From Paludibacter jiangxiensis (lineage in GTDB: Bacteria > Bacteroidota > Bacteroidia > Bacteroidales > Paludibacteraceae), in contig CAMBSB010000005.1 of the NCBI GenBank assembly GCA_945870155.1, positions 1-64,000 on the forward strand: 64,000 nt of DNA, read 5' to 3'. Below, piece after piece: positions 1 through 64,000 of this stretch. Position 1 is the stretch's first letter; every line of letters starts with the position of its first letter. Both the position numbers and the translations under genes were made by a program. The notes under the pieces are model-generated. The model ran no database searches, was not told the DNA's origin, and saw only the letters and a program-made list of their open reading frames with translations.

Positions 1-1
1 C

Positions 2-841
2 TTGAAAGGTGGTGCCGGTGCAAGTTTTTTGAACAAAAGATTCGACAATACAGCTACAGATTTAAATAATTTAAATACCGGAAATGCAGCAATTGGCTCA
101 ATATTAAATGTTTATTTTGCCGGTGGATTAAATCTTGAAGTACCATTTCAAAATGGCTTATCAATTGTTGCCGGTTATCACTGGAATCATGCTTCAAACG
201 GTAGTTTTTATCAACCTAATTCGGGTATTAACATGTTAAATGCTTCATTGGGAGTAAAATACACACCCAATTTTCATTCGTTGATTGAGCCTCAAAAAAA
301 AGTGATTCCTTCATTGCCTCAGAAATTCAATATAGAACTTATCGCGTCGGGAGGTGCACGTGAGCTTTATTATTTAGACAACAAAATGTTTCCAACAGCT
401 TCAGTGGTTTTGGCAGCTTATCGTCAACTGGGTAATAATATTCGTTTAGGAATTGGTATTGATGGCTTTTATGATGGTGTATATGATGGAAATACTAAAT
501 TTCAAAGAACATATTTGCTTACAAATGAATTGAAAAACAAATTGAGAGTAGGAATAAGTTTACAACCTGAGTTGGTTTTTGGAAAAATGACTGCCGGAAT
601 GCATTTTGGTATGTATATTTATAACCCACTTCGAAATTTGGAGCCATATAAAGATGCAAAAGTAACAACACTGAATAAAGGCTTAATTTATCCGTATAAC
701 GTTGAAAATGAAGATGGTTGGTTTTATACACGTGCCTCACTTAAATATAGTTTAAGCAATCACCTGTTCGTGTCCTTAGGATTGAAAACTCATTTGCAGA
801 AAGCTGAATTTATTGAATGGGGTCTTGGGTATAAATTTTGA
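2..841 (+). CDS. Acyloxyacyl hydrolase, PagL-like lipid A 3-O-deacylase family (5' partial)
   Basis: The reading frame enters from the left edge, so the signal peptide and true start are missing; the TTG at position 2 is only the first possible codon in the window. Residues 58-83 (numbered from that codon) contain H-W-N-H-A-S-N-G followed by P-N-S-G-I-N. This matches the H-x-S-N-(A)G...NPGxN block of the PagL outer-membrane beta-barrel family, which removes an acyl chain from lipid A at the outer membrane. H63 and S65 would be the catalytic pair; I could not place the third catalytic residue. Alternating hydrophobic strands and a terminal aromatic (G-Y-K-F) fit an outer-membrane barrel. The gene converges on the TPR gene with a 19-nt gap and no obvious terminator. 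The family call is fairly secure; activity on lipid A is inferred. Confidence 0.75.
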   Translation: MKGGAGASFLNKRFDNTATDLNNLNTGNAAIGSILNVYFAGGLNLEVPFQNGLSIVAGYHWNHASNGSFYQPNSGINMLNASLGVKYTPNFHSLIEPQKKVIPSLPQKFNIELIASGGARELYYLDNKMFPTASVVLAAYRQLGNNIRLGIGIDGFYDGVYDGNTKFQRTYLLTNELKNKLRVGISLQPELVFGKMTAGMHFGMYIYNPLRNLEPYKDAKVTTLNKGLIYPYNVENEDGWFYTRASLKYSLSNHLFVSLGLKTHLQKAEFIEWGLGYKF

Positions 842-859
842 GAAATCATTTTTTTTAAA

Positions 860-3079
860 TTAATATCCCCCATATATTCGATATTGAATTTCATCAATTA
901 ATAGCATAAACTCGTCTTTATCAACACCATTGGCAATTATAAAAGCTTTATCAGTTTGAATTGCTTCAAAAAACACTTCCCAATTACCTTGTTGCAGTTC
1001 CAAACTTTTTTGGTAATAGCCTATTGCTTCTTCAAACTTATTTGAGCACCATGCTATATGTCCAGCATTCAAATAATTTTGTGCACTTTCGTCAACTTCA
1101 ATCGTCTTTTTTACGTAATAATCAGCTTGATTTAAATTTCCTGATACAAACGAGCACCATGTTATTGCTTTCCAAACCTTTACATTTCCATCAGCTTCGG
1201 CATCCAGTTTAAAATACACATTCAAAGCCTCTTTAAATTTTGATAATTCAACATAGCATTTGCCAATTTGCAACATTATATTCGCTTGGTTGGGTCTTAA
1301 ATAATCTAAACGAATGTAATAATCCAGTGCTTGCTGATAATTACCTGATAATCGATAACATAAAGCAGTTTTTCTGATAGTCCATAAATCATCAGGTTGA
1401 AGCAAATCGGCTTTTAAGTAAGCATCTAAAGCTTTAGCAATTTGCGATGTTTGTTGATACGAATATCCTAATTTTTGATATAACGATGCACTTGGAGTTT
1501 GCTCAACAAGCAGTTCGGTAAACAAATCAATGGCTTGAGTATAATGATTTTTCGAAAAATAATACTCCGAAACAGTTGTTTTAATATCGCTATTTGAAGC
1601 TAAAATATCAAAAAGAAAGGATTGGTGCATAAATAGGGATGAACCAAACATATCGGAAAAATCAGTATGCTGAGGATGTAATTTGAAAAATCTGAAAAGA
1701 TCCTGAATATATTGTTTTGAAATATTTTTTGAAAGTATGTCAGGAGCTAATATGGCTTCATCTTTAGCCATTTCTTCTATTTGTTCCGATTCCATTTTAA
1801 ACGATTGCTTGAGCATATTTCTTTGCGATTCAGGCATTTGAATAATGCTTAAACAAAAAGAATACTTGTCGGAATTACACATAGTATAATTGCCTACAAA
1901 AGCTGAAAGTATGGACTTCTCTTCCTGTTCGAAGAGTAGTTTTATGGCTGAATTTTTGGTATCGAAAGGTAAAAACCAATTGGATAATTCATTAAAAAAA
2001 GGAAAACTTTTTAACATTGAGAATGTACTCATATACACATCAGCACCTTCAAGCTGTAATTGACTCAATTCCTGAAGTTTATCCGAAACGCCGCTTTTTT
2101 CTAACATTTCTTGCCATTCTGGATTACCTTCATCCCACTCATCGGATTTTAGCAGATTTTCAGCATCCATTTTGTCTTTAAGTAATGGACTGATTTTCAT
2201 TACTTCTGGTAAAATTTCTTCTTTTAATTTTTTCGAAATTTTGTCAGTTTCAACAGTGCTTATTATTTGAATTATAATATTGCTGAAATTCTCGACAGTA
2301 TGATTGTCGTCGGTCAACAAAACTAATCTATTTCGTATGTTCGGAAAAAAAGGAATAAATCTATTATACTTCGCTAAAACAAAGCAAAGTCCAATCAAAG
2401 CTCTTTGTTTATTATCCTGATTATCAAGCAAACAACAGTCGAGTAGTAATAGTAATTTCGATTCATCAAACATGCGCCACAAGTTCAAACTTAAAGCCGA
2501 AATAAGTAAATTCTTTTCTAACCAGCCAGGATAATCAGATTTGATTATTTGTAAAAAAAGAGTTTTTTCTTCAGATTTTATAGAGCTGGTGAGCCAAAAA
2601 ATATTGAATAATTCATTCAATGCAGTTTCGTAATTCGACCTAAGTCTATCTAATTCAACCTTATGTGTATTTTCTAGATTTTGTAGAATGACTAGTTGAG
2701 AATGATAATATTTTAACGAAACAAGTAATTCATTGGGAGAATTATAATGTTTGGAGTACGGAAAGTATCGTTTTCGGGTATATTCAATGTTAGATGAATT
2801 ACGCATTAATAATTCTTCTCGCAATTCAGAATTAAGAATAAATATTTTTGCTATAAGTTTGTTATAAACGGTTTTACGTTGAGGGTCTTCCACTCCACTC
2901 ACATAATATCGGAGTAGATATTTATAATTTTGTTGCAATTCCTCGTAATTATCAACATATTCACCCATTTGGAGTTCATCAACTAATAATTTAACTTTAT
3001 CAAAAGCATTTTTGATATTTGCCATTGCCAAATAATTCAAAGCCATTTTATAAGTTGAATGTATTTGAGAGGAGTTCAT
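860..3079 (-). CDS. Tetratricopeptide repeat protein
   Basis: This 739-residue protein has no signal peptide, so it is probably cytoplasmic. The C-terminal part, about residues 530-700, holds at least five consecutive 34-residue TPR units with the usual small/large pattern, for example L-G-Y-S-Y and the following A-L-D-A-Y, then A-L-D-Y-Y, A-L-N-V-Y and A-I-G-Y-Y. The first 500 residues are mostly helical and charged, and I do not recognise a catalytic domain there. Such proteins are normally scaffolds for protein-protein contact. The neighbours (a PagL-like gene, convergent, and a Crp/Fnr regulator 101 nt upstream on the same strand) do not reveal a partner. Function unknown. Confidence 0.8.
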   Translation of the reverse strand: MNSSQIHSTYKMALNYLAMANIKNAFDKVKLLVDELQMGEYVDNYEELQQNYKYLLRYYVSGVEDPQRKTVYNKLIAKIFILNSELREELLMRNSSNIEYTRKRYFPYSKHYNSPNELLVSLKYYHSQLVILQNLENTHKVELDRLRSNYETALNELFNIFWLTSSIKSEEKTLFLQIIKSDYPGWLEKNLLISALSLNLWRMFDESKLLLLLDCCLLDNQDNKQRALIGLCFVLAKYNRFIPFFPNIRNRLVLLTDDNHTVENFSNIIIQIISTVETDKISKKLKEEILPEVMKISPLLKDKMDAENLLKSDEWDEGNPEWQEMLEKSGVSDKLQELSQLQLEGADVYMSTFSMLKSFPFFNELSNWFLPFDTKNSAIKLLFEQEEKSILSAFVGNYTMCNSDKYSFCLSIIQMPESQRNMLKQSFKMESEQIEEMAKDEAILAPDILSKNISKQYIQDLFRFFKLHPQHTDFSDMFGSSLFMHQSFLFDILASNSDIKTTVSEYYFSKNHYTQAIDLFTELLVEQTPSASLYQKLGYSYQQTSQIAKALDAYLKADLLQPDDLWTIRKTALCYRLSGNYQQALDYYIRLDYLRPNQANIMLQIGKCYVELSKFKEALNVYFKLDAEADGNVKVWKAITWCSFVSGNLNQADYYVKKTIEVDESAQNYLNAGHIAWCSNKFEEAIGYYQKSLELQQGNWEVFFEAIQTDKAFIIANGVDKDEFMLLIDEIQYRIYGGY

Positions 3080-3180
3080 TATTTATTGATGGTTTAAAAT
3101 TGTGAAAATAACTAGGTTTGAAATTGATTTTTTAAAATTATGAAATGCAAATACTTGACTATTTCTGAATTAAAACACAT

Positions 3181-3882
3181 TTAGCCCATTTTACTAATTC
3201 TACGCAGCCTGTCTTCGTCAATAATTTTTAATTTCCGACCATCCATAGCTATTATATGTTCGTTAACAAAATGCGATAAAGTGCGAATTGCGTTTGATGT
3301 TGTCATATTAGAAAGACTCGCTAAATCTTCACGCGAAAGATAAATATTAATCGTAGCACCATCTTCTTCAAGTCCATAATTTTTTCTCAATAAAAGTAAA
3401 GCTTCAGCCAATCTGCCTCGAATGTGTTTTTGAGTTAAGTTGATTGTTCTGGCATCTGAAGCACCTAAATCAAAAGCTAATTCTTCTAAAAACCTATAAC
3501 AGAAAGCATTGTTGTGTTTAAGAATAGAAATAAATATATTGGCTTTAATCATATAAATGACTGAATCCTCAAATGCAGAAACATTGGTATTGTATGTTTC
3601 ATTGGCAATAATTGCTCTGTATGCAAAATGTTCGCCCGGCTTTAACATTCTGATTATCTGCATTCTAGTCCCTACACCATCCTTAAAAACCTTAACTTTT
3701 CCTGAAACTAATATCATCATGTGAGTTGGTGCATCACCTTCACAGTATATTAGTTCATTTTTCTTAAAGAAATGGTGACTGTAATTGTTTTTCACATATT
3801 GTCTTTCATCTGGAGTTAAAATATCCCAAAAAGTTAACAGTTCCTCAATAGGTTTCAGATCCAATAATTGTTTTTTAGCCAT
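3181..3882 (-). CDS. Crp/Fnr family transcriptional regulator
   Basis: The 233-residue protein has an N-terminal cyclic-nucleotide-binding-type beta-roll (about residues 20-130, with the G-D-A-P-T and M-L-K-P-G-E-H-F turns), a long dimerisation helix, and a C-terminal winged helix (about 180-230) with L-S-R-E-D-L-A-S-L-S-N-M-T as the recognition HTH. There is no Fnr-type N-terminal cysteine cluster, so it is unlikely to be an Fe-S oxygen sensor; the ligand is unknown. A -7 type box reading TAAATTTG on the minus strand lies at 3926-3933, about 45 bases before the ATG. It is divergent from the Lnb-like gene across a 330-bp spacer, so it may regulate itself or that gene, which is inference only. 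Confidence 0.87.
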   Translation of the reverse strand: MAKKQLLDLKPIEELLTFWDILTPDERQYVKNNYSHHFFKKNELIYCEGDAPTHMMILVSGKVKVFKDGVGTRMQIIRMLKPGEHFAYRAIIANETYNTNVSAFEDSVIYMIKANIFISILKHNNAFCYRFLEELAFDLGASDARTINLTQKHIRGRLAEALLLLRKNYGLEEDGATINIYLSREDLASLSNMTTSNAIRTLSHFVNEHIIAMDGRKLKIIDEDRLRRISKMG

Positions 3883-4215
3883 AATTGTTTTGAAGAAATA
3901 TGTTTGACAACATTGTTATAAAGCACAAATTTAGTGATTTTTCGATAAACAACATGCTTTTTTTCGAAAAATCGAATTATTTTTTCAATAATGCAAGTAT
4001 TATCATCTATAATAGAGAGCTTTTTATAATTTATTATCAATTTCGGGTATTAAATAGTTTTTAAATTTTTTCATTGCCTCCAATTTTTAAATTTATTGTT
4101 ATTACATTTGCAGTCAAAATATTCAGGATATAAAATAAGCTTTATAGCAGGTGTTTAAATCTTAATGAATTTAAGTTATAATTGCCAAACTTCAAAAAAA
4201 AACAAAATTGAATCT

Positions 4216-5430
4216 ATGAAAAAAATTCTCCTTTTTGTAGCTTTTTGCTTCATTTATAGCAACATAAACGCACAACAAATTATATTTTCAGATTCAGTAC
4301 AAATTAGTTTAATTACTTGTGCACCCGGCCAAGAGGTATATGCGAAATTTGGACATACCGGATTGAGAGTTAATGATTTATCAAATGGATTGGACGTTGT
4401 TTTTAATTATGGGATATTCAGTTTTAATACCGAAAACTTTTATTTCAAATTTATAAAAGGTGAAACCGATTATTTGCTTGGTGTACAACTTACCAGCGAC
4501 TTTTTAACTGAATACAAGCTGCGAAATTCGATGGTATGGGAACAAATCCTGAACTTATCGCTATCAGAAAAACGTAAAATAATAAATGATTTATTAATCA
4601 ATTACGAGCCGCAAAATAGAGTTTACCGTTATAATTTTATATTTGACAACTGTGCTACCCGTCCCAGAGATAAAATAATTTCAGGACTTGATGGTCAAAT
4701 TCAATATAGTAAACATTTGAATATCATTACTTATCGTCAGTGGGTAGGAAGATATGTTGGTGAAGATACCTGGCTTAAATTTGGTATTGACCTTATTTTT
4801 GGCATGGATGCCGATAAAAATTGTAAGCCTTTTCAAAGCATGTTTTTACCTGAAATATTGATGGCTGAATTTCAAAATTCAAATGTCGTACAAGCTGACA
4901 CGACAAACACAAAAAGACTAGTCGCAAGCAATAATATCTTGGTTCAAGCAAGCGTTAAAAGCACAAAAGAATCAAGTATTCAAAACCAGCCTCTGTTCTT
5001 TACTTTACTACTTTTGTTTTTTGGAATTATAATTTCGTTTATTGAAATAAAACGACATAAATATTTCAAACTTTTTGACTCAATATTACTCATTGTTACA
5101 GGTTTTATTGGTATTGTCGCTTTTTATCTTATGTTCATTTCCATACATCCTATGGTAAAAAACAATTTAAACCTGCTGTGGCTTAATCCACTCAACTTAA
5201 TTGCAGCAATTTTAATTTGGATAAAAGGGCAAAAAAAATTGTTGAATATTTATATGATAATAAGTCTTGCTTTTATTTTAATCATTTTAATAGTAACTGC
5301 ATTTTCACTTCAATTTTTGAATCTTGCATTCATTCCGCTTATTATACTTTTATTGCTCAGATATACAATGTGGATTTTTGATTATAACAAAAAATTTATT
5401 CACCGTAACATTTATTCATCGCATAAGTAA
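4216..5430 (+). CDS. Lnb/DUF4105 domain membrane protein (possible lipoprotein N-acyltransferase)
   Basis: I chose the ATG at 4216 rather than the in-frame one at 4165 because M-K-K-I-L-L-F-V-A-F begins a clear signal peptide ending near N-A-Q. The product is 404 residues: a periplasmic N-terminal domain, then about five membrane helices in the last 130 residues. The domain has F-G-H-T-G-L-R-V (His47) and F-D-N-C-A-T-R-P-R-D (Cys146), the Cys/His pair of the DUF4105 (Lnb_N) family. Recent work on Bacteroides implicates this family in N-acylation of lipoproteins, the step done by Lnt in Proteobacteria; assigning that role here is inference. A TACATTTG -7 box lies at 4103-4110. The gene ends at a strong bidirectional terminator. 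Confidence 0.75.
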   Translation: MKKILLFVAFCFIYSNINAQQIIFSDSVQISLITCAPGQEVYAKFGHTGLRVNDLSNGLDVVFNYGIFSFNTENFYFKFIKGETDYLLGVQLTSDFLTEYKLRNSMVWEQILNLSLSEKRKIINDLLINYEPQNRVYRYNFIFDNCATRPRDKIISGLDGQIQYSKHLNIITYRQWVGRYVGEDTWLKFGIDLIFGMDADKNCKPFQSMFLPEILMAEFQNSNVVQADTTNTKRLVASNNILVQASVKSTKESSIQNQPLFFTLLLLFFGIIISFIEIKRHKYFKLFDSILLIVTGFIGIVAFYLMFISIHPMVKNNLNLLWLNPLNLIAAILIWIKGQKKLLNIYMIISLAFILIILIVTAFSLQFLNLAFIPLIILLLLRYTMWIFDYNKKFIHRNIYSSHK

Positions 5431-5436
5431 TCTATA

Positions 5437-5477
5437 AAAAAACCACCCTGAAAGTTCATATTTCAGGGTGGTTTTTT
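5437..5477. terminator. Bidirectional rho-independent terminator
   Basis: AACCACCCTGAAA (5441-5453) pairs perfectly with TTTCAGGGTGGTT (5461-5473) around a 7-nt loop. It has an A-run on the left and a T-run on the right, so it can terminate both the Lnb-like gene (+) and the convergent DMP19 gene (-). Confidence 0.93.
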
Positions 5478-5494
5478 ATTTATAAAGCAGATAT

Positions 5495-5998
5495 TTATTC
5501 TTTTATAACATTGCCAAAATCTTCAATATGATCATCGACATAAGCTGCAATTAATGACGTTTGCTGTTCCTCAATATTAAAATAGTGCTCTTCCAATTCA
5601 TCAAAAACCTCAAAATCAACATACATAGCATTAAATTCTTCTTCGCTGGTTTCGCGTTCGAGTTCCTTTTTGTTAGGATCGTAAATTTCTTTTGCTTTGT
5701 AAATCAATTTTCCCAGTTCCAAAGCACCAAATTGTTTAATTGCTTTGGCAAAAGGATTCTCGAAAATATAACTACCATAACCATTCTGAATTAATTGCAC
5801 AAAACCTCCCTCGCGCATTTCGGTACTGAAAAAATGCCATGCCAATAAAGTATGTTGCGATCCATTTAGTTTCGACATATTTTCGGCTGTAAGCTGTCCT
5901 CCTATTTCCTGTAAATATGCATCTATAAATACCTGTAGGAATTCATCCATTCCTTTTTCAATAGCTTCAGCAAGGGCTTTGTCTTTAATTTGAATCAT
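5495..5998 (-). CDS. DMP19 family protein (DUF4375)
   Basis: The 167-residue protein has the DMP19/DUF4375 signature: a helical N-terminus followed by H-T-L-L-A-W-H-F-F-S-T-E-M-R-E-G-G-F and Q-L-I-Q-N-G-Y-G at about residues 48-75. No signal peptide or membrane helix is visible. In the Neisseria DMP19 protein the fold acts as a DNA mimic, but most bacterial members are uncharacterised and that role should not be assumed here. It stands alone between the shared terminator at 5437-5477 and the amylase gene. The acidic C-terminal part (many E and D) is typical for the family. Confidence 0.7.
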   Translation of the reverse strand: MIQIKDKALAEAIEKGMDEFLQVFIDAYLQEIGGQLTAENMSKLNGSQHTLLAWHFFSTEMREGGFVQLIQNGYGSYIFENPFAKAIKQFGALELGKLIYKAKEIYDPNKKELERETSEEEFNAMYVDFEVFDELEEHYFNIEEQQTSLIAAYVDDHIEDFGNVIKE

Positions 5999-6098
5999 AA
6001 TTGTTTTATATATTTAAGCCATAATAATTTGAATATCAAACTACTATATTCCGATTTAGAACAGAACTTATTTTATACTTTTACTTATTAATGTAAAA

Positions 6099-8474
6099 TT
6101 AATTTACCAGCACTTCAACACTAAATGCTGCTAATGTTATTCTAATATTATTCGTTTTAACATCAAATTTATTGTTAAAAGTAGCTTTCAGATTTTCTGC
6201 TTTAAGCGTTTCTGGTAATTTGATATCAAAAGTACTGCTTTTTGCTGAATTATTGATTAACACAATAGCCTCTTTATTAAAATACTTACGAGCATAAACC
6301 CATGATTCGGGCTTTGTTTCAATATTTATAAAATCACCATAAACTAAAACCGGATTTTGACTCCTTAAATGTGTTAGTTTCGCTAAATTATTCCAAAGTT
6401 TTGTTTCACGATTATTCCAACCATCAAAACGCATCATTTTTCTACAATCAGGATCATTAGCACCTGTCATACCAATTTCATCACCGTAAAATATAACAGG
6501 AACACCGGGAATTGTAAGATTAAATGCATGAAAAAGCAATAATTTATCATAAGCCGTGGAGTCTGTTATGCCTATTTCACGCAACCATCCTGCTGCTTTG
6601 GTATCTTCCCCTGGAATTAAATCGCCAGATGCTTGAGCCATGAAACGTGGTTTATCATGATTTCCGGATATATACCCCATTAAATTATGTGTGCCAAAAA
6701 TATTTAAACTTGAACGGAAAACATCCTGCACACGTGTTAAATCGCCACCGCCCGAACCTGCAAAAGTAGTATTGGCAATATCGTACACATTAAAATCGAA
6801 TTGCCCATCGAGCATGCCTGTAGTAAGATAACTGGCTATTAATTTGGAACTTCCGTAGGTTTCGCCAACCTGATATGGAAGTTTACCTTTCAATTCTCGC
6901 TTCATTTTCAATGTCAACATGCGCCAAAATTCTTCATTAACATGTTTACAGGCATCATGTCGGAAGCCATCAATTTTAAATTCTTTCAACCAAAACAAGG
7001 CTGAATCGGACATCATATTAACAACTACCGGGTTTGAATAATCCAATGATGGCATAAAAGTGTCAAACCAGGTTGTTAGTCGGTATTCATCCCATTTCTC
7101 AACATTCAAGCTTCCATCGGGCAAAATAAGTTGAGTTGCAAGCTCAGGATGTTGCTTATACAGTGGATGAGCTTCGTGAACATGATTGGCAACATAATCA
7201 AGTAAAATATTGATATTTTTTTTATGTGCATCGTTCACTAAATTTTTAAGTTCACCATTTGTTCCAAAACGAAAATCAACTTGTGATGAGGATATTGGCC
7301 AATATCCATGATAACCTGAAAACTTTGTATTTGCAATTTTTGAATATCCATAAGGTTCAAGCGGATTTTGATTCAATGGTGAAATCCACAGTGTATTTAC
7401 ACCAAGTTTTTCGAAATATCCATCATTTATTTTATTTTGCAATCCGGCTATATCACCACCCCAAAAATCAACTTTTGGATTGACATCCGGTCTATTTAAT
7501 GGTTTGTCATTCGACTTATCGCCATTTAAAAATCTGTCAATCAGCATAAAATACATAATCTGAGCATGTTTGTCCGTACGCTTGATTTGTGAACTTTGAG
7601 TAAGCACTTCTCCTTTGTGTAGCGGAATTAAAACATCGTTACTAACCCCATAAGTATTACTTGCCCAAACCCGTATAAACGAACGGTCAGTTTCACTAGC
7701 TTCTTTGGGAATCTTAACACATATCTCTCCAGTTTTAATTTTCACGAAATTTGTTGGCAAGCGGTAATTTTGCCAAAATACAAACACTTCATTCACTTCA
7801 TTTTGAAATGATAATTGAATGCTTTCTTTTTCAAAATCATCTGTTAATAATACAGGGAACGAATCATTTTTACCGGCAATTTGCATAATGGAATTAAACT
7901 TTCCAAATCCATTATCTACTTTATTCGGATTGTTAGTGTCGTGATTTTGATCACCATCTATTAGCATTTGGTATAGATAAGAACCCGGACTCAAATTCAG
8001 GGTAATTTCGTACAATCCTTTGTCGTTCAAGATTAAATCAGGCATGCGCGATGGTGTCCAGTCATTCATTTGACCGGCAATTTGTACTTTTTTGAAGCTT
8101 TTACCTTGAGGATTGAACGTGAACTTGTAATTCACTTTGTCTGTTTTCCGACAAGGAACAGAAAAAGGAATCCCTTTAACCCAAATTTGAACATCTACAA
8201 ATTGATCCATTGCTTCATTTACAGTTAATATGGCTGTTGATTTATCTTGGCTTATCTTAATATCAATATGCTGATCGGTACAATTAACTGAATCAATTTC
8301 AGTAACATTTAAAATAAAATCTTGTAGAAAAATTTTGTTTTCTCCCACATCAAGCGTCAATAAACTATTGATATTCAGATTATTTTCATTTTCAGGTTCT
8401 AAATTTAATTTAGGTTGACAAGCAATAAATAAATTACTTAAAAGTGCTAATAAAATGTATTTTTTCATATTCAA
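6099..8474 (-). CDS. GH13 alpha-amylase family lipoprotein with N-terminal starch-binding-type domain
   Basis: The 791-residue protein starts with a lipoprotein signal peptide whose lipobox ends N-L-F-I-A-C (Cys19), so it is membrane anchored, probably surface or periplasmic. Residues ~115-195 resemble a CBM48/AMPK-type glycogen-binding fold (Q-I-A-G-Q-M-N-D-W-T, then L-Y-Q-M-L-I-D-G). The catalytic barrel shows all four GH13 regions: D426-Y-V-A-N-H, G-F-R-H-D507-A-C-K-H (nucleophile Asp507), V-G-E538-T (acid/base) and G-N-H-D607. The second Met (residue 3) is an equally possible start. It probably cleaves alpha-1,4 glucans or maltodextrins. Unlike classical SusG it stands alone, without SusC/D neighbours. 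A CAAAAATA element at 8500-8507 (TATTTTTG on the coding strand) is a plausible -7 box. Confidence 0.88.
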   Translation of the reverse strand: MNMKKYILLALLSNLFIACQPKLNLEPENENNLNINSLLTLDVGENKIFLQDFILNVTEIDSVNCTDQHIDIKISQDKSTAILTVNEAMDQFVDVQIWVKGIPFSVPCRKTDKVNYKFTFNPQGKSFKKVQIAGQMNDWTPSRMPDLILNDKGLYEITLNLSPGSYLYQMLIDGDQNHDTNNPNKVDNGFGKFNSIMQIAGKNDSFPVLLTDDFEKESIQLSFQNEVNEVFVFWQNYRLPTNFVKIKTGEICVKIPKEASETDRSFIRVWASNTYGVSNDVLIPLHKGEVLTQSSQIKRTDKHAQIMYFMLIDRFLNGDKSNDKPLNRPDVNPKVDFWGGDIAGLQNKINDGYFEKLGVNTLWISPLNQNPLEPYGYSKIANTKFSGYHGYWPISSSQVDFRFGTNGELKNLVNDAHKKNINILLDYVANHVHEAHPLYKQHPELATQLILPDGSLNVEKWDEYRLTTWFDTFMPSLDYSNPVVVNMMSDSALFWLKEFKIDGFRHDACKHVNEEFWRMLTLKMKRELKGKLPYQVGETYGSSKLIASYLTTGMLDGQFDFNVYDIANTTFAGSGGGDLTRVQDVFRSSLNIFGTHNLMGYISGNHDKPRFMAQASGDLIPGEDTKAAGWLREIGITDSTAYDKLLLFHAFNLTIPGVPVIFYGDEIGMTGANDPDCRKMMRFDGWNNRETKLWNNLAKLTHLRSQNPVLVYGDFINIETKPESWVYARKYFNKEAIVLINNSAKSSTFDIKLPETLKAENLKATFNNKFDVKTNNIRITLAAFSVEVLVN

Positions 8475-8680
8475 AATAAATTATGTTTGATATTTTTTTC
8501 AAAAATACAAAAAAGGATTCACCCAGACATTACTATCTTGTGATAGAGTTATTATTTATTACGCAAACGTTTTAGAAAAGCCAGAATACTTATATTAATG
8601 AAGAGCAAAATTAATTTTTTATAAAAATGAAAGCTTTAAATATAGAAGCTGATTATCTAATCATTAGAGTAAATACGTGT
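8475..8680. other. Intergenic spacer upstream of the amylase gene
   Basis: This AT-rich stretch, part of the 348-bp gap 8475-8822, holds the probable amylase -7 box at 8500-8507. I see no reading frame or repeat of note in the remainder. Confidence 0.5.
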
Positions 8681-8717
8681 AAAAAAAACAGCTTGATAAT
8701 AATATCAAACTGTTTTT
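8681..8717 (-). terminator. Terminator of the CsbD/lipoprotein/lmo0937 operon
   Basis: Read on the minus strand, AAAACAG-T-TTGATA pairs with TATCAA-G-CTGTTTT (one T/G-type interior mismatch, 4-nt loop) and is followed by a run of at least eight T. It lies 106 nt beyond the last stop codon of the operon and is also A-rich on the other side, so weak termination in both directions is possible. Confidence 0.8.
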
Positions 8718-8822
8718 ACGAGATGTAAACTAAACAAAACTTTCAATAGTTAAAGCCTTAACTAACAAAGCATAGTTAAAAATTCGCATTAAAGAAAATT
8801 CATAAAAAAAAGTATTTTTGTT

Positions 8823-8975
8823 TTATAAAGGTCTACCTTTAATAATACGGAAAATAACTGCAATTAATGCTATTACTAAAAGCACATGAATAATACTTCC
8901 AGCACTGTATGCAAAAAAACCGATAGCCCAAAGAATAACTAATATTATAGCTATTAAATATAGTAGATTGCTCAT
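8823..8975 (-). CDS. lmo0937 family small membrane protein
   Basis: This 50-codon gene reads M-S-N-L-L-Y-L-I-A-I at the start and ends R-I-I-K-G-R-P-L. It consists of two hydrophobic helices (about residues 4-21 and 28-45) joined by F-F-A-Y-S-A-G-S, which is the hallmark pattern of the lmo0937 family (I-L-V-I-L-W-A-I-G-F-F, then I-I-H-V-L-L-V-I-A). These peptides are widespread, predicted inner-membrane and uncharacterised. They are often found beside CsbD-type stress genes, as here: this is the third gene after CsbD and a lipoprotein on the same strand, 39 nt downstream of the latter. The terminator at 8681-8717 follows. Family match is strong; the biochemical role is unknown. Confidence 0.88.
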   Translation of the reverse strand: MSNLLYLIAIILVILWAIGFFAYSAGSIIHVLLVIALIAVIFRIIKGRPL

Positions 8976-9014
8976 AAATTTTAATTAAATTATTGAATTT
9001 GTATGTTTAAAGAA

Positions 9015-9485
9015 TTATTTTTTGCTGTTATCAACACCTAAATCTTTGATTGCTTGTCCTAAATTATCCATATCATTTTTAAATTCACGTTTAAATTTAT
9101 TCCAGTCTCTTTGTGTTTTTTGATAATTATAAATACGTGCATTCAGGTTTTCATTTCTTTTTACCAATGTATCAATTCTTTCGGCATATATTTTATCATT
9201 TTTTTTATCTGAGTTATTCATTTTCACTTTCAATTCGGCAATACTAACATCGTTTTTGCGAATTTGTAATTCCGACTCAAGTTTAAAAGCTTTTAGTTCA
9301 TCAGCTGTAGCAGTTTGATCAGCAACTTCATAAGCATTTTCTTGTGCTTCCTGAAGTTTTTCTTCGGCAACTAATACTTTATCTTCGGCTACTTTATTTT
9401 TTTGATCCGACGACATACAAGCTGTAAATGTTCCTACTGAAATAATTGTGATTGAACACACAATTACGAATGTTATTTTTTTCAT
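9015..9485 (-). CDS. Coiled-coil lipoprotein in a stress-type operon
   Basis: The 156-residue product has a signal peptide with a lipobox F-T-A-C (Cys23) and then about 130 residues of highly charged heptad-like helix rich in K, E, N and D, predicted to form a coiled coil. The mature protein would be tethered to a membrane and elongated. I do not recognise a named family with certainty; the pattern resembles stress-response proteins of Bacteroidota described as sll1863-like. It lies 26 nt after the CsbD gene and 39 nt before the lmo0937 gene on the same strand, so the three are very probably one operon. Confidence 0.7.
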   Translation of the reverse strand: MKKITFVIVCSITIISVGTFTACMSSDQKNKVAEDKVLVAEEKLQEAQENAYEVADQTATADELKAFKLESELQIRKNDVSIAELKVKMNNSDKKNDKIYAERIDTLVKRNENLNARIYNYQKTQRDWNKFKREFKNDMDNLGQAIKDLGVDNSKK

Positions 9486-9511
9486 GACCCTTGTGTTTAA
9501 AAAATTGATAA

Positions 9512-9697
9512 TTAAATCTCAGAAATTATTTTATTCAATTCTTCTTTTGTTTTTCCAAGTTTTACTTGTAATCGGCCAAACATTTCTTCTTTTTTTCCTT
9601 CAGCAAATAATAAATCGTTATCGGTTAAGGATGCAAACCTTTGTTTGAGTAGACCTTTTTGTTCTTCCCATTTTCCTTTCATTTCGGTTGTGTTCAT
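9512..9697 (-). CDS. CsbD family stress-response protein
   Basis: The 61-residue product matches the CsbD pattern: M-K-G-K-W-E-E-Q-K-G near the start, then L-T-D-N-D-L-L-F-A-E-G-K-K-E-E-M-F-G-R-L-Q in the middle and L-G-K-T-K-E-E-L at the end. It is small, charged and soluble. CsbD proteins are induced by general stress in Bacillus and many other bacteria, though the molecular function is unknown. It is the first gene of the operon with the coiled-coil lipoprotein and the lmo0937 peptide. No exact TAnnTTTG box was found directly upstream; CAACTTTG on the minus strand near 9738 is the closest. Confidence 0.9.
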   Translation of the reverse strand: MNTTEMKGKWEEQKGLLKQRFASLTDNDLLFAEGKKEEMFGRLQVKLGKTKEELNKIISEI

Positions 9698-10155
9698 AAG
9701 TTTATTTTTTAAAATTGAGTGAATGAATTTTCACTTCACAAAGTTGCCATAATTCAACTATATCATTATTACAACATTTGGAATTTAAATTATATAATTC
9801 ACACTAGAAATATTTAACAATACAACGCTCTGTTTAATTGAGATACTCAAACTCATATTAAATTTAAAACCCAAAGCTTTATAGTGCAAAAAACATGTTG
9901 AAAAACATATTTTGGATGTCATTTTGTGATTTTCCGTATCATTTTAGTCAATTTTCAATCAAAACAACTTAAAAAAGAGTTAATTTTTAAACAATCAAGA
10001 TGATTTATTTAGAAAAAAAGTGATTCGGCGAAAACAACAAAAAAATCATTATGTAACCAATATTCAATATTAGCTTTCTTTTTGAAATAATTACATGATT
10101 AATTCTATCACATTCATATTCCAAAATAAATAATACTATCTTTTTGCTCGAAATG
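9698..10155. other. AT-rich divergent intergenic spacer
   Basis: This is the divergent spacer between the csbD operon and the ammonium-transport operon. I find no coding frame, no long repeat and no RNA-like hairpin in this part. The regulatory content is at 10156-10210. Confidence 0.5.
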
Positions 10156-10187
10156 TTTGTCTTGTATTGTCATTATGCTTAATTTTG
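10156..10187 (+). promoter_or_regulatory. Promoter of the TorF-like/glnK1/amtB1 operon
   Basis: TTTG (10156-10159), a 20-base spacer and TAATTTTG (10180-10187) match the Bacteroidota sigma-70 consensus TTTG / TAnnTTTG. Transcription would start near 10194, giving a leader of about 120 nt. Confidence 0.72.
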
Positions 10188-10188
10188 C

Positions 10189-10210
10189 ATCGTATTCAAA
10201 TGAATATGAT
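10189..10210. promoter_or_regulatory. Inverted repeat over the predicted start site
   Basis: ATCGTATTCA (10189-10198), AA, TGAATATGAT (10201-10210): two 10-base arms with one mismatch, lying directly downstream of the -7 box. The position suits an operator where a dimeric repressor would block initiation. No regulator can be named. Confidence 0.45.
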
Positions 10211-10315
10211 AGCATACAAACACATATACTATCTTTTAGTCAAATAAAAATACAATAAATTATAAACACAACAAAAACATTATTTTAAATTATTAATTCT
10301 AAAAAATTAAAGAGT

Positions 10316-11020
10316 ATGAAAACAGTAAAAATTTTAGCAATTGCAATTATTGCATTAGTTAGTTCAACAAGTGTAATGGCTCAATTCTCGGTAGGAACAG
10401 ATATCGTAAGTAATTATGTTTGGCGTGGAGTTCAACAAGATTTGACAAACACAAAAGGAACACCCAATATTCAACCATCTATTTCGTTTACAGCAGGAAA
10501 ATTTACAATCGGCGCATGGGGTTCTGCCGGCATATTAGGAACAGTTAAAGAAGTGGACATATATGCAACATTTGCCATCTCGAGTTTATTTTCTCTAACA
10601 GTAACAGATTATAACTGGAATTTTTCAAAAAGTTATTTTTCATATAGCGAAGGCACCGATCATGTTTTTGAGGGTTCATTAAACTATGCAGGTGTTGAAT
10701 CATTCCCATTAAGTGTATCACTTAATACAATGTTTTATGGAGCAGATAAAGTAGCAGTTTCAGAAACAGAATCAAAACAAGCTTATTCAACCTATTTAGA
10801 ATTGGCATATCCAATATCGGCAAATGCAAAAATATTTTTAGGAGGTTCACTGAACGAAAGTGCTAACTATGGCACAAGTGGATTTGGCATTACCAACGTT
10901 GCTTTGAAAGCGAGTAAATCAATAGAAATTACGGACAAATTCAGCTTACCTGTTTACGGTGTAGTTGGGGTAAATCCAACAGCTAAAGATGCATTCTTAG
11001 TTCTTGGAGTAACATTATAA
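10316..11020 (+). CDS. TorF-like putative outer-membrane porin linked to ammonium transport
   Basis: The 234-residue product has a cleavable signal peptide (M-K-T-V-K-I-L-A-I-A ... V-M-A-Q) and then a run of amphipathic strands ending in L-V-L-G-V-T-L, typical of an outer-membrane barrel. The N-terminal mature part V-G-T-D-I-V-S-N-Y-V-W-R-G-V is the signature of the TorF/TIGR02001 putative porin family, whose members often lie beside P-II and amt genes. It is the first gene of an operon with glnK1 (76 nt downstream) and amtB1. A role in letting ammonium or small amines cross the outer membrane is inference from context. It may sense or respond to nitrogen limitation with the downstream genes. 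Confidence 0.68.
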   Translation: MKTVKILAIAIIALVSSTSVMAQFSVGTDIVSNYVWRGVQQDLTNTKGTPNIQPSISFTAGKFTIGAWGSAGILGTVKEVDIYATFAISSLFSLTVTDYNWNFSKSYFSYSEGTDHVFEGSLNYAGVESFPLSVSLNTMFYGADKVAVSETESKQAYSTYLELAYPISANAKIFLGGSLNESANYGTSGFGITNVALKASKSIEITDKFSLPVYGVVGVNPTAKDAFLVLGVTL

Positions 11021-11035
11021 AAAAATCAACAAATA

Positions 11036-11063
11036 ATAATCTACCCTTTTGTGGGTAGATTAT
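11036..11063 (+). other. Intercistronic hairpin before glnK1
   Basis: ATAATCTACCC (11036-11046) pairs perfectly with GGGTAGATTAT (11053-11063) around a 6-nt loop. No T-run follows, so it is more likely an mRNA-processing or stability structure, or a partial attenuator, than a full terminator. Confidence 0.65.
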
Positions 11064-11096
11064 ATATAGTATTCATTTTTAAAAAATTTAAAAACA

Positions 11097-11444
11097 ATGA
11101 AAAAAATTGAAGCAATTATCAGAAAATCAAAGTTTGAAGATGTAAAACAAGCTTTGTATGATGCAGGTATTGATTGGTTTTCTTACTGGGATATTACTGG
11201 TTTGGGCAAATCAACAGAAGATCAAATAGTTCGTGGACAGGTATTTAAATCAGGATACATACAACGTCGCATGATAACAATTGTAGTACGAGACATCAAT
11301 CTCGAAAAAACTGTCAATGCCATACTTAAGTCGGGTTGGACAGGTGAAACCGGAGACGGAAAAATATTTGTATACAATATAGAAGAAACATATAGAATTC
11401 GCACCAAGGAATCGGGTCCGGATGCATTATACAATAAAGAATAG
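11097..11444 (+). CDS. glnK: P-II family nitrogen regulatory protein, copy 1
   Basis: The 115-residue protein has the P-II layout: M-K-K-I-E-A-I-I-R at the start, a T-loop at about residues 36-58, and the C-terminal block T-G-E-T-G-D-G-K-I-F-V with R-I-R-T. P-II trimers bind ATP/ADP and 2-oxoglutarate and plug AmtB. In my alignment to E. coli GlnB/GlnK the T-loop is one residue shorter, the uridylylated Tyr51 is replaced by Phe50 (R-G-Q-V-F), and Gln39 of the 2-oxoglutarate site is not obviously present (K-S-T-E-D). Control by uridylylation is therefore unlikely. The gene sits between the porin and amtB1 (36 nt upstream of the latter), the usual glnK-amtB pairing. Confidence 0.93.
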   Translation: MKKIEAIIRKSKFEDVKQALYDAGIDWFSYWDITGLGKSTEDQIVRGQVFKSGYIQRRMITIVVRDINLEKTVNAILKSGWTGETGDGKIFVYNIEETYRIRTKESGPDALYNKE

Positions 11445-11480
11445 AAACAATTAATTATCAAACACATAAAAAAGTTTCGT

Positions 11481-12845
11481 ATGAAAAAATATATAACATT
11501 AGCTAGTTTATTAGCTTTATTTACCCCAGCACTTTTTGCACAAACAACTCCGATTGTCCCAACAGTGGATGCTGGAGATACAGCATGGATGATTGTAGCA
11601 ACCGCTTTAGTATTATTTATGTCTATCCCTGGACTTGCACTTTTCTATGGCGGTCTGGTTCGTCGTAAAAACGTATTGAATGTTTTTATGCAAGTTTTTA
11701 TTTTAGTTGCTGTAATAAGCATCGAATGGGTAGTATTTGGATATAGCAATGCATTTGGTTCTAGTTCAATAGAATGGTTAAAACCTTATTTTGGTGGTTT
11801 TGACTGGGCTTTTCTAAACAACATCAATGTGAGTGATTTAAGTCCTTATTTTATTTCACACTCTCAACCAACTGCTGATGGTGGTACAATTGGAACAATT
11901 CCTCACATTATTTTCATTATGTTTCAGGGCATGTTTGCTGTAATTACACCTGCGTTAATTCTTGGAGCATTTGCAGAACGTATCAGTTTTAAAGGATTTT
12001 TAGTTTTTTCATTACTATGGGCAATTTTTATTTACAATCCAATAGCACACTGGGTTTGGTCGGGCGATGGTTGGTTATTTAAATTAGGAGCTCTTGATTT
12101 TGCTGGAGGAACAGTTGTTCACATCAATGCAGGTGTTGCAGCTATAGTTACTGCAATCATGCTTGGAAAAAGACGTGATTATAAAGGACATGCACTTCCA
12201 CCTCACAATATTACTTATGTAGTTATGGGAGCAGCCATGCTTTGGGTTGGTTGGTTTGGATTTAATGCAGGTAGTGGACTTGCAGCTGATGGATTAGCAG
12301 CAAATGCATTGATGGTAACACACATAGCAGCAGCTACAGCAGCCATAACATGGGCTTTAATTGAATGGTTCTTTGACAAACGTCCAACTATTGTAGGTAT
12401 CAGTACCGGTGCGGTAGCAGGTTTAGTAGCAATTACACCAGCCGCAGGTTTTGTAGGTGTAGGCGGAGCACTTATTATTGGAGTAGCAGTATCAGTAGTA
12501 TGTTTTATTATGGTTGCATATGTTAAACCTAAACTTGGATATGACGATTCGTTAGATGCATTTGGAGTTCATGGAGTTGGTGGTATTTTAGGTGCTATTT
12601 TAACAGGTGTTTTAGCAACTCCAGCTATACAATCGGCTTATAGTGGTGCTGCTTTTGGAAACTTACACCAATTATGGGTACAATTTATTGCAATTGGAGC
12701 AACTATTGTTTTCTCAGGAGTTGGAACATTTATATTGTTCAAAATCACTGACTTGTTAGTAGGTGTACGAGCAACAGATAAACAAGAAGCAATTGGACTT
12801 GATGAAACTCAACACGGAGAAACAGCTTACACTAATTTCGATTAA
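11481..12845 (+). CDS. amtB: Ammonium transporter, copy 1
   Basis: This is a 454-residue Amt/Rh family channel. It has a signal-peptide-like first segment (ending L-F-A-Q), the D-T-A-W-M start of the first core helix and eleven membrane helices. The pore's twin histidines are His214 (T-V-V-H-I-N-A-G-V-A) and His364 (F-G-V-H-G-V-G-G). Length and motifs are complete. The protein conducts ammonium across the inner membrane and is normally blocked by the P-II encoded just upstream. The C-terminal tail A-I-G-L-D-E-T-Q-H-G-E-T is identical to that of the second copy, suggesting a selected interaction surface. The transcript ends in a hairpin at 12921-12940 and in RNA element A. Confidence 0.96.
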   Translation: MKKYITLASLLALFTPALFAQTTPIVPTVDAGDTAWMIVATALVLFMSIPGLALFYGGLVRRKNVLNVFMQVFILVAVISIEWVVFGYSNAFGSSSIEWLKPYFGGFDWAFLNNINVSDLSPYFISHSQPTADGGTIGTIPHIIFIMFQGMFAVITPALILGAFAERISFKGFLVFSLLWAIFIYNPIAHWVWSGDGWLFKLGALDFAGGTVVHINAGVAAIVTAIMLGKRRDYKGHALPPHNITYVVMGAAMLWVGWFGFNAGSGLAADGLAANALMVTHIAAATAAITWALIEWFFDKRPTIVGISTGAVAGLVAITPAAGFVGVGGALIIGVAVSVVCFIMVAYVKPKLGYDDSLDAFGVHGVGGILGAILTGVLATPAIQSAYSGAAFGNLHQLWVQFIAIGATIVFSGVGTFILFKITDLLVGVRATDKQEAIGLDETQHGETAYTNFD

Positions 12846-12920
12846 CTGTTTGTTTACAAATATTTCAGAAGAGAAGTTTCAACAAAATTCACACAAACAT
12901 TTTTAGACAAATTTAAAGGA

Positions 12921-12940
12921 GCGGAATCTATAAATTCCGC
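12921..12940 (+). other. 3' hairpin after amtB1
   Basis: GCGGAAT (12921-12927) pairs with ATTCCGC (12934-12940) with a CTATAA loop and flanking A/T pairing. Only a short TTC follows, so termination here would be weak. It precedes RNA element A on the same strand. Confidence 0.55.
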
Positions 12941-12969
12941 TTCTAAATGTCAATCATGTTTTAAATTAA

Positions 12970-13051
12970 ACACGGTGAAACTGTTTTAAATCGTGTGTTT
13001 TTTAGTTTTATTGTTTCCAACAGACTGTTTCGTGAGAAACGGTCTGTTTTT
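12970..13051 (+). ncRNA. Nitrogen-island RNA element, copy A
   Basis: This copy has two hairpins and a linker. The 5' stem is ACACG (12970-12974) with CGTGT (12992-12996). The linker contains TTTAGTTTTATTGTT (13001-13015). The 3' stem, CAGACTGTTTC with GAAACGGTCTG (13021-13031/13036-13046), has a GTGA tetraloop and five T after it. Copies B and C share the linker and the CAGACT stem with compensatory base changes. It lies after amtB1 and before the glnK2 promoter, so it may be the 3' end of the amtB1 mRNA, a processed small RNA or a terminator. No separate promoter was found. Confidence 0.65.
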
Positions 13052-13156
13052 GTTTCATTTTGATATATTCAAATTCATATAATGTATTTTTTGATACTTA
13101 TTCGACATTATATATATCTTATTTATGCTATTTATATCATATTATTATCATTTTGT

Positions 13157-13186
13157 TTTGCGATTAAAATAAAAATATTACTTTTG
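13157..13186 (+). promoter_or_regulatory. Promoter of the glnK2-amtB2 operon
   Basis: TTTG at 13157-13160, an 18-base spacer and TACTTTTG at 13179-13186; an alternative TTTG at 13152-13155 gives a 23-base spacer. Start near 13193 and a leader of about 80 nt. Confidence 0.62.
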
Positions 13187-13253
13187 CTGCGGAAATACAA
13201 TAACAATCTAGTAATTTCAATAGAATATCAAAAAAATGAATTATTACAAAACA

Positions 13254-13271
13254 AACAATAAAACAAAACAA
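13254..13271 (+). promoter_or_regulatory. Leader segment complementary to the RNA-element linker (glnK2)
   Basis: AACAATAAAACAAAACAA ends two bases before the GTG start of glnK2 and is complementary, with about two mismatches, to the linker shared by RNA elements A and C. The sequence is low in complexity, so chance is possible. See the finding on antisense pairing. Confidence 0.3.
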
Positions 13272-13273
13272 AA

Positions 13274-13621
13274 GTGAAAAAAATTGAAGCAGTAATCCGC
13301 AAATCCAAATTCGAGGATGTTAAACAAGCCTTGTACGATGTTGACATTGATTGGTTTTCATATTGGGACATTACAGGTCTTGGTAAATCCACAGAAGAAC
13401 AAGTAGTTCGTGGCCAAGTATTTAAATCAGGATATATCCAAAGAAGAATGATTTCAATTGTTGTTCGGGATATTAACTTAGAAAAAACAGTTAATGCCAT
13501 TTTGAATTCGGCATGGACAGGCGAAACAGGTGATGGAAAAATTTTCATTTATGATATTCTTGAAACATTTAGAATCCGCACCAAAGAATCCGGTCCAAAT
13601 GCACTTTTTAATAATGAATAG
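13274..13621 (+). CDS. glnK: P-II family nitrogen regulatory protein, copy 2
   Basis: The 115-residue product is very close to the first P-II copy and shares all its features, including Phe50 in place of the uridylylated Tyr51 and the shortened T-loop. The start is a GTG: the aligned residues M-K-K-I-E-A match the ATG start of copy 1, and no ATG is available at that place. The leader has an A/C-rich stretch directly before the GTG instead of a Shine-Dalgarno sequence. It lies 45 nt before amtB2 and has its own promoter at 13157-13186, so the two P-II/Amt pairs can be expressed separately. Confidence 0.93.
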   Translation: MKKIEAVIRKSKFEDVKQALYDVDIDWFSYWDITGLGKSTEEQVVRGQVFKSGYIQRRMISIVVRDINLEKTVNAILNSAWTGETGDGKIFIYDILETFRIRTKESGPNALFNNE

Positions 13622-13666
13622 TAATATTTATTAAAAAAAAATATGTCGAAATTCAATTTAAATTAA

Positions 13667-15028
13667 ATGAGAAAAATTAAATTCCCACTATTAATACTAT
13701 TAACTTTATTCAATTTACCAATTCAGGCACAGACAACAGCTCCAACTATCGATACAGGTGATACAGCTTGGGTATTAGTATCAACAGCACTTGTACTTTT
13801 CATGTCCATTCCCGGATTGGCTCTTTTTTATGGTGGTCTTGTTCGCCGAAAAAACGTATTAAGCGTTTTTATGCAAATCTTTATACTAGTTGCAGCCATA
13901 AGTGTAGAATGGGTGATTTTAGGCTATAGCAATGCATTTGGATCGAACTCCATTGATTGGTTAAAACCTTTTATTGGTGGTTTTGATTGGGCTTTTTTGC
14001 GAAACATTTCCATTAACGAGTTGAGTCCTTTTTTTATATCGCATTATTCAGTATTGGCTGATGGATCAAAAGTTGGAACAATTCCTCATATAGTTTTCAT
14101 TCTTTTTCAGGGAATGTTTGCAGTTATTACTCCTGCTCTAATTATTGGAGCTTTTGCTGAACGAATAAATTTCAAGGGATTTTTAATATTTTCAATTCTT
14201 TGGGCTATTTTTATCTATAATCCTATTGCTCATTGGGTTTGGTCAGCCGATGGATGGCTTTACAAAATGGGAACTTTAGACTTTGCCGGTGGAATAGTTG
14301 TACATGTTAGTGCAGGTGTAGCTGCAATAGTAACAGCAATATTGCTTGGAAAACGACGCGATTACAAAGGACATGCTTTGCCACCTCACAATATACCACA
14401 AGTAGCCATAGGTACCGGCATGCTTTGGGTAGGTTGGTTTGGATTTAATGGCGGAAGTGGTCTTGCTGCCGATGGACTTGCTGGAAATTCCCTGTTTGTA
14501 ACTCACATTTCAGCATCTGTTGCCGCATTAACATGGACAGCTCTTGAATGGAAAATAGATAAAAGACCAACAGTAGTTGGAATTTGTACAGGAGCCATAG
14601 CAGGATTAGCTACAATTACCGGTGCATCGGGTTTCGTAAGTGTGCAAAGCGCAATAATTATTGGATTTTCAGCTTCTGTAATCTGCTTTTTAATGGTTGC
14701 TTACATGAAACCAAAATTGGGATATGATGATTCACTTGATGCTTTTGGAGTACATGGAATTGGAGGTATAATTGGAGTTATTTTAACAGGAGTGTTTGCA
14801 TCTCCATTGATTCAATTGAATTATAGTGGAGCAATTTACGGAAATTTTCACCAATTGTGGATTCAAATTTTAGCAACCGGAACAACTATTGTTTTTTCAG
14901 GCATAGGAACTTATATATTGTTTAAAATTACAGATAAATTAGTAGGAGTTCGTGTTAATGATAAGCATGAAGCCATTGGTCTTGACGAAACTCAGCATGG
15001 CGAAACAGCTTATACAAATTTTGATTAA
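13667..15028 (+). CDS. amtB: Ammonium transporter, copy 2
   Basis: This 453-residue Amt channel is closely similar to copy 1 along its whole length. It has a signal-like first segment ending P-I-Q-A-Q and the twin pore histidines His213 (V-V-H-V-S-A-G) and His363 (F-G-V-H-G-I-G-G). The external loop around residues 125-138 and the N-terminus differ most. It forms an operon with glnK2 and ends 70 nt before RNA element B, which carries a strong terminator. The tandem arrangement of two P-II/Amt units suggests duplication in place. Different affinity or expression of the two channels is possible but not shown by the sequence. Confidence 0.96.
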   Translation: MRKIKFPLLILLTLFNLPIQAQTTAPTIDTGDTAWVLVSTALVLFMSIPGLALFYGGLVRRKNVLSVFMQIFILVAAISVEWVILGYSNAFGSNSIDWLKPFIGGFDWAFLRNISINELSPFFISHYSVLADGSKVGTIPHIVFILFQGMFAVITPALIIGAFAERINFKGFLIFSILWAIFIYNPIAHWVWSADGWLYKMGTLDFAGGIVVHVSAGVAAIVTAILLGKRRDYKGHALPPHNIPQVAIGTGMLWVGWFGFNGGSGLAADGLAGNSLFVTHISASVAALTWTALEWKIDKRPTVVGICTGAIAGLATITGASGFVSVQSAIIIGFSASVICFLMVAYMKPKLGYDDSLDAFGVHGIGGIIGVILTGVFASPLIQLNYSGAIYGNFHQLWIQILATGTTIVFSGIGTYILFKITDKLVGVRVNDKHEAIGLDETQHGETAYTNFD

Positions 15029-15070
15029 ACAAAATTGCAAATTATTTTGTGCTATTTTGAATTAAATGAT

Positions 15071-15136
15071 TGTGTGTTCTTTAGTTTTATTTTTAAAAAG
15101 CAGACTAATTCGAATTGAATTAGTCTGCTTTTTTTT
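15071..15136 (+). ncRNA. Nitrogen-island RNA element, copy B, with terminator stem
   Basis: The linker GTGTGTTCTTTAGTTTTATT begins at 15072, and CAGACT begins 29 bases later, against 28 in copies A and C. The 3' stem AGCAGACTAATTC (15099-15111) pairs perfectly with GAATTAGTCTGCT (15117-15129), loop GAATT, and is followed by eight T: a strong terminator for amtB2, and A-rich enough on the left to serve gdhA on the other strand. The stem differs from A and C by paired changes. A 5' hairpin (ACAAAAT/ATTTTGT around 15030-15055) replaces the CGTG stem. Confidence 0.68.
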
Positions 15137-15198
15137 ATTTGATACTTAAATATAAAATAAATTGTATGTAAGTTTACAAAATTGTATCATTTATATTT

Positions 15199-16536
15199 TT
15201 AAATTACACCTTGCGCCATCATTGCTTTTGCCACTTTCATAAATCCGGCAACATTAGCCCCTTTTACATAGTTAACAAAACCATCGGATTCGGTTCCATA
15301 TTTTACACATGATTCATGTATACTAGCCATAATTCCTTTAAGTTTTTGATCTACTTCTTCTTTTGACCAACTTATGCGCATAGAGTTTTGAGTCATTTCT
15401 AATCCGGAAACAGATACACCACCTGCATTGGCTGCCTTACCCGGTCCATAAAGTATTTTATTTTTCAAGAACACTTCAACAGCCTCGGGAGTTGAAGGCA
15501 TATTAGCACCTTCCGAAACAGCAATACAACCATTTGCTACAAGTGTCAGAGCATCATCACCATTCAATTCATTTTGTGTAGCCGATGGCAAAGCAATGGT
15601 ACATTTTTCGGCCCAAGGACGTCCACCTTCTACATACTTACAGTTATATTTATCGGCATATTCTTTTATACGTCCGCGATACACATTTTTTAATTCAAAA
15701 ATATAAGCCAATTTTTCACTATCAATACCATTTTCGTCGTAAATATAGCCATTACTATCCGATAGTGTAATTACTTTTCCTCCTAATTCCAAGACTTTTT
15801 CGGCAGTGAAAGTTGCAACATTACCAGAACCAGAAATAGAAACTACCTGACCTTTTAAATCATTAATTCCCTTGCGCTTAAGCATATTCATTAAGAAATA
15901 AATATTACCGTAACCTGTTGCTTCGGGACGTATAAGTGAACCTCCAAACTCCAAACCTTTACCTGTAAAAGTGCCTGTATTTTCACGAGCTATTTTTTTA
16001 TACATGCCATACATGTATGCTACTTCGCGACCTCCTACACCAATATCACCCGCTGGAATATCTGTATCAGGACCAATATGACGCCACAATTCTAACATAA
16101 ACGCTTGACAAAAACGCATCACTTCAGCATTTGACTTGCCTTTAGGATTAAAGTCAGATCCGCCTTTTGCTCCACCCATAGGAAGTGTAGTAAGTGCATT
16201 TTTAAACGTTTGTTCGAAAGCTAAAAATTTCAGGATCGAAGGACAAACAGAGGCGTGAAAACGCATACCTCCTTTATAAGGGCCGATTGCATTGTTGTGT
16301 TGAATACGGTATGCCATGTTGGTCTGAACATTACCTTTGTCATCAGTCCAAGTAATGCGGAACGAAAAAATCCGTTCTGGTATACAAAGACGTTCAATCA
16401 AATTTTGTTTTTCGAACTCGGGATGTGCATTGTATTCCTCTTCGATAGAATGTAACACCTCCTCTACTGCCTGATGATATTCAGGTTCATTTGGAAATCT
16501 TCTCTTTAAATTGTCGAGAACTAATTCAACTTTCAT
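15199..16536 (-). CDS. gdhA: NADP-type glutamate dehydrogenase
   Basis: The 445-residue protein is a hexameric-type (GDH-50) glutamate dehydrogenase that reductively aminates 2-oxoglutarate with ammonium. Catalytic Lys124 lies in G-G-A-K-G-G-S-D-F and Asp164 in P-A-G-D-I-G-V-G; the Rossmann glycine motif S-I-S-G-S-G-N-V-A-T follows near residue 235. Length equals that of the E. coli/Bacteroides enzyme. The cofactor preference for NADP is inferred from family and context. It is transcribed toward amtB2, sharing the terminator region of element B. Its promoter (16577-16607), a TTGTCA-ATA-TGACAA dyad farther upstream, and a 34-nt leader complementary to the RNA-element linker are listed separately. 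Confidence 0.96.
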   Translation of the reverse strand: MKVELVLDNLKRRFPNEPEYHQAVEEVLHSIEEEYNAHPEFEKQNLIERLCIPERIFSFRITWTDDKGNVQTNMAYRIQHNNAIGPYKGGMRFHASVCPSILKFLAFEQTFKNALTTLPMGGAKGGSDFNPKGKSNAEVMRFCQAFMLELWRHIGPDTDIPAGDIGVGGREVAYMYGMYKKIARENTGTFTGKGLEFGGSLIRPEATGYGNIYFLMNMLKRKGINDLKGQVVSISGSGNVATFTAEKVLELGGKVITLSDSNGYIYDENGIDSEKLAYIFELKNVYRGRIKEYADKYNCKYVEGGRPWAEKCTIALPSATQNELNGDDALTLVANGCIAVSEGANMPSTPEAVEVFLKNKILYGPGKAANAGGVSVSGLEMTQNSMRISWSKEEVDQKLKGIMASIHESCVKYGTESDGFVNYVKGANVAGFMKVAKAMMAQGVI

Positions 16537-16547
16537 AATAAAAATGC

Positions 16548-16564
16548 TTTTTAGTTTTATTGTT
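16548..16564 (-). promoter_or_regulatory. gdhA leader segment complementary to the RNA-element linker
   Basis: On the coding strand this is AACAATAAAACTAAAAA, ending 11 bases before the ATG. It is an exact 17-base complement of the linker of RNA elements A and C and would cover the ribosome-loading region of the gdhA mRNA. Confidence 0.4.
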
Positions 16565-16576
16565 TTATAACGGGCT

Positions 16577-16607
16577 CAAAGTTACAAATTAATATCAAAA
16601 TCACAAT
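16577..16607 (-). promoter_or_regulatory. gdhA promoter
   Basis: On the minus strand ATTG (16607-16604), a 19-base spacer and TAACTTTG (16584-16577) match the Bacteroidota consensus. The start would be near 16570, giving a leader of about 34 nt. Confidence 0.7.
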
Positions 16608-16664
16608 ATTATGAACATTTTAAATATATTATTTACAAATAAAAACCAATATATCACACTATCG

Positions 16665-16679
16665 TTGTCAATATGACAA
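16665..16679. promoter_or_regulatory. Perfect dyad TTGTCA-ATA-TGACAA upstream of gdhA
   Basis: Two perfect 6-base arms lie about 60 bases upstream of the gdhA -33 box. The shape suits a dimeric activator, possibly of the Crp/Fnr or a related class, but no regulator can be assigned. Confidence 0.4.
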
Positions 16680-16931
16680 TATTTAAATCTCCAATTATAT
16701 TTTTATTTTGAATCAAATTTCAATTAATCTTTATCAAAATGATAGATATTTATAAAAATACAATTATTATAGAAAGCTATAATACGCAACAAATAACAAA
16801 TAATTATATCAATAATATAATTATTTTGATAGTAATACTTTTAATTTGTAAGCATTTTGAAAGTGTTAAATTGCCAATTTATATTAGCAAACACAAAGAT
16901 TATTTATAAATAGTGTATATTTATAAATATT
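16680..16931. other. AT-rich intergenic spacer
   Basis: This is the remainder of the spacer between gdhA and the downstream end of the PEP-synthase-like gene, both on the minus strand. It contains only A/T-rich microrepeats; no frame, hairpin terminator or repeat element was recognised. Confidence 0.5.
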
Positions 16932-19895
16932 TTAGGGTTTTAATACAACCCCAATATTTTTTCTTCCATCAATTTTTATAATCATTGGCTTTTCAAATCT
17001 CACATGTCGTACATATTTTGTTTCGAAAACTGCTTCTTGCTCATTCAAAAAATCAACATCGAATGCACCGTCGTTGATATGAGGATTGATGGTAAAATAG
17101 GAAACACCAAAAGAAGTCAGGTTTTGAAAAAAATGAGTTCCCTGGCTAGGGTCAATTCTATAGTTAGAGAAACTGGTCTCCACAATCAAGCGAGCATTGC
17201 TAATATGCGGCCATTTTACAGGAATTCCCAACCACTCGTCGCTTGAGCCCCATCTACCAGGTCCAATCAAAATATAATGTCGATTTTCATTACACAACAT
17301 TTTATTAATTTTTTCGACATCATACATAATCAAGCGATTATTAGAAGCACTAAACATTTCGGGATTAACATAAACAATATCAAAAATATCATTTGTAAAG
17401 CCATGTCCTAAAGAACTTGTGCAAGTAATAATGGCATTTTCAGTTGGAATTGCGCCAATATCCTCGTTAATAAATTCCTTGTTGTCAATAATTGGTCTAA
17501 TTTGTAACAGATAAAACAAATGTTGTTTAGCTAAAGAATAATCAAGATTTACCGCAAATTCAATTTCTACAGGTCGCCCCATTTCTATTTGTGAAACTGC
17601 TAAAACTTCCTTCAAGATATTAGCTAATGGAAAAACGTCATGTTCTAAAATATTCGCAAATGTGATAATTTTCCGTCCACCGGGATAAATACCATCATAA
17701 ATTGTTTGATCTTCGACATTAAAAGTAGAAGCTAAATACCTCAAAGTGCCGTCTTTCTCAGCATCACGCACGCTAATTTTGAGTAAATTAAAGCCATCGT
17801 CGACCTGCGGAACAAACTGCATCTGGCTTAAATCCAATGCATTAAAAAATGTTTGTGTTTCACGCAAAGCAAAATCAAGCGTGCTGGTTTGCAGCACGTT
17901 ATGTGGATAAGCTGGCGAAAATCGCAATGTTGTACCACCATCAACAATATATTTCCCTAGTCCCAAAGCAATATTGGCAATACCATCCTCAGGTTTTTCG
18001 GAACCAATAGGATAATAATTCAACGAACGTGCAACCCCGGAGAAAGATGGATAAAAACGATTATCGTATTTACTTCCACATATTTCCTGCAACACGACAG
18101 CCATTTTTTCTTCATCAATTACATTTTTGGTAGCTGTCATATAAGCTTTACTATCGCGATAATAAACCGATGCATAAACAGCTTTTACGGCCTCTGATAC
18201 CATTTCGAGCATCTGAGTTTTACTTTCGGCATTATAAGGAACCATATATGTGGAATAAATTCCAGCAAAGGGTTGATAATGTGAATCTTCGAGCAAACTT
18301 GATGACCGAATAGCCAAAGGAGAACTTACAGCACCTAAAAACGCATACAAATCGGCAATTAAATGTTTTGGCAATCGGGCTTTTAAAAAATGTTTCAAAA
18401 TATCTTCATCTTCCAAATCGGACAAAGCTAACTTGTATAAATTGTTGCTTTCCATAAATTCCGAAAAAATATCGGTACAAATAACCACTGTTTTAGGTAT
18501 GGTGATTTGAGCATTTTCGAAATTTTCAAATTGCTCATTGCGTTTTATCATAGCATCGATAAATGCGAGTCCACGCCCCTTACCACCCAATGAGCCATCT
18601 CCAATACGGGCGAAATTTGAAAACTGATCGAACCTTTCGGATCTGAAAACAGCAACAACACCACGATTTTTAACCTTTCTATATTGCAAAATAGCTTCGT
18701 AAATAGCATGGCGCAAGTTCAACAATTCCTCAGGATTATTTTTTGATGGGTTTGTGTTTTTTACAAATTCAGCTAAAGGAAACATGGCTCTAGAATAAAG
18801 CCAACGGGAAATATTGTTGCGCGATACATTATAATATAGAGTTTCATCGGTAAGTTGAAGTATAGAGTTTTGCAAATCTTTCAGATTGCACACACGAGCT
18901 TCTACGCTACCAGTCAATGGATTAATAAAAACAAAATCGCCAAAACCAAAATTATTTGTAATTATTTCCCTTAGTTCCAATAAAAACATTTTTGATGTTT
19001 TACACAAAAAAGATGCATTCTGCTCAGTAGCGTAAACATTATTTTCGACATCTGTTGATTGAATAATTAAGGGAATTTTTGGATCAATCTCACGAATTTG
19101 TCGGCATAAATTTATTCCGGCTAATTTATTTTTTTTTCCTGCTTGAAAAAATGATACATCAGTAATCACACCAAGCATATTATGCATATATTTCATATAA
19201 AGCTGCAATCCTTCTTCGTAGTTACGAGCTAATAATATTTTTGGTCTACCGCGCATTCGCAGCATCTGCTCATGCTCATTCAGTGCCTCGGTCATGAAGG
19301 ATTTTGACTGCTGAAAAACATATTTATATAAATGAGGCAATATTGATGAATAAAAATGGATTGAATCTTCAACAAATAAAATTGTTTGTACATTTACGGA
19401 CTCAACATCCTCTTGTACATTCATCTCATCTTCTATCAACTTAATTATAGCAAGCAACAAATCGGAATTACCCAGCCAGCTAAAAACATAATTAATAGCA
19501 GTAAGATCTTCATTTGCAATGCGTTTAGATACAGAACGTGAAAATGGAGTTAGAACAACGATAGGCACATTAGGTAACTCTTTCTTAACTTCTTTAGCCC
19601 AATTAAACGGATTTATGCTATCGCCGCTAGGCATGGAAATGATTAATTCAAAAGAACGTTCTTTAAGCAATTTATTCGCCTCAATTTCCGACGAGACCAA
19701 TGTAAAACGTGGAGGATATCGTAAATTTAAAGACGTATATTCATTAAAAAGCAACTCATCAATACGCCCATCTTCTTCCAAAACAAAAACATCGTACTTA
19801 CTTGCAAACAATAAAACATTGTAAATTCTATGTTTCATCAAATTGGCAAACGTAGTATCTTTAAAATAGAGCTTGCCTAAACCGGGTAATGTCAT
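16932..19895 (-). CDS. Receiver-domain plus PEP-synthase-like ATP-grasp protein
   Basis: The 987-residue protein combines two response-regulator-like regions (about 28-155 and 168-320; I-L-F-V-E-D-S at the start of the second) with the N-terminal nucleotide-binding domain of PEP synthase/PPDK. The latter shows I-G-D-G-S-L-G-G-K-G-R-G-L at about 430, A-I-R-S-S-S-L-L-E-D-S at about 527 and a late Q-I-R-P-I. The swivelling phosphohistidine domain and the PEP/pyruvate barrel that complete a true PEP synthase are missing; instead about 170 C-terminal residues with H-Y-I-L-I-G-P-G-R-W-G-S-S follow. Ordinary PEP synthesis is therefore unlikely; a signalling or phosphotransfer role in nitrogen control is inferred from its place between gdhA and glnN. 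A CAAAAGTA element at 19938-19945 is a likely -7 box. Confidence 0.78.
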   Translation of the reverse strand: MTLPGLGKLYFKDTTFANLMKHRIYNVLLFASKYDVFVLEEDGRIDELLFNEYTSLNLRYPPRFTLVSSEIEANKLLKERSFELIISMPSGDSINPFNWAKEVKKELPNVPIVVLTPFSRSVSKRIANEDLTAINYVFSWLGNSDLLLAIIKLIEDEMNVQEDVESVNVQTILFVEDSIHFYSSILPHLYKYVFQQSKSFMTEALNEHEQMLRMRGRPKILLARNYEEGLQLYMKYMHNMLGVITDVSFFQAGKKNKLAGINLCRQIREIDPKIPLIIQSTDVENNVYATEQNASFLCKTSKMFLLELREIITNNFGFGDFVFINPLTGSVEARVCNLKDLQNSILQLTDETLYYNVSRNNISRWLYSRAMFPLAEFVKNTNPSKNNPEELLNLRHAIYEAILQYRKVKNRGVVAVFRSERFDQFSNFARIGDGSLGGKGRGLAFIDAMIKRNEQFENFENAQITIPKTVVICTDIFSEFMESNNLYKLALSDLEDEDILKHFLKARLPKHLIADLYAFLGAVSSPLAIRSSSLLEDSHYQPFAGIYSTYMVPYNAESKTQMLEMVSEAVKAVYASVYYRDSKAYMTATKNVIDEEKMAVVLQEICGSKYDNRFYPSFSGVARSLNYYPIGSEKPEDGIANIALGLGKYIVDGGTTLRFSPAYPHNVLQTSTLDFALRETQTFFNALDLSQMQFVPQVDDGFNLLKISVRDAEKDGTLRYLASTFNVEDQTIYDGIYPGGRKIITFANILEHDVFPLANILKEVLAVSQIEMGRPVEIEFAVNLDYSLAKQHLFYLLQIRPIIDNKEFINEDIGAIPTENAIITCTSSLGHGFTNDIFDIVYVNPEMFSASNNRLIMYDVEKINKMLCNENRHYILIGPGRWGSSDEWLGIPVKWPHISNARLIVETSFSNYRIDPSQGTHFFQNLTSFGVSYFTINPHINDGAFDVDFLNEQEAVFETKYVRHVRFEKPMIIKIDGRKNIGVVLKP

Positions 19896-20135
19896 ACAAT
19901 TATAATTTTTATATTATTTCAGCACTTAGTATTCTCACAAAAGTAATAAATGCGTTTTGATTTCATAAAGGATTATATCAAAAACTTCATAATTAGTTAT
20001 AGTAATAACACGAACAAGCAATGATTGCAATATCATATATCTATTTTTTTTACGATTTTACGAGCATTTTGACTGTTTTTTATTGTATTTACATTATTTT
20101 GACACCATATTTATTTATTATATAACATTTTTACT
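19896..20135. other. Spacer upstream of the PEP-synthase-like gene
   Basis: Apart from the minus-strand -7 candidate at 19938-19945, I see only A/T-rich sequence between the divergent gene start and the RNA-element promoter. Confidence 0.45.
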
Positions 20136-20143
20136 TATCTTTG
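20136..20143 (+). promoter_or_regulatory. -7 box for standalone RNA copy C
   Basis: TATCTTTG is an exact TAnnTTTG box. No good TTTG lies 18-22 bases upstream; the nearest, at 20098-20101, is 34 bases away, so this is a one-box prediction. The start would be near 20150. Confidence 0.4.
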
Positions 20144-20149
20144 CAGCCA

Positions 20150-20299
20150 AAACAATTCGCATTGAATATATAATTTACGTTGAATGTGATTTTTAACATT
20201 GGCGTATTCAACATACACGAATTATTTGCTCGCAAAAATTCGTGTGTTTTTTAGTTTTATTGTTAAGGACAGACTACTTCGTGATGAAATAGTCTGTCC
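20150..20299 (+). ncRNA. Nitrogen-island RNA element, copy C (probable standalone RNA)
   Basis: Three hairpins follow one another. Hairpin 1 is GTTGAAT/ATTCAAC (20179-20185/20206-20212). Hairpin 2 is ACACGAATT with AATTCGTGT, extended by TTTGC/GCAAA inside (20215-20245). Hairpin 3 is GGACAGACTA/TAGTCTGTCC (20267-20276/20290-20299) with a GTGAT loop. Between 2 and 3 is the linker, identical to copy A over 23 bases from 20242. The gene to the left points away and glnN has its own promoter 290 bases downstream, so this looks like an independent RNA of about 150 nt. No long T-run follows, so the 3' end is uncertain. Confidence 0.6.
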
Positions 20300-20590
20300 A
20301 TTTAAAAATCTCAAAACAAAAATTAGCTTTGTTTAAAACACTTAATATTTTACTATTTGTATTAATATAAACTTTTTTGCTACCATTTTGTTATTATATA
20401 ATGATTTAAATAACAATAATGTTATTAAAAAATAAAGATAACGGCTTACAAAAATTCAGCATAAAAACAAACATAATATTGCATTATGTAACTAATATCT
20501 TGTATTTAGCTTCATATTTAAATATTTCTACTATTTAATATTTCATTTTAATACTACAATTTAAAAAATAGGATAATAAACATGTTTATA
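20300..20590. other. AT-rich spacer between RNA copy C and the glnN promoter
   Basis: No frame or strong hairpin is visible here; there is only A/T-rich sequence with a small ATTGT/ACAAT-type repeat around 20405-20425. Confidence 0.45.
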
Positions 20591-20622
20591 ATTGCCAAAA
20601 ACTTATATTTTCACTATTTTTG
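20591..20622 (+). promoter_or_regulatory. glnN promoter
   Basis: ATTG (20591-20594), a 20-base spacer and TATTTTTG (20615-20622) match the consensus. The leader would be about 62 nt and contains several AACTAAC-type repeats. Confidence 0.72.
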
Positions 20623-20690
20623 CAGTGAATTTAACAAAAAAAACTAACTAACAAAAAAAATAAATATATCAACTAAATAACTATACAATT

Positions 20691-22886
20691 ATGTCACTAT
20701 TAAGATTCAAAGCAGTAGAAGAGGCATTCAAGAAAAAAGCACTTGAAGTTACAGCTCCTTCAAAACTCACTTCCGATTATTATGGAAAATACGTTTTCAC
20801 AAAAGCCACAATGGCAAAATATCTTTCAAAAGATACAATGAAAGCATTTAAGAGTGTAACTGAAAAAGGAGGAACTCTTGATTTATCAATTGCAGATGAT
20901 GTAGCAGCAGGTATGAGAATGTGGGCCATGGAATTAGGTGCTACACACTACACTCACTGGTTTCAACCATTAACTGACGGAACTGCAGAAAAACATGACT
21001 CATTTATTGACTACTTAGGCGCTCCAGGCGAAGGAATAGTTGAAGATTTCTCAGGAAAATTATTAGCTCAACAAGAACCAGATGCATCTTCTTTTCCTAA
21101 CGGTGGTATCCGTAGCACTTTTGAAGCGCGTGGATATACAGCATGGGATACATCATCGCCTGCTTTTGTTGTAGATGACACATTGGTAATTCCTACAATA
21201 TTTATTTCATATACAGGCGAATCATTAGACTTAAAAGCGCCACTATTAAAAGCCTTAGCTGCAGTTGATAAAGCAGCAGTTGCAGTTTGCCAAATGTTCG
21301 ATCCTAACGTAAAAAAAGTAGTTTCTTACCTTGGTTGGGAACAAGAATACTTTTTGGTAGACGAAGGTTTGTTTGCAACTCGCCCTGATTTAATGTTAAC
21401 CGGTAGAACATTGCTAGGTCATGAGTCAGCAAAAAACCAACAATTGGACGATCATTATTTTGGTTCAGTACCAACAAGGGTAGCAGCATATATGAAAGAC
21501 ATAGAATTTGAAGCATACAAATATGGTATACCTGCAAAAACTCGTCACAACGAGGTTGCACCTAACCAATTTGAGCTAGCTCCAATCTTTGGTGAATGTA
21601 ATTTGGCGGTTGATCAAAACTTGCAAATGATGTCAATTATGCGTCGTGTTGCACGTCGTCACGGATTCCGTGTTTTATTGCACGAAAAACCGTTTGCTGG
21701 TATCAATGGTTCGGGAAAACACAACAACTGGTCATTGGGAACTGATACCGGCGTAGGTTTATTCACTCCTGGAAAAACAGCTGAAGAAAATCTACAATTT
21801 GTAACTTTCCTTGTTTGTACATTAAAAGCTGTACATAAACATAATGCATTATTAAAAGCATCAATTATGACAGCTCAAAATGCACACCGTTTAGGAGCAA
21901 ATGAAGCACCTCCTGCAATTGTATCTGCATTTTTAGGAACGCAATTAACAGCTGTGCTTGATAAATTGGAAAACAGCACTAGTGATGAAGCTATTGTAAT
22001 GGATGCTAAAAAGAAATTATCATTGGGTATTCCACATATTCCTGAAGTATTTCTTGACAATACTGATCGTAACCGTACATCGGCATTTGCTTTTACAGGT
22101 AATCGTTTTGAGTTCCGTGCTGTTGGTTCTTCAGCTAACTGTTCATCAGCCATGTCTACTTTAAATGCTGCTGTTGCTTATCAACTTACTGAATTTAAAG
22201 CTGAAGTTGATGCAAAAATAGCTTCTGGTTTAACTAAAGAAAAAGCAATTTTTGAAGTTATCAAAGCATATATAAAAGATTCAAAAGCAATCCGTTTCGA
22301 TGGAAATGGATACAGTGATGAATGGAAAGTAGAAGCTGCTAAACGTGGTTTAGATTGTGAAACAAGTGTGCCAAAAATAATTGAAGCTTATACTTCAAAA
22401 TCAAGTATTGAATTATTTACAAAAACAGGTGTTTTAACTGAAGTTGAACTACATGCTCGTAATGAAGTAAAATGGGAGACTTATATCAAGAAAATTCAAA
22501 TTGAAGCACGCGTCTTAGGAGATTTAACTATCAATCATATTATTCCGGTTGCCACTCGTTATCAATCTTTATTATTAGATAATGTTTATAAAACCAAAGC
22601 AGTATTTTCAGCTGAAAAAGCAGAAAAAATTGCTGCAATGGATTTAGCTTTAATCGAAGAAATTGCTGAACATATATCAGTTATTAAAAAGAATGTAGAA
22701 GCAATGGTTGTAGCACGTAAAGTTGCTAATATAATTGAACACGAAGATGCAAAAGCTAATGCTTATCACGACAGTGTACTACCATATTTCGATGTAATTC
22801 GTTATCATGTTGATAAATTAGAATTAATCATTGATGACGAAATGTGGACATTGCCTAAATATCGTGAATTGCTATTTATCAGATAA
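20691..22886 (+). CDS. glnN: Glutamine synthetase type III
   Basis: The 731-residue protein is the large GS-III form typical of Bacteroidota, much longer than GS-I (about 470 residues). The GS-III hallmark H-E-K-P-F-A-G-I-N-G-S-G-K-H-N-N-W-S begins at residue 331. A-T-H-Y-T-H-W-F-Q-P near residue 84 and N-R-T-S-A-F-A-F-T-G-N-R-F-E-F-R near 460 form the active site region. It condenses ammonium and glutamate with ATP and forms dodecamers in the family. GS-III lacks the adenylylation control of GS-I. It is a single-gene unit with its own promoter and a 12-bp-stem terminator, upstream of gltB. Confidence 0.96.
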   Translation: MSLLRFKAVEEAFKKKALEVTAPSKLTSDYYGKYVFTKATMAKYLSKDTMKAFKSVTEKGGTLDLSIADDVAAGMRMWAMELGATHYTHWFQPLTDGTAEKHDSFIDYLGAPGEGIVEDFSGKLLAQQEPDASSFPNGGIRSTFEARGYTAWDTSSPAFVVDDTLVIPTIFISYTGESLDLKAPLLKALAAVDKAAVAVCQMFDPNVKKVVSYLGWEQEYFLVDEGLFATRPDLMLTGRTLLGHESAKNQQLDDHYFGSVPTRVAAYMKDIEFEAYKYGIPAKTRHNEVAPNQFELAPIFGECNLAVDQNLQMMSIMRRVARRHGFRVLLHEKPFAGINGSGKHNNWSLGTDTGVGLFTPGKTAEENLQFVTFLVCTLKAVHKHNALLKASIMTAQNAHRLGANEAPPAIVSAFLGTQLTAVLDKLENSTSDEAIVMDAKKKLSLGIPHIPEVFLDNTDRNRTSAFAFTGNRFEFRAVGSSANCSSAMSTLNAAVAYQLTEFKAEVDAKIASGLTKEKAIFEVIKAYIKDSKAIRFDGNGYSDEWKVEAAKRGLDCETSVPKIIEAYTSKSSIELFTKTGVLTEVELHARNEVKWETYIKKIQIEARVLGDLTINHIIPVATRYQSLLLDNVYKTKAVFSAEKAEKIAAMDLALIEEIAEHISVIKKNVEAMVVARKVANIIEHEDAKANAYHDSVLPYFDVIRYHVDKLELIIDDEMWTLPKYRELLFIR

Positions 22887-22994
22887 GTCAACAATTGATA
22901 CTTGATAGTTGATATTTAACAATTAATAGTTAATACGCTTAAATCGCTATCATATTGTTAACAATTTCAAATATCTACTATTTCATATTTAAAC

Positions 22995-23032
22995 AATAGT
23001 GGGAAGGTCAATATGAGCTTCCCACTATTTTG
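22995..23032 (+). terminator. Terminator of glnN
   Basis: AATAGTGGGAAG (22995-23006) pairs perfectly with CTTCCCACTATT (23018-23029) around an 11-nt loop, followed by a short TTT. Confidence 0.85.
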
Positions 23033-23038
23033 CAAGAA

Positions 23039-23055
23039 AACAATAAAACAAAAAA
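23039..23055 (+). promoter_or_regulatory. gltB upstream segment complementary to the RNA-element linker
   Basis: AACAATAAAACAAAAAA follows the glnN terminator, 50-67 bases before the gltB ATG. It matches the complement of the RNA-element linker at all but one position. Low complexity limits the weight of this match. Confidence 0.28.
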
Positions 23056-23105
23056 TATTTCGAATTCGCTATTAATATATTTTAATGGCATTAAAGTTTA
23101 AATAA

Positions 23106-26100
23106 ATGAATTCAAACCAGATAAATATTGATGAATATGAGCAGCGTTCGCTGTATTCATTTCAAAACGAACATGATGCATGTGGTGTAGGTCTGATTCT
23201 TAACCTTTACGGCGAGAAATCGCATGAGATCGTTGAAAAAGGATTGCAGGTATTAGAAAACATGGTACATCGAGGTGCTGAAAGTGCCGATAACAAAACG
23301 GGTGATGGTGCAGGTATTTTGGTGCAAATACCACACGAGTTTATATTACTACAAGGCATACCGGTTCCGGCTAAAGGAAAATATGGTACAGGTTTAGTGT
23401 TTTTACCTAAGGATGAGAAAAAATCTCAGCTTTGTTTAAATGTAATGAAAGAACATGTTGAGAAAGAAGGTCTCAGTCTTTTATTTACACGCGATGTGCC
23501 TGTTAACAGCAATATATTAGGTCAAATTTCGACTAGCACTGAACCACAGATCAAACAAATTTTTATTACGGGCGGCAGCAACCAACAAGATTTGGAGCAA
23601 AAACTTTATGTAGTTCGCAAAAAAATTGAGAAATCCATTCTCAAATCCAATCTTGCTAAAGATCGTAGTTTTTATATTGTAAGCCTTTCTACCAAACAAA
23701 TGGTTTACAAAGGTATGCTTACCTCACTTCAACTCCGCGAATACTATCCGGATTTAACAAACCCCAATTTCACTAGTGGTATCTCATTGGTACATTCCCG
23801 TTTCAGTACCAACACATTCCCAACTTGGGACTTGGCACAACCATTTAGAATGTTGGGACACAATGGCGAGATTAACACAATTCGTGGTAATCGTCAGTGG
23901 ATGGAGTCTCGTGAAAGCGTACTAAAATCGGACATTTTAGGAAATCTGAATGATTTATACCCAATTGTACAACCAGGAATGAGCGATAGTGCTACGCTGG
24001 ACAATGCTCTTGAATTCCTGGTAATGTCAGGTAAAAGTTTACCACATGCCATGGCCATGTTAGTTCCTGAAAGTTGGAATCAAAAAAATCCTATTTCTGA
24101 TAATTTACGTGCGTTCTACGAATACCATAGTACTTTTATGGAACCATGGGATGGTCCTGCTACTTTACTATTCAGCGATGGAAGATATGCCGGTGGAATG
24201 TTAGACCGCAATGGTTTACGTCCTGCACGTTATTTGGTTACACATGACAATATGATGGTAATTGCCTCTGAAACAGGCACCATCGAATTTGATGCTGAAC
24301 GTATCAAAGAGAAAGGAAGACTGAAACCCGGAAAAATGATCATGATTGATACTGAAACCGGACAAATTTATTATGATAATGAACTAAAAGAAGGTTTAGC
24401 CAAAGCTTTTCCATACCGTGAATGGTTAAATAAAAATTGTATTAGCATTGATAACATATCATCAGGAAGAAGTGTAAAAAATGATTTGAATAATTACACT
24501 ACTTTGCTTCGTGCATTTGGTTATTCTACCGAAGACATGGAAAGATTGATAATTCCAATGGCAAACGATGGATATGAACCAACCTCTTCGATGGGTAATG
24601 ATGTAACATTATCTGTTTTTTCGGATAAACCACAAAGGTTGTTCAGTTATTTCCGTCAACAATTTGCGCAGGTAACCAATCCTCCAATTGACCCAATTCG
24701 TGAAGAATTGGTCATGTCATTAACCGGATATATTGGTTCTGTACACCAGAACTTGTTAGAACCAGCACGTGAAATTTGTAAAATGGTAAAACTTAAGAGT
24801 CCGGTAATAACCAACTCAGAGTTTGATATTTTAATGAATTTAAACTACAAAGGCTTCTATACCATATCATTGCCTATGCTTTTCGATCCTAAAAAAGGAG
24901 CTAAAGGACTTGAAGCTGCTATACAGGAATTATGTTTATCAGTTGAAAAAGCGGTAGATGATGGTAAAAATTATATTGTATTAAGCGACCGTGGTGTTGA
25001 TGCTACTCATGCACCTATACCTTCGTTGTTAGCTGTTTCAGCTGTTCATTTGTATTTAGTTCAGAAACGTAAAAGAATGCAAATCGACATTGTAGTTGAA
25101 TCTGCAGAGCCACGTGAAGTGATGCATTTTGCATTATTATTTGGGTTTGGTGCCAATGCCGTAAATCCATATATGGCATTTGCAATTATCAACGACAAAA
25201 TTAAAGCCGGTGATATTAGTATGGACTTTGACACTGCTAAAAAGCATTATATCAAAGCTATAAATAAAGGATTATTGAAAGTGCTTTCGAAGATGGGAAA
25301 TTCAACGCTGCGTAGTTACCGTGGAGCACATATTTTCGAAGCAATTGGTATTTCTAATTTGCTGTTAGACAAATATTTTAAAGGAATTTCTTCGGCAATT
25401 GGTGGTATTGACATTGAAGATATTGCCAATGAAGTATTGCGTCCACATGCAGAAGCATTTTTCCCTGAAGAAGGAAATGACCCATCGAAACTTTATAATT
25501 TAGGTATTTACAATTATAGAGTTTTAGGTGAGGACCATGCATGGAATCCGGAAACAGTAGCTCGTTTGCAAATTGCAACAAAAACCAATGATTATAGCAA
25601 ATACAAGGAATACGTAAAAGCAGTTGATGAGAAAGCTGCTCCAATTTTCATACGCGACTTGATTGACTACAAACGTAATCCTATAGATATCAACGAGGTA
25701 GAACCAGTTGAGAATATTATGAAACGTTTTGTTACCGGCGCCATGTCTTATGGTTCTATCAGTCGTGAAGCACACGAAGCCATGGCAATAGCCATGAATA
25801 TTATTGGAGGACGAAGCAATACAGGTGAAGGTGGCGAAGATCCTGAACGTTATAAAAAACGAGAAGACGGATTAAGCACACGCAGTGCCATTAAACAAGT
25901 TGCATCCGGCCGTTTTGGTGTTACAGCTGAATATTTGGTAAATGCAGATGAAATTCAGATAAAAATTGCTCAAGGAGCAAAACCTGGCGAAGGAGGACAA
26001 TTACCCGGACATAAAGTAGATAAAATCATTGCAAAAACCCGACATTCTATACCGGGAATTTCGTTGATATCTCCCCCACCCCATCACGATATTTATTCTA

Positions 26101-27635
26101 TCGAAGATTTAGCACAGCTAATTTACGATTTAAAAAACATCAATCCGAGTGCAATTATCAGTGTGAAATTGGTATCAGAAACCGGAGTTGGCACAATTGC
26201 TGCCGGTGTAGCTAAAGCTAAAGCTGATTTAATTCTTATAAGTGGTGCCGAAGGTGGAACAGGTGCAAGCCCATCAAGTTCAATTAAACATGCAGGACTA
26301 CCTGTAGAAATTGGGTTGGCTGAAACACAACAAACTCTTGTTTTAAATAATTTACGCGGTCAAATTCGCCTTCAAACAGATGGACAACTAAAAACAGGAC
26401 GTGACATTATCATTACAGCACTTTTAGGTGCTGAGGAATACGGTTTTGCAACAAGTGCTTTGCTTATTCTGGGTTGTGTAATGATGCGTAAATGTCACTT
26501 AAACACTTGTCCGGTAGGAGTTGCTACTCAAGATGAAGTATTGCGTAAACATTTTACAGGAAAACACGAATACTTAGTTAATTTCTTCAATTTTATAGCT
26601 CAGGATGTTCGTGAACATTTGGCTCAGTTGGGCTATCGTAGCTTGGACGAAATAATCGGGCATACTGAATTGCTTGAAAGAAAAGAAGTAGAAGGTAGTT
26701 CGAAATTGAAAAAAGTTGATTTATCAAAAATACTTTTTGTACCAAGTAAAGGAAATAAAAATGCTTTGCGTCAAAACAAGATTCAAGACCATAAAATTGA
26801 CAAAGTACTTGACCGTGAACTGATTAAAAAATCACTTCCTGCACTCGACTTATGTATGCCGGTTGAGATGAAATATAAAATTAAGAATACCGATCGTACA
26901 GTAGGTGCAATGCTATCAGGTGAAATTGCCAAACGTTATGGACAAGCCGGATTGCCTGTTGATACTATCAAAGCATATTTTAATGGCTCGGCAGGTCAAA
27001 GTTTTGGTGCATTTTTAAGTAAAGGCGTTTTCTTTGAATTAAATGGCGAAGCCAATGATTATGTTGGAAAAGGACTTTCGGGAGGTAAAATTGTAGTTGT
27101 TGCTCCGAAAGAAAGTACTTTTAAACCCGAAGAAAATATTATTGCAGGAAATACAATTTTATATGGTGCTACATCTGGTGAAGTTTATATCAATGGTGTT
27201 GTAGGTGAACGTTTTTGCGTACGTAATTCGGGCGCAACGGCAGTTGTTGAAGGTGCCGGAGATCACTGTTGTGAATATATGACCGGTGGTCGTACGGTGG
27301 TTTTAGGCAAAACAGGACGTAACTTTGCAGCCGGCATGAGTGGTGGAGTTGCTTATGTACTCGACGAATCAGGTGATTTTGATTTCTTCTGTAATATGGA
27401 AATGGTTGAACTATCGTTGATTGAAGATAGTCACGACAGCAAAGAAGTAAAAACTTTGATTGAAAATCATTACAAATACACAGGCAGTCAGTTAGCAAAA
27501 AAAATTCTGGATAACTGGAGAGATTATGTGGATAAGTTCATTAAAGTTGTTCCAATTGAATACAAAAAGGTGATTCAGGAAGAAAAAATGGAAGCTATCA
27601 ACAAAAAAATTGCTCAGGTAGAAAGAGATTATTAA
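23106..27635 (+). CDS. gltB: Glutamate synthase (GOGAT), large subunit
   Basis: The 1509-residue protein has all GOGAT parts in order. A class II glutamine amidotransferase domain starts at Cys26 (H-D-A-C-G-V-G-L) after a 25-residue propeptide that would be cleaved. Then come the central domain, the FMN synthase domain (P-G-E-G-G-Q-L-P-G-H-K-V near residue 960), the 3Fe-4S ligands C-V-M-M-R-K-C-H-L-N-T-C near 1125, and the C-terminal beta-helix domain with G-R-T-V-V-L-G near 1400. It transfers the amide of glutamine to 2-oxoglutarate, completing the cycle with GS-III. It lies 219 nt after glnN and 134 nt before gltD. I found no exact TAnnTTTG box upstream; it might be read partly from glnN. 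Confidence 0.97.
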   Translation: MNSNQINIDEYEQRSLYSFQNEHDACGVGLILNLYGEKSHEIVEKGLQVLENMVHRGAESADNKTGDGAGILVQIPHEFILLQGIPVPAKGKYGTGLVFLPKDEKKSQLCLNVMKEHVEKEGLSLLFTRDVPVNSNILGQISTSTEPQIKQIFITGGSNQQDLEQKLYVVRKKIEKSILKSNLAKDRSFYIVSLSTKQMVYKGMLTSLQLREYYPDLTNPNFTSGISLVHSRFSTNTFPTWDLAQPFRMLGHNGEINTIRGNRQWMESRESVLKSDILGNLNDLYPIVQPGMSDSATLDNALEFLVMSGKSLPHAMAMLVPESWNQKNPISDNLRAFYEYHSTFMEPWDGPATLLFSDGRYAGGMLDRNGLRPARYLVTHDNMMVIASETGTIEFDAERIKEKGRLKPGKMIMIDTETGQIYYDNELKEGLAKAFPYREWLNKNCISIDNISSGRSVKNDLNNYTTLLRAFGYSTEDMERLIIPMANDGYEPTSSMGNDVTLSVFSDKPQRLFSYFRQQFAQVTNPPIDPIREELVMSLTGYIGSVHQNLLEPAREICKMVKLKSPVITNSEFDILMNLNYKGFYTISLPMLFDPKKGAKGLEAAIQELCLSVEKAVDDGKNYIVLSDRGVDATHAPIPSLLAVSAVHLYLVQKRKRMQIDIVVESAEPREVMHFALLFGFGANAVNPYMAFAIINDKIKAGDISMDFDTAKKHYIKAINKGLLKVLSKMGNSTLRSYRGAHIFEAIGISNLLLDKYFKGISSAIGGIDIEDIANEVLRPHAEAFFPEEGNDPSKLYNLGIYNYRVLGEDHAWNPETVARLQIATKTNDYSKYKEYVKAVDEKAAPIFIRDLIDYKRNPIDINEVEPVENIMKRFVTGAMSYGSISREAHEAMAIAMNIIGGRSNTGEGGEDPERYKKREDGLSTRSAIKQVASGRFGVTAEYLVNADEIQIKIAQGAKPGEGGQLPGHKVDKIIAKTRHSIPGISLISPPPHHDIYSIEDLAQLIYDLKNINPSAIISVKLVSETGVGTIAAGVAKAKADLILISGAEGGTGASPSSSIKHAGLPVEIGLAETQQTLVLNNLRGQIRLQTDGQLKTGRDIIITALLGAEEYGFATSALLILGCVMMRKCHLNTCPVGVATQDEVLRKHFTGKHEYLVNFFNFIAQDVREHLAQLGYRSLDEIIGHTELLERKEVEGSSKLKKVDLSKILFVPSKGNKNALRQNKIQDHKIDKVLDRELIKKSLPALDLCMPVEMKYKIKNTDRTVGAMLSGEIAKRYGQAGLPVDTIKAYFNGSAGQSFGAFLSKGVFFELNGEANDYVGKGLSGGKIVVVAPKESTFKPEENIIAGNTILYGATSGEVYINGVVGERFCVRNSGATAVVEGAGDHCCEYMTGGRTVVLGKTGRNFAAGMSGGVAYVLDESGDFDFFCNMEMVELSLIEDSHDSKEVKTLIENHYKYTGSQLAKKILDNWRDYVDKFIKVVPIEYKKVIQEEKMEAINKKIAQVERDY

Positions 27636-27639
27636 AATT

Positions 27640-27761
27640 GCCCCCTAACCCCCTAAAGGGGGAAAATCAATTGAAAAAACAGGGAAATTAACAATAAAAT
27701 TATACAATAATTATAAATATAGCTAATCTTAAGTCCCCCTTTAGGGGGATTTAGGAGGCTT
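27640..27761. repeat. GC-rich palindrome pair (CCCCCTAAAGGGGG type) between gltB and gltD
   Basis: The left unit, 27640-27664, contains CCCCCTAAAGGGGG; the right unit, 27734-27761, contains its inverse CCCCCTTTAGGGGG. Each folds on itself, and the two can pair with each other around about 70 bases. The right unit ends TTAGGAGGCT, so AGGAGG (27753-27758) stands 11 bases before the gltD ATG and looks like a Shine-Dalgarno sequence. Related pairs occur at 53027-53105, 56799-56918 and 59420-59521. Confidence 0.85.
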
Positions 27762-27769
27762 CATAAAAT

Positions 27770-29185
27770 ATGGGAAATCCAAAAGCATTTATGTATACTC
27801 CCCGCAAAGAGGCGGGATATAGACCAGTAAATGAACGAATATACGATTTCGGAGAAGTTGAACAGACCCTAAATCGCGAAGATCGTAAATTACAAGCATC
27901 ACGTTGTATGGATTGTGGCATTCCATTTTGTCACTGGGCTTGCCCACTTGGTAATAAAATGCCGGAATGGCAAGATTTAATTTATAAAGGAAAATGGAAA
28001 GAAGGAGTTGAATCACTACACGAAACCAATAATTTTCCTGACTTTACAGGTCGAATTTGTCCGGCTCCATGCGAAAAATCATGCGTTTTAAATTTACACG
28101 AATCACCGGTTACAATTCGCGAAAATGAATGTGCAGTTACTGAAGTTGCATTTACTGAAGGCTTAATAAAAGCACAACCACCAAAAACACGTACGGGCAA
28201 AACAGTAGCAGTAATTGGCTCTGGCCCTGCAGGTTTAGCAGCAGCTCAACAATTAAACAGAAAAGGTCATACAGTAACTATATTCGAAAAAGACAGCTAC
28301 TTAGGAGGATTGTTACGCTACGGGATTCCAAATTTCAAACTGAATAAAAATATTATCGACCGACGATTGGATCAATTAGAAGAAGAAGGTATTATTTTTA
28401 AACCAAAGACTGAAATTGGAAAAGATATCAGTGGAAAAGAAATTATTACTAACTTTGACGCCGTTTGTTTGGCAATAGGTGCAGGACATCCTCGTGATAT
28501 TAAGCCTGAAGGTAGAGATTTGAAAGGAATTCATTTTGCCATGGAATTTTTAGCGCAACAAAATCAATTGATAATGGGAGAACCAGTATCAGATGACAAG
28601 CTAATTAATGCTAAAAACAAACATGTTTTGGTTATTGGTGGTGGAGATACCGGTTCGGATTGTGTAGGAACATCAGTTCGTCAGGGTGCTGTGAAAATTA
28701 CACAAATTGAAATCCTGCCTCAGCCGCCTGTAAATAAAAATCCGGATACTCCTTGGCCATATTATCCTAACATATTGAAAACATCCAGCTCACACAAAGA
28801 AGGTTGTGAACGAAAATGGAGTTTAAATACGGTTGCCTTCAAAGGCGAAAACGGTCAAGTTACCGAGGTGATAGTAGAAGAGGTAGCATGGTCAAAAGAT
28901 GAAACCGGACGTTGGAACATGAAACCAACCGGAAAAATTGAAACTATAAAAGCTGATTTAGTTTTTCTGGCTTTAGGATTTATTCATCCTGTTCAAGAAG
29001 GTTTATTAACAGAACTTGGTGTGGATTTCGATGCAAGAGGAAACGTTGCTACAGATAAACAAAGTAAAAGTTCAGTAAGTAAAGTTTTTGCAACCGGCGA
29101 TGCTGCAATAGGTGCTAGTTTGGTTGTTAGAGCTATTGCTCTAGGTAGAAAAGTAGCAGAAGACATTCATAAAACCTTAAATTAA
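27770..29185 (+). CDS. gltD: Glutamate synthase, small subunit
   Basis: The 471-residue flavoprotein begins with the N-terminal cysteine region for two 4Fe-4S clusters (C-M-D-C-G-I-P-F-C-H-W-A-C near residue 45 and C-P-A-P-C-E-K-S-C near 100). It then has the FAD site G-S-G-P-A-G-L-A-A-A near 150 and the NAD(P)H site G-G-G-D-T-G-S-D-C near 290. It passes electrons from NAD(P)H to GltB. It lies downstream of gltB, separated by the palindrome pair, which may modulate its translation because the AGGAGG-like start signal lies in the right arm. Length and motifs are complete. Confidence 0.96.
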   Translation: MGNPKAFMYTPRKEAGYRPVNERIYDFGEVEQTLNREDRKLQASRCMDCGIPFCHWACPLGNKMPEWQDLIYKGKWKEGVESLHETNNFPDFTGRICPAPCEKSCVLNLHESPVTIRENECAVTEVAFTEGLIKAQPPKTRTGKTVAVIGSGPAGLAAAQQLNRKGHTVTIFEKDSYLGGLLRYGIPNFKLNKNIIDRRLDQLEEEGIIFKPKTEIGKDISGKEIITNFDAVCLAIGAGHPRDIKPEGRDLKGIHFAMEFLAQQNQLIMGEPVSDDKLINAKNKHVLVIGGGDTGSDCVGTSVRQGAVKITQIEILPQPPVNKNPDTPWPYYPNILKTSSSHKEGCERKWSLNTVAFKGENGQVTEVIVEEVAWSKDETGRWNMKPTGKIETIKADLVFLALGFIHPVQEGLLTELGVDFDARGNVATDKQSKSSVSKVFATGDAAIGASLVVRAIALGRKVAEDIHKTLN

Positions 29186-29197
29186 TAATTATTTCTC

Positions 29198-29229
29198 GTT
29201 TCGTGTTTTTTCAACGTAAAACACGAAAC
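29198..29229 (+). repeat. Inverted repeat GTTTCGTGTTTT / AAAACACGAAAC in the gltD-asnB spacer
   Basis: Twelve perfect pairs (29198-29209 with 29218-29229) around 8 bases, with a further partial copy ACACGAAAC at 29236-29244. No T-run follows. A related GTTTCGTGTTTCGTG stretch occurs at 46682-46698. Confidence 0.75.
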
Positions 29230-29261
29230 ACTGAACACGAAACTCTTAAAAACAAAAAACT

Positions 29262-30929
29262 ATGTGTGGAATTGTATGTGCATTTGATATAAAACAATCT
29301 GTGGTAGAATTACGCCCGCAGGTACTTAAAATGTCGAAAAAAATTCGTCACCGCGGTCCGGATTGGTCAGGGATTTTTTCGAACGACAAAGCTATTTTGG
29401 CTCACGAAAGATTATCAATAGTTGACCCGGAATCAGGAAAGCAGCCTCTTTTCAGTAAAGATGGAAAATTAGTTTTAGCTGTAAATGGCGAAATCTATAA
29501 TCATCAGGAAATACGCAAACAATTTGAAGGTAAATATGAATTCCTTACAAAATCAGATTGTGAAGTAATTCTTGCTTTATATCGAGAAAAAGGACCAAAC
29601 TTCATGGAAGATTTGAATGGAATTTTTGCATTTGCCTTATACGATATTGAAAAAGACATTTTTATGATAGGTCGCGACCACATAGGCATAATTCCATTGT
29701 ATCAAGGTTGGGACGATAAAGGAAGTTATTTTGTTGGTTCTGAATTAAAATCATTAGAAGGTTTCTGTTCGAAAATTGAGGAATTTCTACCGGGTCAGTA
29801 TTATTACAGCCCCGATGGAAAACCAACAAAGTGGTACAGCCGCAATTGGGAAAGTTTTGATGAAGTAAAAGACAATGTATCAGACATTGATGTTTTACGC
29901 GTAGCTTTAGAAGCTGCTGTTGAACGTCAGTTGATGACTGATGTACCTTATGGAGTTTTACTTTCTGGAGGTTTGGACTCTTCGATTATTTCTGCTGTTG
30001 CAAAAAAATATGCAGCTAAACGAATAGAATCGGGCAATACTGAAGGTGCATGGTGGCCTCAACTCCACTCATTTGCTGTAGGCTTAATTGGCTCTCCCGA
30101 TTTGGCAGCTGCACGTAAAGTGGCCGATCATATTGGTACCATTCATCACGAAATACATTTCACAGTACAAGAAGGCTTGGATGCTGTACGCGATGTTATC
30201 TATCATGTTGAAACTTATGATGTTACAACCATTCGTGCTAGCACACCCATGTATTTATTATCACGTGTAATAAAATCTATGGGCGTAAAAATGGTTCTTT
30301 CGGGCGAAGGTGCTGATGAAATTTTTGGTGGTTATCTTTACTTCCACAAAGCTCCCAATGCCGAAGAATTTCACAAAGAAACAGTTCGTAAACTTCAAAA
30401 ACTACACATGTACGATTGCTTGCGCGCCAACAAATCATTGGCTTCGTGGGGTGTAGAAGGTCGTGTGCCATTTTTAGATAAGGAATTTATGGACATTGCT
30501 ATGCGTCTGAATCCAAAAGACAAAATGGCTGGCAATGGAAAAATGGAAAAATGGATATTACGCAAAGCATTTGAAGATTATTTACCTGAAAGTGTTACTT
30601 GGCGTCAAAAAGAACAATTCTCTGATGGCGTTGGTTATAATTGGATTGATTCATTGCGCGCTTTGACTAACGAAATGGTAACTGATGAGCAAATGGCTCA
30701 GGTAAACGAAGCTTTTCCTATCAATCCTCCAATGAATAAAGAAGAGTATTATTATCGTACCATATTTACCGACTTCTTCCCATCGGATGCTGCTTCATTA
30801 TGTGTACCTTCAGTGCCATCTGTGGCTTGTAGCACACCTATAGCTTTAGAATGGGATGCTGCATTTAAAAACATGAATGATCCTTCAGGTCGATCGGTTA
30901 AAAGTGTACATGAAGATGGTTATAAATAA
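29262..30929 (+). CDS. asnB: Asparagine synthase B, glutamine-hydrolysing
   Basis: The 555-residue enzyme starts M-C-G-I-V-C-A-F, so Cys2 is the amidotransferase nucleophile once Met1 is removed. The class II glutaminase domain (to about 190) is followed by the synthetase domain with PP-loop L-S-G-G-L-D-S-S at 234-241 and the G-E-G-A-D-E-I-F-G-G motif near 350. It makes asparagine from aspartate and glutamine with ATP, the last step of the local ammonium-assimilation set. It lies 76 nt after gltD, separated by a hairpin, and ends at a strong terminator. Length fits the E. coli AsnB class. Confidence 0.96.
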   Translation: MCGIVCAFDIKQSVVELRPQVLKMSKKIRHRGPDWSGIFSNDKAILAHERLSIVDPESGKQPLFSKDGKLVLAVNGEIYNHQEIRKQFEGKYEFLTKSDCEVILALYREKGPNFMEDLNGIFAFALYDIEKDIFMIGRDHIGIIPLYQGWDDKGSYFVGSELKSLEGFCSKIEEFLPGQYYYSPDGKPTKWYSRNWESFDEVKDNVSDIDVLRVALEAAVERQLMTDVPYGVLLSGGLDSSIISAVAKKYAAKRIESGNTEGAWWPQLHSFAVGLIGSPDLAAARKVADHIGTIHHEIHFTVQEGLDAVRDVIYHVETYDVTTIRASTPMYLLSRVIKSMGVKMVLSGEGADEIFGGYLYFHKAPNAEEFHKETVRKLQKLHMYDCLRANKSLASWGVEGRVPFLDKEFMDIAMRLNPKDKMAGNGKMEKWILRKAFEDYLPESVTWRQKEQFSDGVGYNWIDSLRALTNEMVTDEQMAQVNEAFPINPPMNKEEYYYRTIFTDFFPSDAASLCVPSVPSVACSTPIALEWDAAFKNMNDPSGRSVKSVHEDGYK

Positions 30930-30948
30930 ACATTTAAATTTATTGATT

Positions 30949-30984
30949 AAAAAAGGCTTACACAAAATGTAAGCCTTTTTTTTA
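30949..30984 (+). terminator. Terminator of the glutamate synthase/asnB unit
   Basis: AAGGCTTACA (30953-30962) pairs perfectly with TGTAAGCCTT (30968-30977), 5-nt loop, A-run before and eight-base T-run after. Confidence 0.93.
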
Positions 30985-31128
30985 ATTTAAATATATGAAA
31001 TGTTTTTTGTTTGCAAACAATTGATTAACAAATATTTACGCCAATATTTTATTTCGATAAATTACAAAAAAAATTTCATTCCATAATCTGTCGAAGCAAG
31101 TTCTTAATGCTTGAAATCAATGAAAGCA

Positions 31129-32538
31129 TTACCATTTATCCGTCCGGAAAGGCAAAATGGGTAAACCTGCAGTATTATACAGAAAGCCTTTGCCCACAGG
31201 ATAATTAATATAACAGTAACGCGCAGCTATAGGTTTTTTAACTTCAGTGGCTGTAAGTATTACTTGTTTTGACTTGATTTTAGCTGTTGCTGAATAGAAT
31301 TTTTGATCTTCGCCTGCAATTTCAAAATTAGTAATTTCTTTACCAAACGATGTGAGACCATTAACCAAATTATCAAACGAAACTACCAAAGATGAATCTT
31401 TCACCACAACAGCTTTATAAACCGGATTCTTGTAAGCAATTCCATTTACGCCATAGGTTTCGGACAATGCCCAATAGGACAAACGTTGTCCAACAGCTTT
31501 CTTTTCGGCTGGGTGAATACAAAGTTCTTCACCAAAATCGACCGTGGCAACCATACCGGCACGAGGTATATTCAAACTTGCCTTATATTGTTCATCGTAA
31601 AACTTACCCGATAATATATCCTTACTGTTATTGTACCAATAAGGTGCAATTTGAACAAAATAAAACGGCAATTCCTTTAGTTCAAAATCGCTTTTCCATT
31701 CTTCAACCATAGTTTTCATTAAACCTGCATAATACTGATATTCAGCCCTATTTGATTCGCCCTGATACCAAATAGCTCCTTTTATAGAATAGTTTTTAAT
31801 AGGATGAATCATGCCGTTATACAAATAACTTGCACGATGATTAGGAGCAGTTTTTTCCTGGGTAGTGCTCTTAAGTGATTCAGGAAACTTTTGCATATTT
31901 TCGGCATTTATCCAAGCTTCTATACGCGAACCACCCCAACTCGAATTAATTACACCTACGGGTACTTTTAGCGCTTTTTGTAATCGACTTGCAAAATGAT
32001 AACCTACGGCACTAAACTTACCAACCGTTTGAGCTGTGGCCATTTCCCAATTACCTACACAGGTATCCTGAGGTGTTTTTATTGACAATCGTTTAACTGT
32101 AAAAAGTCGCAATTGACAATTGTTGGCTTCTGCTAATACTTCGTTGGAACTGTTAATTGGCTGATCATTAAAACCCAACATCGGCATTTCCATATTAGAT
32201 TGTCCTGAACACAGCCAAACCTCCCCCAAAAGAATATTTTGAAGCTGTACTTTTTCTTTACCTGAAACAATTGAAATAATGAAGGGTCCACCAGCATCAG
32301 TTGTTTTTGCTTTTACCAACCATTGGCCACTTTCAGAAGCAACAGTCGAAATTTTGGCTTTGTTCCAACTAGTAATTATGGTTAGTTTTTGATTTGGATC
32401 TGCAGTTCCCCACAGTTTAACTTCTGTATTGCGCTGCAACACCATGTTATCTCCCAGAACCGAGGCAACTTTAATTTTTGCATTTAAAAAAATTGCTGAA
32501 AAAAGAAAAATGCTAATAAAAAAGATTTTTGTATTCAT
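31129..32538 (-). CDS. Secreted sialate O-acetylesterase-type SGNH esterase
   Basis: The 469-residue protein has a signal peptide (ending F-L-N-A) and a beta-rich domain (G-D-N-M-V-L-Q-R at residues 29-36). Its SGNH hydrolase core has S-G-Q-S-N-M-E-M-P at 111-119, with Ser114 the likely nucleophile, plus the late H-P-A-E-K block carrying the catalytic His after V-D-F-G. These mark the sialate 9-O-acetylesterase family, which in Bacteroidota also includes esterases that deacetylate plant or mucin glycans; the actual substrate cannot be read from sequence. It is exported to the periplasm or surface. It stands alone, convergent with the asnB unit; CAAAGATA at 32575-32582 (TATCTTTG on the coding strand) is a probable -7 box. 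Confidence 0.85.
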   Translation of the reverse strand: MNTKIFFISIFLFSAIFLNAKIKVASVLGDNMVLQRNTEVKLWGTADPNQKLTIITSWNKAKISTVASESGQWLVKAKTTDAGGPFIISIVSGKEKVQLQNILLGEVWLCSGQSNMEMPMLGFNDQPINSSNEVLAEANNCQLRLFTVKRLSIKTPQDTCVGNWEMATAQTVGKFSAVGYHFASRLQKALKVPVGVINSSWGGSRIEAWINAENMQKFPESLKSTTQEKTAPNHRASYLYNGMIHPIKNYSIKGAIWYQGESNRAEYQYYAGLMKTMVEEWKSDFELKELPFYFVQIAPYWYNNSKDILSGKFYDEQYKASLNIPRAGMVATVDFGEELCIHPAEKKAVGQRLSYWALSETYGVNGIAYKNPVYKAVVVKDSSLVVSFDNLVNGLTSFGKEITNFEIAGEDQKFYSATAKIKSKQVILTATEVKKPIAARYCYINYPVGKGFLYNTAGLPILPFRTDKW

Positions 32539-32832
32539 AATAATATTTTATAGATTGAAATTTATTAAAGTATACAAAGATACAAAATTAATTTACAGAA
32601 CACATTATCAAAAATACTGAATTTGTATTCACATTCGTGATGTTTTAATTCCCCCCTAAAATATTGATTTGGGATATAAAAGGATGTAAATTAACACCCA
32701 AATAATAAATATATTTAGTTACTTTTGTGTCGTTAATTAATTTGTTGAATAATTGCTGGCATTTTTTATAAAGTAGCCTTGTTTTTAGAATTAAAAATTG
32801 ACATTTGACATATTTTACACGCAGAATATACT

Positions 32833-35643
32833 ATGGAATTGAAATATCAAAAACTGATTGCCAAATTATCGGAAACAATAGATTCGAATCGAATTATTAC
32901 CAACAAAGCTAAACGGTTGGCCTATGGCACAGATGCCAGTTTCTACAGATTGATACCCGAGCTGGTTGTATTATCGCATAACGAAACTGAAGTTGCGGAA
33001 ATACTTAAACAAGCAAACGCGTTCAATATTGCTGTAACTTTTAGAGCTGCAGGCACCAGTTTATCAGGTCAGGCTATTTCAGATTCGGTACTAATAGTGG
33101 CAACACACGGTTGGAAAAACCATACAATTTTCAATAACAATTCGCTAATTTCTTTAGACCCGGGAATCATTGGATCAAAAGCAAACTCACTTTTAGCTCC
33201 TATGGGTTTGAAAATTGGTCCGGATCCGGCATCAATTGCGAGTGCTATGATTGGTGGAATTGTTGCCAATAATGCAAGTGGAATGTGTTGTGGTACTGCC
33301 CAAAATTCCTACCGCACCATTTCAAATATTAAAATAATATTTTACGATGGAGTAATGCTCAACACGGCCGATGAAAATAGTATTGCTCAATTTAAAGACA
33401 AACATCCGGAAATAATATCTGAAATCATAAATTTACGCAACGAAATAAAACTTGACACAGCTCTTTACCAACAAATAAAAGCGAAATATAAAATTAAGAA
33501 TACAACCGGCTATAGCATCAATGCATTGATCGATTTTGATGACCCAATTGACATCATTAAACACCTTATGGTTGGATCTGAGGGAACATTGGGCTTTATT
33601 TCAAATGTTACGCTAAAAACTATAGTCGACGAAAAGTATAAATCGTGCACGTTGATGATTTTCAACACAATAAAAGATGCTTGTGATGCTACTTTTTTGC
33701 TTAAATCGGCACCTGTCGCAGCTGTAGAACTGCTTGATAGAGACTCCATTCGATCAGTTGAGGATGATCCTGAATCACCTGAATATTTTAAAACTTTGCC
33801 CGAAAGTGCATGTGTCCTGTTGGTTGAATGTCGCGATAATAATATTGATAAACTGAGCGAGAAACAGACAGAAATCCGAAAAACGATTCAATCAATTCCT
33901 ACTATTTTTCCTTACGAATTTACCTCCGTTCAAAAAGAATACGATTACAATTGGAAAGCTCGCAAAGGTCTATTGCCAACAGTTGGAAGTTTACGTAAAA
34001 CCGGCACCACAGTTATTATTGAAGATGTGGCTTTTCCTCTAGAAAGTTTGGCAAATGCAACTGTTGATTTAAAGAAATTGTTTAAAAAATACGAATATAA
34101 TGATGCTTATCTTTTTGGACATGCGCTCGAAGGTAACCTGCATTTTGTTTTCTCTCAAGATTTTTCGATTGAGAAAGAAGTAAAACGCTATGCTGATCTG
34201 ATGGCTGATTTAGCCCTATTGGTCGTTGATAAATACAATGGATCGCTTAAAGCTGAACATGGCACAGGCCGAAATATGGCTCCTTTTGTGGAAAAAGAAT
34301 GGGGACAAAAGGCTTACGAAATAATGAAACGGATTAAAACAATTTTCGACCCACAAAACATAATTAATCCGGGTGTGCTTATCAATACAGATTCAAATAT
34401 CCACCTTAAAAATCTGAAACCATTACCTGCTGTTAGCGAGATAGTTGATAAATGTATGGAATGTGGTTTTTGTGAGCCAAACTGCGTGGCCGAAGGACTA
34501 ACACTTTCGCCTCGGCAACGCATTGTTCTTGCTCGCGAAATAAGCAGTTTGGAAAAATCGAGAACAAATCCAAAAGAATTGGCATTGCTAATTAAAGATG
34601 CTCAATACCTGATTGATGATACTTGTGCTGTTGATGGTTTATGCTCATTATCTTGTCCTGTAAAAATAAACACAGGCTTGTTTGTAAAAGAATGGCGGGC
34701 AAAAAATATTAGCAAAACAGGCAGCAAAATAGCAAGTACACTTGCTAAAAATATGGACAATGTAACTTCTACTATGCGTTTTTCGTTGGACACGGTGGCA
34801 TTTTTCCAAAAAGTGATTGGCGATAATGCCATGAGTGCTATTGCTGGTACAGCTCGTAAATTATCGGGAGGAGCCATTCCTTTGTGGACACCTTCTATGC
34901 CTTCAGGAGCTCCAAAAACTCCAAAATGTAAAAGTGTTGCCGATAACAAAGTGGTGTATTTTCCTTCGTGCATCAACCGCAGCATGGGAAAATCGAAACT
35001 GTACGACCCCAACGAAGTAGCTTTGGTCGATAAAACAGTTGAACTATTACAACGAGCCGGATTTACTGTTGTTTTTCCCGATAATGTTGAAAATTTATGC
35101 TGTGGAATGCCTTTTACAAGCAAAGGTTTTACAGAGCAAGGCAAAGCAAAATCAGATGAATTGGAAGCAGCATTGATGAAGGTTTCCGAAAATGGAAAAT
35201 TACCTGTGCTTTACGATATGAGTCCCTGTTTCAATTCGTCGAAAGAGCATTTTAATTCAAATCTTACAATAATCGACCCCATTGAGTTTATGCTCGATTA
35301 TGTCATGCCACGTCTCAAGGTAACACATAAAAAAGAGCTCGTAACCGTTTTCCCGGTATGCTCAGTCAAGAAAATTAATATGACTGATAAATTGTTGGCT
35401 CTGTCAAATTTATGTGCCAAAAAAGTAGTATTGGTCGAAAGTAATTGTTGTGGTTTTGCTGGCGATAGGGGTTTTACCGTTCCCGAATTAAACGAACATG
35501 GACTAAAAGAACTGAAAGGGCAAATTCCCACAAATTGCAAAGAAGGCTATTCCACCAGTCGCACTTGCGAAATAGGCATGGAAACGCACAGCGGAATTAA
35601 CTTTAAATCGATATTTTATCTGATTGATGAAGTGACAAAATAA
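32833..35643 (+). CDS. FAD-linked oxidase with Fe-S and CCG domains (D-lactate dehydrogenase type)
   Basis: The 936-residue protein fuses a PCMH-type FAD domain (A-A-G-T-S-L-S-G-Q near residue 75), its C-terminal cap (G-H-A-L-E-G-N-L-H near 430) and a two-cluster ferredoxin domain (C541-M-E-C-G-F-C-E-P-N-C and C598-A-V-D-G-L-C-S-L-S-C-P). Two CCG repeats follow (Cys756-Cys757 and Cys872-Cys873). This is the layout of single-chain quinone-linked D-lactate or related 2-hydroxyacid dehydrogenases, probably on the cytoplasmic side of the membrane. D-lactate as substrate is the best guess; glycolate or 2-hydroxyglutarate cannot be excluded. An exact TACTTTTG -7 box lies at 32720-32727, giving a leader of about 100 nt. 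The NmrA-like gene follows after 27 nt. Confidence 0.85.
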   Translation: MELKYQKLIAKLSETIDSNRIITNKAKRLAYGTDASFYRLIPELVVLSHNETEVAEILKQANAFNIAVTFRAAGTSLSGQAISDSVLIVATHGWKNHTIFNNNSLISLDPGIIGSKANSLLAPMGLKIGPDPASIASAMIGGIVANNASGMCCGTAQNSYRTISNIKIIFYDGVMLNTADENSIAQFKDKHPEIISEIINLRNEIKLDTALYQQIKAKYKIKNTTGYSINALIDFDDPIDIIKHLMVGSEGTLGFISNVTLKTIVDEKYKSCTLMIFNTIKDACDATFLLKSAPVAAVELLDRDSIRSVEDDPESPEYFKTLPESACVLLVECRDNNIDKLSEKQTEIRKTIQSIPTIFPYEFTSVQKEYDYNWKARKGLLPTVGSLRKTGTTVIIEDVAFPLESLANATVDLKKLFKKYEYNDAYLFGHALEGNLHFVFSQDFSIEKEVKRYADLMADLALLVVDKYNGSLKAEHGTGRNMAPFVEKEWGQKAYEIMKRIKTIFDPQNIINPGVLINTDSNIHLKNLKPLPAVSEIVDKCMECGFCEPNCVAEGLTLSPRQRIVLAREISSLEKSRTNPKELALLIKDAQYLIDDTCAVDGLCSLSCPVKINTGLFVKEWRAKNISKTGSKIASTLAKNMDNVTSTMRFSLDTVAFFQKVIGDNAMSAIAGTARKLSGGAIPLWTPSMPSGAPKTPKCKSVADNKVVYFPSCINRSMGKSKLYDPNEVALVDKTVELLQRAGFTVVFPDNVENLCCGMPFTSKGFTEQGKAKSDELEAALMKVSENGKLPVLYDMSPCFNSSKEHFNSNLTIIDPIEFMLDYVMPRLKVTHKKELVTVFPVCSVKKINMTDKLLALSNLCAKKVVLVESNCCGFAGDRGFTVPELNEHGLKELKGQIPTNCKEGYSTSRTCEIGMETHSGINFKSIFYLIDEVTK

Positions 35644-35670
35644 ATTTTTTTATACAGAAATACAATCTAA

Positions 35671-36543
35671 ATGAAACGTATACTTATAACAGGAGCAACC
35701 GGAAATGTTGGCAGTGAAGTGATTCGGTTTTTAATGGACTTAAACAGTGATAATGAAATCATTGCAGGTGTACGTGATATTACTAAAGCTGAAAGAAATT
35801 TCCTGAAATTTCCCAAATTAAAATTTGTAAATTTTGATTTTGAAGATCAAGATACTTATGAAAAGGCTTTAACCGGAATTGATAGCATTTTTTTGCTGCG
35901 ACCTCCACACATTTCGGATGTTGATAAATACTTCAGACCACTGATTAATTCAATTAAAAATAATGGTATTTCCAAACTTGTCTTCCTATCCGTTCAGGGA
36001 GCTGAAAAAAGCAAAATAATTCCACATAATAAAATTGAGAAATTGATTATTGAGTCGGGTTGTGAATATATTTTTCTGCGACCAAGCTACTTTATGCAAA
36101 ACTTGACCACAACTTTAATTCAAGATATACGAACAAAAAACAAAATCATTTTACCTGCCGGTAAAGGCATATTCAATTGGATTGATGTAGAAAATATTGG
36201 AGAGACTTTAGCCATTTTACTCTTAGGTTTTTCAGATTTTAAGAATCAATCCATCGAACTAACCGGTTATGAAAATCTTGATTTCTTTACAGTTGTAAAC
36301 CTAATAAACAAAACACTAAATTCAAATATCACTTTTCAAAATGTTTCACCTTTTAAATTTTACACAATAAAGAAAAACGAAGGACTTAACAAAGGATTGA
36401 TTATAGTGATGATAATGCTACATTTTTTACCACGATTTCAAAAACCACCAAAAATTTCATGCTTTTACGAGAAAATAACAGGCAAAAGACCAACAACTTT
36501 AAGTGAATTTATTCAACGAGATGGTTATCAATTCATCATTTAA
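35671..36543 (+). CDS. NmrA-like NAD(P)-binding oxidoreductase
   Basis: The 290-residue atypical SDR begins R-I-L-I-T-G-A-T-G-N-V-G-S, the GxxGxxG dinucleotide motif. It keeps the layout of the NmrA/quinone-oxidoreductase-2 group (residues 1-250), including F-L-R-P-S-Y-F-M-Q-N near 140. The classical Y-x-x-x-K catalytic pair is not evident, so it may be a redox sensor rather than an enzyme. It follows the D-lactate dehydrogenase-type gene by 27 nt and is probably co-transcribed. It ends 13 nt from the convergent sulfatase stop, with no terminator between. Confidence 0.8.
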   Translation: MKRILITGATGNVGSEVIRFLMDLNSDNEIIAGVRDITKAERNFLKFPKLKFVNFDFEDQDTYEKALTGIDSIFLLRPPHISDVDKYFRPLINSIKNNGISKLVFLSVQGAEKSKIIPHNKIEKLIIESGCEYIFLRPSYFMQNLTTTLIQDIRTKNKIILPAGKGIFNWIDVENIGETLAILLLGFSDFKNQSIELTGYENLDFFTVVNLINKTLNSNITFQNVSPFKFYTIKKNEGLNKGLIIVMIMLHFLPRFQKPPKISCFYEKITGKRPTTLSEFIQRDGYQFII

Positions 36544-36556
36544 TAAAATTTATCAA

Positions 36557-38086
36557 TTATTTCCCTTTCACAGCATCTAGTTTGCTTTTGAGCTCCGCTA
36601 CTTTTTTCGGATTTGTGGCAGCCACATTGGTTTTTTCGCCAGGATCCAATTTCAAGTTATATAATTGCTCTGCATTTAAGTTGCCTAGTTCAATGTTTGT
36701 ATCTTTATTCATTTTGGCACCTTTGCTTGGCTCAATATATTTCCAATCGCCGACTATAATCGACAAGGAGTTGTTAATGTTTTGTTTAACTACATAGCTT
36801 CTGTTTTTCTTGTTTTTGCCGAGCATGGTTTTTAAACCGTTCTGACTGTCGGGAGCTTCGCCATGTTTAAACTGATAGCCAGCTAATGATGCAAACGAAG
36901 CATACCAATCGAGTTGAGTTACTAAAGCTGGCGAAACGCTTGGTTTAACTTTTCCTGTCCAGCGCACAATCTGTGGAACATGTGTGCCTGCTTCAAAACT
37001 ACTGTATTTTCCACCACGGAATGGCCCCCAAGGTTTGTGGTCGCCAAGCAATTTTACCGCCTGATCCTGATAGCCATCATCAACAACAGGACCATTATCG
37101 CTGGATAAAATTACCAATGTATTATCATCCAAATTAAGCTCTTTGAGTTTTGCCATTACCTGACCTACTGTCCAGTCGAATTCCACAAGTGCATCGCCAC
37201 GCGGCCCCAAGCCACTTTTACCTACAAAGCGAGGATGCGGTACGCGCGGAACATGAACATCTTGTGTCCCGAAATAAAGGAAAAACGGTTGATTTTTGTT
37301 GTTTTCGATAAATTGTAAAGCTTTAACCGTAATGCTGTCGGCAATATTTTCATCCACCCACAAAGCAGACTTGCCACCTTTCATAAATCCAATGCGTGAA
37401 ATACCATTTACAATAGCCTGATTATGACCATGACTTGGATGCATGCGGAGTAATTCAGGATTGTCTTTTCCGGTAGGTTCACCATCAAAGTTTTTAATAT
37501 AACTTACTGCAATAGGATCGTTGGGATCGAGATTCACCACACGTCCGTTTTCCATAAAAACACAAGGCGTTCTATCACCAGTTGCAGCCAAAATATACGA
37601 ATAATCAAAACCAAGTTCCTTTAATCCGGGAGTTATCAGTCCATTCCAGTTCTGTTTGCTTGTTTCGCTACCCAAACCCAAATGCCACTTTCCAACTGCA
37701 CCGGTTTTGTAACCCATAGCTTGCATCATGCGTGGTATGGTGTGTTGTTCCGGTTTAATAATCATAGCAGCATCCCCCGCAGCAATTCCAGTTCCTTCTT
37801 TGCGCCACGCATATTCGCCGGTGAGTAATGCATAGCGCGATGGTGTGCTGGTAGCAGCTCCGCAATGCGAATTTGTAAAACGCACCCCTTCGGCAGCCAA
37901 TTTATCGACATTGGGCGTTTGTACTTTCGAATAACCATAGCAACTTAGGTCACCGTAGCCAATATCGTCGGCATAAATTATTACAATATTGGGTTTTGTT
38001 TGTTTCTTCTCTTTAGCATTGCCTGCCGATAAAGTGAAAGGCAAAATTGTAAGACCTGTGTAAGATAAGATGCTTAGTTTTTTCAT
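36557..38086 (-). CDS. Ser-type sulfatase (arylsulfatase family S1)
   Basis: I start at 38086 (M-K-K-L-S-I-L), which opens a signal peptide, instead of the longer frame from 38119. The exported protein is 509 residues. Metal-binding D-D (residues 40-41) lies in I-I-Y-A-D-D-I-G-Y-G-D, and the sulfatase signature is S80-T-P-S-R with Y-A-L-L-T-G after it. The modified residue is serine, not cysteine, so activation to formylglycine would need an anaerobic (anSME) maturase, which is not in this window. The enzyme would remove sulfate from host or algal glycans; the substrate is unknown. A CAAAATTA element at 38124-38131 (TAATTTTG on the coding strand) is a likely -7 box. Confidence 0.87.
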   Translation of the reverse strand: MKKLSILSYTGLTILPFTLSAGNAKEKKQTKPNIVIIYADDIGYGDLSCYGYSKVQTPNVDKLAAEGVRFTNSHCGAATSTPSRYALLTGEYAWRKEGTGIAAGDAAMIIKPEQHTIPRMMQAMGYKTGAVGKWHLGLGSETSKQNWNGLITPGLKELGFDYSYILAATGDRTPCVFMENGRVVNLDPNDPIAVSYIKNFDGEPTGKDNPELLRMHPSHGHNQAIVNGISRIGFMKGGKSALWVDENIADSITVKALQFIENNKNQPFFLYFGTQDVHVPRVPHPRFVGKSGLGPRGDALVEFDWTVGQVMAKLKELNLDDNTLVILSSDNGPVVDDGYQDQAVKLLGDHKPWGPFRGGKYSSFEAGTHVPQIVRWTGKVKPSVSPALVTQLDWYASFASLAGYQFKHGEAPDSQNGLKTMLGKNKKNRSYVVKQNINNSLSIIVGDWKYIEPSKGAKMNKDTNIELGNLNAEQLYNLKLDPGEKTNVAATNPKKVAELKSKLDAVKGK

Positions 38087-38119
38087 TATAAAATTTGTAT
38101 TTGCTATTTTAAAAACCAA

Positions 38120-38430
38120 AACACAAAATTACAACAAAAAAACGGTTTAGGAGGTTGATATATAAGTCAAAAAGTTGTATTAATAGACCAAAGAAACAGA
38201 AATAATTCAACTAAACTCACTTACAATAAATATTTCAGAAGAAATACACCGCAACTTAAATAAATTTTCAACCCTCAATAAATTCAGGTTAGTTGCGCTA
38301 AAAAATCGCTACAACAGTTTACTTAAAATGCTTTGTTGTCTGCCGCAACCGCAACACAGTAACCAAGTGTTGTTTTGCTAAAACAATTGCTAATATAATA
38401 CAATTAGGTTAGACATATGTTAGATATACA
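38120..38430. other. Intergenic spacer between sulfatase and res
   Basis: It holds the sulfatase -7 candidate at 38124-38131. I recognise no frame, repeat or RNA in the rest; the res terminator follows at 38431-38465. Confidence 0.5.
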
Positions 38431-38465
38431 ACCAAAAAAGACCCACACTCCTCGTGTCAGTCTTT
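38431..38465 (-). terminator. Terminator of the mod-res operon
   Basis: On the minus strand AAAGAC-TG-ACAC (loop GAGGA) GTGT-GG-GTCTTT is followed by a six-base T-run. It stands 48 nt beyond the res stop codon. Confidence 0.78.
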
Positions 38466-38512
38466 CATTTTCAGCAGTCGGGATGAAGTTGGTTTTAAAT
38501 GGGAATAAACAG

Positions 38513-41302
38513 CTAAACCTGAACCCCAAATGTTTCTGAAATTTTCATTTTAAACTGATTTGAAACTGCAGCATTATACAGCGGTAATCCAACCAATCTA
38601 TAATCTTTGTTTTCGGCTTTAAGTAATGAGTTTTGAGAATATTTTTCGCTAATTTCCTTTAAGAACACTTCTTTCCAACCTTCTTTTCCATCAACAAAAC
38701 CTCCTGAGGCATCCTTAAACTGACTTCCTTTTGGCTCAATAAATACCTGATAATAAAGCTGTTCTGAATTTTGCCTTAAAAACAATATAAAATCGGGCAT
38801 GAAACCCCTGCCTTGTTTGAAATCATATATTTTATACACCTCTTCGTTGCGCAATAAATACACTTGATCAAACTTTTCTTTGAAGTTTACAATTGTATTT
38901 TCAATAAATTTCATCAAACTTACTTCTTCGCTTGTACCATAAAAATTATCCAACACATACCAATCTTTTTTGACTAACTCATTTGCATAACCCGTAATTT
39001 TTGTTTCTTCAACCACTGAGATTGTTTTTGGTTCTGTGAAATACGAATTGAATTTTGTTTTTTTGAATTCAGTTCCAATGTAAGGATTTGAATATTCTTT
39101 TAAAACGACTTCAATTTTTTCGAAAAAACGAATCAAAATATTTAGTTGTGCTAATGGCTCAATTTTAGCTACTTCCATAATATGTCCGGGAACAATAACT
39201 TTTATTGGAAAATCACCCAAAAATTCATTATTTACAATGTCATCTATTGACTCAATACTCAGTTCATCTTTTAGTTTTTCAAATCTAAAAATTGATTTAT
39301 CCTTTTTAGCATGAATATTAATTGCTTTTCGGATAATGTGTTTTTGAAATGAATTAAGAGTCAATTTCAATGTTCTTTTCTCTTCACTTTCACTCAAATA
39401 GCGAGTTTCGTCATTAACCTCATCTACAATTACTTTGGTTTCCTTCAAAACAAAAACTTGAACATTATATTCAAAATCAAAGTTATCTTTTTCTAACTTT
39501 TGCTTCCGCCGATTAGGATTTTCGATACGCTCATTGCCAAAAAGCTCCAATTGCGAGAATGGACTTTCTGATAAATTTGGATGATATTCAGCCTTAAAAT
39601 CAAATGTCAATTGTACTTTTTCTTTATCAGGCAAAAGCTCTTGTCTTTTAAGCTCATTCTTTAATTCGTTTATGTATTTTTCATCATTATCGCTGTGAAA
39701 ATAAAACTCTTCCAACACTCTCAAATCATTTGTCAAATCCTTGTCGAACTTACGTTTATTTGGAATTTTATCCTCGTATTTAAATGGATAATATCGAACA
39801 CCACGACCAATTAACTGAACTTCCGAAACCGTTGATTGACCGGCTTTTCTATCTCCTTTATCATCTTTTCCTTCGTCTCGCCCCTGGTACATCCGAACAA
39901 TATCGAACAAATTCAACACATCCCAGCCTTCGGTTAATCTTTTTACGGTAAAAATGGCTGTAATGTGATTGGATTTATCTTCCAAATTATTCAACAGTCG
40001 CTCCGTTTCCTGGTCTGTTTTTTCTTTCGTTTTTGTTCCGGTTTTCGAATTAGTTATAATGCAATTACGCTCACAAAAAGCATATTTCAGGTATTCAATC
40101 ACCTCATTCAATGCAATTTGCTTATCATCAATATAACGCTTAATGTCAATAATTCGGCTCTGTCCTTTTAGGTAGGTTTCGGTTACACTAAATAATGATT
40201 TTTCATCAAACTCATGTAAAAACGAAAAATCATCAACGCCTAAATTCCGGATAATATCCTGAAAAAGTTCGTAATCTTTTTGTGAGTTTTCATCTTTCGT
40301 TTGGTCAACATATTTGCTTCTAAAAAGAATAACAGGCTTTAAATCAATGCCATTCGAAGTAGCTATGTGCTGCCGATACCAGTTAAACAAAAGTGCCTGA
40401 AGTACCCGTTTTTTCTTATCGAACGACGAAGTTACCAAATTTATTTCTTTGGTATAACCTGCTTTCAAAAAATCTTTTAAATCGAATTTGTAGATAATTT
40501 TATCCTGATATTTCTTTACAACTTCGGTATTGGTTGGAACAGTAGCTGTAAATTCCAACAATACATTTCTGTTTTCAATTTCACTATCAACTCCATCGCG
40601 TTTTAAGATGCGGTTTATCACCGTATTTTCCCAACTTCGTTCGATATCCTCTTCGCTTGCACCATCTTTAAGTTCGGTAAATAATTCCAATTGCGTTTGA
40701 ACGCCTTTTGATTTTTTGGTGGTTGCGTTCAGATTATGGGCTTCATCGCCGAGCAAAACCAAATCACGTTTCAAAAGGTCATCCAAAAAAATGGCATTTT
40801 CCTTTACAAGATATACTGCATTATGTAATTTATGTATGGTTGTAAATATAATTTCCACATCATCATTTTGATTCGAAAATGTTTCTACCTTCCTTATGTT
40901 TACAGTTTTATCATCAATTACAATTGTTTGATTGTATTGATATTTGTTGTGTGTGGGGTCGATAAGGTTACTTTCGGTTTTACCAACCAAGGTGTTTTGA
41001 TTTACAAAAAAGATAAAATTACGATATCCTTGTTTGTAGTAATACAACACGAGCGAAGCCATTACCAGCGTTTTTCCGGTTCCGGTAGCCATGTTGAACA
41101 TCAAATGTGTTGCTTCTGTTTTTTGCTCGGCTTCTTTTATTTTCTGGAATGTAAGAAAATGCTCAATACTCGCACGTTGCCAATCGAATAACGGATATTT
41201 AATATTCTCTATAATATATTGATAGTCTGCAGGTTTTATTCTTGGAATATCTAAATCATACGCCCTCGACTTGAGCGATTCAAACATATATTGCTCTGCC
41301 AT
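38513..41302 (-). CDS. res: Type III restriction enzyme, Res subunit
   Basis: The 929-residue protein has superfamily 2 helicase motifs: A-T-G-T-G-K-T at 72-78 (Walker A), the D-E-A-H box at 186-189 and Q-L-I-G-R-G-V-R-Y (motif VI) in the middle. At the C-terminus is a PD-(D/E)xK nuclease site: D837 in M-P-D-F-I-L-F-L, then E856-P-K858. This is the type III Res arrangement: ATP-driven translocation and cleavage in complex with Mod. It begins 3 nt after the mod stop codon, so the two are translationally coupled. Length is within the family range and all motifs are intact, so the nuclease is probably functional. Confidence 0.93.
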   Translation of the reverse strand: MAEQYMFESLKSRAYDLDIPRIKPADYQYIIENIKYPLFDWQRASIEHFLTFQKIKEAEQKTEATHLMFNMATGTGKTLVMASLVLYYYKQGYRNFIFFVNQNTLVGKTESNLIDPTHNKYQYNQTIVIDDKTVNIRKVETFSNQNDDVEIIFTTIHKLHNAVYLVKENAIFLDDLLKRDLVLLGDEAHNLNATTKKSKGVQTQLELFTELKDGASEEDIERSWENTVINRILKRDGVDSEIENRNVLLEFTATVPTNTEVVKKYQDKIIYKFDLKDFLKAGYTKEINLVTSSFDKKKRVLQALLFNWYRQHIATSNGIDLKPVILFRSKYVDQTKDENSQKDYELFQDIIRNLGVDDFSFLHEFDEKSLFSVTETYLKGQSRIIDIKRYIDDKQIALNEVIEYLKYAFCERNCIITNSKTGTKTKEKTDQETERLLNNLEDKSNHITAIFTVKRLTEGWDVLNLFDIVRMYQGRDEGKDDKGDRKAGQSTVSEVQLIGRGVRYYPFKYEDKIPNKRKFDKDLTNDLRVLEEFYFHSDNDEKYINELKNELKRQELLPDKEKVQLTFDFKAEYHPNLSESPFSQLELFGNERIENPNRRKQKLEKDNFDFEYNVQVFVLKETKVIVDEVNDETRYLSESEEKRTLKLTLNSFQKHIIRKAINIHAKKDKSIFRFEKLKDELSIESIDDIVNNEFLGDFPIKVIVPGHIMEVAKIEPLAQLNILIRFFEKIEVVLKEYSNPYIGTEFKKTKFNSYFTEPKTISVVEETKITGYANELVKKDWYVLDNFYGTSEEVSLMKFIENTIVNFKEKFDQVYLLRNEEVYKIYDFKQGRGFMPDFILFLRQNSEQLYYQVFIEPKGSQFKDASGGFVDGKEGWKEVFLKEISEKYSQNSLLKAENKDYRLVGLPLYNAAVSNQFKMKISETFGVQV

Positions 41303-41305
41303 AAT

Positions 41306-43333
41306 TTAGTCTTTAATTTGGTAAAAGTCTTTGGTTAGCGATATGTCTGACGCTGAAAGCTTATAACGTTTGTCTTCCATTTCACTCACATTCACATACA
41401 TTTGGTTCAAATCGAGCATCTTACAAAACATTTCTTTCTGTTTCAATAACGGTAGTTTAATAAAGTTTTCTTCTTTACAAACTTTTTCCTTAAATTCCTT
41501 GATTCGAACATTATAGTGCAGGAAAAACTCTTCGAACAGCACATCAAACAAACGTAGCAATTCCTCGTAACTCTCACATTCCAAAATCAATTCTTTGGCT
41601 TGTTCGTTGTTTTTGGCTAATTCCAGATAAACAAATGAACCACCACCTTTCCAATTAACAGTTGTGGATATGCCTGTTCCGTCCTTTTGAATAACATTAT
41701 TTAATCGTTTTAAAGACAAATCAATCTGATTTTGCATTTGCTCTACACCAATATATTGTCTGCCTATTTTATGACAAACTGCGGCTGTAGTTCCACTTCC
41801 TAAATGAAAGTCTAATACCATTTCATTTTTGTTTGAAAAAAGTTCAATTAAAAACATTAATAGTTCCTCTGGCTTCTTGCCATTTCTAAATTCAACTCCA
41901 CCTTGTTTTGATACGTTATTGTATTCTTTCTCAAAGTTATAAAAGTTTGGGTATTGTTTTCTAGTACTATCAGAACTAGTTGGCATACCTTGAAAATACC
42001 CTCCATTTTTATTGCCTTTTGGTGCAGAATAAAAATATCTATGGTTAATTGCATCATCTCCCATATCTGGTACCTTAAATAAAGTTTCAGGTGGATATCC
42101 TACTAAACCCTCTAAATGTTTAACGAAAAATCTTCCACTACTATTTTTTTCTCTAATTGACCCTCGAATACTTATCTTTTTTAAGGCATCTTTATTAGGT
42201 TCAACTATTTCAACCTTATATTTATCAGGAGTATATACTTCGACAAGTTTATTATCAAACTGTATTTTTTCAGGAACGGCATCGGCATTAATATTTACTT
42301 CTAAGGTGTAATCATCAATAGTTTTAAGCTCCTCTTTGAATGGCATTTTCTTGTTAATATCGTTTGAATAAATTAAAATGTATTCAATAACATCATTAAA
42401 CTCTTTATCACCAGTAAGTGCTCTGTCGGGATGTCTTACTTGTATTACAAAATCACAAAGATGTTTTTCGAAAATATCATTTAGTAGTACTTTTAGGTAA
42501 GCAAATTGGTGAAAACTACACTGAGTATAAAAAATTGCCGATGGACACATTAATGCTTTTGCTGCTAAAACTCTATTCTTCATGAAAGTTAACCATGTTG
42601 AATGATTAAACGAATCATTATAAATAAAGCTGTCACTTCCAGTATTATAAGGTGGGTCAATACCAATTAATTTTACCTGTCCTTTAAACTCATTTTTCAA
42701 ACTATGCAAAGCCAACAGATTATTCCCCTTGATAATCAGATTGTCTTTTATAACTCCATTTTCATTACGAATAAATTTAGTTGGGATTTCTACTCCTTTT
42801 TGTGTATATTTCTTAATGTTGGTGAATGCTTTAGGTTCGAAAAGGCGGTCAATTTCATCGCGCGCTAACACTTCGTTGAAAAATATTTCCTTTCGCTTGG
42901 CTTGTTTCTCGTCGTATTCTGCCTTTTCTTGGTTAAATTCAAAATAAGTATCCATGCCTTCTTCGGTACTTTGTCCGCCTTCCAATACGCAGTCTTTATA
43001 CGGAAAATTTAGGACTACATCCTGATTTTCGTTCAGCATTTTGCTGCCAACAGCCAACCCTATCCGGTTTTCGTATTGGGTATATGAATTGTCAATTTTG
43101 TTTTCGTCCAGAAAAAACTTGAAGTCGTTGTGTTTGAATACAAACATATCTTTGATGCGAAGGAAGAAAGTGTTACGGGCTTTTTCGTCGGTGAGTAATA
43201 ATTCAATCAGTTTTTCGTCTAATTTATTTGCCAATTCACGAATCAAACTACCTCTTAGTTCATTATTTTCGTCAATTAATCGCTCATCGGTTTTGAGGAG
43301 ATTTTCAATGTGAGTTTTCAGTGAATTTGCCAT
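41306..43333 (-). CDS. mod: Type III DNA methyltransferase, Mod subunit
   Basis: I use the ATG at 43333 (M-A-N-S-L-K-T-H-I-E), giving 675 residues, because the 45 codons upstream to 43468 are translated from a palindromic repeat. Motif IV D-P-P-Y lies at 226-229 and the AdoMet motif D-F-H-L-G-S-G-T at 508-515. This order (IV before I) is that of beta-class N6-adenine methyltransferases of type III systems. The recognition sequence cannot be read from the protein. A central target-recognition region of about 270 residues separates the motifs. No simple-sequence tract for phase variation is seen in the gene. It forms one operon with res. Confidence 0.92.
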   Translation of the reverse strand: MANSLKTHIENLLKTDERLIDENNELRGSLIRELANKLDEKLIELLLTDEKARNTFFLRIKDMFVFKHNDFKFFLDENKIDNSYTQYENRIGLAVGSKMLNENQDVVLNFPYKDCVLEGGQSTEEGMDTYFEFNQEKAEYDEKQAKRKEIFFNEVLARDEIDRLFEPKAFTNIKKYTQKGVEIPTKFIRNENGVIKDNLIIKGNNLLALHSLKNEFKGQVKLIGIDPPYNTGSDSFIYNDSFNHSTWLTFMKNRVLAAKALMCPSAIFYTQCSFHQFAYLKVLLNDIFEKHLCDFVIQVRHPDRALTGDKEFNDVIEYILIYSNDINKKMPFKEELKTIDDYTLEVNINADAVPEKIQFDNKLVEVYTPDKYKVEIVEPNKDALKKISIRGSIREKNSSGRFFVKHLEGLVGYPPETLFKVPDMGDDAINHRYFYSAPKGNKNGGYFQGMPTSSDSTRKQYPNFYNFEKEYNNVSKQGGVEFRNGKKPEELLMFLIELFSNKNEMVLDFHLGSGTTAAVCHKIGRQYIGVEQMQNQIDLSLKRLNNVIQKDGTGISTTVNWKGGGSFVYLELAKNNEQAKELILECESYEELLRLFDVLFEEFFLHYNVRIKEFKEKVCKEENFIKLPLLKQKEMFCKMLDLNQMYVNVSEMEDKRYKLSASDISLTKDFYQIKD

Positions 43334-43347
43334 TGGTTTTTTGGGGG

Positions 43348-43565
43348 TTAAAGCACAATGCTTTATTGCCCTCAGGCTTTTATCCACAAAAAAGTGTGGA
43401 CTAAGCCTTATTCGATGCCGAGGCCCTGAGAAGCCCACCAAAGAAAATAAGTCAAAAGCCCACACCATTTGGCGTGAGCATTTTGCTGACTTATTCTTTC
43501 TTTGGTTCGCCTATTGAAATTTCTCAGGTTTCGGCATCGCGAACAATAGCAGAATGCTATTTAAA
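43348..43565. repeat. Long palindromic element at the 5' end of mod
   Basis: Nested imperfect inverted repeats fold the whole 218 bases into one hairpin. The outer arms are TTAAAGCACAATGC-like (43348-43368) and GCATTCTGCTATT-like read in reverse (43544-43565). The middle arms CGATGCCGA..CCTGAGAA..ACCAAAGAAA-ATAAGTCA (43413-43454) face their complements at 43487-43539. A small TCCACA/TGTGGA side hairpin lies on the left. The frame stays open through it toward mod, giving a 45-codon extension. It resembles a miniature transposable or REP-type element. Confidence 0.7.
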
Positions 43566-43621
43566 TATTATGTTGAAAAATACGGTTTTTAATCGATAAT
43601 AATGTTTTGTTTATTTGTTAG

Positions 43622-43649
43622 GTAGAGACGCAATGCATTGCGTCTCTAC
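43622..43649. repeat. Perfect 28-base palindrome
   Basis: GTAGAGACGCAATG is followed directly by its reverse complement. Palindromes of this GTAGAGACG type are scattered through many Bacteroidota and cyanobacterial genomes as dispersed repeats. Confidence 0.85.
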
Positions 43650-43812
43650 AATTCAGATACATGGCGTCTGTACGTGATAATTATTTCCAGCGTCAAAAGT
43701 AAAAAATATAATCCATTTAACCAATATAGGTTCGGGAATAATGAAAAGAAAAGTGGTGTTGGGTTGCCAAAACTAGTGAATTTGGCAAATTCTATGGCAA
43801 TGGTGAGAATAA
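43650..43812. other. Non-coding stretch between the palindrome and the pseudogene
   Basis: Two small open frames on opposite strands overlap here (43638-43832 and 43646-43849), but neither has a recognisable product and both run through the palindrome. I treat the stretch as degraded mobile DNA. Confidence 0.4.
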
Positions 43813-44043
43813 AACAACACGCCGCAACATAGTGATAAATGCAAAGCACTTAAAAATAGGACTGTGATACTTTACCCAGATTTAGGAGCTTATGAAAAAT
43901 GGAATACTAAAGCGGCTGAAATACAAAGACTATTCTGTTGTAATATATTTATTTCTAAACTTTTAGATGACATCGCTATTTCCAATGACAAAACCAATGG
44001 ATTAGATGTGTCTGATTTTATTATTAAAATTATTTGTAATTGA
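43813..44043 (+). pseudogene. C-terminal remnant of a DUF6371/Toprim-like mobile-element protein
   Basis: A stop at 43810-43812 opens a frame without a proper start that ends at a TGA at 44041-44043. It reads K-N-R-T-V-I-L-Y-P-D-L-G-A-Y-E-K-W and ends N-G-L-D-V-S-D-F-I-I-K. From memory this resembles the C-terminus of DUF6371-type primase-like proteins of Bacteroidota mobilisable elements, where V-x-L-Y/F-P-D and a final G-L-D-x-x-D-Y/F are conserved. The N-terminal several hundred residues are absent, so it is a fragment. It borders the type III restriction operon and marks past element activity. The exact family needs a profile search. Confidence 0.5.
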
Positions 44044-44191
44044 CTTTTTAAGTTGTATAGTTCGTAATTTTAATTTAGTTGACTACTCAAAAAATATATT
44101 TAATTGCTATGCAGACAAAAATTATTTTTTATCAGAACAATTATTCTTATCTTTACGTTTTCATTTCAGAGTTGCAACTTAAGAAATAGAT

Positions 44192-45073
44192 ATGAAAACT
44201 ACAAAATTCAAATATACGACACTCACAGAAGAAGATTGTGAATTGAATTTATTTATGACTGTTGTAGGTATGTCGAATATCGGACAGGGTAAGATTTTGC
44301 CTCCAAACCAGGGTCATCCGTCCGATTATTGGTTTAATACCGACCAGCGACGCGTGCTGCAGGAATATCAAATTGTGTACATTACTGAAGGTTCTGGCGT
44401 ATTTCAGAACCGGCATAAGGTGTATCGGATTACTCCTGGAAGTGTTTTTGTATTGTTTCCAGGCGAATGGCATCGCTATCGTCCACTTCGAAGTACGGGA
44501 TGGAAGTCGCATTATATTGGCCTAAACGGCGATATGGCAAAAATACTTTTCAAATCGCCTTATTTTTCACCCGATAATCCGATTCAAAACATTTCGATAA
44601 ATGGAGAAGTGCTCGAAACATTCGACAAAATTCTTAGTATGACATTGAGCGAAAAACCCGGCTATCATCAAATTTGCATCGGATTACTTATTGCATATAT
44701 TAATCAAATTATTGCCCAAATAAGATACAAAGAATTTGAGGGAAAGGAAATTGAAGTAAAAATACGGGAAGCGCGCTACATTCTGAACAAACGTATAAAC
44801 GAAGATGTGGATGCAAAACTACTTGCCGAAGAGCTCAATATGGGCTATTCGTATTTCCGTAAAATGTTTACGAAATATACTGGCATGCCCCCCATTCAAT
44901 ACCACCTGCAACTACGCATTAAACAGGCTGAAATTATGCTTACCTCTTCCAACAAAACGGTGAAAGAAATATCATACTATTTAGGATTCGAATCGGCATT
45001 TTATTTTTCACGCGTTTTTAAGGAAAAAACAAATATGTCGCCGGTAGATTTTCGGAAGATACATACGGTTTAG
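44192..45073 (+). CDS. AraC family transcriptional regulator
   Basis: The 293-residue protein has an N-terminal cupin-like ligand-binding domain (about 40-150; G-S-V-F-V-L-F-P-G-E-W-H) and a C-terminal double helix-turn-helix (about 190-290). The latter has L-A-E-E-L-N-M-G-Y-S-Y-F-R-K-M-F as the first HTH and I-S-Y-Y-L-G-F-E-S-A-F-Y-F-S-R-V-F as the second. This is the sugar-responsive AraC layout common in Bacteroidota. It is convergent with the sugar isomerase/transporter operon, which it may control; that link rests on proximity alone. A terminator follows at 45141-45190. Confidence 0.9.
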   Translation: MKTTKFKYTTLTEEDCELNLFMTVVGMSNIGQGKILPPNQGHPSDYWFNTDQRRVLQEYQIVYITEGSGVFQNRHKVYRITPGSVFVLFPGEWHRYRPLRSTGWKSHYIGLNGDMAKILFKSPYFSPDNPIQNISINGEVLETFDKILSMTLSEKPGYHQICIGLLIAYINQIIAQIRYKEFEGKEIEVKIREARYILNKRINEDVDAKLLAEELNMGYSYFRKMFTKYTGMPPIQYHLQLRIKQAEIMLTSSNKTVKEISYYLGFESAFYFSRVFKEKTNMSPVDFRKIHTV

Positions 45074-45140
45074 GGGAGATAAAAGTACAAGGAACAAAGA
45101 TTAAAGACAAAAGAATTAAGACATTAACTGCGATTTATAA

Positions 45141-45190
45141 AAAAACGCCCCAAACATTTCCAGAAATAGAAAGTTTGGGGCATTGCTTTT
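45141..45190. terminator. Bidirectional terminator between the AraC and isomerase genes
   Basis: GCCCCAAAC (45147-45155) pairs with GTTTGGGGC (45173-45181); a second inner pairing TTTC/GAAA extends the stem, with an A-run left and a T-run right. Confidence 0.88.
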
Positions 45191-45202
45191 TTGTTGTGGC
45201 AT

Positions 45203-46666
45203 TTATACTACAACAGCTTCTATGCCAAGATATTCTGCAATTTTAACAATGGTGGAAGCATGATGTCCGATTCCCAACGAGAAATGGTGTGTGGGCGCTT
45301 CTTTCATCCATTTTGTTAGAAAAGTACGCACATTGGGTTGAAACTTTCCACGGGTGTTGGTATTTCCTGTGGCAGGTATCGGCCCTTCTACCGACTCGCC
45401 TTCGGCAATTATAAATTTGAATTTACCATTGTAAGTAGAGTTAATACTCAACATGGTAATTGGCCCTGTTTTAATTTTAAATTCTACGCCGGCACCCGAG
45501 CCAGGTTTCCCGTGGTATTTTTTCAGACTGCGAATTACGGGTTTCCCATCGGCAATCGAAACATTGTGAGGTCCATCATGACCCACCAAAATAAAATCGC
45601 CATCGAAATCAATCGGATGAAGTTCGGCAAAACTACCACCAATACCCATACGGTCCATAATAAATAAGGCTACCAATGTTTTCACATCCGACTCGCCACA
45701 CATTGGGATATTTTTAGCCGTTAGTAATGAATTTCCAACGATAAGATTAGTCATTACTTGTCGTTCCAAACTACCTTCAAGGCCATCGTAATAATAAGCC
45801 AAACCACTCAAATTACTGTTTGTTATAAAGTTTTCGAGCGCCACATACACACGTGCTGCGGTATATAAATCGGCCTCGGTCAGTTTCATCGAAATAGGGT
45901 CGGCAACTGGGTCGGGCGTATCGAAGAACGAGAGTATTTGTGATTTTGCACGCTCAATTTCGGTGTCGGTAACTTCAGCGTAGGACGTAACTAATTCATT
46001 TGCTTCACAGGCTTTTATATGGCAACCAAAATGGGTTGTAAACATCGTTGGGTCGAAATGCATATCGAGCATGGCATTGAGCGAGTGTCCGATATGACCG
46101 AAATGTGCGCGTTTTAAGTCGTGCAACACACGTGCAATGGTACAGTATTCGGTTATTTGTTTATCCACTTCGGGGTCGTTGTATAACGTTCCGATAATGG
46201 TATCCGGAATGCGAACGCCCAACCGAGCCGCAACACCCGTAAATTCGGGTATAGAGCAAACATCATCGTTCATTAATTGCATGTAGGTATTTGCTTTGGC
46301 ATAATCCAATCCTTGCAAAGGTTGCAGTGCCACCAACACAATAGGAATTTTCAGTGAACGCATAATGACTGCAAAAGTACCTGATGTAGCATACGTTACC
46401 ATGTCGCAGAACAGTAAATCGATATTTGCTGCTGTTAATGCATCTACAGCCTGATAGGCTTTTTCGGCATTGTCGACCAACCCAAAATCAACAACATCCA
46501 CAAATTCAGGAATTTTTTGAATAAAAACCTCCTGCTTTTTGTACATCTCCTCCAATAAGCCCGGAAATTGAGCCCAATAGGTATGATGCCCAACACCAAT
46601 TACGCCTACTTTTGTACGTCTATTGTCGCTAACCGCTGCATAATCAACCCTTTCAACTAATCTCAT
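45203..46666 (-). CDS. L-fucose/L-arabinose isomerase family protein
   Basis: I start at 46666 (M-R-L-V-E-R-V-D-Y), because codons farther upstream are read from repeat DNA that includes the palindrome at 46708. The 487-residue protein has the three-domain aldose-ketose isomerase fold: an N-terminal Rossmann-like part (V-G-V-I-G-V-G-H-H, about 19-27), a middle substrate domain, and a C-terminal part with G-G-S-F-A-E-L-H-P and a final H-H-F-S-L-G-I-G-H-H that would supply metal-binding His and Glu. AraA-type conservation is only partial, so the true sugar is unknown. It is co-directional with the MFS transporter gene upstream. Confidence 0.72.
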   Translation of the reverse strand: MRLVERVDYAAVSDNRRTKVGVIGVGHHTYWAQFPGLLEEMYKKQEVFIQKIPEFVDVVDFGLVDNAEKAYQAVDALTAANIDLLFCDMVTYATSGTFAVIMRSLKIPIVLVALQPLQGLDYAKANTYMQLMNDDVCSIPEFTGVAARLGVRIPDTIIGTLYNDPEVDKQITEYCTIARVLHDLKRAHFGHIGHSLNAMLDMHFDPTMFTTHFGCHIKACEANELVTSYAEVTDTEIERAKSQILSFFDTPDPVADPISMKLTEADLYTAARVYVALENFITNSNLSGLAYYYDGLEGSLERQVMTNLIVGNSLLTAKNIPMCGESDVKTLVALFIMDRMGIGGSFAELHPIDFDGDFILVGHDGPHNVSIADGKPVIRSLKKYHGKPGSGAGVEFKIKTGPITMLSINSTYNGKFKFIIAEGESVEGPIPATGNTNTRGKFQPNVRTFLTKWMKEAPTHHFSLGIGHHASTIVKIAEYLGIEAVVV

Positions 46667-46707
46667 GATATTATATTTTTTTGTTTCGTGTTTCGTGTTA
46701 TTGGCAC

Positions 46708-46726
46708 CCTGCCTACCGCAGGCAGG
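46708..46726. repeat. Small dispersed palindrome CCTGCCT-N5-AGGCAGG
   Basis: Seven-base arms around ACCGC; it lies in the MFS-isomerase spacer beside several CGTGCGTTATT-type short repeats and a GTTTCGTGTTTCGTG stretch (46682-46698) related to 29198-29229. Confidence 0.7.
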
Positions 46727-46817
46727 TTCGTGCGTTATTTGCTTCGCGTTATTTGGCACTTCGTGCGTTATTGATTGTTATTCTTGTACTTTGCTCTTTG
46801 CTCTTTATTCTTTGTTC

Positions 46818-48095
46818 TCAAGAAAGACTCCCCGACCGCTTTATTTTTGGTAGAAATACCAGAAAAATGACCATTGCTATCGGATACATCAATCCTGCCC
46901 AAATCCATAGCGGCTCGTACGAGTAGTTGGTAACTACATAGCCAACAAGGTGGTTTACGCCAAAAGCTGCAATGGCGCCAAACGTACCTGTAAGTCCTAT
47001 AATTGTCGACGTGGTTTTACTGCCAAATACATCGCCTACTGCGGTTGAATAATTGGTAATCCAAAGGCCATGTGCGAAAAAGAAAACCGAAACAAGTGCA
47101 ATAAATACGTAAGCCGAGCCTACAAATTGAATTAACAAAACCGACAAAGTAAGCGCTGCTGCTACTGACATTACCCACTTTCGGGCTTTGTTTAAACTCC
47201 CTGTTTTACTATAAATTTTATCCGAAATATATCCACCCAATATATTCGAAAGTCCGAGCACCAAAAACGGAATCCAAAATAGTTTGCCTATCAAATCGGT
47301 TGATAGTCCCCTGCTTTCGCTCATATATTTCGGAATCCAAAACATGAGGAAATAAAAAATCGGGTCGAATAAGATGCGCATTGAAATAAAAACCCACACC
47401 GTTTTGTGTTTCAAAATGGTAGAAAATGAGTATTTATGACTTGCCGAATAAGCAATTTTTTGTTTAATATTAAAGTTGGGAATTACTTTCAATTCCGAAT
47501 GCTTTTTGTTGTTAAAGTAGATCCAGAAGACCAGCCACGGCACACCTAAAGCAGCAGTAGCAAGAAATACCATTCGCCATCCAACAGTATCGAGTAGAGA
47601 TATAGCTAACAACGGAGCTACAACAGCCCCAATGGCAGAGCCACCAATGGCAATGCCCGTGGCCAACGACCGTTTTTTCTCGGGAATCCATTCAATAACG
47701 GCTTTTATCACTCCGGGGAAGCAGGCACCTTCGCCCACACCAAGTATAAACCTGAAAATGGCAAATTCGGTAACCGAACCTGCAATGCTATGTAAACCCG
47801 AAGCCACTGTCCATATTGCCAGTGAGAGTGCTAGTCCTAATTTGGTGCCGAAGCGGTCGATAAATACGCCACCCAGCGTAAACATAAGCGCATAACCCAC
47901 AATAAATCCACCCGTTATCCAACTGTAATCCGAATCGGAAATGTGAATGTCTTTCTTTATCTCGAGAATGGAAATGGACAATACCTGCCTGTCTAAGAAG
48001 CTGAGCGCTGTTAATATAAACAGCAACCCCACCACTATCCACGGAATGGGGGATACTTTTGACAATTTTGAATTATTTGTTTTTCGTGAAAGCAT
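46818..48095 (-). CDS. MFS transporter, ACS-like sugar-acid family
   Basis: The 425-residue protein has twelve membrane helices and the signature of the anion:cation symporter branch. L-D-R-Q-V-L-S near the end of helix 1 and R-F-I-L-G-V-G-E-G-A-C-F-P-G with E-W-I-P-E-K-K-R-S-L-A-T-G around residues 113-140 are shared with the hexuronate, galactonate and glucarate transporters. The substrate is therefore probably a hexuronate or other sugar acid. It is upstream of the isomerase-family gene on the same strand, with a 151-nt repeat-containing spacer, so a shared catabolic role is likely. An AraC gene lies beyond the isomerase. Confidence 0.85.
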   Translation of the reverse strand: MLSRKTNNSKLSKVSPIPWIVVGLLFILTALSFLDRQVLSISILEIKKDIHISDSDYSWITGGFIVGYALMFTLGGVFIDRFGTKLGLALSLAIWTVASGLHSIAGSVTEFAIFRFILGVGEGACFPGVIKAVIEWIPEKKRSLATGIAIGGSAIGAVVAPLLAISLLDTVGWRMVFLATAALGVPWLVFWIYFNNKKHSELKVIPNFNIKQKIAYSASHKYSFSTILKHKTVWVFISMRILFDPIFYFLMFWIPKYMSESRGLSTDLIGKLFWIPFLVLGLSNILGGYISDKIYSKTGSLNKARKWVMSVAAALTLSVLLIQFVGSAYVFIALVSVFFFAHGLWITNYSTAVGDVFGSKTTSTIIGLTGTFGAIAAFGVNHLVGYVVTNYSYEPLWIWAGLMYPIAMVIFLVFLPKIKRSGSLS

Positions 48096-48152
48096 GATTT
48101 TTTACTTTTTATTGCAAAGGTAAACTTTTGTTGTGCTATAAATTAATATTAT

Positions 48153-48267
48153 ACCACATAAGGCACATAAGAAATAATTTTTTTTTTGTAAAAAGAAACC
48201 TTACGGTTTTAATTAGTTCACATAAGAATTTTTTATACTATTTCTTTCTTAAGTGTCTTATGTGGTT
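48153..48267. repeat. Inverted repeat with ACCACATAAG ends
   Basis: Arms ACCACATAAGGCACATAAGAAATA-type (48153-48176) and TATTTCTTTCTTAAGTG with TCTTATGTGGT (48239-48267) are inverted and similar at most positions, separated by about 60 A/T-rich bases. It has the form of a short non-coding terminal-inverted-repeat element in the divergent spacer before the cargo gene. Confidence 0.68.
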
Positions 48268-48414
48268 CAAAATTCACGACGAAATTTGAATTATACAAAA
48301 GTAAGCCGATACCCTGCCTGTAAAAATATACTAAATGAGCATTAGTTTGCACTAAATGATACATTCGAAAACGCGCACCGATATGCCTTGTAGCGATAAC
48401 TATAACCCTTGTAG

Positions 48415-48427
48415 CATTTTGTGCAAA
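48415..48427 (+). promoter_or_regulatory. Upstream motif CATTTTGTGCAAA, copy 1
   Basis: The same 13 bases recur at 53391-53403; in both places the first base is exactly 55 bases before the first base of a TAnnTTTG box. It is a likely activator site or UP-type element. Confidence 0.55.
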
Positions 48428-48445
48428 GAATTTGTCACTTTGTGT

Positions 48446-48477
48446 ATTGAAGTCGCATCCTTTCTACTCTATTTTTG
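48446..48477 (+). promoter_or_regulatory. Promoter of the T9SS cargo gene
   Basis: ATTG (48446-48449), a 20-base spacer and TATTTTTG (48470-48477). The leader would be about 57 nt. Confidence 0.7.
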
Positions 48478-48540
48478 CAACATTCAAAATTCTATATTTT
48501 GCAACAACAAAATTTGTAAATCATTAAATATCAAAAAAAT

Positions 48541-51500
48541 ATGAAGAAATCAATTTACGTTTTAATAATGGCTCTGATGGTGGGGATTGGGGCGAAGGGT
48601 GCAAGTTATGGCAATGGTGACCTTCGGTCAATTATCAGTGCTGCAACTGATGGCGAAGTAATCGTCCTTACGGGTGATACGTACACTTATGCTAGCTCAT
48701 CGGTTTTGAGTGTGGCAAAAGGCTTTACTGTAAAGGCCGATCCGAGTTTAACAGTAAGACCAACTGTTACATTTAGTGGTAGTGCTTCGCAGTTTTTTAA
48801 ATTTACTGCTACATCATTGAAATCAGTTACGTTTGATGGTATCGATTTTAATGGCGGGGCAATAGCTACTGGTTTTTTTAATTCTAATGTGACTTCAGCT
48901 GGGGATATTGACCTTACAGTAAATAATTGCGTCATTCGTAATTTAACATTAACAACGGCATCTACTGTTTTCGGTACAGTAGCTGCAACTAATTCAAATG
49001 GTATTTATAGCTCAGTAAAAGTTACAAATTCCCGTATCATAGGTTATGGGATGCTAGTAACTAGTGCTGGAAAAACAACTTCATTTGCTAATAATAGCTT
49101 TAAAAATACATATCTTTCAAATTATGCATATACTGGTGCTAACATGATTACCATAAGTGGTGGAAGTAGCAGTACATTAGCAATTAATAACGTTACTTTT
49201 AATAATTGTGGAACTGGATCAAGGAAAATATTGAATTTGACATCTGGAATGACCACGACAATTAACAATTCAGTATTTAAAAGTTGCGGACAAACCTCAA
49301 ATAATACCGTGCCAACCGCAGCTACAGGAAGTGGGAATATTAATCTTTCTTCTACAGCAAATTCGTTGTTTGGAATTCCTGGCACAATTGCAACTTCACC
49401 AGCTTTGACGAATGGTACATTACCTGCAGTTACGAGTTTGGATGCAAATGACTCTTGGTATTATGCTGCTTCAGGCACTGCAGGTTACTACAATGCAGCT
49501 ACTATTACAAAATCAGTTACGACTTTATCTGGTTTTGCTTATAATGAAGGTTCTGGACCTTCTACGGCATCAACTTTCACTGTAAGCGGTGCTGATTTGT
49601 TTAACAATTTAACAGTTGCTGCACCTGCCAACTACGAAGTTTCATCTGATGGAACGACTTATGCAAGCAGTTTAAATCTTTCTCCTACTTTGGGAGTAGT
49701 TGCAAGTCAAACAGTTTATGTTCGCTTGGTTGCAGGTTTAACAGCTGCATCTTATACTGGAGACATTACTTTGTCTTCTGCAAATCTATCAAACCAAACC
49801 ATTGCCTTAACGGGTACAGTGAGTGCAGGTGGTTCGCCAGCCTTTACAGCCTCTACAGGTTCGTTGACTGGTTTCAACTACATTTATGCGCAAGGTCCTT
49901 CTGCTCAGCAGTCATTTACTGTTTCAGGTACTAACTTGACAGCCAATGTCGCTATTGCAGCACCAACGAATTATGAGGTTTCAACCACTTCAGGTTCAGG
50001 TTTTGGCGCAAGTGCTTCTATTCCTTTTGGTTCAGGTACTTTATCGGCTGTTCCTGTTTATGTTCGATTAAAAGCAGGCTTAAATAGTGGTTCTTATACT
50101 GCCGAAAATGTTGCATTGTCATCTACCGGTGCTACAGCTCAAAGTGTTTCTTGTTCAGGCACAGTTACTCCTCCAACGGTAACGATTACCCCTACCTCAT
50201 TATCTTCGTTCTTTGCATTAGCAGGTTCTGCTACTCCATCTACTGAGAAAACATTTACTGTTGGTGGTTCTAACTTGGCAGGTGATATCACAATCACACC
50301 TTCAACTAACTACGAAATTTCAACTACTTCGGGTGGTGCTTTCGCAGCAACTAATCCAATTACCTTGTCGCCATCGAGTGGAAGTGTTTCTTCAACTATA
50401 ATTTATGTGCGTTTGAAAGGTAGTTTGGCAACAGCTTCGTATAGCGAAAATATTACTGTTGCCACTGCAGGTACATCTGATGCAACAGTGGCTTGTTCGG
50501 GTAATGTAGCTACTCCAGTTGTACAGGTTGGTAATGGGGTTGGCTTAGATAATAGAGTTGCTGCATCTGGTTTCACGTATGTCGTTGGTGCTGGCCCATC
50601 TGCAAGTCAGGGCTCAACTACCTATGTTTCTGGTTTGTATTTGCAAGGTGATGTAACAGCTACAGCTCCAACTAATTTTGAGGTTTCAAAAGATAATATC
50701 ACTTTTGCAGACTTTGTAACTTATACAATGTCTAACTCAAATATTAGTGGCAATCTTTATACTCGCCTTAAATCAGGTTTATTGACTGATACTTATAGTG
50801 GTGGTAGTGTTACATTGTCGTCAACTGGTGCTGCAAATAGACTTCTTACAGTTTCTGGTTCTGTTACTGGTGGTGCCGTAATATTTGGTTTGAATACATC
50901 TACTGCTGTTGTTTCTACAATTCCTACACCATTTACCTATGCAGGTAACGGTCCTTCTGCTTCAAGTAATACCATAAGAATCACATGTAGTGGTTTGACT
51001 TCAGATGTAACGATTACGCCATCTGCTGGTTTCGAGGTTTCTACCGATGGTACAACCTTCCAATCTACACCAATGGCTGTAGCAAATGATGGCTTTGGAG
51101 CTATTGCTGCTGGTACAATCATTTACACGCGCATGGCTGCTAGCCTTTCTGTCGGTGCAAAAACCGGAACAATCACGTTAACTGCAACCAATGCAACCAC
51201 ACGTACAGTAACTGTAAGCGGTACGGTTTTACTCACGCCAACCGTAACCGTAACACCCATTGGCACATATACCTATAATGGCAGTCCACAAGGACCTACA
51301 GCAGCTACCAATACGGGTACAGGTTCGGCTTACACCTTTAGTTATGTAGGAACAGGAACTACAATCTACACAGCAAGTCCTACTCGGCCTACCGAGTTGG
51401 GTACTTACTCTGTTACTGCAACAGTTGCAGCTCATGGAAATTATGCGCAAGCAAGTTCGGCAGCTACAGCGTTTAACATTACAACAGAAACTGTTTATAC

Positions 51501-53016
51501 AGGTGGAAATATTAGTGATATAGTTTTAACCGACCCTGAATTGGCAAATACGAATATTACTGTTAGTTCAGGTGAATTAGTAATTGATGCTACTAAAACT
51601 GTTCGTTCCATAACTGTAAACAGTGGAGCAAAGCTAACTATTCCAACCGGACAGACACTTACACTGACCAGTTTCACATTGAAAAGCGATGCTTCAGGCA
51701 CTTCTACTTACAAACCCGTAGGAACAGGTGCTCTTGTGGTAACCGGCACAACCAATGTAGAGCAATACTTAACCTACACACGTAATTATTATGTGTCGAG
51801 TCCTGTAAGCAATGCGGTTGCACCTGCGGGCTATACCTATTATGGTCGGAATGAAACGCTTTCGAACCTTGGTTGGATAGCAGTAAGTGTTGGTGCTGGA
51901 TTAACTGCGGGTAAAGGTTATATTGCATTACCCGGCACAGGGGATGCTCCTATTACATTTACAACTCAAAGTGGTGGTACGTTGAATACGGGTACTATTC
52001 CTGTTAGTTTAACTTATACATCGGCTGCCACTTCGGGCAAAGGATATAACCTTATTGGTAATCCATACCCATCGCATTTGAATTGGACAAAAGCATTTAC
52101 CGATGCCAATGTGGCAAAAATTGAACCAAGTATATGGTATCGAACTAAAGTTGGAAATGGTAACAGTACTGGCTGGTCATTCAAAACCTACAATGCATTT
52201 ACCGGAGATGCAGTACCAGACGGAACTACCGGCATAATACCACCAATGCAAGGTTTCTGGGTATTGGCAAAACAAACTACAACCATCGAATTTACCGACG
52301 ATATGCGTTCGCACGAAACCGGCAATCCGCTTAAAGCACCTGCCGCCAACAATGTAGAACGTAAAAAAGTACGCTTGCAAGTATCAAACGGTACAAGAGC
52401 AGATGAGGCTTTGCTGGTATTCGATGCTAATGCTTCCGACAATTACGATAGTTACGATTCGCCTAAAATGATGAATAATGCTACCGATATCGCCGATATT
52501 TATACAGTTGCCGATGCTAAGAAATTAGTTATCAATGGCATGAATACTGTAAAATACGATACCGAAATTCCAATTGGTTTTAGTACCGGTTCAGCCGGCG
52601 ATTTCAGCATTTCGGCAAACGAATTTTCGAATTTCGAAATTGGTACCCGTTTAATTTTGTTAGATAAGAATTATCCAACAATCGAAACCGAGCTAACACC
52701 CGAAACAACCTATCATTTCAGTGCACCTGTTACCACAGCTTCCACCAATCGTTTTAGCTTGCTTTTCCGTGCGCCAGGCACTGCAACAGGTATTAAAAAC
52801 ACCGAAAAGCTGCACGTACAAGTATTTGTTAATGCAGCCAATCAAATTACGATTATTGCAGCAGAAAAAAGCGATTATGCCATTTACAATGCTGTAGGAC
52901 AGTTAATGGAGAACGGAGCAATAACTTCAAACTCTCAAACATCAAACATCAAACTCGCTGCAGGTATTTATGTGGTGATGGTGGGTAATAATTCAGCAAG
53001 AGTAATCATAAAATAG
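48541..53016 (+). CDS. Large T9SS-secreted surface protein with beta-helix, five Ig-like modules and MBG-type module
   Basis: The 1491-residue protein has a signal peptide (1-20). A pectate-lyase-like parallel beta-helix region follows (about 21-310, with I-N-N-V-T-F-N-N-C-style strands). Five tandem modules of about 110-120 residues (about 323-900) each have F-T-V-S-G-x-x-L, A-P-x-N-Y-E-V-S and Y-V-R-L-K-x-G-L. An MBG/YDG-type module (Y-T-Y-N-G-S-P-Q-G) sits near 920. The last 80 residues form a T9SS type A sorting domain (Y-A-I-Y-N-A-V-G-Q-L, ending G-I-Y-V-V-M-V-G-N-N-S-A-R-V-I-I-K). It would be exported through the Por/T9SS machinery and attached to the cell surface. No catalytic residues can be named. 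It precedes the SusCD cluster and shares an upstream motif with susC. Confidence 0.85.
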   Translation: MKKSIYVLIMALMVGIGAKGASYGNGDLRSIISAATDGEVIVLTGDTYTYASSSVLSVAKGFTVKADPSLTVRPTVTFSGSASQFFKFTATSLKSVTFDGIDFNGGAIATGFFNSNVTSAGDIDLTVNNCVIRNLTLTTASTVFGTVAATNSNGIYSSVKVTNSRIIGYGMLVTSAGKTTSFANNSFKNTYLSNYAYTGANMITISGGSSSTLAINNVTFNNCGTGSRKILNLTSGMTTTINNSVFKSCGQTSNNTVPTAATGSGNINLSSTANSLFGIPGTIATSPALTNGTLPAVTSLDANDSWYYAASGTAGYYNAATITKSVTTLSGFAYNEGSGPSTASTFTVSGADLFNNLTVAAPANYEVSSDGTTYASSLNLSPTLGVVASQTVYVRLVAGLTAASYTGDITLSSANLSNQTIALTGTVSAGGSPAFTASTGSLTGFNYIYAQGPSAQQSFTVSGTNLTANVAIAAPTNYEVSTTSGSGFGASASIPFGSGTLSAVPVYVRLKAGLNSGSYTAENVALSSTGATAQSVSCSGTVTPPTVTITPTSLSSFFALAGSATPSTEKTFTVGGSNLAGDITITPSTNYEISTTSGGAFAATNPITLSPSSGSVSSTIIYVRLKGSLATASYSENITVATAGTSDATVACSGNVATPVVQVGNGVGLDNRVAASGFTYVVGAGPSASQGSTTYVSGLYLQGDVTATAPTNFEVSKDNITFADFVTYTMSNSNISGNLYTRLKSGLLTDTYSGGSVTLSSTGAANRLLTVSGSVTGGAVIFGLNTSTAVVSTIPTPFTYAGNGPSASSNTIRITCSGLTSDVTITPSAGFEVSTDGTTFQSTPMAVANDGFGAIAAGTIIYTRMAASLSVGAKTGTITLTATNATTRTVTVSGTVLLTPTVTVTPIGTYTYNGSPQGPTAATNTGTGSAYTFSYVGTGTTIYTASPTRPTELGTYSVTATVAAHGNYAQASSAATAFNITTETVYTGGNISDIVLTDPELANTNITVSSGELVIDATKTVRSITVNSGAKLTIPTGQTLTLTSFTLKSDASGTSTYKPVGTGALVVTGTTNVEQYLTYTRNYYVSSPVSNAVAPAGYTYYGRNETLSNLGWIAVSVGAGLTAGKGYIALPGTGDAPITFTTQSGGTLNTGTIPVSLTYTSAATSGKGYNLIGNPYPSHLNWTKAFTDANVAKIEPSIWYRTKVGNGNSTGWSFKTYNAFTGDAVPDGTTGIIPPMQGFWVLAKQTTTIEFTDDMRSHETGNPLKAPAANNVERKKVRLQVSNGTRADEALLVFDANASDNYDSYDSPKMMNNATDIADIYTVADAKKLVINGMNTVKYDTEIPIGFSTGSAGDFSISANEFSNFEIGTRLILLDKNYPTIETELTPETTYHFSAPVTTASTNRFSLLFRAPGTATGIKNTEKLHVQVFVNAANQITIIAAEKSDYAIYNAVGQLMENGAITSNSQTSNIKLAAGIYVVMVGNNSARVIIK

Positions 53017-53026
53017 GGAAAATACT

Positions 53027-53105
53027 GACTCAAACCACTAAAGTGGCTTAAAGAAAAAAACCATTAGGGGCTAATCAACACTCCCCTTTAGGGGTTGGGG
53101 GTAAT
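53027..53105. repeat. GC-rich palindrome pair before the 55-residue gene
   Basis: The right unit, 53080-53105, contains CCCCTTTAGGGGTTGGGGG. The left unit, 53027-53049, is a degenerate inverse in which CCCC/GGGG has become CCAC/GTGG, so its own pairing is kept. A small ATTAG-GGG-CTAAT palindrome lies between. Confidence 0.65.
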
Positions 53106-53141
53106 ACATTTAAGAGTTGGGGCAATTAAAAATTAAACATT

Positions 53142-53309
53142 ATGAAAATCAAAAGAACATACAATAATCCTGAAATAGTTTGTATAGAATTGGATAACGA
53201 TATTTCGTTAGCATTGCAATCGGCTCCACCAATTGGTCCGGATGAAACCAACAATGCACTACGTCCGGAGTATTTTAATACCAATCCAATCCAGCCAACA
53301 TTAGGATAA
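53142..53309 (+). CDS. Small 55-residue protein between cargo gene and susC
   Basis: An ATG with an A-rich leader opens 55 codons: M-K-I-K-R-T-Y-N-N-P-E-I-V at the start, I-S-L-A-L-Q-S-A-P-P in the middle and N-T-N-P-I-Q-P-T-L-G at the end. There is no signal peptide or membrane helix. I recall short hypothetical proteins of similar layout (K-x-Y-x-x-P-E-I at the start, a Pro/Asn-rich end) near surface-protein genes in Bacteroidota, but I cannot name a family. It could be a leader or precursor peptide, or a small partner of the surface system. Coding is supported by codon pattern and a clean start and stop, not by homology that I can verify. Confidence 0.6.
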   Translation: MKIKRTYNNPEIVCIELDNDISLALQSAPPIGPDETNNALRPEYFNTNPIQPTLG

Positions 53310-53390
53310 TTTCAAATACTATCCTTTTAATTTGACAACAAGCTATTTACCACGTGTATTTAGCTTGTTGTTGTAATATCCATTTTGTGT

Positions 53391-53403
53391 CATTTTGTGC
53401 AAA
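53391..53403 (+). promoter_or_regulatory. Upstream motif CATTTTGTGCAAA, copy 2
   Basis: Identical to 48415-48427 and at the same distance from the following -7 box. CATTTTGTG is repeated just before it (53381-53389), giving a tandem pair. Confidence 0.55.
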
Positions 53404-53445
53404 ACAAGACGCATTCCGTGCATTTTTCGGGGATGCCTTTTGCTT

Positions 53446-53453
53446 TAAATTTG
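53446..53453 (+). promoter_or_regulatory. -7 box of susC
   Basis: TAAATTTG is an exact match; the -33 region has only a T-run (53423-53427). A start near 53460 would leave a very short leader before the ATG at 53467 or 53473. Confidence 0.5.
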
Positions 53454-53466
53454 CAAGCTACAGATA

Positions 53467-56400
53467 ATGCTCATGAATAAATTTCTACACACCTTCTTTT
53501 TATTTCTACTTGTTTTTTCAGGGCTACATGCTCAAACCATTCGTGTTTCGGGAATTGTGTTCGACGAAAAAGGCGAAACAATTATCGGTGCAACCATTGT
53601 ATCGAAAGCAAACAGGCAATTGGGTACTGTAACCAACTTCGAAGGAAAATTCAGCATTAACTTACCGCAATCGTCCACTAAAATCATTGTTTCGTATATT
53701 GGCATGAAGTCGCAAGAGCTTGATGGGCGAGCAGATATGAAGATTGTGTTGGAATCGGACGCCAAGCAATTGGACGAAGTGGTGGTAACCGGCATGATGA
53801 AAGTGGATAAACGCATTTTTACGGGTGCTACCGATAAATTGGATGCTACGAAAACGAAAATGGATGGTGTAACGGATGTGAGTCGTGCGCTGGAAGGGCG
53901 TTCAGCAGGTGTTTCGGTGCAAAACGTGTCGGGCACTTTTGGTACTGCACCCAAAATAAGGGTGCGTGGCGCCACTTCCATTTATGGCAATTCGAAACCG
54001 CTTTGGGTGGTGGATGGTGTGGTGCAGGAAGATGCTATCGATGTGTCGAGCGACGATTTATCGTCGGGTAATGCCGAAACGCTTATTTCATCGGCCATTG
54101 CGGGCATCAATGCCGACGATATTGAGAGTTTTCAAATTCTGAAAGACGGCTCAGCAACTTCCATTTATGGTGCGCGTGCTATGGCGGGTGTGATTGTAAT
54201 TACCACCAAAAAAGGAAAAGCTGGCATTAGCAAACTCAACTATACCGGTGAATTTACAGCGCGTATGATTCCGTCGTACAGTGATTTTAATATTTCCAAT
54301 TCCCAGCAGCAAATGGGCATTTATCAGGAAATGGAAGGCAAAGGCTGGTTGGAATTTGCGACCCTTGCCGGTGCGGCCAACACGGGAGTGTATGGAAAAA
54401 TGTACCAACTCATTAACCAATTCGAAAATGGTGGCTACGGACTGAGAAATTCGGTGGGAGCCCGCAATGCTTATTTGCGCGAAGCCGAATTGCGTAACAC
54501 AGACTGGTTTAGCCGATTATTTAATCAAAATATCACACAAAATCATGCTGTGAGTATGTCGTCGGGTTCGGAGAAAGCTAAATTTTACACATCGCTCTCG
54601 GTTTTCGACGATCAGGGTTGGACAAAAGCAAGTGCTGTGGAACGATACACTGCCAATGTAAACGGTTCGTTTATGTTAACTAAAACTCTGACTCTGAATA
54701 TGTTAACCAATGGCTCGTACCGCAAGCAACGAGCACCCGGCACATTGAGTCAGGAAATTGATGTGGTAAGTGGACAGGTGAAACGCGAGTTTGATATTAA
54801 TCCCTACAGTTATGCGTTGAACACTTCGCGTACCTTAGACCCAAGCGTTTTTTATCGCCGAAATTATGCCGATTTTAATATTTTTCATGAGTTGAAAAAC
54901 AATTATATCGACCTGAATGTAACCGATTTAAAGTTTCAGAGCGACCTGACCTGGAAAATTATTCCCGGCTTGGAAGCCAACGCATTGGCAGCCATCAAAT
55001 ACCAATCGTCGTCGCAAGAACATCATATCAAAGACCAATCGAATCAGGCAAATGCTTATCGGGCAGGAATTTATCCCGAAGATGCAACGATTCGTGAAAA
55101 AAATCCGCTACTTTACACCAATCCCGATGTGGATGGTGCATTGCCTGAAAGTATTTTGCCCGAAGGTGGTATTTACAACAAAACTTCCTACGCCATGCGT
55201 GGCATCGATTTCAGGGCTACCATTAACTACAACCAAGCCATTAACGACATTCATATTCTCAGCCTTTTTGCCGGTGCCGAAAACAGTGCTATTGACCGTA
55301 ACCGAACGTGGTTTAGGGGTTGGGGCTACCAATACGATAACGGTGGAACGCCATTTTATGATTATAATGTATTTAAACAAGGACGCGAAGAAAATACACA
55401 ATATTACTCCAACGACTGGACATACACACGCAATGTGGCATTTTTCAGCTCCGCAACTTATTCGTACAAAGGTATTTATACACTCAATGGAACAGCACGT
55501 TACGAAGGCTCGAATAAATTGGGTAAATCGCCTTCGGCACGTTGGTTGCCAACATGGAATGTGTCGGGTGCTTGGAAAGCCAGCGACGAAAAATGGTTTA
55601 AGGGAATTTTTAGCCCAACAGTATCGCACCTTATGCTCAAAGCGTCGTACTCGCTTACTGCCGACCGCGGACCAAGTTTCGTTACAAATTCACAAGCCGT
55701 TTTTAAAAGTTACAATACCTGGGGCGCAACTGCTGCCAATACCGAATCGGGAATTTACATTGATGGATTGGAAAACAGCGAGTTAACGTATGAGAAAAAG
55801 CACGAATTTAATATTGGAACCGATATTGGATTGCTAAAAAACAGGATGAATGTGGCGGTTGATTATTATACCCGCAGCAATTTCGACCTGATAGGTTTGG
55901 TTTATACGCAGGGCGTGGGTGGCGAAATAGCGAAATATGCCAATGTGGCCTCCATGAAGTCGGCAGGTGTGGAATTTACAATTTCTACCAAAAATCTTGA
56001 AAATAAAAACTTTACGTGGAGTACCGATTTGATTTTTTCGAAAACAAGCAACGAAATTACCGAGTTAGATTCCCGTTCCAATGTCATTGAATTAGTTTCG
56101 GGGGCTGGTTATGCACAAAAAGGGTATCCCGTGCGTGCACTTTTCTCCATTCCGTTTGCAGGAATAAATGCGCTTGGCTTGCCCACTTTTACGAATCAGG
56201 ATGGCGAAAAAACAGTTACCGGCATTAACTTTCAGGAATTCGAAAAACTCGGATTTTTGAAATACGAAGGACCAACCGACCCAACCATTACCGGAAGTTT
56301 TGGAAATAATTTCGGGTGGAAAGGCCTGAAATTGAATGTGTTTATCACCTACTCGTTTGGCAATAAAGTGCGCTTAGACCCTGTTTTTTCAGCGCAATAT

Positions 56401-56796
56401 TCCGATTTATCGTCGTTGCCCAGAGAATTTAAAAACCGTTGGATGCTGCCGGGCGACGAAAAGGCAACAACTATTCCGGTGATTGCCTCCAAGCGGCAGT
56501 TGTGGAACGAACCTCAGTTGTCATACGCCTACAATGCCTATAATTTTTCGACCGAACGAGTGGTTGATGGCGGCTTTGTGCGTTTGAAAGAAATTTCGTT
56601 GGCCTACGATATTCCAAAAAAAATGATTGAAAAAATCAAACTGAGTTCGTTGCAATTTAAGTTACAGGCTACCAACTTGTTTTTGCTCTATGCCGACAAA
56701 AAATTAAATGGTCAGGACCCTGAGTTTTTCAATAGTGGTGGTGTATCAACGCCTATGCCAAGGCAATTTACGTTGACGTTGAGGATGGGAATCTAA
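53467..56796 (+). CDS. SusC/RagA family TonB-linked outer-membrane transporter
   Basis: The 1109-residue protein has a signal peptide (ending G-L-H-A-Q), a carboxypeptidase-D-like regulatory domain (about 27-100; G-I-V-F-D-E-K-G-E-T-I-I-G-A), the plug domain (I-R-V-R-G-A-T-S-I-Y-G and later A-G-V-I-V-I-T-T-K-K-G) and a large 22-strand barrel ending L-T-L-R-M-G-I. It imports oligosaccharides or peptides with TonB energy, in complex with the SusD-like lipoprotein encoded 58 nt downstream. The neighbouring metallohydrolase and the lack of glycosidases point to a protein or peptide ligand rather than a glycan, which is inference. M3 (53473) is an alternative start. Confidence 0.95.
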   Translation: MLMNKFLHTFFLFLLVFSGLHAQTIRVSGIVFDEKGETIIGATIVSKANRQLGTVTNFEGKFSINLPQSSTKIIVSYIGMKSQELDGRADMKIVLESDAKQLDEVVVTGMMKVDKRIFTGATDKLDATKTKMDGVTDVSRALEGRSAGVSVQNVSGTFGTAPKIRVRGATSIYGNSKPLWVVDGVVQEDAIDVSSDDLSSGNAETLISSAIAGINADDIESFQILKDGSATSIYGARAMAGVIVITTKKGKAGISKLNYTGEFTARMIPSYSDFNISNSQQQMGIYQEMEGKGWLEFATLAGAANTGVYGKMYQLINQFENGGYGLRNSVGARNAYLREAELRNTDWFSRLFNQNITQNHAVSMSSGSEKAKFYTSLSVFDDQGWTKASAVERYTANVNGSFMLTKTLTLNMLTNGSYRKQRAPGTLSQEIDVVSGQVKREFDINPYSYALNTSRTLDPSVFYRRNYADFNIFHELKNNYIDLNVTDLKFQSDLTWKIIPGLEANALAAIKYQSSSQEHHIKDQSNQANAYRAGIYPEDATIREKNPLLYTNPDVDGALPESILPEGGIYNKTSYAMRGIDFRATINYNQAINDIHILSLFAGAENSAIDRNRTWFRGWGYQYDNGGTPFYDYNVFKQGREENTQYYSNDWTYTRNVAFFSSATYSYKGIYTLNGTARYEGSNKLGKSPSARWLPTWNVSGAWKASDEKWFKGIFSPTVSHLMLKASYSLTADRGPSFVTNSQAVFKSYNTWGATAANTESGIYIDGLENSELTYEKKHEFNIGTDIGLLKNRMNVAVDYYTRSNFDLIGLVYTQGVGGEIAKYANVASMKSAGVEFTISTKNLENKNFTWSTDLIFSKTSNEITELDSRSNVIELVSGAGYAQKGYPVRALFSIPFAGINALGLPTFTNQDGEKTVTGINFQEFEKLGFLKYEGPTDPTITGSFGNNFGWKGLKLNVFITYSFGNKVRLDPVFSAQYSDLSSLPREFKNRWMLPGDEKATTIPVIASKRQLWNEPQLSYAYNAYNFSTERVVDGGFVRLKEISLAYDIPKKMIEKIKLSSLQFKLQATNLFLLYADKKLNGQDPEFFNSGGVSTPMPRQFTLTLRMGI

Positions 56797-56798
56797 AA

Positions 56799-56918
56799 GC
56801 CCCCCAGCCCCCTAAAGGGGGAGTTGAGAGTAAAAAAAATAGAGTGTAAAAATTATGACTAAAAATAAATATTCAACATCAAAACTATCTCACATCCCCC
56901 TTCAGGGGGCTTGGGGGC
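56799..56918. repeat. GC-rich palindrome pair spanning the susD start codon
   Basis: The left unit, 56799-56822, contains CCCCCTAAAGGGGG; the right unit, 56895-56918, contains CCCCCTTCAGGGGGCTTGGG. They are inverted copies matching at about 22 of 24 positions, with the susD ATG (56855) in the 72-base loop. The right unit is translated as part of the signal peptide. Confidence 0.88.
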
Positions 56919-58483
56919 TTCTTTTTTTAGTATTGCTGTCTTCCTGCAGCGATTTTTTAAGTACGCTGCCCGATAATCGTACGCAGATAAATACCGAAAA
57001 GAAGATTTCGCAATTGCTTGTGTCGGCTTATCCGTCGGCTAATTATGCGCATATTGCCGAGTTGAGTTCCGACAATTTTGTGGATAATAATGCCCCGAAT
57101 GCACAAGGCGATTTTTTCGATTTGGCAAGTTTCAGTCGGCTCGACGACCAGCTTTTTGCGTGGGAACCGGCTACTGCTTCCACACAGCAGGACAGTCCAT
57201 CGTTTCTTTGGTCAAGCTCTTATTCGGCTATTGCTGCTGCCAATCATGCGATAGTGGCTATCGACGAATTAGAAAAAACGAACAAAACAATCAACTTGAA
57301 AGCACAACGTGGTGAGGCATTGCTTTGCAGAGCGTATAGTCATTTTGTGTTGGTAAATATTTTTTCGCAAGCGTACAAAGACGAAACTGCCAGTGCACTC
57401 GATTTGGGAATTCCGTACATCACCGAACCCGAAACAGTGGTGCATGGTAATTACACCCGCGAATCTGTAGCTTCGGTGTATGCCAAGATTGAAGCGGATA
57501 TCGAAGCCGGTTACAGTTTACTTTCGGATGCCAGTTATGCAGTTCCAAAGCAACATTTTACCCAAAAAGCTGCTGCCGCTTTTGCAGCACGTTTTTACCT
57601 TTACAAACGCAATTATACGAAAGTGGTGGAATATGCCGATGCTGTTTTAACGGAAACTCCGGCAACGATGTTGCGCGATTGGACACCGAGTTACGACAAT
57701 ATTTTGTCCATTGGCTACAGTTATGTGGAGCAGCAATTAAACTGTAATCTGTTAATTGTCAATACAAAATCATTGTTTTTCAGGATATTTGGTACGCGCT
57801 ACGGACACAATGGCGACGCGTTGATTGCTACTACTTATGGCCCGGGACCCACATGGACTGACCGTTTGCCTTGTTACGAAGGAAAACTCTACATTCGCGG
57901 ACAGCAGGATTATGGCGTATTTTTCCCGAAATGCATGGAGATGTTTGAATACACCGATAAAATTGCAGGCATCGGGTATGCGCATGTTGTGAGGGCTGAA
58001 TTTACGGCCGAGGAAACCTTGCTTTGTCGGGCCGAGGCCCTGATTTATTTAAACCGAACTGCCGAAACTGTTGCCGATTTGCAAACCTGGAATAAATCGC
58101 GTTTAGCACCAATTGAATTGACCGAAGCTATAATTCGGAATTATTATGTACCATCCAACAAGCTATATGTTAACACTTTAAATACAACCAAAATGAGTTC
58201 GGCATTTGTCGTAACTCCGGTACAAGAGCCGTTCATCCAATGCGTTTTGCATTTCCGCCGCATCGAAACCATTTTTGATGGTTACCGTTGGTTCGATTTA
58301 AAACGCTATGGCATTGAAATACAACACACCATTGGTCGTAGCAGAACCGAAACGCTCACCTACGATGACCCGCGCCGTGCCATTCAGTTGCCACAAGAAG
58401 TAATTAGTGCGGGCATGAAGCCCAATCCTGTAGCGGCTGACGCAACGAAAGATAATACAATATCAAAACTCATTGAAAACTAA
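56855..58483 (+). CDS. SusD/RagB family surface lipoprotein
   Basis: The 542-residue protein has a lipoprotein signal peptide ending L-V-L-L-S-S-C (Cys31), followed by S-D-F-L-S-T-L-P-D, typical for SusD mature starts. The helical body has TPR-like segments, for example A-Q-R-G-E-A-L-L-C-R-A-Y-S-H-F near residue 155 and Y-R-W-F-D-L-K-R-Y-G near 477, which are SusD hallmarks. It forms the lid of the SusC channel and binds the ligand outside the cell. Residues 14-24 of the signal peptide (I-P-L-Q-G-A-W-G-L-L-F) are encoded by one arm of a GC-rich palindromic repeat. The metallohydrolase gene follows after 9 nt. Confidence 0.93.
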   Translation: MTKNKYSTSKLSHIPLQGAWGLLFLVLLSSCSDFLSTLPDNRTQINTEKKISQLLVSAYPSANYAHIAELSSDNFVDNNAPNAQGDFFDLASFSRLDDQLFAWEPATASTQQDSPSFLWSSSYSAIAAANHAIVAIDELEKTNKTINLKAQRGEALLCRAYSHFVLVNIFSQAYKDETASALDLGIPYITEPETVVHGNYTRESVASVYAKIEADIEAGYSLLSDASYAVPKQHFTQKAAAAFAARFYLYKRNYTKVVEYADAVLTETPATMLRDWTPSYDNILSIGYSYVEQQLNCNLLIVNTKSLFFRIFGTRYGHNGDALIATTYGPGPTWTDRLPCYEGKLYIRGQQDYGVFFPKCMEMFEYTDKIAGIGYAHVVRAEFTAEETLLCRAEALIYLNRTAETVADLQTWNKSRLAPIELTEAIIRNYYVPSNKLYVNTLNTTKMSSAFVVTPVQEPFIQCVLHFRRIETIFDGYRWFDLKRYGIEIQHTIGRSRTETLTYDDPRRAIQLPQEVISAGMKPNPVAADATKDNTISKLIEN

Positions 58484-58492
58484 CTAATTAGG

Positions 58493-59413
58493 ATGAAAGA
58501 AAATTTAATTGCTCTGGCATTGGGAGGATTGTTTTTGTTGGCATTTTATTCTTGTTTGCAAGAAGAAATGCTAAATCCGAGCACCTTCGACACCTCGGAT
58601 AGTTTGGACGAAAATGCATCTACTTACGCCTTTGATGCTTGGTTGCGCACATCGTATTTGGATACTTACAACCTCGATTTTCGTTATAAACTGGAGGATG
58701 TGGGAGCCGATATGAACTACAATTTAGTGCCGGTAAGTACTGCCAAAGCGGAGGAAATGGCAAAACTCATAAAATACCTCTGGTTCGATGCATATAACGC
58801 TGTTGCCGGTCCCGATTTTTTAAAAGAAAACGGTCCGCGCATTATACATTTGATTGGTTCGCCGGCTTACAATCCGGTTTCGGGCACCATTGTTTTGGGA
58901 ACTGCCGAAGGTGGCATAAAAGTTACGATTTATCGTTGCAATGAGTTGGATGCTAACAACATAGATATGCTCAACGAATATTACTTCAAAACTATGCATC
59001 ACGAATTTGCGCATATTTTACACCAAAAACGCAATTATCCTACGGAGTTTGGCAATTTTTCGATTGGAAAATACAATCCGCTTGGTTGGCAAAACAAAAC
59101 TGATTCCGAAGCAGCTTCGATGGGTTTTGTGTCGCCTTATGCCAGTGGTCAGGTGCGCGAAGATTTTGTAGAAATAATTGCCAATTATTTGGTAAAAAGC
59201 GATGATGATTGGAACGATATTCTGACAATGGCTTCGAAAAACGGCTTGAATGCTAAAGGCATTGAACTGCCCGACGATGGCATTGATGGCAGAACACTTA
59301 TTCTTCGAAAATTAGAAATGGCAAGTAAATGGTTGAAAAATTCGTGGAATATTGATATTGTGAAACTCAGGAATGAAATTATAGAAAGGGAGAAAACCAT
59401 CAAAATTTTGTAA
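58493..59413 (+). CDS. Substrate import-associated zinc metallohydrolase lipoprotein
   Basis: The 306-residue lipoprotein has a lipobox F-Y-S-C (Cys21) and the zinc motif H170-E-F-A-H174 in M-H-H-E-F-A-H-I-L-H. This is the pattern of the SusCD-linked metallohydrolase family (TIGR04549, putative zinc-binding peptidase). The third zinc ligand is expected downstream but I cannot fix it. It would act at the cell surface, perhaps cutting peptides or releasing a ligand for the SusCD pair. It starts 9 nt after susD, so co-transcription is almost certain. The next gene is 178 nt away, beyond a palindrome pair. Confidence 0.88.
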   Translation: MKENLIALALGGLFLLAFYSCLQEEMLNPSTFDTSDSLDENASTYAFDAWLRTSYLDTYNLDFRYKLEDVGADMNYNLVPVSTAKAEEMAKLIKYLWFDAYNAVAGPDFLKENGPRIIHLIGSPAYNPVSGTIVLGTAEGGIKVTIYRCNELDANNIDMLNEYYFKTMHHEFAHILHQKRNYPTEFGNFSIGKYNPLGWQNKTDSEAASMGFVSPYASGQVREDFVEIIANYLVKSDDDWNDILTMASKNGLNAKGIELPDDGIDGRTLILRKLEMASKWLKNSWNIDIVKLRNEIIEREKTIKIL

Positions 59414-59419
59414 TGCAAT

Positions 59420-59521
59420 GACCCCCAACCCCCAAATGGGGGCTAAGACATTAACACCAAAAATGATTTAAAAATTTAAATACATACTGCGTCTGAAGCC
59501 CCCAATTGGGGGTTGGGGGTC
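59420..59521. repeat. GC-rich palindrome pair before the DUF4302 gene
   Basis: The left unit, 59420-59444, and the right unit, 59497-59521 (CCCCCAATTGGGGGTTGGGG), are inverted copies with a single mismatch over 25 bases, separated by about 52 bases. They can form one stable hairpin within the operon, 70 bases before the next ATG. Confidence 0.87.
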
Positions 59522-59591
59522 GAATTCAAAAATACATTTATTTATACGTGAAATTACAAAATAGATTTTTCAACATATTCTTTTAAAAAAT

Positions 59592-60929
59592 ATGCGTATT
59601 CACAATTATATATTTCTATTATTCAGCTTGATAGCTGCATTTTCGTGCCAAAAGCAGGAAGCCGATATTTTTCCGGATTCGCCAATGGTGCGGCTGAACG
59701 AAGCTTTGAAAACCAATACTGCTTTACTCCAAAGTGCCGAAAATGGCTGGGCAATGGAGTATTTTGCTACTTCCGACAGTCCGGGCTATACTTTGTTTGT
59801 AAAATTTAAAAGCAATGGCGAGGCTGTATTTTCGGCTAAAAACGATTTGACAAAAAACCGTGTTTTGATGGACAGTTCGGTGTATAAAACAATTGGCGAT
59901 AATGGCCCTGTACTCACATTTAACACTTACAACAAAGTGCTGCACACATTTTCAAATCCCGTAAATCCTGATGGTTATGGCTTAGAGGGCGATTATGAAT
60001 TTATAATTATGCAATCGTCGGCTGATACCATTGTGCTGCAAGGAAAAAAGCGGGCAACTACCATTTTACTCACCAAAATACCAACTACAATAAGCTGGAG
60101 CAACTACCGGACAGCGTTGGAAGATATGAATACCTTGCTTTTTGCCAACGATGCTCCCGACTTATCGCTTCAATTGACTGATAAATACATTTTTTCGGAA
60201 GGAGCTTCGCATGTGTTTCAGATTTTAAAAGAAAATTCCGGGTTATCGAGCTCTTTTTCAGCACCTTTTATTGTTACACGCAGCGGTATTCGATTTCATT
60301 CGCCCGTAGAATTTGACGGTAAAAAAAGTCAGATTTTCGATTTGTCGGCCGATAAATCCGCGTTGGTTAGTCGCGAAAATGCGGAAATAAAGCTTACAAC
60401 TTCCATTGATGTGGGTAATTTATCCAACTTCCTCATAACTTCTCCAAAAGTTTGGAAATACGATGCCGATAAGTCAAGTCCAAAAGTAAATCAGGCATAC
60501 AATCTTTTGGTAAAATCGTGCAACGAACGCTTTGCAAGTACATCGCCCACTTTGAAAGTGAAAGAAGTTGCCCTTAATTTCAGCTATAAACCTACTACCC
60601 AACTTTTTGCGTTGCAACTGTCAGTTATCCGTATGTTTACGCAACTGAACGGTGAAGTTTATCTGAGTTCTACGCCTGATTTAAATACTATATCGATGCT
60701 GTACAATGAATCCGGCGATGAAAATGGAATGAGGTTTTATGATAATTCGGGTGGTAGTTTTCCATCTCAGCTCATTGGTGGTTACAAAGAAATGGTTGAT
60801 ATTTTCTCACAAAGTTTCACCCTATCAACCGAGCAAAGCATTAATCCCCGAAGCTTAAAGTTTGTGAGTAAAACCGATGAAACACTTTGGTTTACTGTCA
60901 CTTGTAATTCATTAGTTCAGTTTTTTTAA
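59592..60929 (+). CDS. DUF4302 domain lipoprotein
   Basis: The 445-residue protein has a lipobox A-F-S-C (Cys19) and the DUF4302 N-terminal pattern: R-L-N-E-A-L-K, then A-E-N-G-W-A-M-E-Y-F near residue 55 and Y-T-L-F-V-K-F-K-S-N-G near 67. Members are surface lipoproteins encoded in SusCD operons with the zinc metallohydrolase, as here; their biochemical role is unknown but they could bind the imported ligand. It lies 178 nt after the metallohydrolase and 12 nt before the T9SS protein, so it belongs to the operon. No catalytic motif is visible. Confidence 0.85.
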   Translation: MRIHNYIFLLFSLIAAFSCQKQEADIFPDSPMVRLNEALKTNTALLQSAENGWAMEYFATSDSPGYTLFVKFKSNGEAVFSAKNDLTKNRVLMDSSVYKTIGDNGPVLTFNTYNKVLHTFSNPVNPDGYGLEGDYEFIIMQSSADTIVLQGKKRATTILLTKIPTTISWSNYRTALEDMNTLLFANDAPDLSLQLTDKYIFSEGASHVFQILKENSGLSSSFSAPFIVTRSGIRFHSPVEFDGKKSQIFDLSADKSALVSRENAEIKLTTSIDVGNLSNFLITSPKVWKYDADKSSPKVNQAYNLLVKSCNERFASTSPTLKVKEVALNFSYKPTTQLFALQLSVIRMFTQLNGEVYLSSTPDLNTISMLYNESGDENGMRFYDNSGGSFPSQLIGGYKEMVDIFSQSFTLSTEQSINPRSLKFVSKTDETLWFTVTCNSLVQFF

Positions 60930-60941
60930 AGATAAATACTC

Positions 60942-63335
60942 ATGAAAAAGAATTTGCATTTATATATTGTACTCGTTTTTGGTATTTCGGCGCTATCGGC
61001 ACAGCAAGTTGGGCGTGGTGCCATTATGCTTCGAAAAGCTAGTGCTACGCATGCTCCTGTTGTAACGAAAGCGACTCAGCCCATACAGACTATCGATGCC
61101 GGTTTGGTTACTAAATCGAAGCTTTTTGCCAATCACCAAGTGCAATTGGAAATTTCCAAAGGCGATGCGTCGTTGGAGAATTTAATAGCCAATGACGGGT
61201 CGGTGCGTCGAAATTTTGTGTTTCATGACCAGCAACGGATTTATAGAAACTACGCATCGAAACAATTTGTGCAACAGCAAGCATCAAAAGATACTACTTT
61301 TTTCGAAAGTTGGGAATTGTACGACGACAGTACCGAAAACTGGATGCCTGCTTACTGGACGCAACTGAATAAAACCGGAAGTAAATACGTGAAAGGCTCG
61401 CCCAATATGCGATGGTTTTGTCGCGATGTGGGCACTTCGGCAACGGATGGAAATGCCATAGCTTGGGTGAATTTCGATGATACAGGTAAAATGCGTGACG
61501 AATGGATGGTATCGCCCACCATTACGCCTGTGCAATCCGATTTTTTAGCCTTCGATTTGTACTACGCACCATTTTACATGTATTTTGATATGGATGCGTA
61601 TAATTTGGATGGTACTGTGCGTTTTAATTTTGCACGGGCAACTACAACCATGCAAGTGCTTATAAGCGAAGACAATGGCGCAAATTGGACAAAAGTGTGG
61701 GATGCGCACAATTATGCAAATCAATACAATGACACCACCATTTTTGATTACCAAGGCGGTTGGAGCTCTTTCCATTTATCGTTGGCAAATTATGTAGGTA
61801 AAAAAATTCAACTTGCATTTCGATACAGTGGTAAAGGTGGCGATTCGATGGGCCTCGACAATATTGGAGTTCGATTGTTGAAACCAAACGCCAATTATGG
61901 TCGGCCACAAGGTTATTTCATGCTTGGAATTACGCCCGATTACGCCAATGCAACTGTCGATTTAATGCTAGGTGCGCCTTATCAAAAAAGTCGTTGGAAA
62001 AACAATTCGAATCACGATTCACAATCATTTGTTTGGACGTTCGAAGACCAGCAAAAGCCAACAGCTACTTTCAGTACAACCGAAATTGAGCCCAGTGTGG
62101 TTTATCCGGCAGGATTTTATGGCATTCCGGAACTAAAAGCCTCAGTGGGTGGTTTTACATCTAGCTATAAATGGGGCAGTTCAACTAACGGTGCTTATTT
62201 TATGTCGGGCGGCTCCAATACCTTTGATTGGGGAACTTTGGGTGCCGGCAATTACGATTTAGCGTACGGCATAGCTGCATATACCTTCGCCGATAACGAA
62301 TATGTTTTTGGTACCGGACCCCAGAAAAAAATTGACGGAGTGGCTAATTATTTTGAAAAGCCAGCGAGCACCTACTTGTTGGATAAACTCTGGATAAGTT
62401 TGGGTGCATTTAGCGCTCCAAAAGGTACTCAATTCAAATTGAAAATTCGCAAAGTAGATGAAAAAGGCGATTTTAATACCATTCTAGCCACTGCTACTTG
62501 TACTGCCGAGGATGTTATAAAAGTTGCAAATGGTTATTATACAATGCCTTTTAAGAATTTTGTAACCTACGACCCGGATTTGGATTTATTGGTAACAAAC
62601 GATTTTTTGGAAATAAAAGATGCTCTGTTAATTGAAATGTATGGCTTCAATAAAACCGGTATCAAATTAGGTGTTTATTCGCAAGGATTGATGCGCAATG
62701 GCGAATCGAATGCCTACATTTATTACAATAACTACCAATCGGGCAAGCGACAATTATATAATATTCGCGATTTTATTGGTTATTCCACCTCATTATTGTT
62801 CAACTTAGGCGCAACTTACAGCTATTTAGTACCGAGCGATACTGTGTTTACGGCACCAGCAGCAGGAGGCAGCAAAACCTTCAAAGTAACTACTTACGCA
62901 CCACCTTCCGATTGGTGGATAAACGAAGAATTGCCCGCATGGCTAAGCTCTTCGAGTACTTTCGACGATGCAACAGGCGCTACAACTTATACGCTCACAG
63001 CACAAGCATTACCCGCAGGTATAAGTGAGCGAGCCTACAAACTTACAGTGTATGCTATAGGTACTTCAATGACTATCAATGTGATGCAAAATAATGATAA
63101 TTCGTCATCTTCATCTTCCGATGCCAATAAATTACCAACCGATTTTTTTGAATTAAACGATTTTCCCGATTTTCAATCGGTTGATATTTACAATATTGCT
63201 GGTCAAAAATTAGAAAGTTACGATTTTTCAACTGCTAAAAATTTGACTTTAGCTATGAGGAAGAACGGCAAAGGCGTATATATTTTAAAATTTAAAGGAA
63301 AACGAAATCAAACGATTAAAATCATTCAAAAGTAA
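60942..63335 (+). CDS. T9SS-secreted choice-of-anchor J/BACON domain surface protein
   Basis: The 797-residue protein has a signal peptide (ending A-L-S-A-Q). A choice-of-anchor J-like jelly roll follows (about 120-310; F-F-E-S-W-E-L near 122, D-E-W-M-V-S-P-T-I near 186, S-M-G-L-D-N-I-G-V near 305). A middle beta-rich region comes next, then a BACON-like domain (about 640-725; W-W-I-N-E-E-L-P-A-W-L-S-S). The last 60 residues are a T9SS sorting domain (I-Y-N-I-A-G-Q-K-L; end K-I-I-Q-K). BACON domains are thought to bind carbohydrate or glycoprotein. The protein would be displayed on the surface and may capture the ligand for SusCD. It begins 12 nt after the DUF4302 gene. Confidence 0.82.
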   Translation: MKKNLHLYIVLVFGISALSAQQVGRGAIMLRKASATHAPVVTKATQPIQTIDAGLVTKSKLFANHQVQLEISKGDASLENLIANDGSVRRNFVFHDQQRIYRNYASKQFVQQQASKDTTFFESWELYDDSTENWMPAYWTQLNKTGSKYVKGSPNMRWFCRDVGTSATDGNAIAWVNFDDTGKMRDEWMVSPTITPVQSDFLAFDLYYAPFYMYFDMDAYNLDGTVRFNFARATTTMQVLISEDNGANWTKVWDAHNYANQYNDTTIFDYQGGWSSFHLSLANYVGKKIQLAFRYSGKGGDSMGLDNIGVRLLKPNANYGRPQGYFMLGITPDYANATVDLMLGAPYQKSRWKNNSNHDSQSFVWTFEDQQKPTATFSTTEIEPSVVYPAGFYGIPELKASVGGFTSSYKWGSSTNGAYFMSGGSNTFDWGTLGAGNYDLAYGIAAYTFADNEYVFGTGPQKKIDGVANYFEKPASTYLLDKLWISLGAFSAPKGTQFKLKIRKVDEKGDFNTILATATCTAEDVIKVANGYYTMPFKNFVTYDPDLDLLVTNDFLEIKDALLIEMYGFNKTGIKLGVYSQGLMRNGESNAYIYYNNYQSGKRQLYNIRDFIGYSTSLLFNLGATYSYLVPSDTVFTAPAAGGSKTFKVTTYAPPSDWWINEELPAWLSSSSTFDDATGATTYTLTAQALPAGISERAYKLTVYAIGTSMTINVMQNNDNSSSSSSDANKLPTDFFELNDFPDFQSVDIYNIAGQKLESYDFSTAKNLTLAMRKNGKGVYILKFKGKRNQTIKIIQK

Positions 63336-63356
63336 TCAATTCAAATATTTATAATC

Positions 63357-64000
63357 ATGAAAAAAAATCTAAAATCTTTCGCAGCAAGCATTGTTTTCAC
63401 TTTTGTTTTACTTCAAATATTGCCTGCAGCCACTACCGAATGGGCAAAAAGCTATGGTGGTGAGGACGATGATCAACCTTATGCTACTGCCGTAGATGGC
63501 AATGGCAATCTATTTGTGCTCACACAATTCAGGGTGCTATGCGATTTTGACCCACATGCATATAAAACTGCAAATGTAACGCCTACGTCTTTGATGCCTT
63601 CGGTAGCAGTAAGTAAATACGATGCCAATGGAAATTTCTTGTGGGTAAAATCTTTTTCTGCAAATTCAAAAAACGGAGGTACAGTTTATGCAGGTACGAT
63701 GGTGCTCGACAAAAGCGGAAATATCTATTTCGGAGGAAACTTTTCGGGGATAACTGATTTTAATCCGGACCCTGTGGCTGTTGCCAACCTCACGCCTGAA
63801 GCAATAACACCGGCGATACAGATTACAGACCCTACAACTGGTAATTTAGTTAATAAGACAGGTACTTACGATGCCTTTCAGGATGCTTTTGTATGCAAAT
63901 TAGACAATGATGGAAAATTTGTGTGGGTAAAACAATTTAGAGGGGATATTAATCAGGATATACTTGAAATTTCGGTAGATGAGACAAGTAATGTGTTTAT
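63357..64000 (+). CDS. Secreted SBBP-type beta-propeller protein (3' partial)
   Basis: The ATG is 21 nt after the previous stop. The frame runs off the right edge after about 214 codons without a stop. It has a signal peptide (M-K-K-N-L-K-S-F-A-A-S) and then blade-like repeats: W-A-K-S-Y-G-G, A-V-D-G-N-G-N-L-F-V, then Y-D-A-N-G-N-F-L-W-V-K, L-D-K-S-G-N-I-Y-F-G-G-N-F and L-D-N-D-G-K-F-V-W-V-K. This is the SBBP/NHL-like beta-propeller pattern common in T9SS cargo proteins, and I expect a C-terminal sorting domain outside the window. It is the last visible gene of the SusCD operon. Confidence 0.82.
   Translation, partial: MKKNLKSFAASIVFTFVLLQILPAATTEWAKSYGGEDDDQPYATAVDGNGNLFVLTQFRVLCDFDPHAYKTANVTPTSLMPSVAVSKYDANGNFLWVKSFSANSKNGGTVYAGTMVLDKSGNIYFGGNFSGITDFNPDPVAVANLTPEAITPAIQITDPTTGNLVNKTGTYDAFQDAFVCKLDNDGKFVWVKQFRGDINQDILEISVDETSNVF

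Follow-up and report, generated by a model that had tools for sequence, protein, structure and literature searches.

Among the described systems closest to the element considered here is GlnZ of Enterobacteriaceae, an sRNA derived from the 3'UTR of glnA, which, in the available part of the source, depends on Hfq and RNase E and has sucA as its main target (PMC9731577). In Bacteroidota, the accessible portions of two publications describe FopS/GibS, a multicopy sRNA family conserved within Bacteroidaceae and having a role in polysaccharide use; one member is 3'UTR-derived, and binding by an RRM_1 protein was reported (PMC11697453, PMC7366714). The FopS authors also report, in the text available, that an Rfam model was deposited (PMC11697453). 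The third system is the glnA RNA motif (RF01739), listed, as far as the excerpted source goes, as cis-regulatory and known from cyanobacteria and marine samples (PMC2864571). No description of a nitrogen-responsive sRNA in Bacteroidota was found in the portions of open-licence PMC full text that were accessible.

In kind, the element found in Paludibacter is similar to GlnZ and FopS, with no Rfam homology; it probably represents an RNA that regulates nitrogen use and has not been described before. Its likeness to GlnZ, judged from the part of the source at hand, lies in the proposed origin of an sRNA in the 3'UTR of a nitrogen-assimilation mRNA and in a conserved seed (PMC9731577). However, the host in Paludibacter is an amt or P-II gene (40 of 48 copies stand 3' of one) and not glnA, the genome of Paludibacter jiangxiensis gave no Hfq match, the predicted targets are gdh, gltB, glnK and argG, and orphan copies exist. 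With FopS/GibS, as the available text presents them, it shares the pattern of multicopy Bacteroidota sRNAs in which a common unpaired seed precedes a terminator hairpin (PMC11697453, PMC7366714); the P. jiangxiensis genome encodes one RRM_1 protein. No Rfam family reached threshold in the window, i.e., the whole 64,000-nucleotide stretch analysed, although the presence of the FopS model in that release is unverified and the seeds were not aligned. RF01739 likewise has no match in the window, and in contrast to a leader, the Paludibacter element has -7 boxes after it.

The initial annotation of the window had described three copies (A, B, and C) of one structured RNA-like element, and these are true homologous copies (Table 1). 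A covariance model built from them gave, in the 5.79-Mb genome, strong matches to these three only (E-values 1.1e-17, 2.0e-14, and 1.0e-10; next-best match 5.3e-4), and every copy folds far below shuffled sequences (z -5.2, -6.1, and -6.1). The spacing of 28, 29, and 28 bases claimed between GTGTG (starting at 12993, 15072, and 20242 in A, B, and C) and CAGACT (13021, 15101, and 20270) agrees with the sequence, as do the stems GTTTC/GAAAC in A, AATTC/GAATT in B, and GGA/TCC outside in C; the outward extension had been ascribed to C only, but copy B also extends outward, in a predicted hairpin of 17 pairs. The linker shared by the copies is present. Taken by itself, its 13-mer does not stand out from chance (19 matches allowing two mismatches vs. 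19.15 expected), but CAGACT-N(8-20)-AGTCTG occurs twice, in B and C, vs. 0.00 expected. The initial annotation, made without an Rfam search, also knew of no named RNA with this layout, and took an Rfam match, or the lack of homologues beyond plain terminators, as refuting the idea. Neither was encountered: no family reached the gathering level for the element, a lax Rfam search of 12900-20400 returned only chance matches far below the cut-offs, and homologues beyond plain terminators were found in 29 of 36 Paludibacter genomes.

Table 1. Features of the element copies, their proposed hosts, and the predicted targets within the window
Feature	Position	Strand	Remark
Copy A	12970..13051	+	probable 3'UTR of amt1, ahead of glnK2 promoter
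Copy A, P1	12970-12976/12990-12996
Copy A, core	12992-13017		seed AGTTTTATTGT at 13004-13014
Copy A, P2 hairpin	13019-13048		GTGA loop, then T tail
Copy B	15071..15136	+	probable 3'UTR of amt2, convergent with gdh
Copy B, core and P2 hairpin	15097-15131 (P2)		canonical P1 absent
Copy C	20215..20299	+	proposed sRNA gene of its own, flanked by divergent PPDK_N-domain gene and glnN
Copy C, P1	20215-20223/20237-20245
Copy C, core	from 20241
Copy C, P2	20267-20299
-7 box TATCTTTG, proposed own promoter of copy C	20136..20143	+	similarly spaced boxes at 4 other orphan copies
amt1, ammonium transporter	11481..12845	+	TIGR00836; proposed host mRNA of copy A
amt2, ammonium transporter	13667..15028	+	TIGR00836; proposed host mRNA of copy B
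Proposed glnK2 -7 box TACTTTTG	13179..13186	+	3' of copy A
Proposed glnN -7 box TATTTTTG	20615..20622	+	3' of copy C
gdh, NADP-specific glutamate dehydrogenase	15199..16536	-	predicted target
Predicted pairing site AACAATAAAACTAAAAA in gdh leader	16548..16564	-	11 nt before ATG; duplex -24.0 kcal/mol, z -5.6
Proposed gdh -7 box TAACTTTG	16577..16584	-
gltB, glutamate synthase large subunit	23106..27635	+	predicted target
Predicted pairing site AACAATAAAACAAAAAA in gltB leader	23039..23055	+	50 nt before ATG
Terminator-like hairpin	22996-23029		just ahead of gltB pairing site
Partial pairing site AACAATAAAAC in glnK2 (P-II) leader	13254..13264	+	9 nt before GTG start

The element consists of a variable 5' part, a near-invariant core, CGTGTGTTTTTTAGTTTTATTGTTTC, and a covarying terminator hairpin (P2). 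Its anatomy was examined in 48 distinct copies, a set restricted to core matches whose locus contains a cluster gene; two rows that were target leaders read backwards (L209 and L220) had been removed before. Eight of the 13 P2 pairs show changes on both sides, and for the whole structure 0 of 500 shuffles reached any of five measures, which supports the earlier suggestion of a structured RNA under pairing selection. The P2 stem covaries as had been claimed, but the invariant part, overlooked at that time along with its antisense match to nitrogen-gene mRNAs, is the core between the hairpins, near-invariant even in copies without the 5' arm of the first helix (P1). At least five T within 9 nt after P2 are present in 39 of the 48 copies, which meet the rho-independent terminator criterion for an sRNA 3' end; the other 9 have a weak tail. 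The 5' part is homologous to the 3' end of amt genes, that of amt1 included, and descends from it; on the best reading, the sRNA family was born there.

The element likely forms the 3' portion of a trans-acting sRNA family of Paludibacter that tunes nitrogen assimilation, although expression data are lacking. At the sequence level, this rests on homology, covariation, the layout of -7 boxes, conserved complementarity, and the amt descent of the 5' part. Two routes are proposed. The sRNA would come either from amt or P-II (glnK) mRNAs, as their 3'UTR with the covarying hairpin as its intrinsic terminator end, or from separate genes that each have a promoter, as for copy C; production and release of the RNA are inferred, with no transcript evidence. 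The core would then serve as a seed for pairing, equally inferred, with nitrogen-metabolism mRNAs: at the ribosome-binding region of gdh and some glnK, in the gltB leader near its probable 5' end, and in the argG 3'UTR. The gdh pairing would lie about 30 nt or less from the start codon and would repress translation when amt mRNA is abundant, which presumably means ammonium limitation. This repression is predicted, not shown, and whether gltB and argG would be raised or lowered is not predictable. With so constant a seed and mRNA sites across the genus, a post-transcriptional nitrogen regulon would become open to experiment in a lineage for which this analysis found no Hfq. If true, it would be an independent parallel to GlnZ, in which the ammonium transporter message itself carries the regulator.

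It is possible, but doubtful, that such an sRNA has a built-in lock, in which pairing of the 5' arm with the seed competes with the P1 helix. Two alternative 5' helices can form in the element. The 5' arm, from the amt coding end, reads ACGGTGAAACT vs. the target ACAATAAAACT, and since the differences are A to G changes tolerated by G-U pairs, it can occupy the seed. Ammonium-transporter mRNAs would in that case keep in store, in locked form, a regulator of gdh, gltB, glnK, and argG, and orphan or P1-less copies would be open. The odds are lowered because P1, in which changes across the 48 copies are mostly one-sided, is only weakly supported by the alignment and its 5' arm may be mere inheritance from amt.

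The copies could also be plain intrinsic terminators at amt and P-II genes, related through cluster duplication and without function in trans, an explanation that we regard as unlikely. It agrees with P2 and its T tail and with the location 3' of amt or P-II genes, and duplication of the amt end would explain several copies. However, the core and not the stem is most conserved, and an invariant spacer is needless for a terminator; orphan copies (five, C included, with a -7 box 92-105 nt upstream) retain the core behind that box; and matching sites exist in gdh, gltB, and argG. Counting against the sRNA reading, some copies (L032, L033, L107:3740, and L093) are preceded by a terminator-like hairpin, so read-through would be needed there.

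The conserved complementarity of the core speaks for the trans-acting sRNA. It concerns leaders of gdh, gltB, and some glnK and many argG 3'UTRs, and reaches 18 consecutive nt in the gdh leader of this genome. Compared to dinucleotide shuffles, duplex energy gave z < -2 in 23/30 gltB and 7/11 gdh leaders, in 16/28 argG 3'UTRs, and in 13/30 glnK leaders, the last being under half (0/5 in the background-leader set); medians were -3.1 for gltB and -7.4 for gdh vs. -0.08 in background leaders, 10/108 of which passed z < -2. Leaders of other cluster genes are not targets by the same measure (glnN 0/16, amt 1/19, gltD 1/3, asnB 1/4, and dapL 1/5). The core complement scores at least 11 in 29 of 30 congeneric gltB leaders (31 genomes had a gltB match; the incomplete G034 was excluded) and is at random level in 12/12 gltB leaders of other families. 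Its 17-mer has 75 matches with at most one mismatch in 22 congeneric genomes; 24 are the element itself, by comparison of positions by hand, leaving 51 vs. 27 for a reversed control, and 14 genomes of other families gave 13 vs. 16. A point against is that leaders are A-rich: close before start codons lie 7/27 (5/17 + 2/10) matches of the reversed control, vs. 17/45 true ones. It should be noted that leaders of related genomes are not independent and the z-scores are descriptive, that the gdh set (n = 11) contains a genome from a different family as well as some in which no element was detected, and that the background sets (the 12-family gltB and the 108 leaders) include loci L213-L216, chosen for motif match. 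As an sRNA of this kind requires, the seed is conserved and so is its complementarity to several mRNAs. Seed accessibility is mixed, and a further point against is that predicted folds often place the seed in a helix (median unpaired probability, 0.375). The argG site persists in genomes without detected element (G008, G025, and G028), and gltB-leader scores there remain at 13 (G011), 12 (G014), and 14 (G025), only G028 dropping to 7, so co-occurrence within the genus is imperfect.

This persistence, the presence of the motif at several nitrogen genes, and the gltB site close after a -7-like box would fit a site on the DNA where a nitrogen regulator binds (AACAATAAAAC), lying by chance inside the element and in target promoters. 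Such a site seems improbable. In glnK leaders, it is 68-116 nt downstream of the -7 box (present in 8/12 site-bearing leaders) and hence in the transcript, not at the promoter, and in argG it is in the 3'UTR. Moreover, the seed complement occurs in sense in 46/162 leaders of six gene groups vs. 0/162 for the antisense word, and within the element, the site precedes P2 in fixed orientation.

That the element acts in cis, as a riboswitch or attenuator within glnK-amt and glnN-gltB operon leaders, is very unlikely. Copies are upstream of P-II genes or glnN, with a terminator-like end and the two alternative 5' helices; however, in 33/33 cases a -7 box separates the element from the gene that follows, so the element is not a leader, and gdh, downstream of copy B, is on the opposite strand. 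A dispersed repeat or mobile DNA element, which several near-identical copies per genome might suggest, can practically be dismissed, as ammonium-cluster genes are held by 37/37 loci with strong model matches (named scan) and by none of 16 loci with the bare 20-base pattern without a strong match. This linkage count rests on these two locus sets, not on the 48 copies, which by their selection are no evidence for it.

Beyond strong matches, two weak congeneric ones (G010:C667, E 4.9e-5; G019:C36, E 9.1e-5) have no cluster gene in the surrounding stretches examined. The model (R2) did not match five genomes from other genera of the same family, nor an IMG/VR stretch at E 0.01. Searched order-wide in 393 genomes, it matched 7 besides the own one, all weakly (E 1.6e-5 to 6.7e-4), and cluster query proteins were not found in the flanking DNA examined; two of these matches (L284 and L285) follow a gene that, from its translation, we take to be superoxide-dismutase-like.

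The element that occurs three times in the ammonium-assimilation region represents a genuine RNA family, belonging to a single genus and absent from Rfam. In the absence of expression data, the likeliest reading is a family of sRNAs acting in nitrogen metabolism. The positions, spacings and stems that the initial annotation assigned to the three copies match the sequence. The short linker alone is not unusual in frequency, but linker and hairpin together are; the hairpin pattern was found twice vs 0.00 expected, and the folding z is near -5 to -6 for each of copies A, B and C. A covariance model built from these gave strong matches within the same genome only to the three themselves. The annotation knew of no named RNA with such a layout, and indeed nothing in the window reached the gathering threshold of any Rfam family; relaxing the search over 12900-20400 gave five matches, each far short of its cut-off.

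Coordinates of the element copies and neighbouring features (window positions unless a locus is named)
Feature	Location	Strand	Remark
Copy A	12970-13051	+	
Copy B	15071-15136	+	core 43 nt after amt2 stop
Copy C	20215-20299	+	orphan
234-aa protein	10316-11020		heads the cluster
gdh and PPDK_N-domain gene	15199-19895		separate copies B and C
Terminator-like hairpin AGTGGGA...TCCCACT	22996-23033		between glnN and gltB
P2-like hairpin	L061:3718-3818		3' of amt, seed absent
P2-like hairpin	L073:206-299		3' of amt, seed absent

Alignment of 48 distinct copies revealed a variable 5' part, often ACACGGT...ATCGTGT (helix P1), a nearly unchanged core, CGTGTGTTTTTTAGTTTTATTGTTTC, which holds the seed, and a 3' terminator hairpin (P2), typically CAGRCTAYTTC-GTGA-GAAATGGYCTG. 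Two-sided changes occur at 8 of 13 P2 pairs, one pair being A-U in 23 copies and G-C in 23, and P1 variation is mostly one-sided. The core is not kept for the sake of P1, because it is constant even in copies lacking the 5' arm of that helix. Two divergent copies (L371, L372) keep AGTTTTATTGTT with flanking bases drifting, and another (L099:364) has one base altered within it. The seedless hairpins at L061 and L073 are perhaps decayed copies. The refined covariance model (R2) matched at E 1e-4 or better in 29 of 36 congeneric genomes and in none of 24 genomes from other families; record titles in the named scan were Paludibacter and MAGs under broader names. A 20-base pattern yielded 53 stretches (52 genome, one viral). 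A strong R2 match was present in 37 (47 matches, E 3e-12 or better), all with ammonium-cluster genes; the other 16 lacked cluster genes, and R2 matched none of them strongly (two weakly, E 0.002). Among 393 genomes of the order, matches beyond the element's own genome were weak and away from such genes.

A common arrangement runs P-II gene, amt, element, P-II gene, amt, element, glnN, gltB, with amt, P-II, gdh and gltB named by NCBIfam (P-II matches below curated cut-offs) and glnN (type III glutamine synthetase) and the PPDK_N-domain gene by Pfam. An amt or P-II gene precedes the element on the same strand in 40 of 48 copies, three of them (L218, L098:2925, L096:2801) with an intervening 137-aa ORF; the remainder are five orphans and three copies at a locus or contig edge. 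A TAnnTTTG box, whose consensus agrees with that reported for Bacteroidota in PMC7366714, lies between the element and the next same-strand gene in 33/33 cases, ahead of glnN always at -76 to -96. Between upstream gene and element it was found in only 4/40 (5/43 if L091 and the backwards-read target leaders L209 and L220 are included). In all five orphans (window copy C, L090, L097, L091, L102) a box lies 92-105 nt ahead of the core, reading TATCTTTG in four of them; distances for L090 and L097 were counted by hand. From this layout the element is inferred to be the place where a transcript ends, be it an amt or P-II mRNA or the product of a short gene of the element's own, and not a leader. 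The gdh/PPDK_N arrangement, seen similarly at L097 and, split over two contigs, at L087/L090, leaves the glnN-side copy orphaned, behind a -7 box of its own. The 234-aa protein recurs with the cluster in relatives and has no NCBIfam or Pfam match.

Homology links the shared 5' part, AACACGGTGAAACTGCTTACAACTAAT, to the final codons of amt (27 bases, two mismatches and one gap in local alignment to the amt1 end), and none of 200 shuffles reached the alignment score for any of 13 amt ends examined. By descent, therefore, the element is the amt 3' end plus its 3'UTR, and copies such as B still lie close behind an amt stop.

The simplest reading of the element is a base-pairing sRNA. The gdh leader complements the core of copy A over 18 consecutive nt, 11 nt before the ATG; the complement also occurs in the window gltB leader and, shorter, in that of glnK2, and gdh and gltB score highest among 30 window leaders. 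Across the genus, gltB leaders score 11 or more in 29/30, and in 27/30 no more than 5% of query shuffles do as well as the leader's own score; the exception, G028, is a genome without detected element, and three other such genomes still score 12-14. The 12 gltB leaders taken from other families scored at random level. Duplex z below -2 was obtained for gltB in 23/30, gdh in 7/11, the argG 3'UTR in 16/28 and glnK in 13/30, vs 10/108 other leaders. CACG follows AACAATAAAAC by 6-9 nt in some gltB (6/24) and argG (5/18) sites, in no glnK (0/12) or gdh (0/7) site, and never occurs in the 18 nt before it; judging from complementarity, it could pair with CGTG at the core 5' end with slightly variable spacing.

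The core is predicted to pair over the ribosome-binding region of gdh and glnK, so that repression is likely there. Pairing at gltB would lie mostly 50-80 nt upstream of the start, a distance comparable to GlnZ-sucA (PMC9731577), and the direction of effect is not predicted. The argG site precedes the terminator; the motif stands between argG and its terminator in many Paludibacter genomes (L174 on contig C8 of G000; L340-L368), some without detected element, and would be a 3'UTR target or sponge. The glnN-gltB hairpin recurs in most Paludibacter gltB leaders, its T run overlapping a -7-like box directly before the gltB site, and terminator and promoter seem fused. The genome encodes one RRM_1 protein, and Hfq had no match in it.

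The main weaknesses of the sRNA reading are the lack of expression data, sites persisting in genomes where the element was not detected, and the A-richness of leaders, in which short matches arise easily. In the element's own genome, exact 17-mer matches outside the element are also found ahead of dapF, a pgl gene and a gene without assignment; G013 has near-exact ones ahead of DAP dehydrogenase and carB. These are single cases and may have arisen by chance, given that a reversed control 17-mer likewise lands ahead of start codons in 7/27 cases. In 26 of 38 P1-bearing copies the 5' segment can form 9 or more of 11 pairs with the seed, equalled by at most 5% of shuffles in 24/48 rows; MFE folds form this helix in some copies and leave the seed open in others. 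This modelling suggests, without showing it, a lock on the seed. Descent from amt is a simpler cause of the complementarity.

In two genomes of another family (G254, G335; loci L284, L285), a hairpin with a CGTGATG loop lies 3' of what we take, from its translation, to be a superoxide-dismutase-like gene. At L284 it is preceded by TTTTTAGTTTTATTGGTTAGA, which resembles the core; the hairpin is perhaps a related sRNA, or chance.
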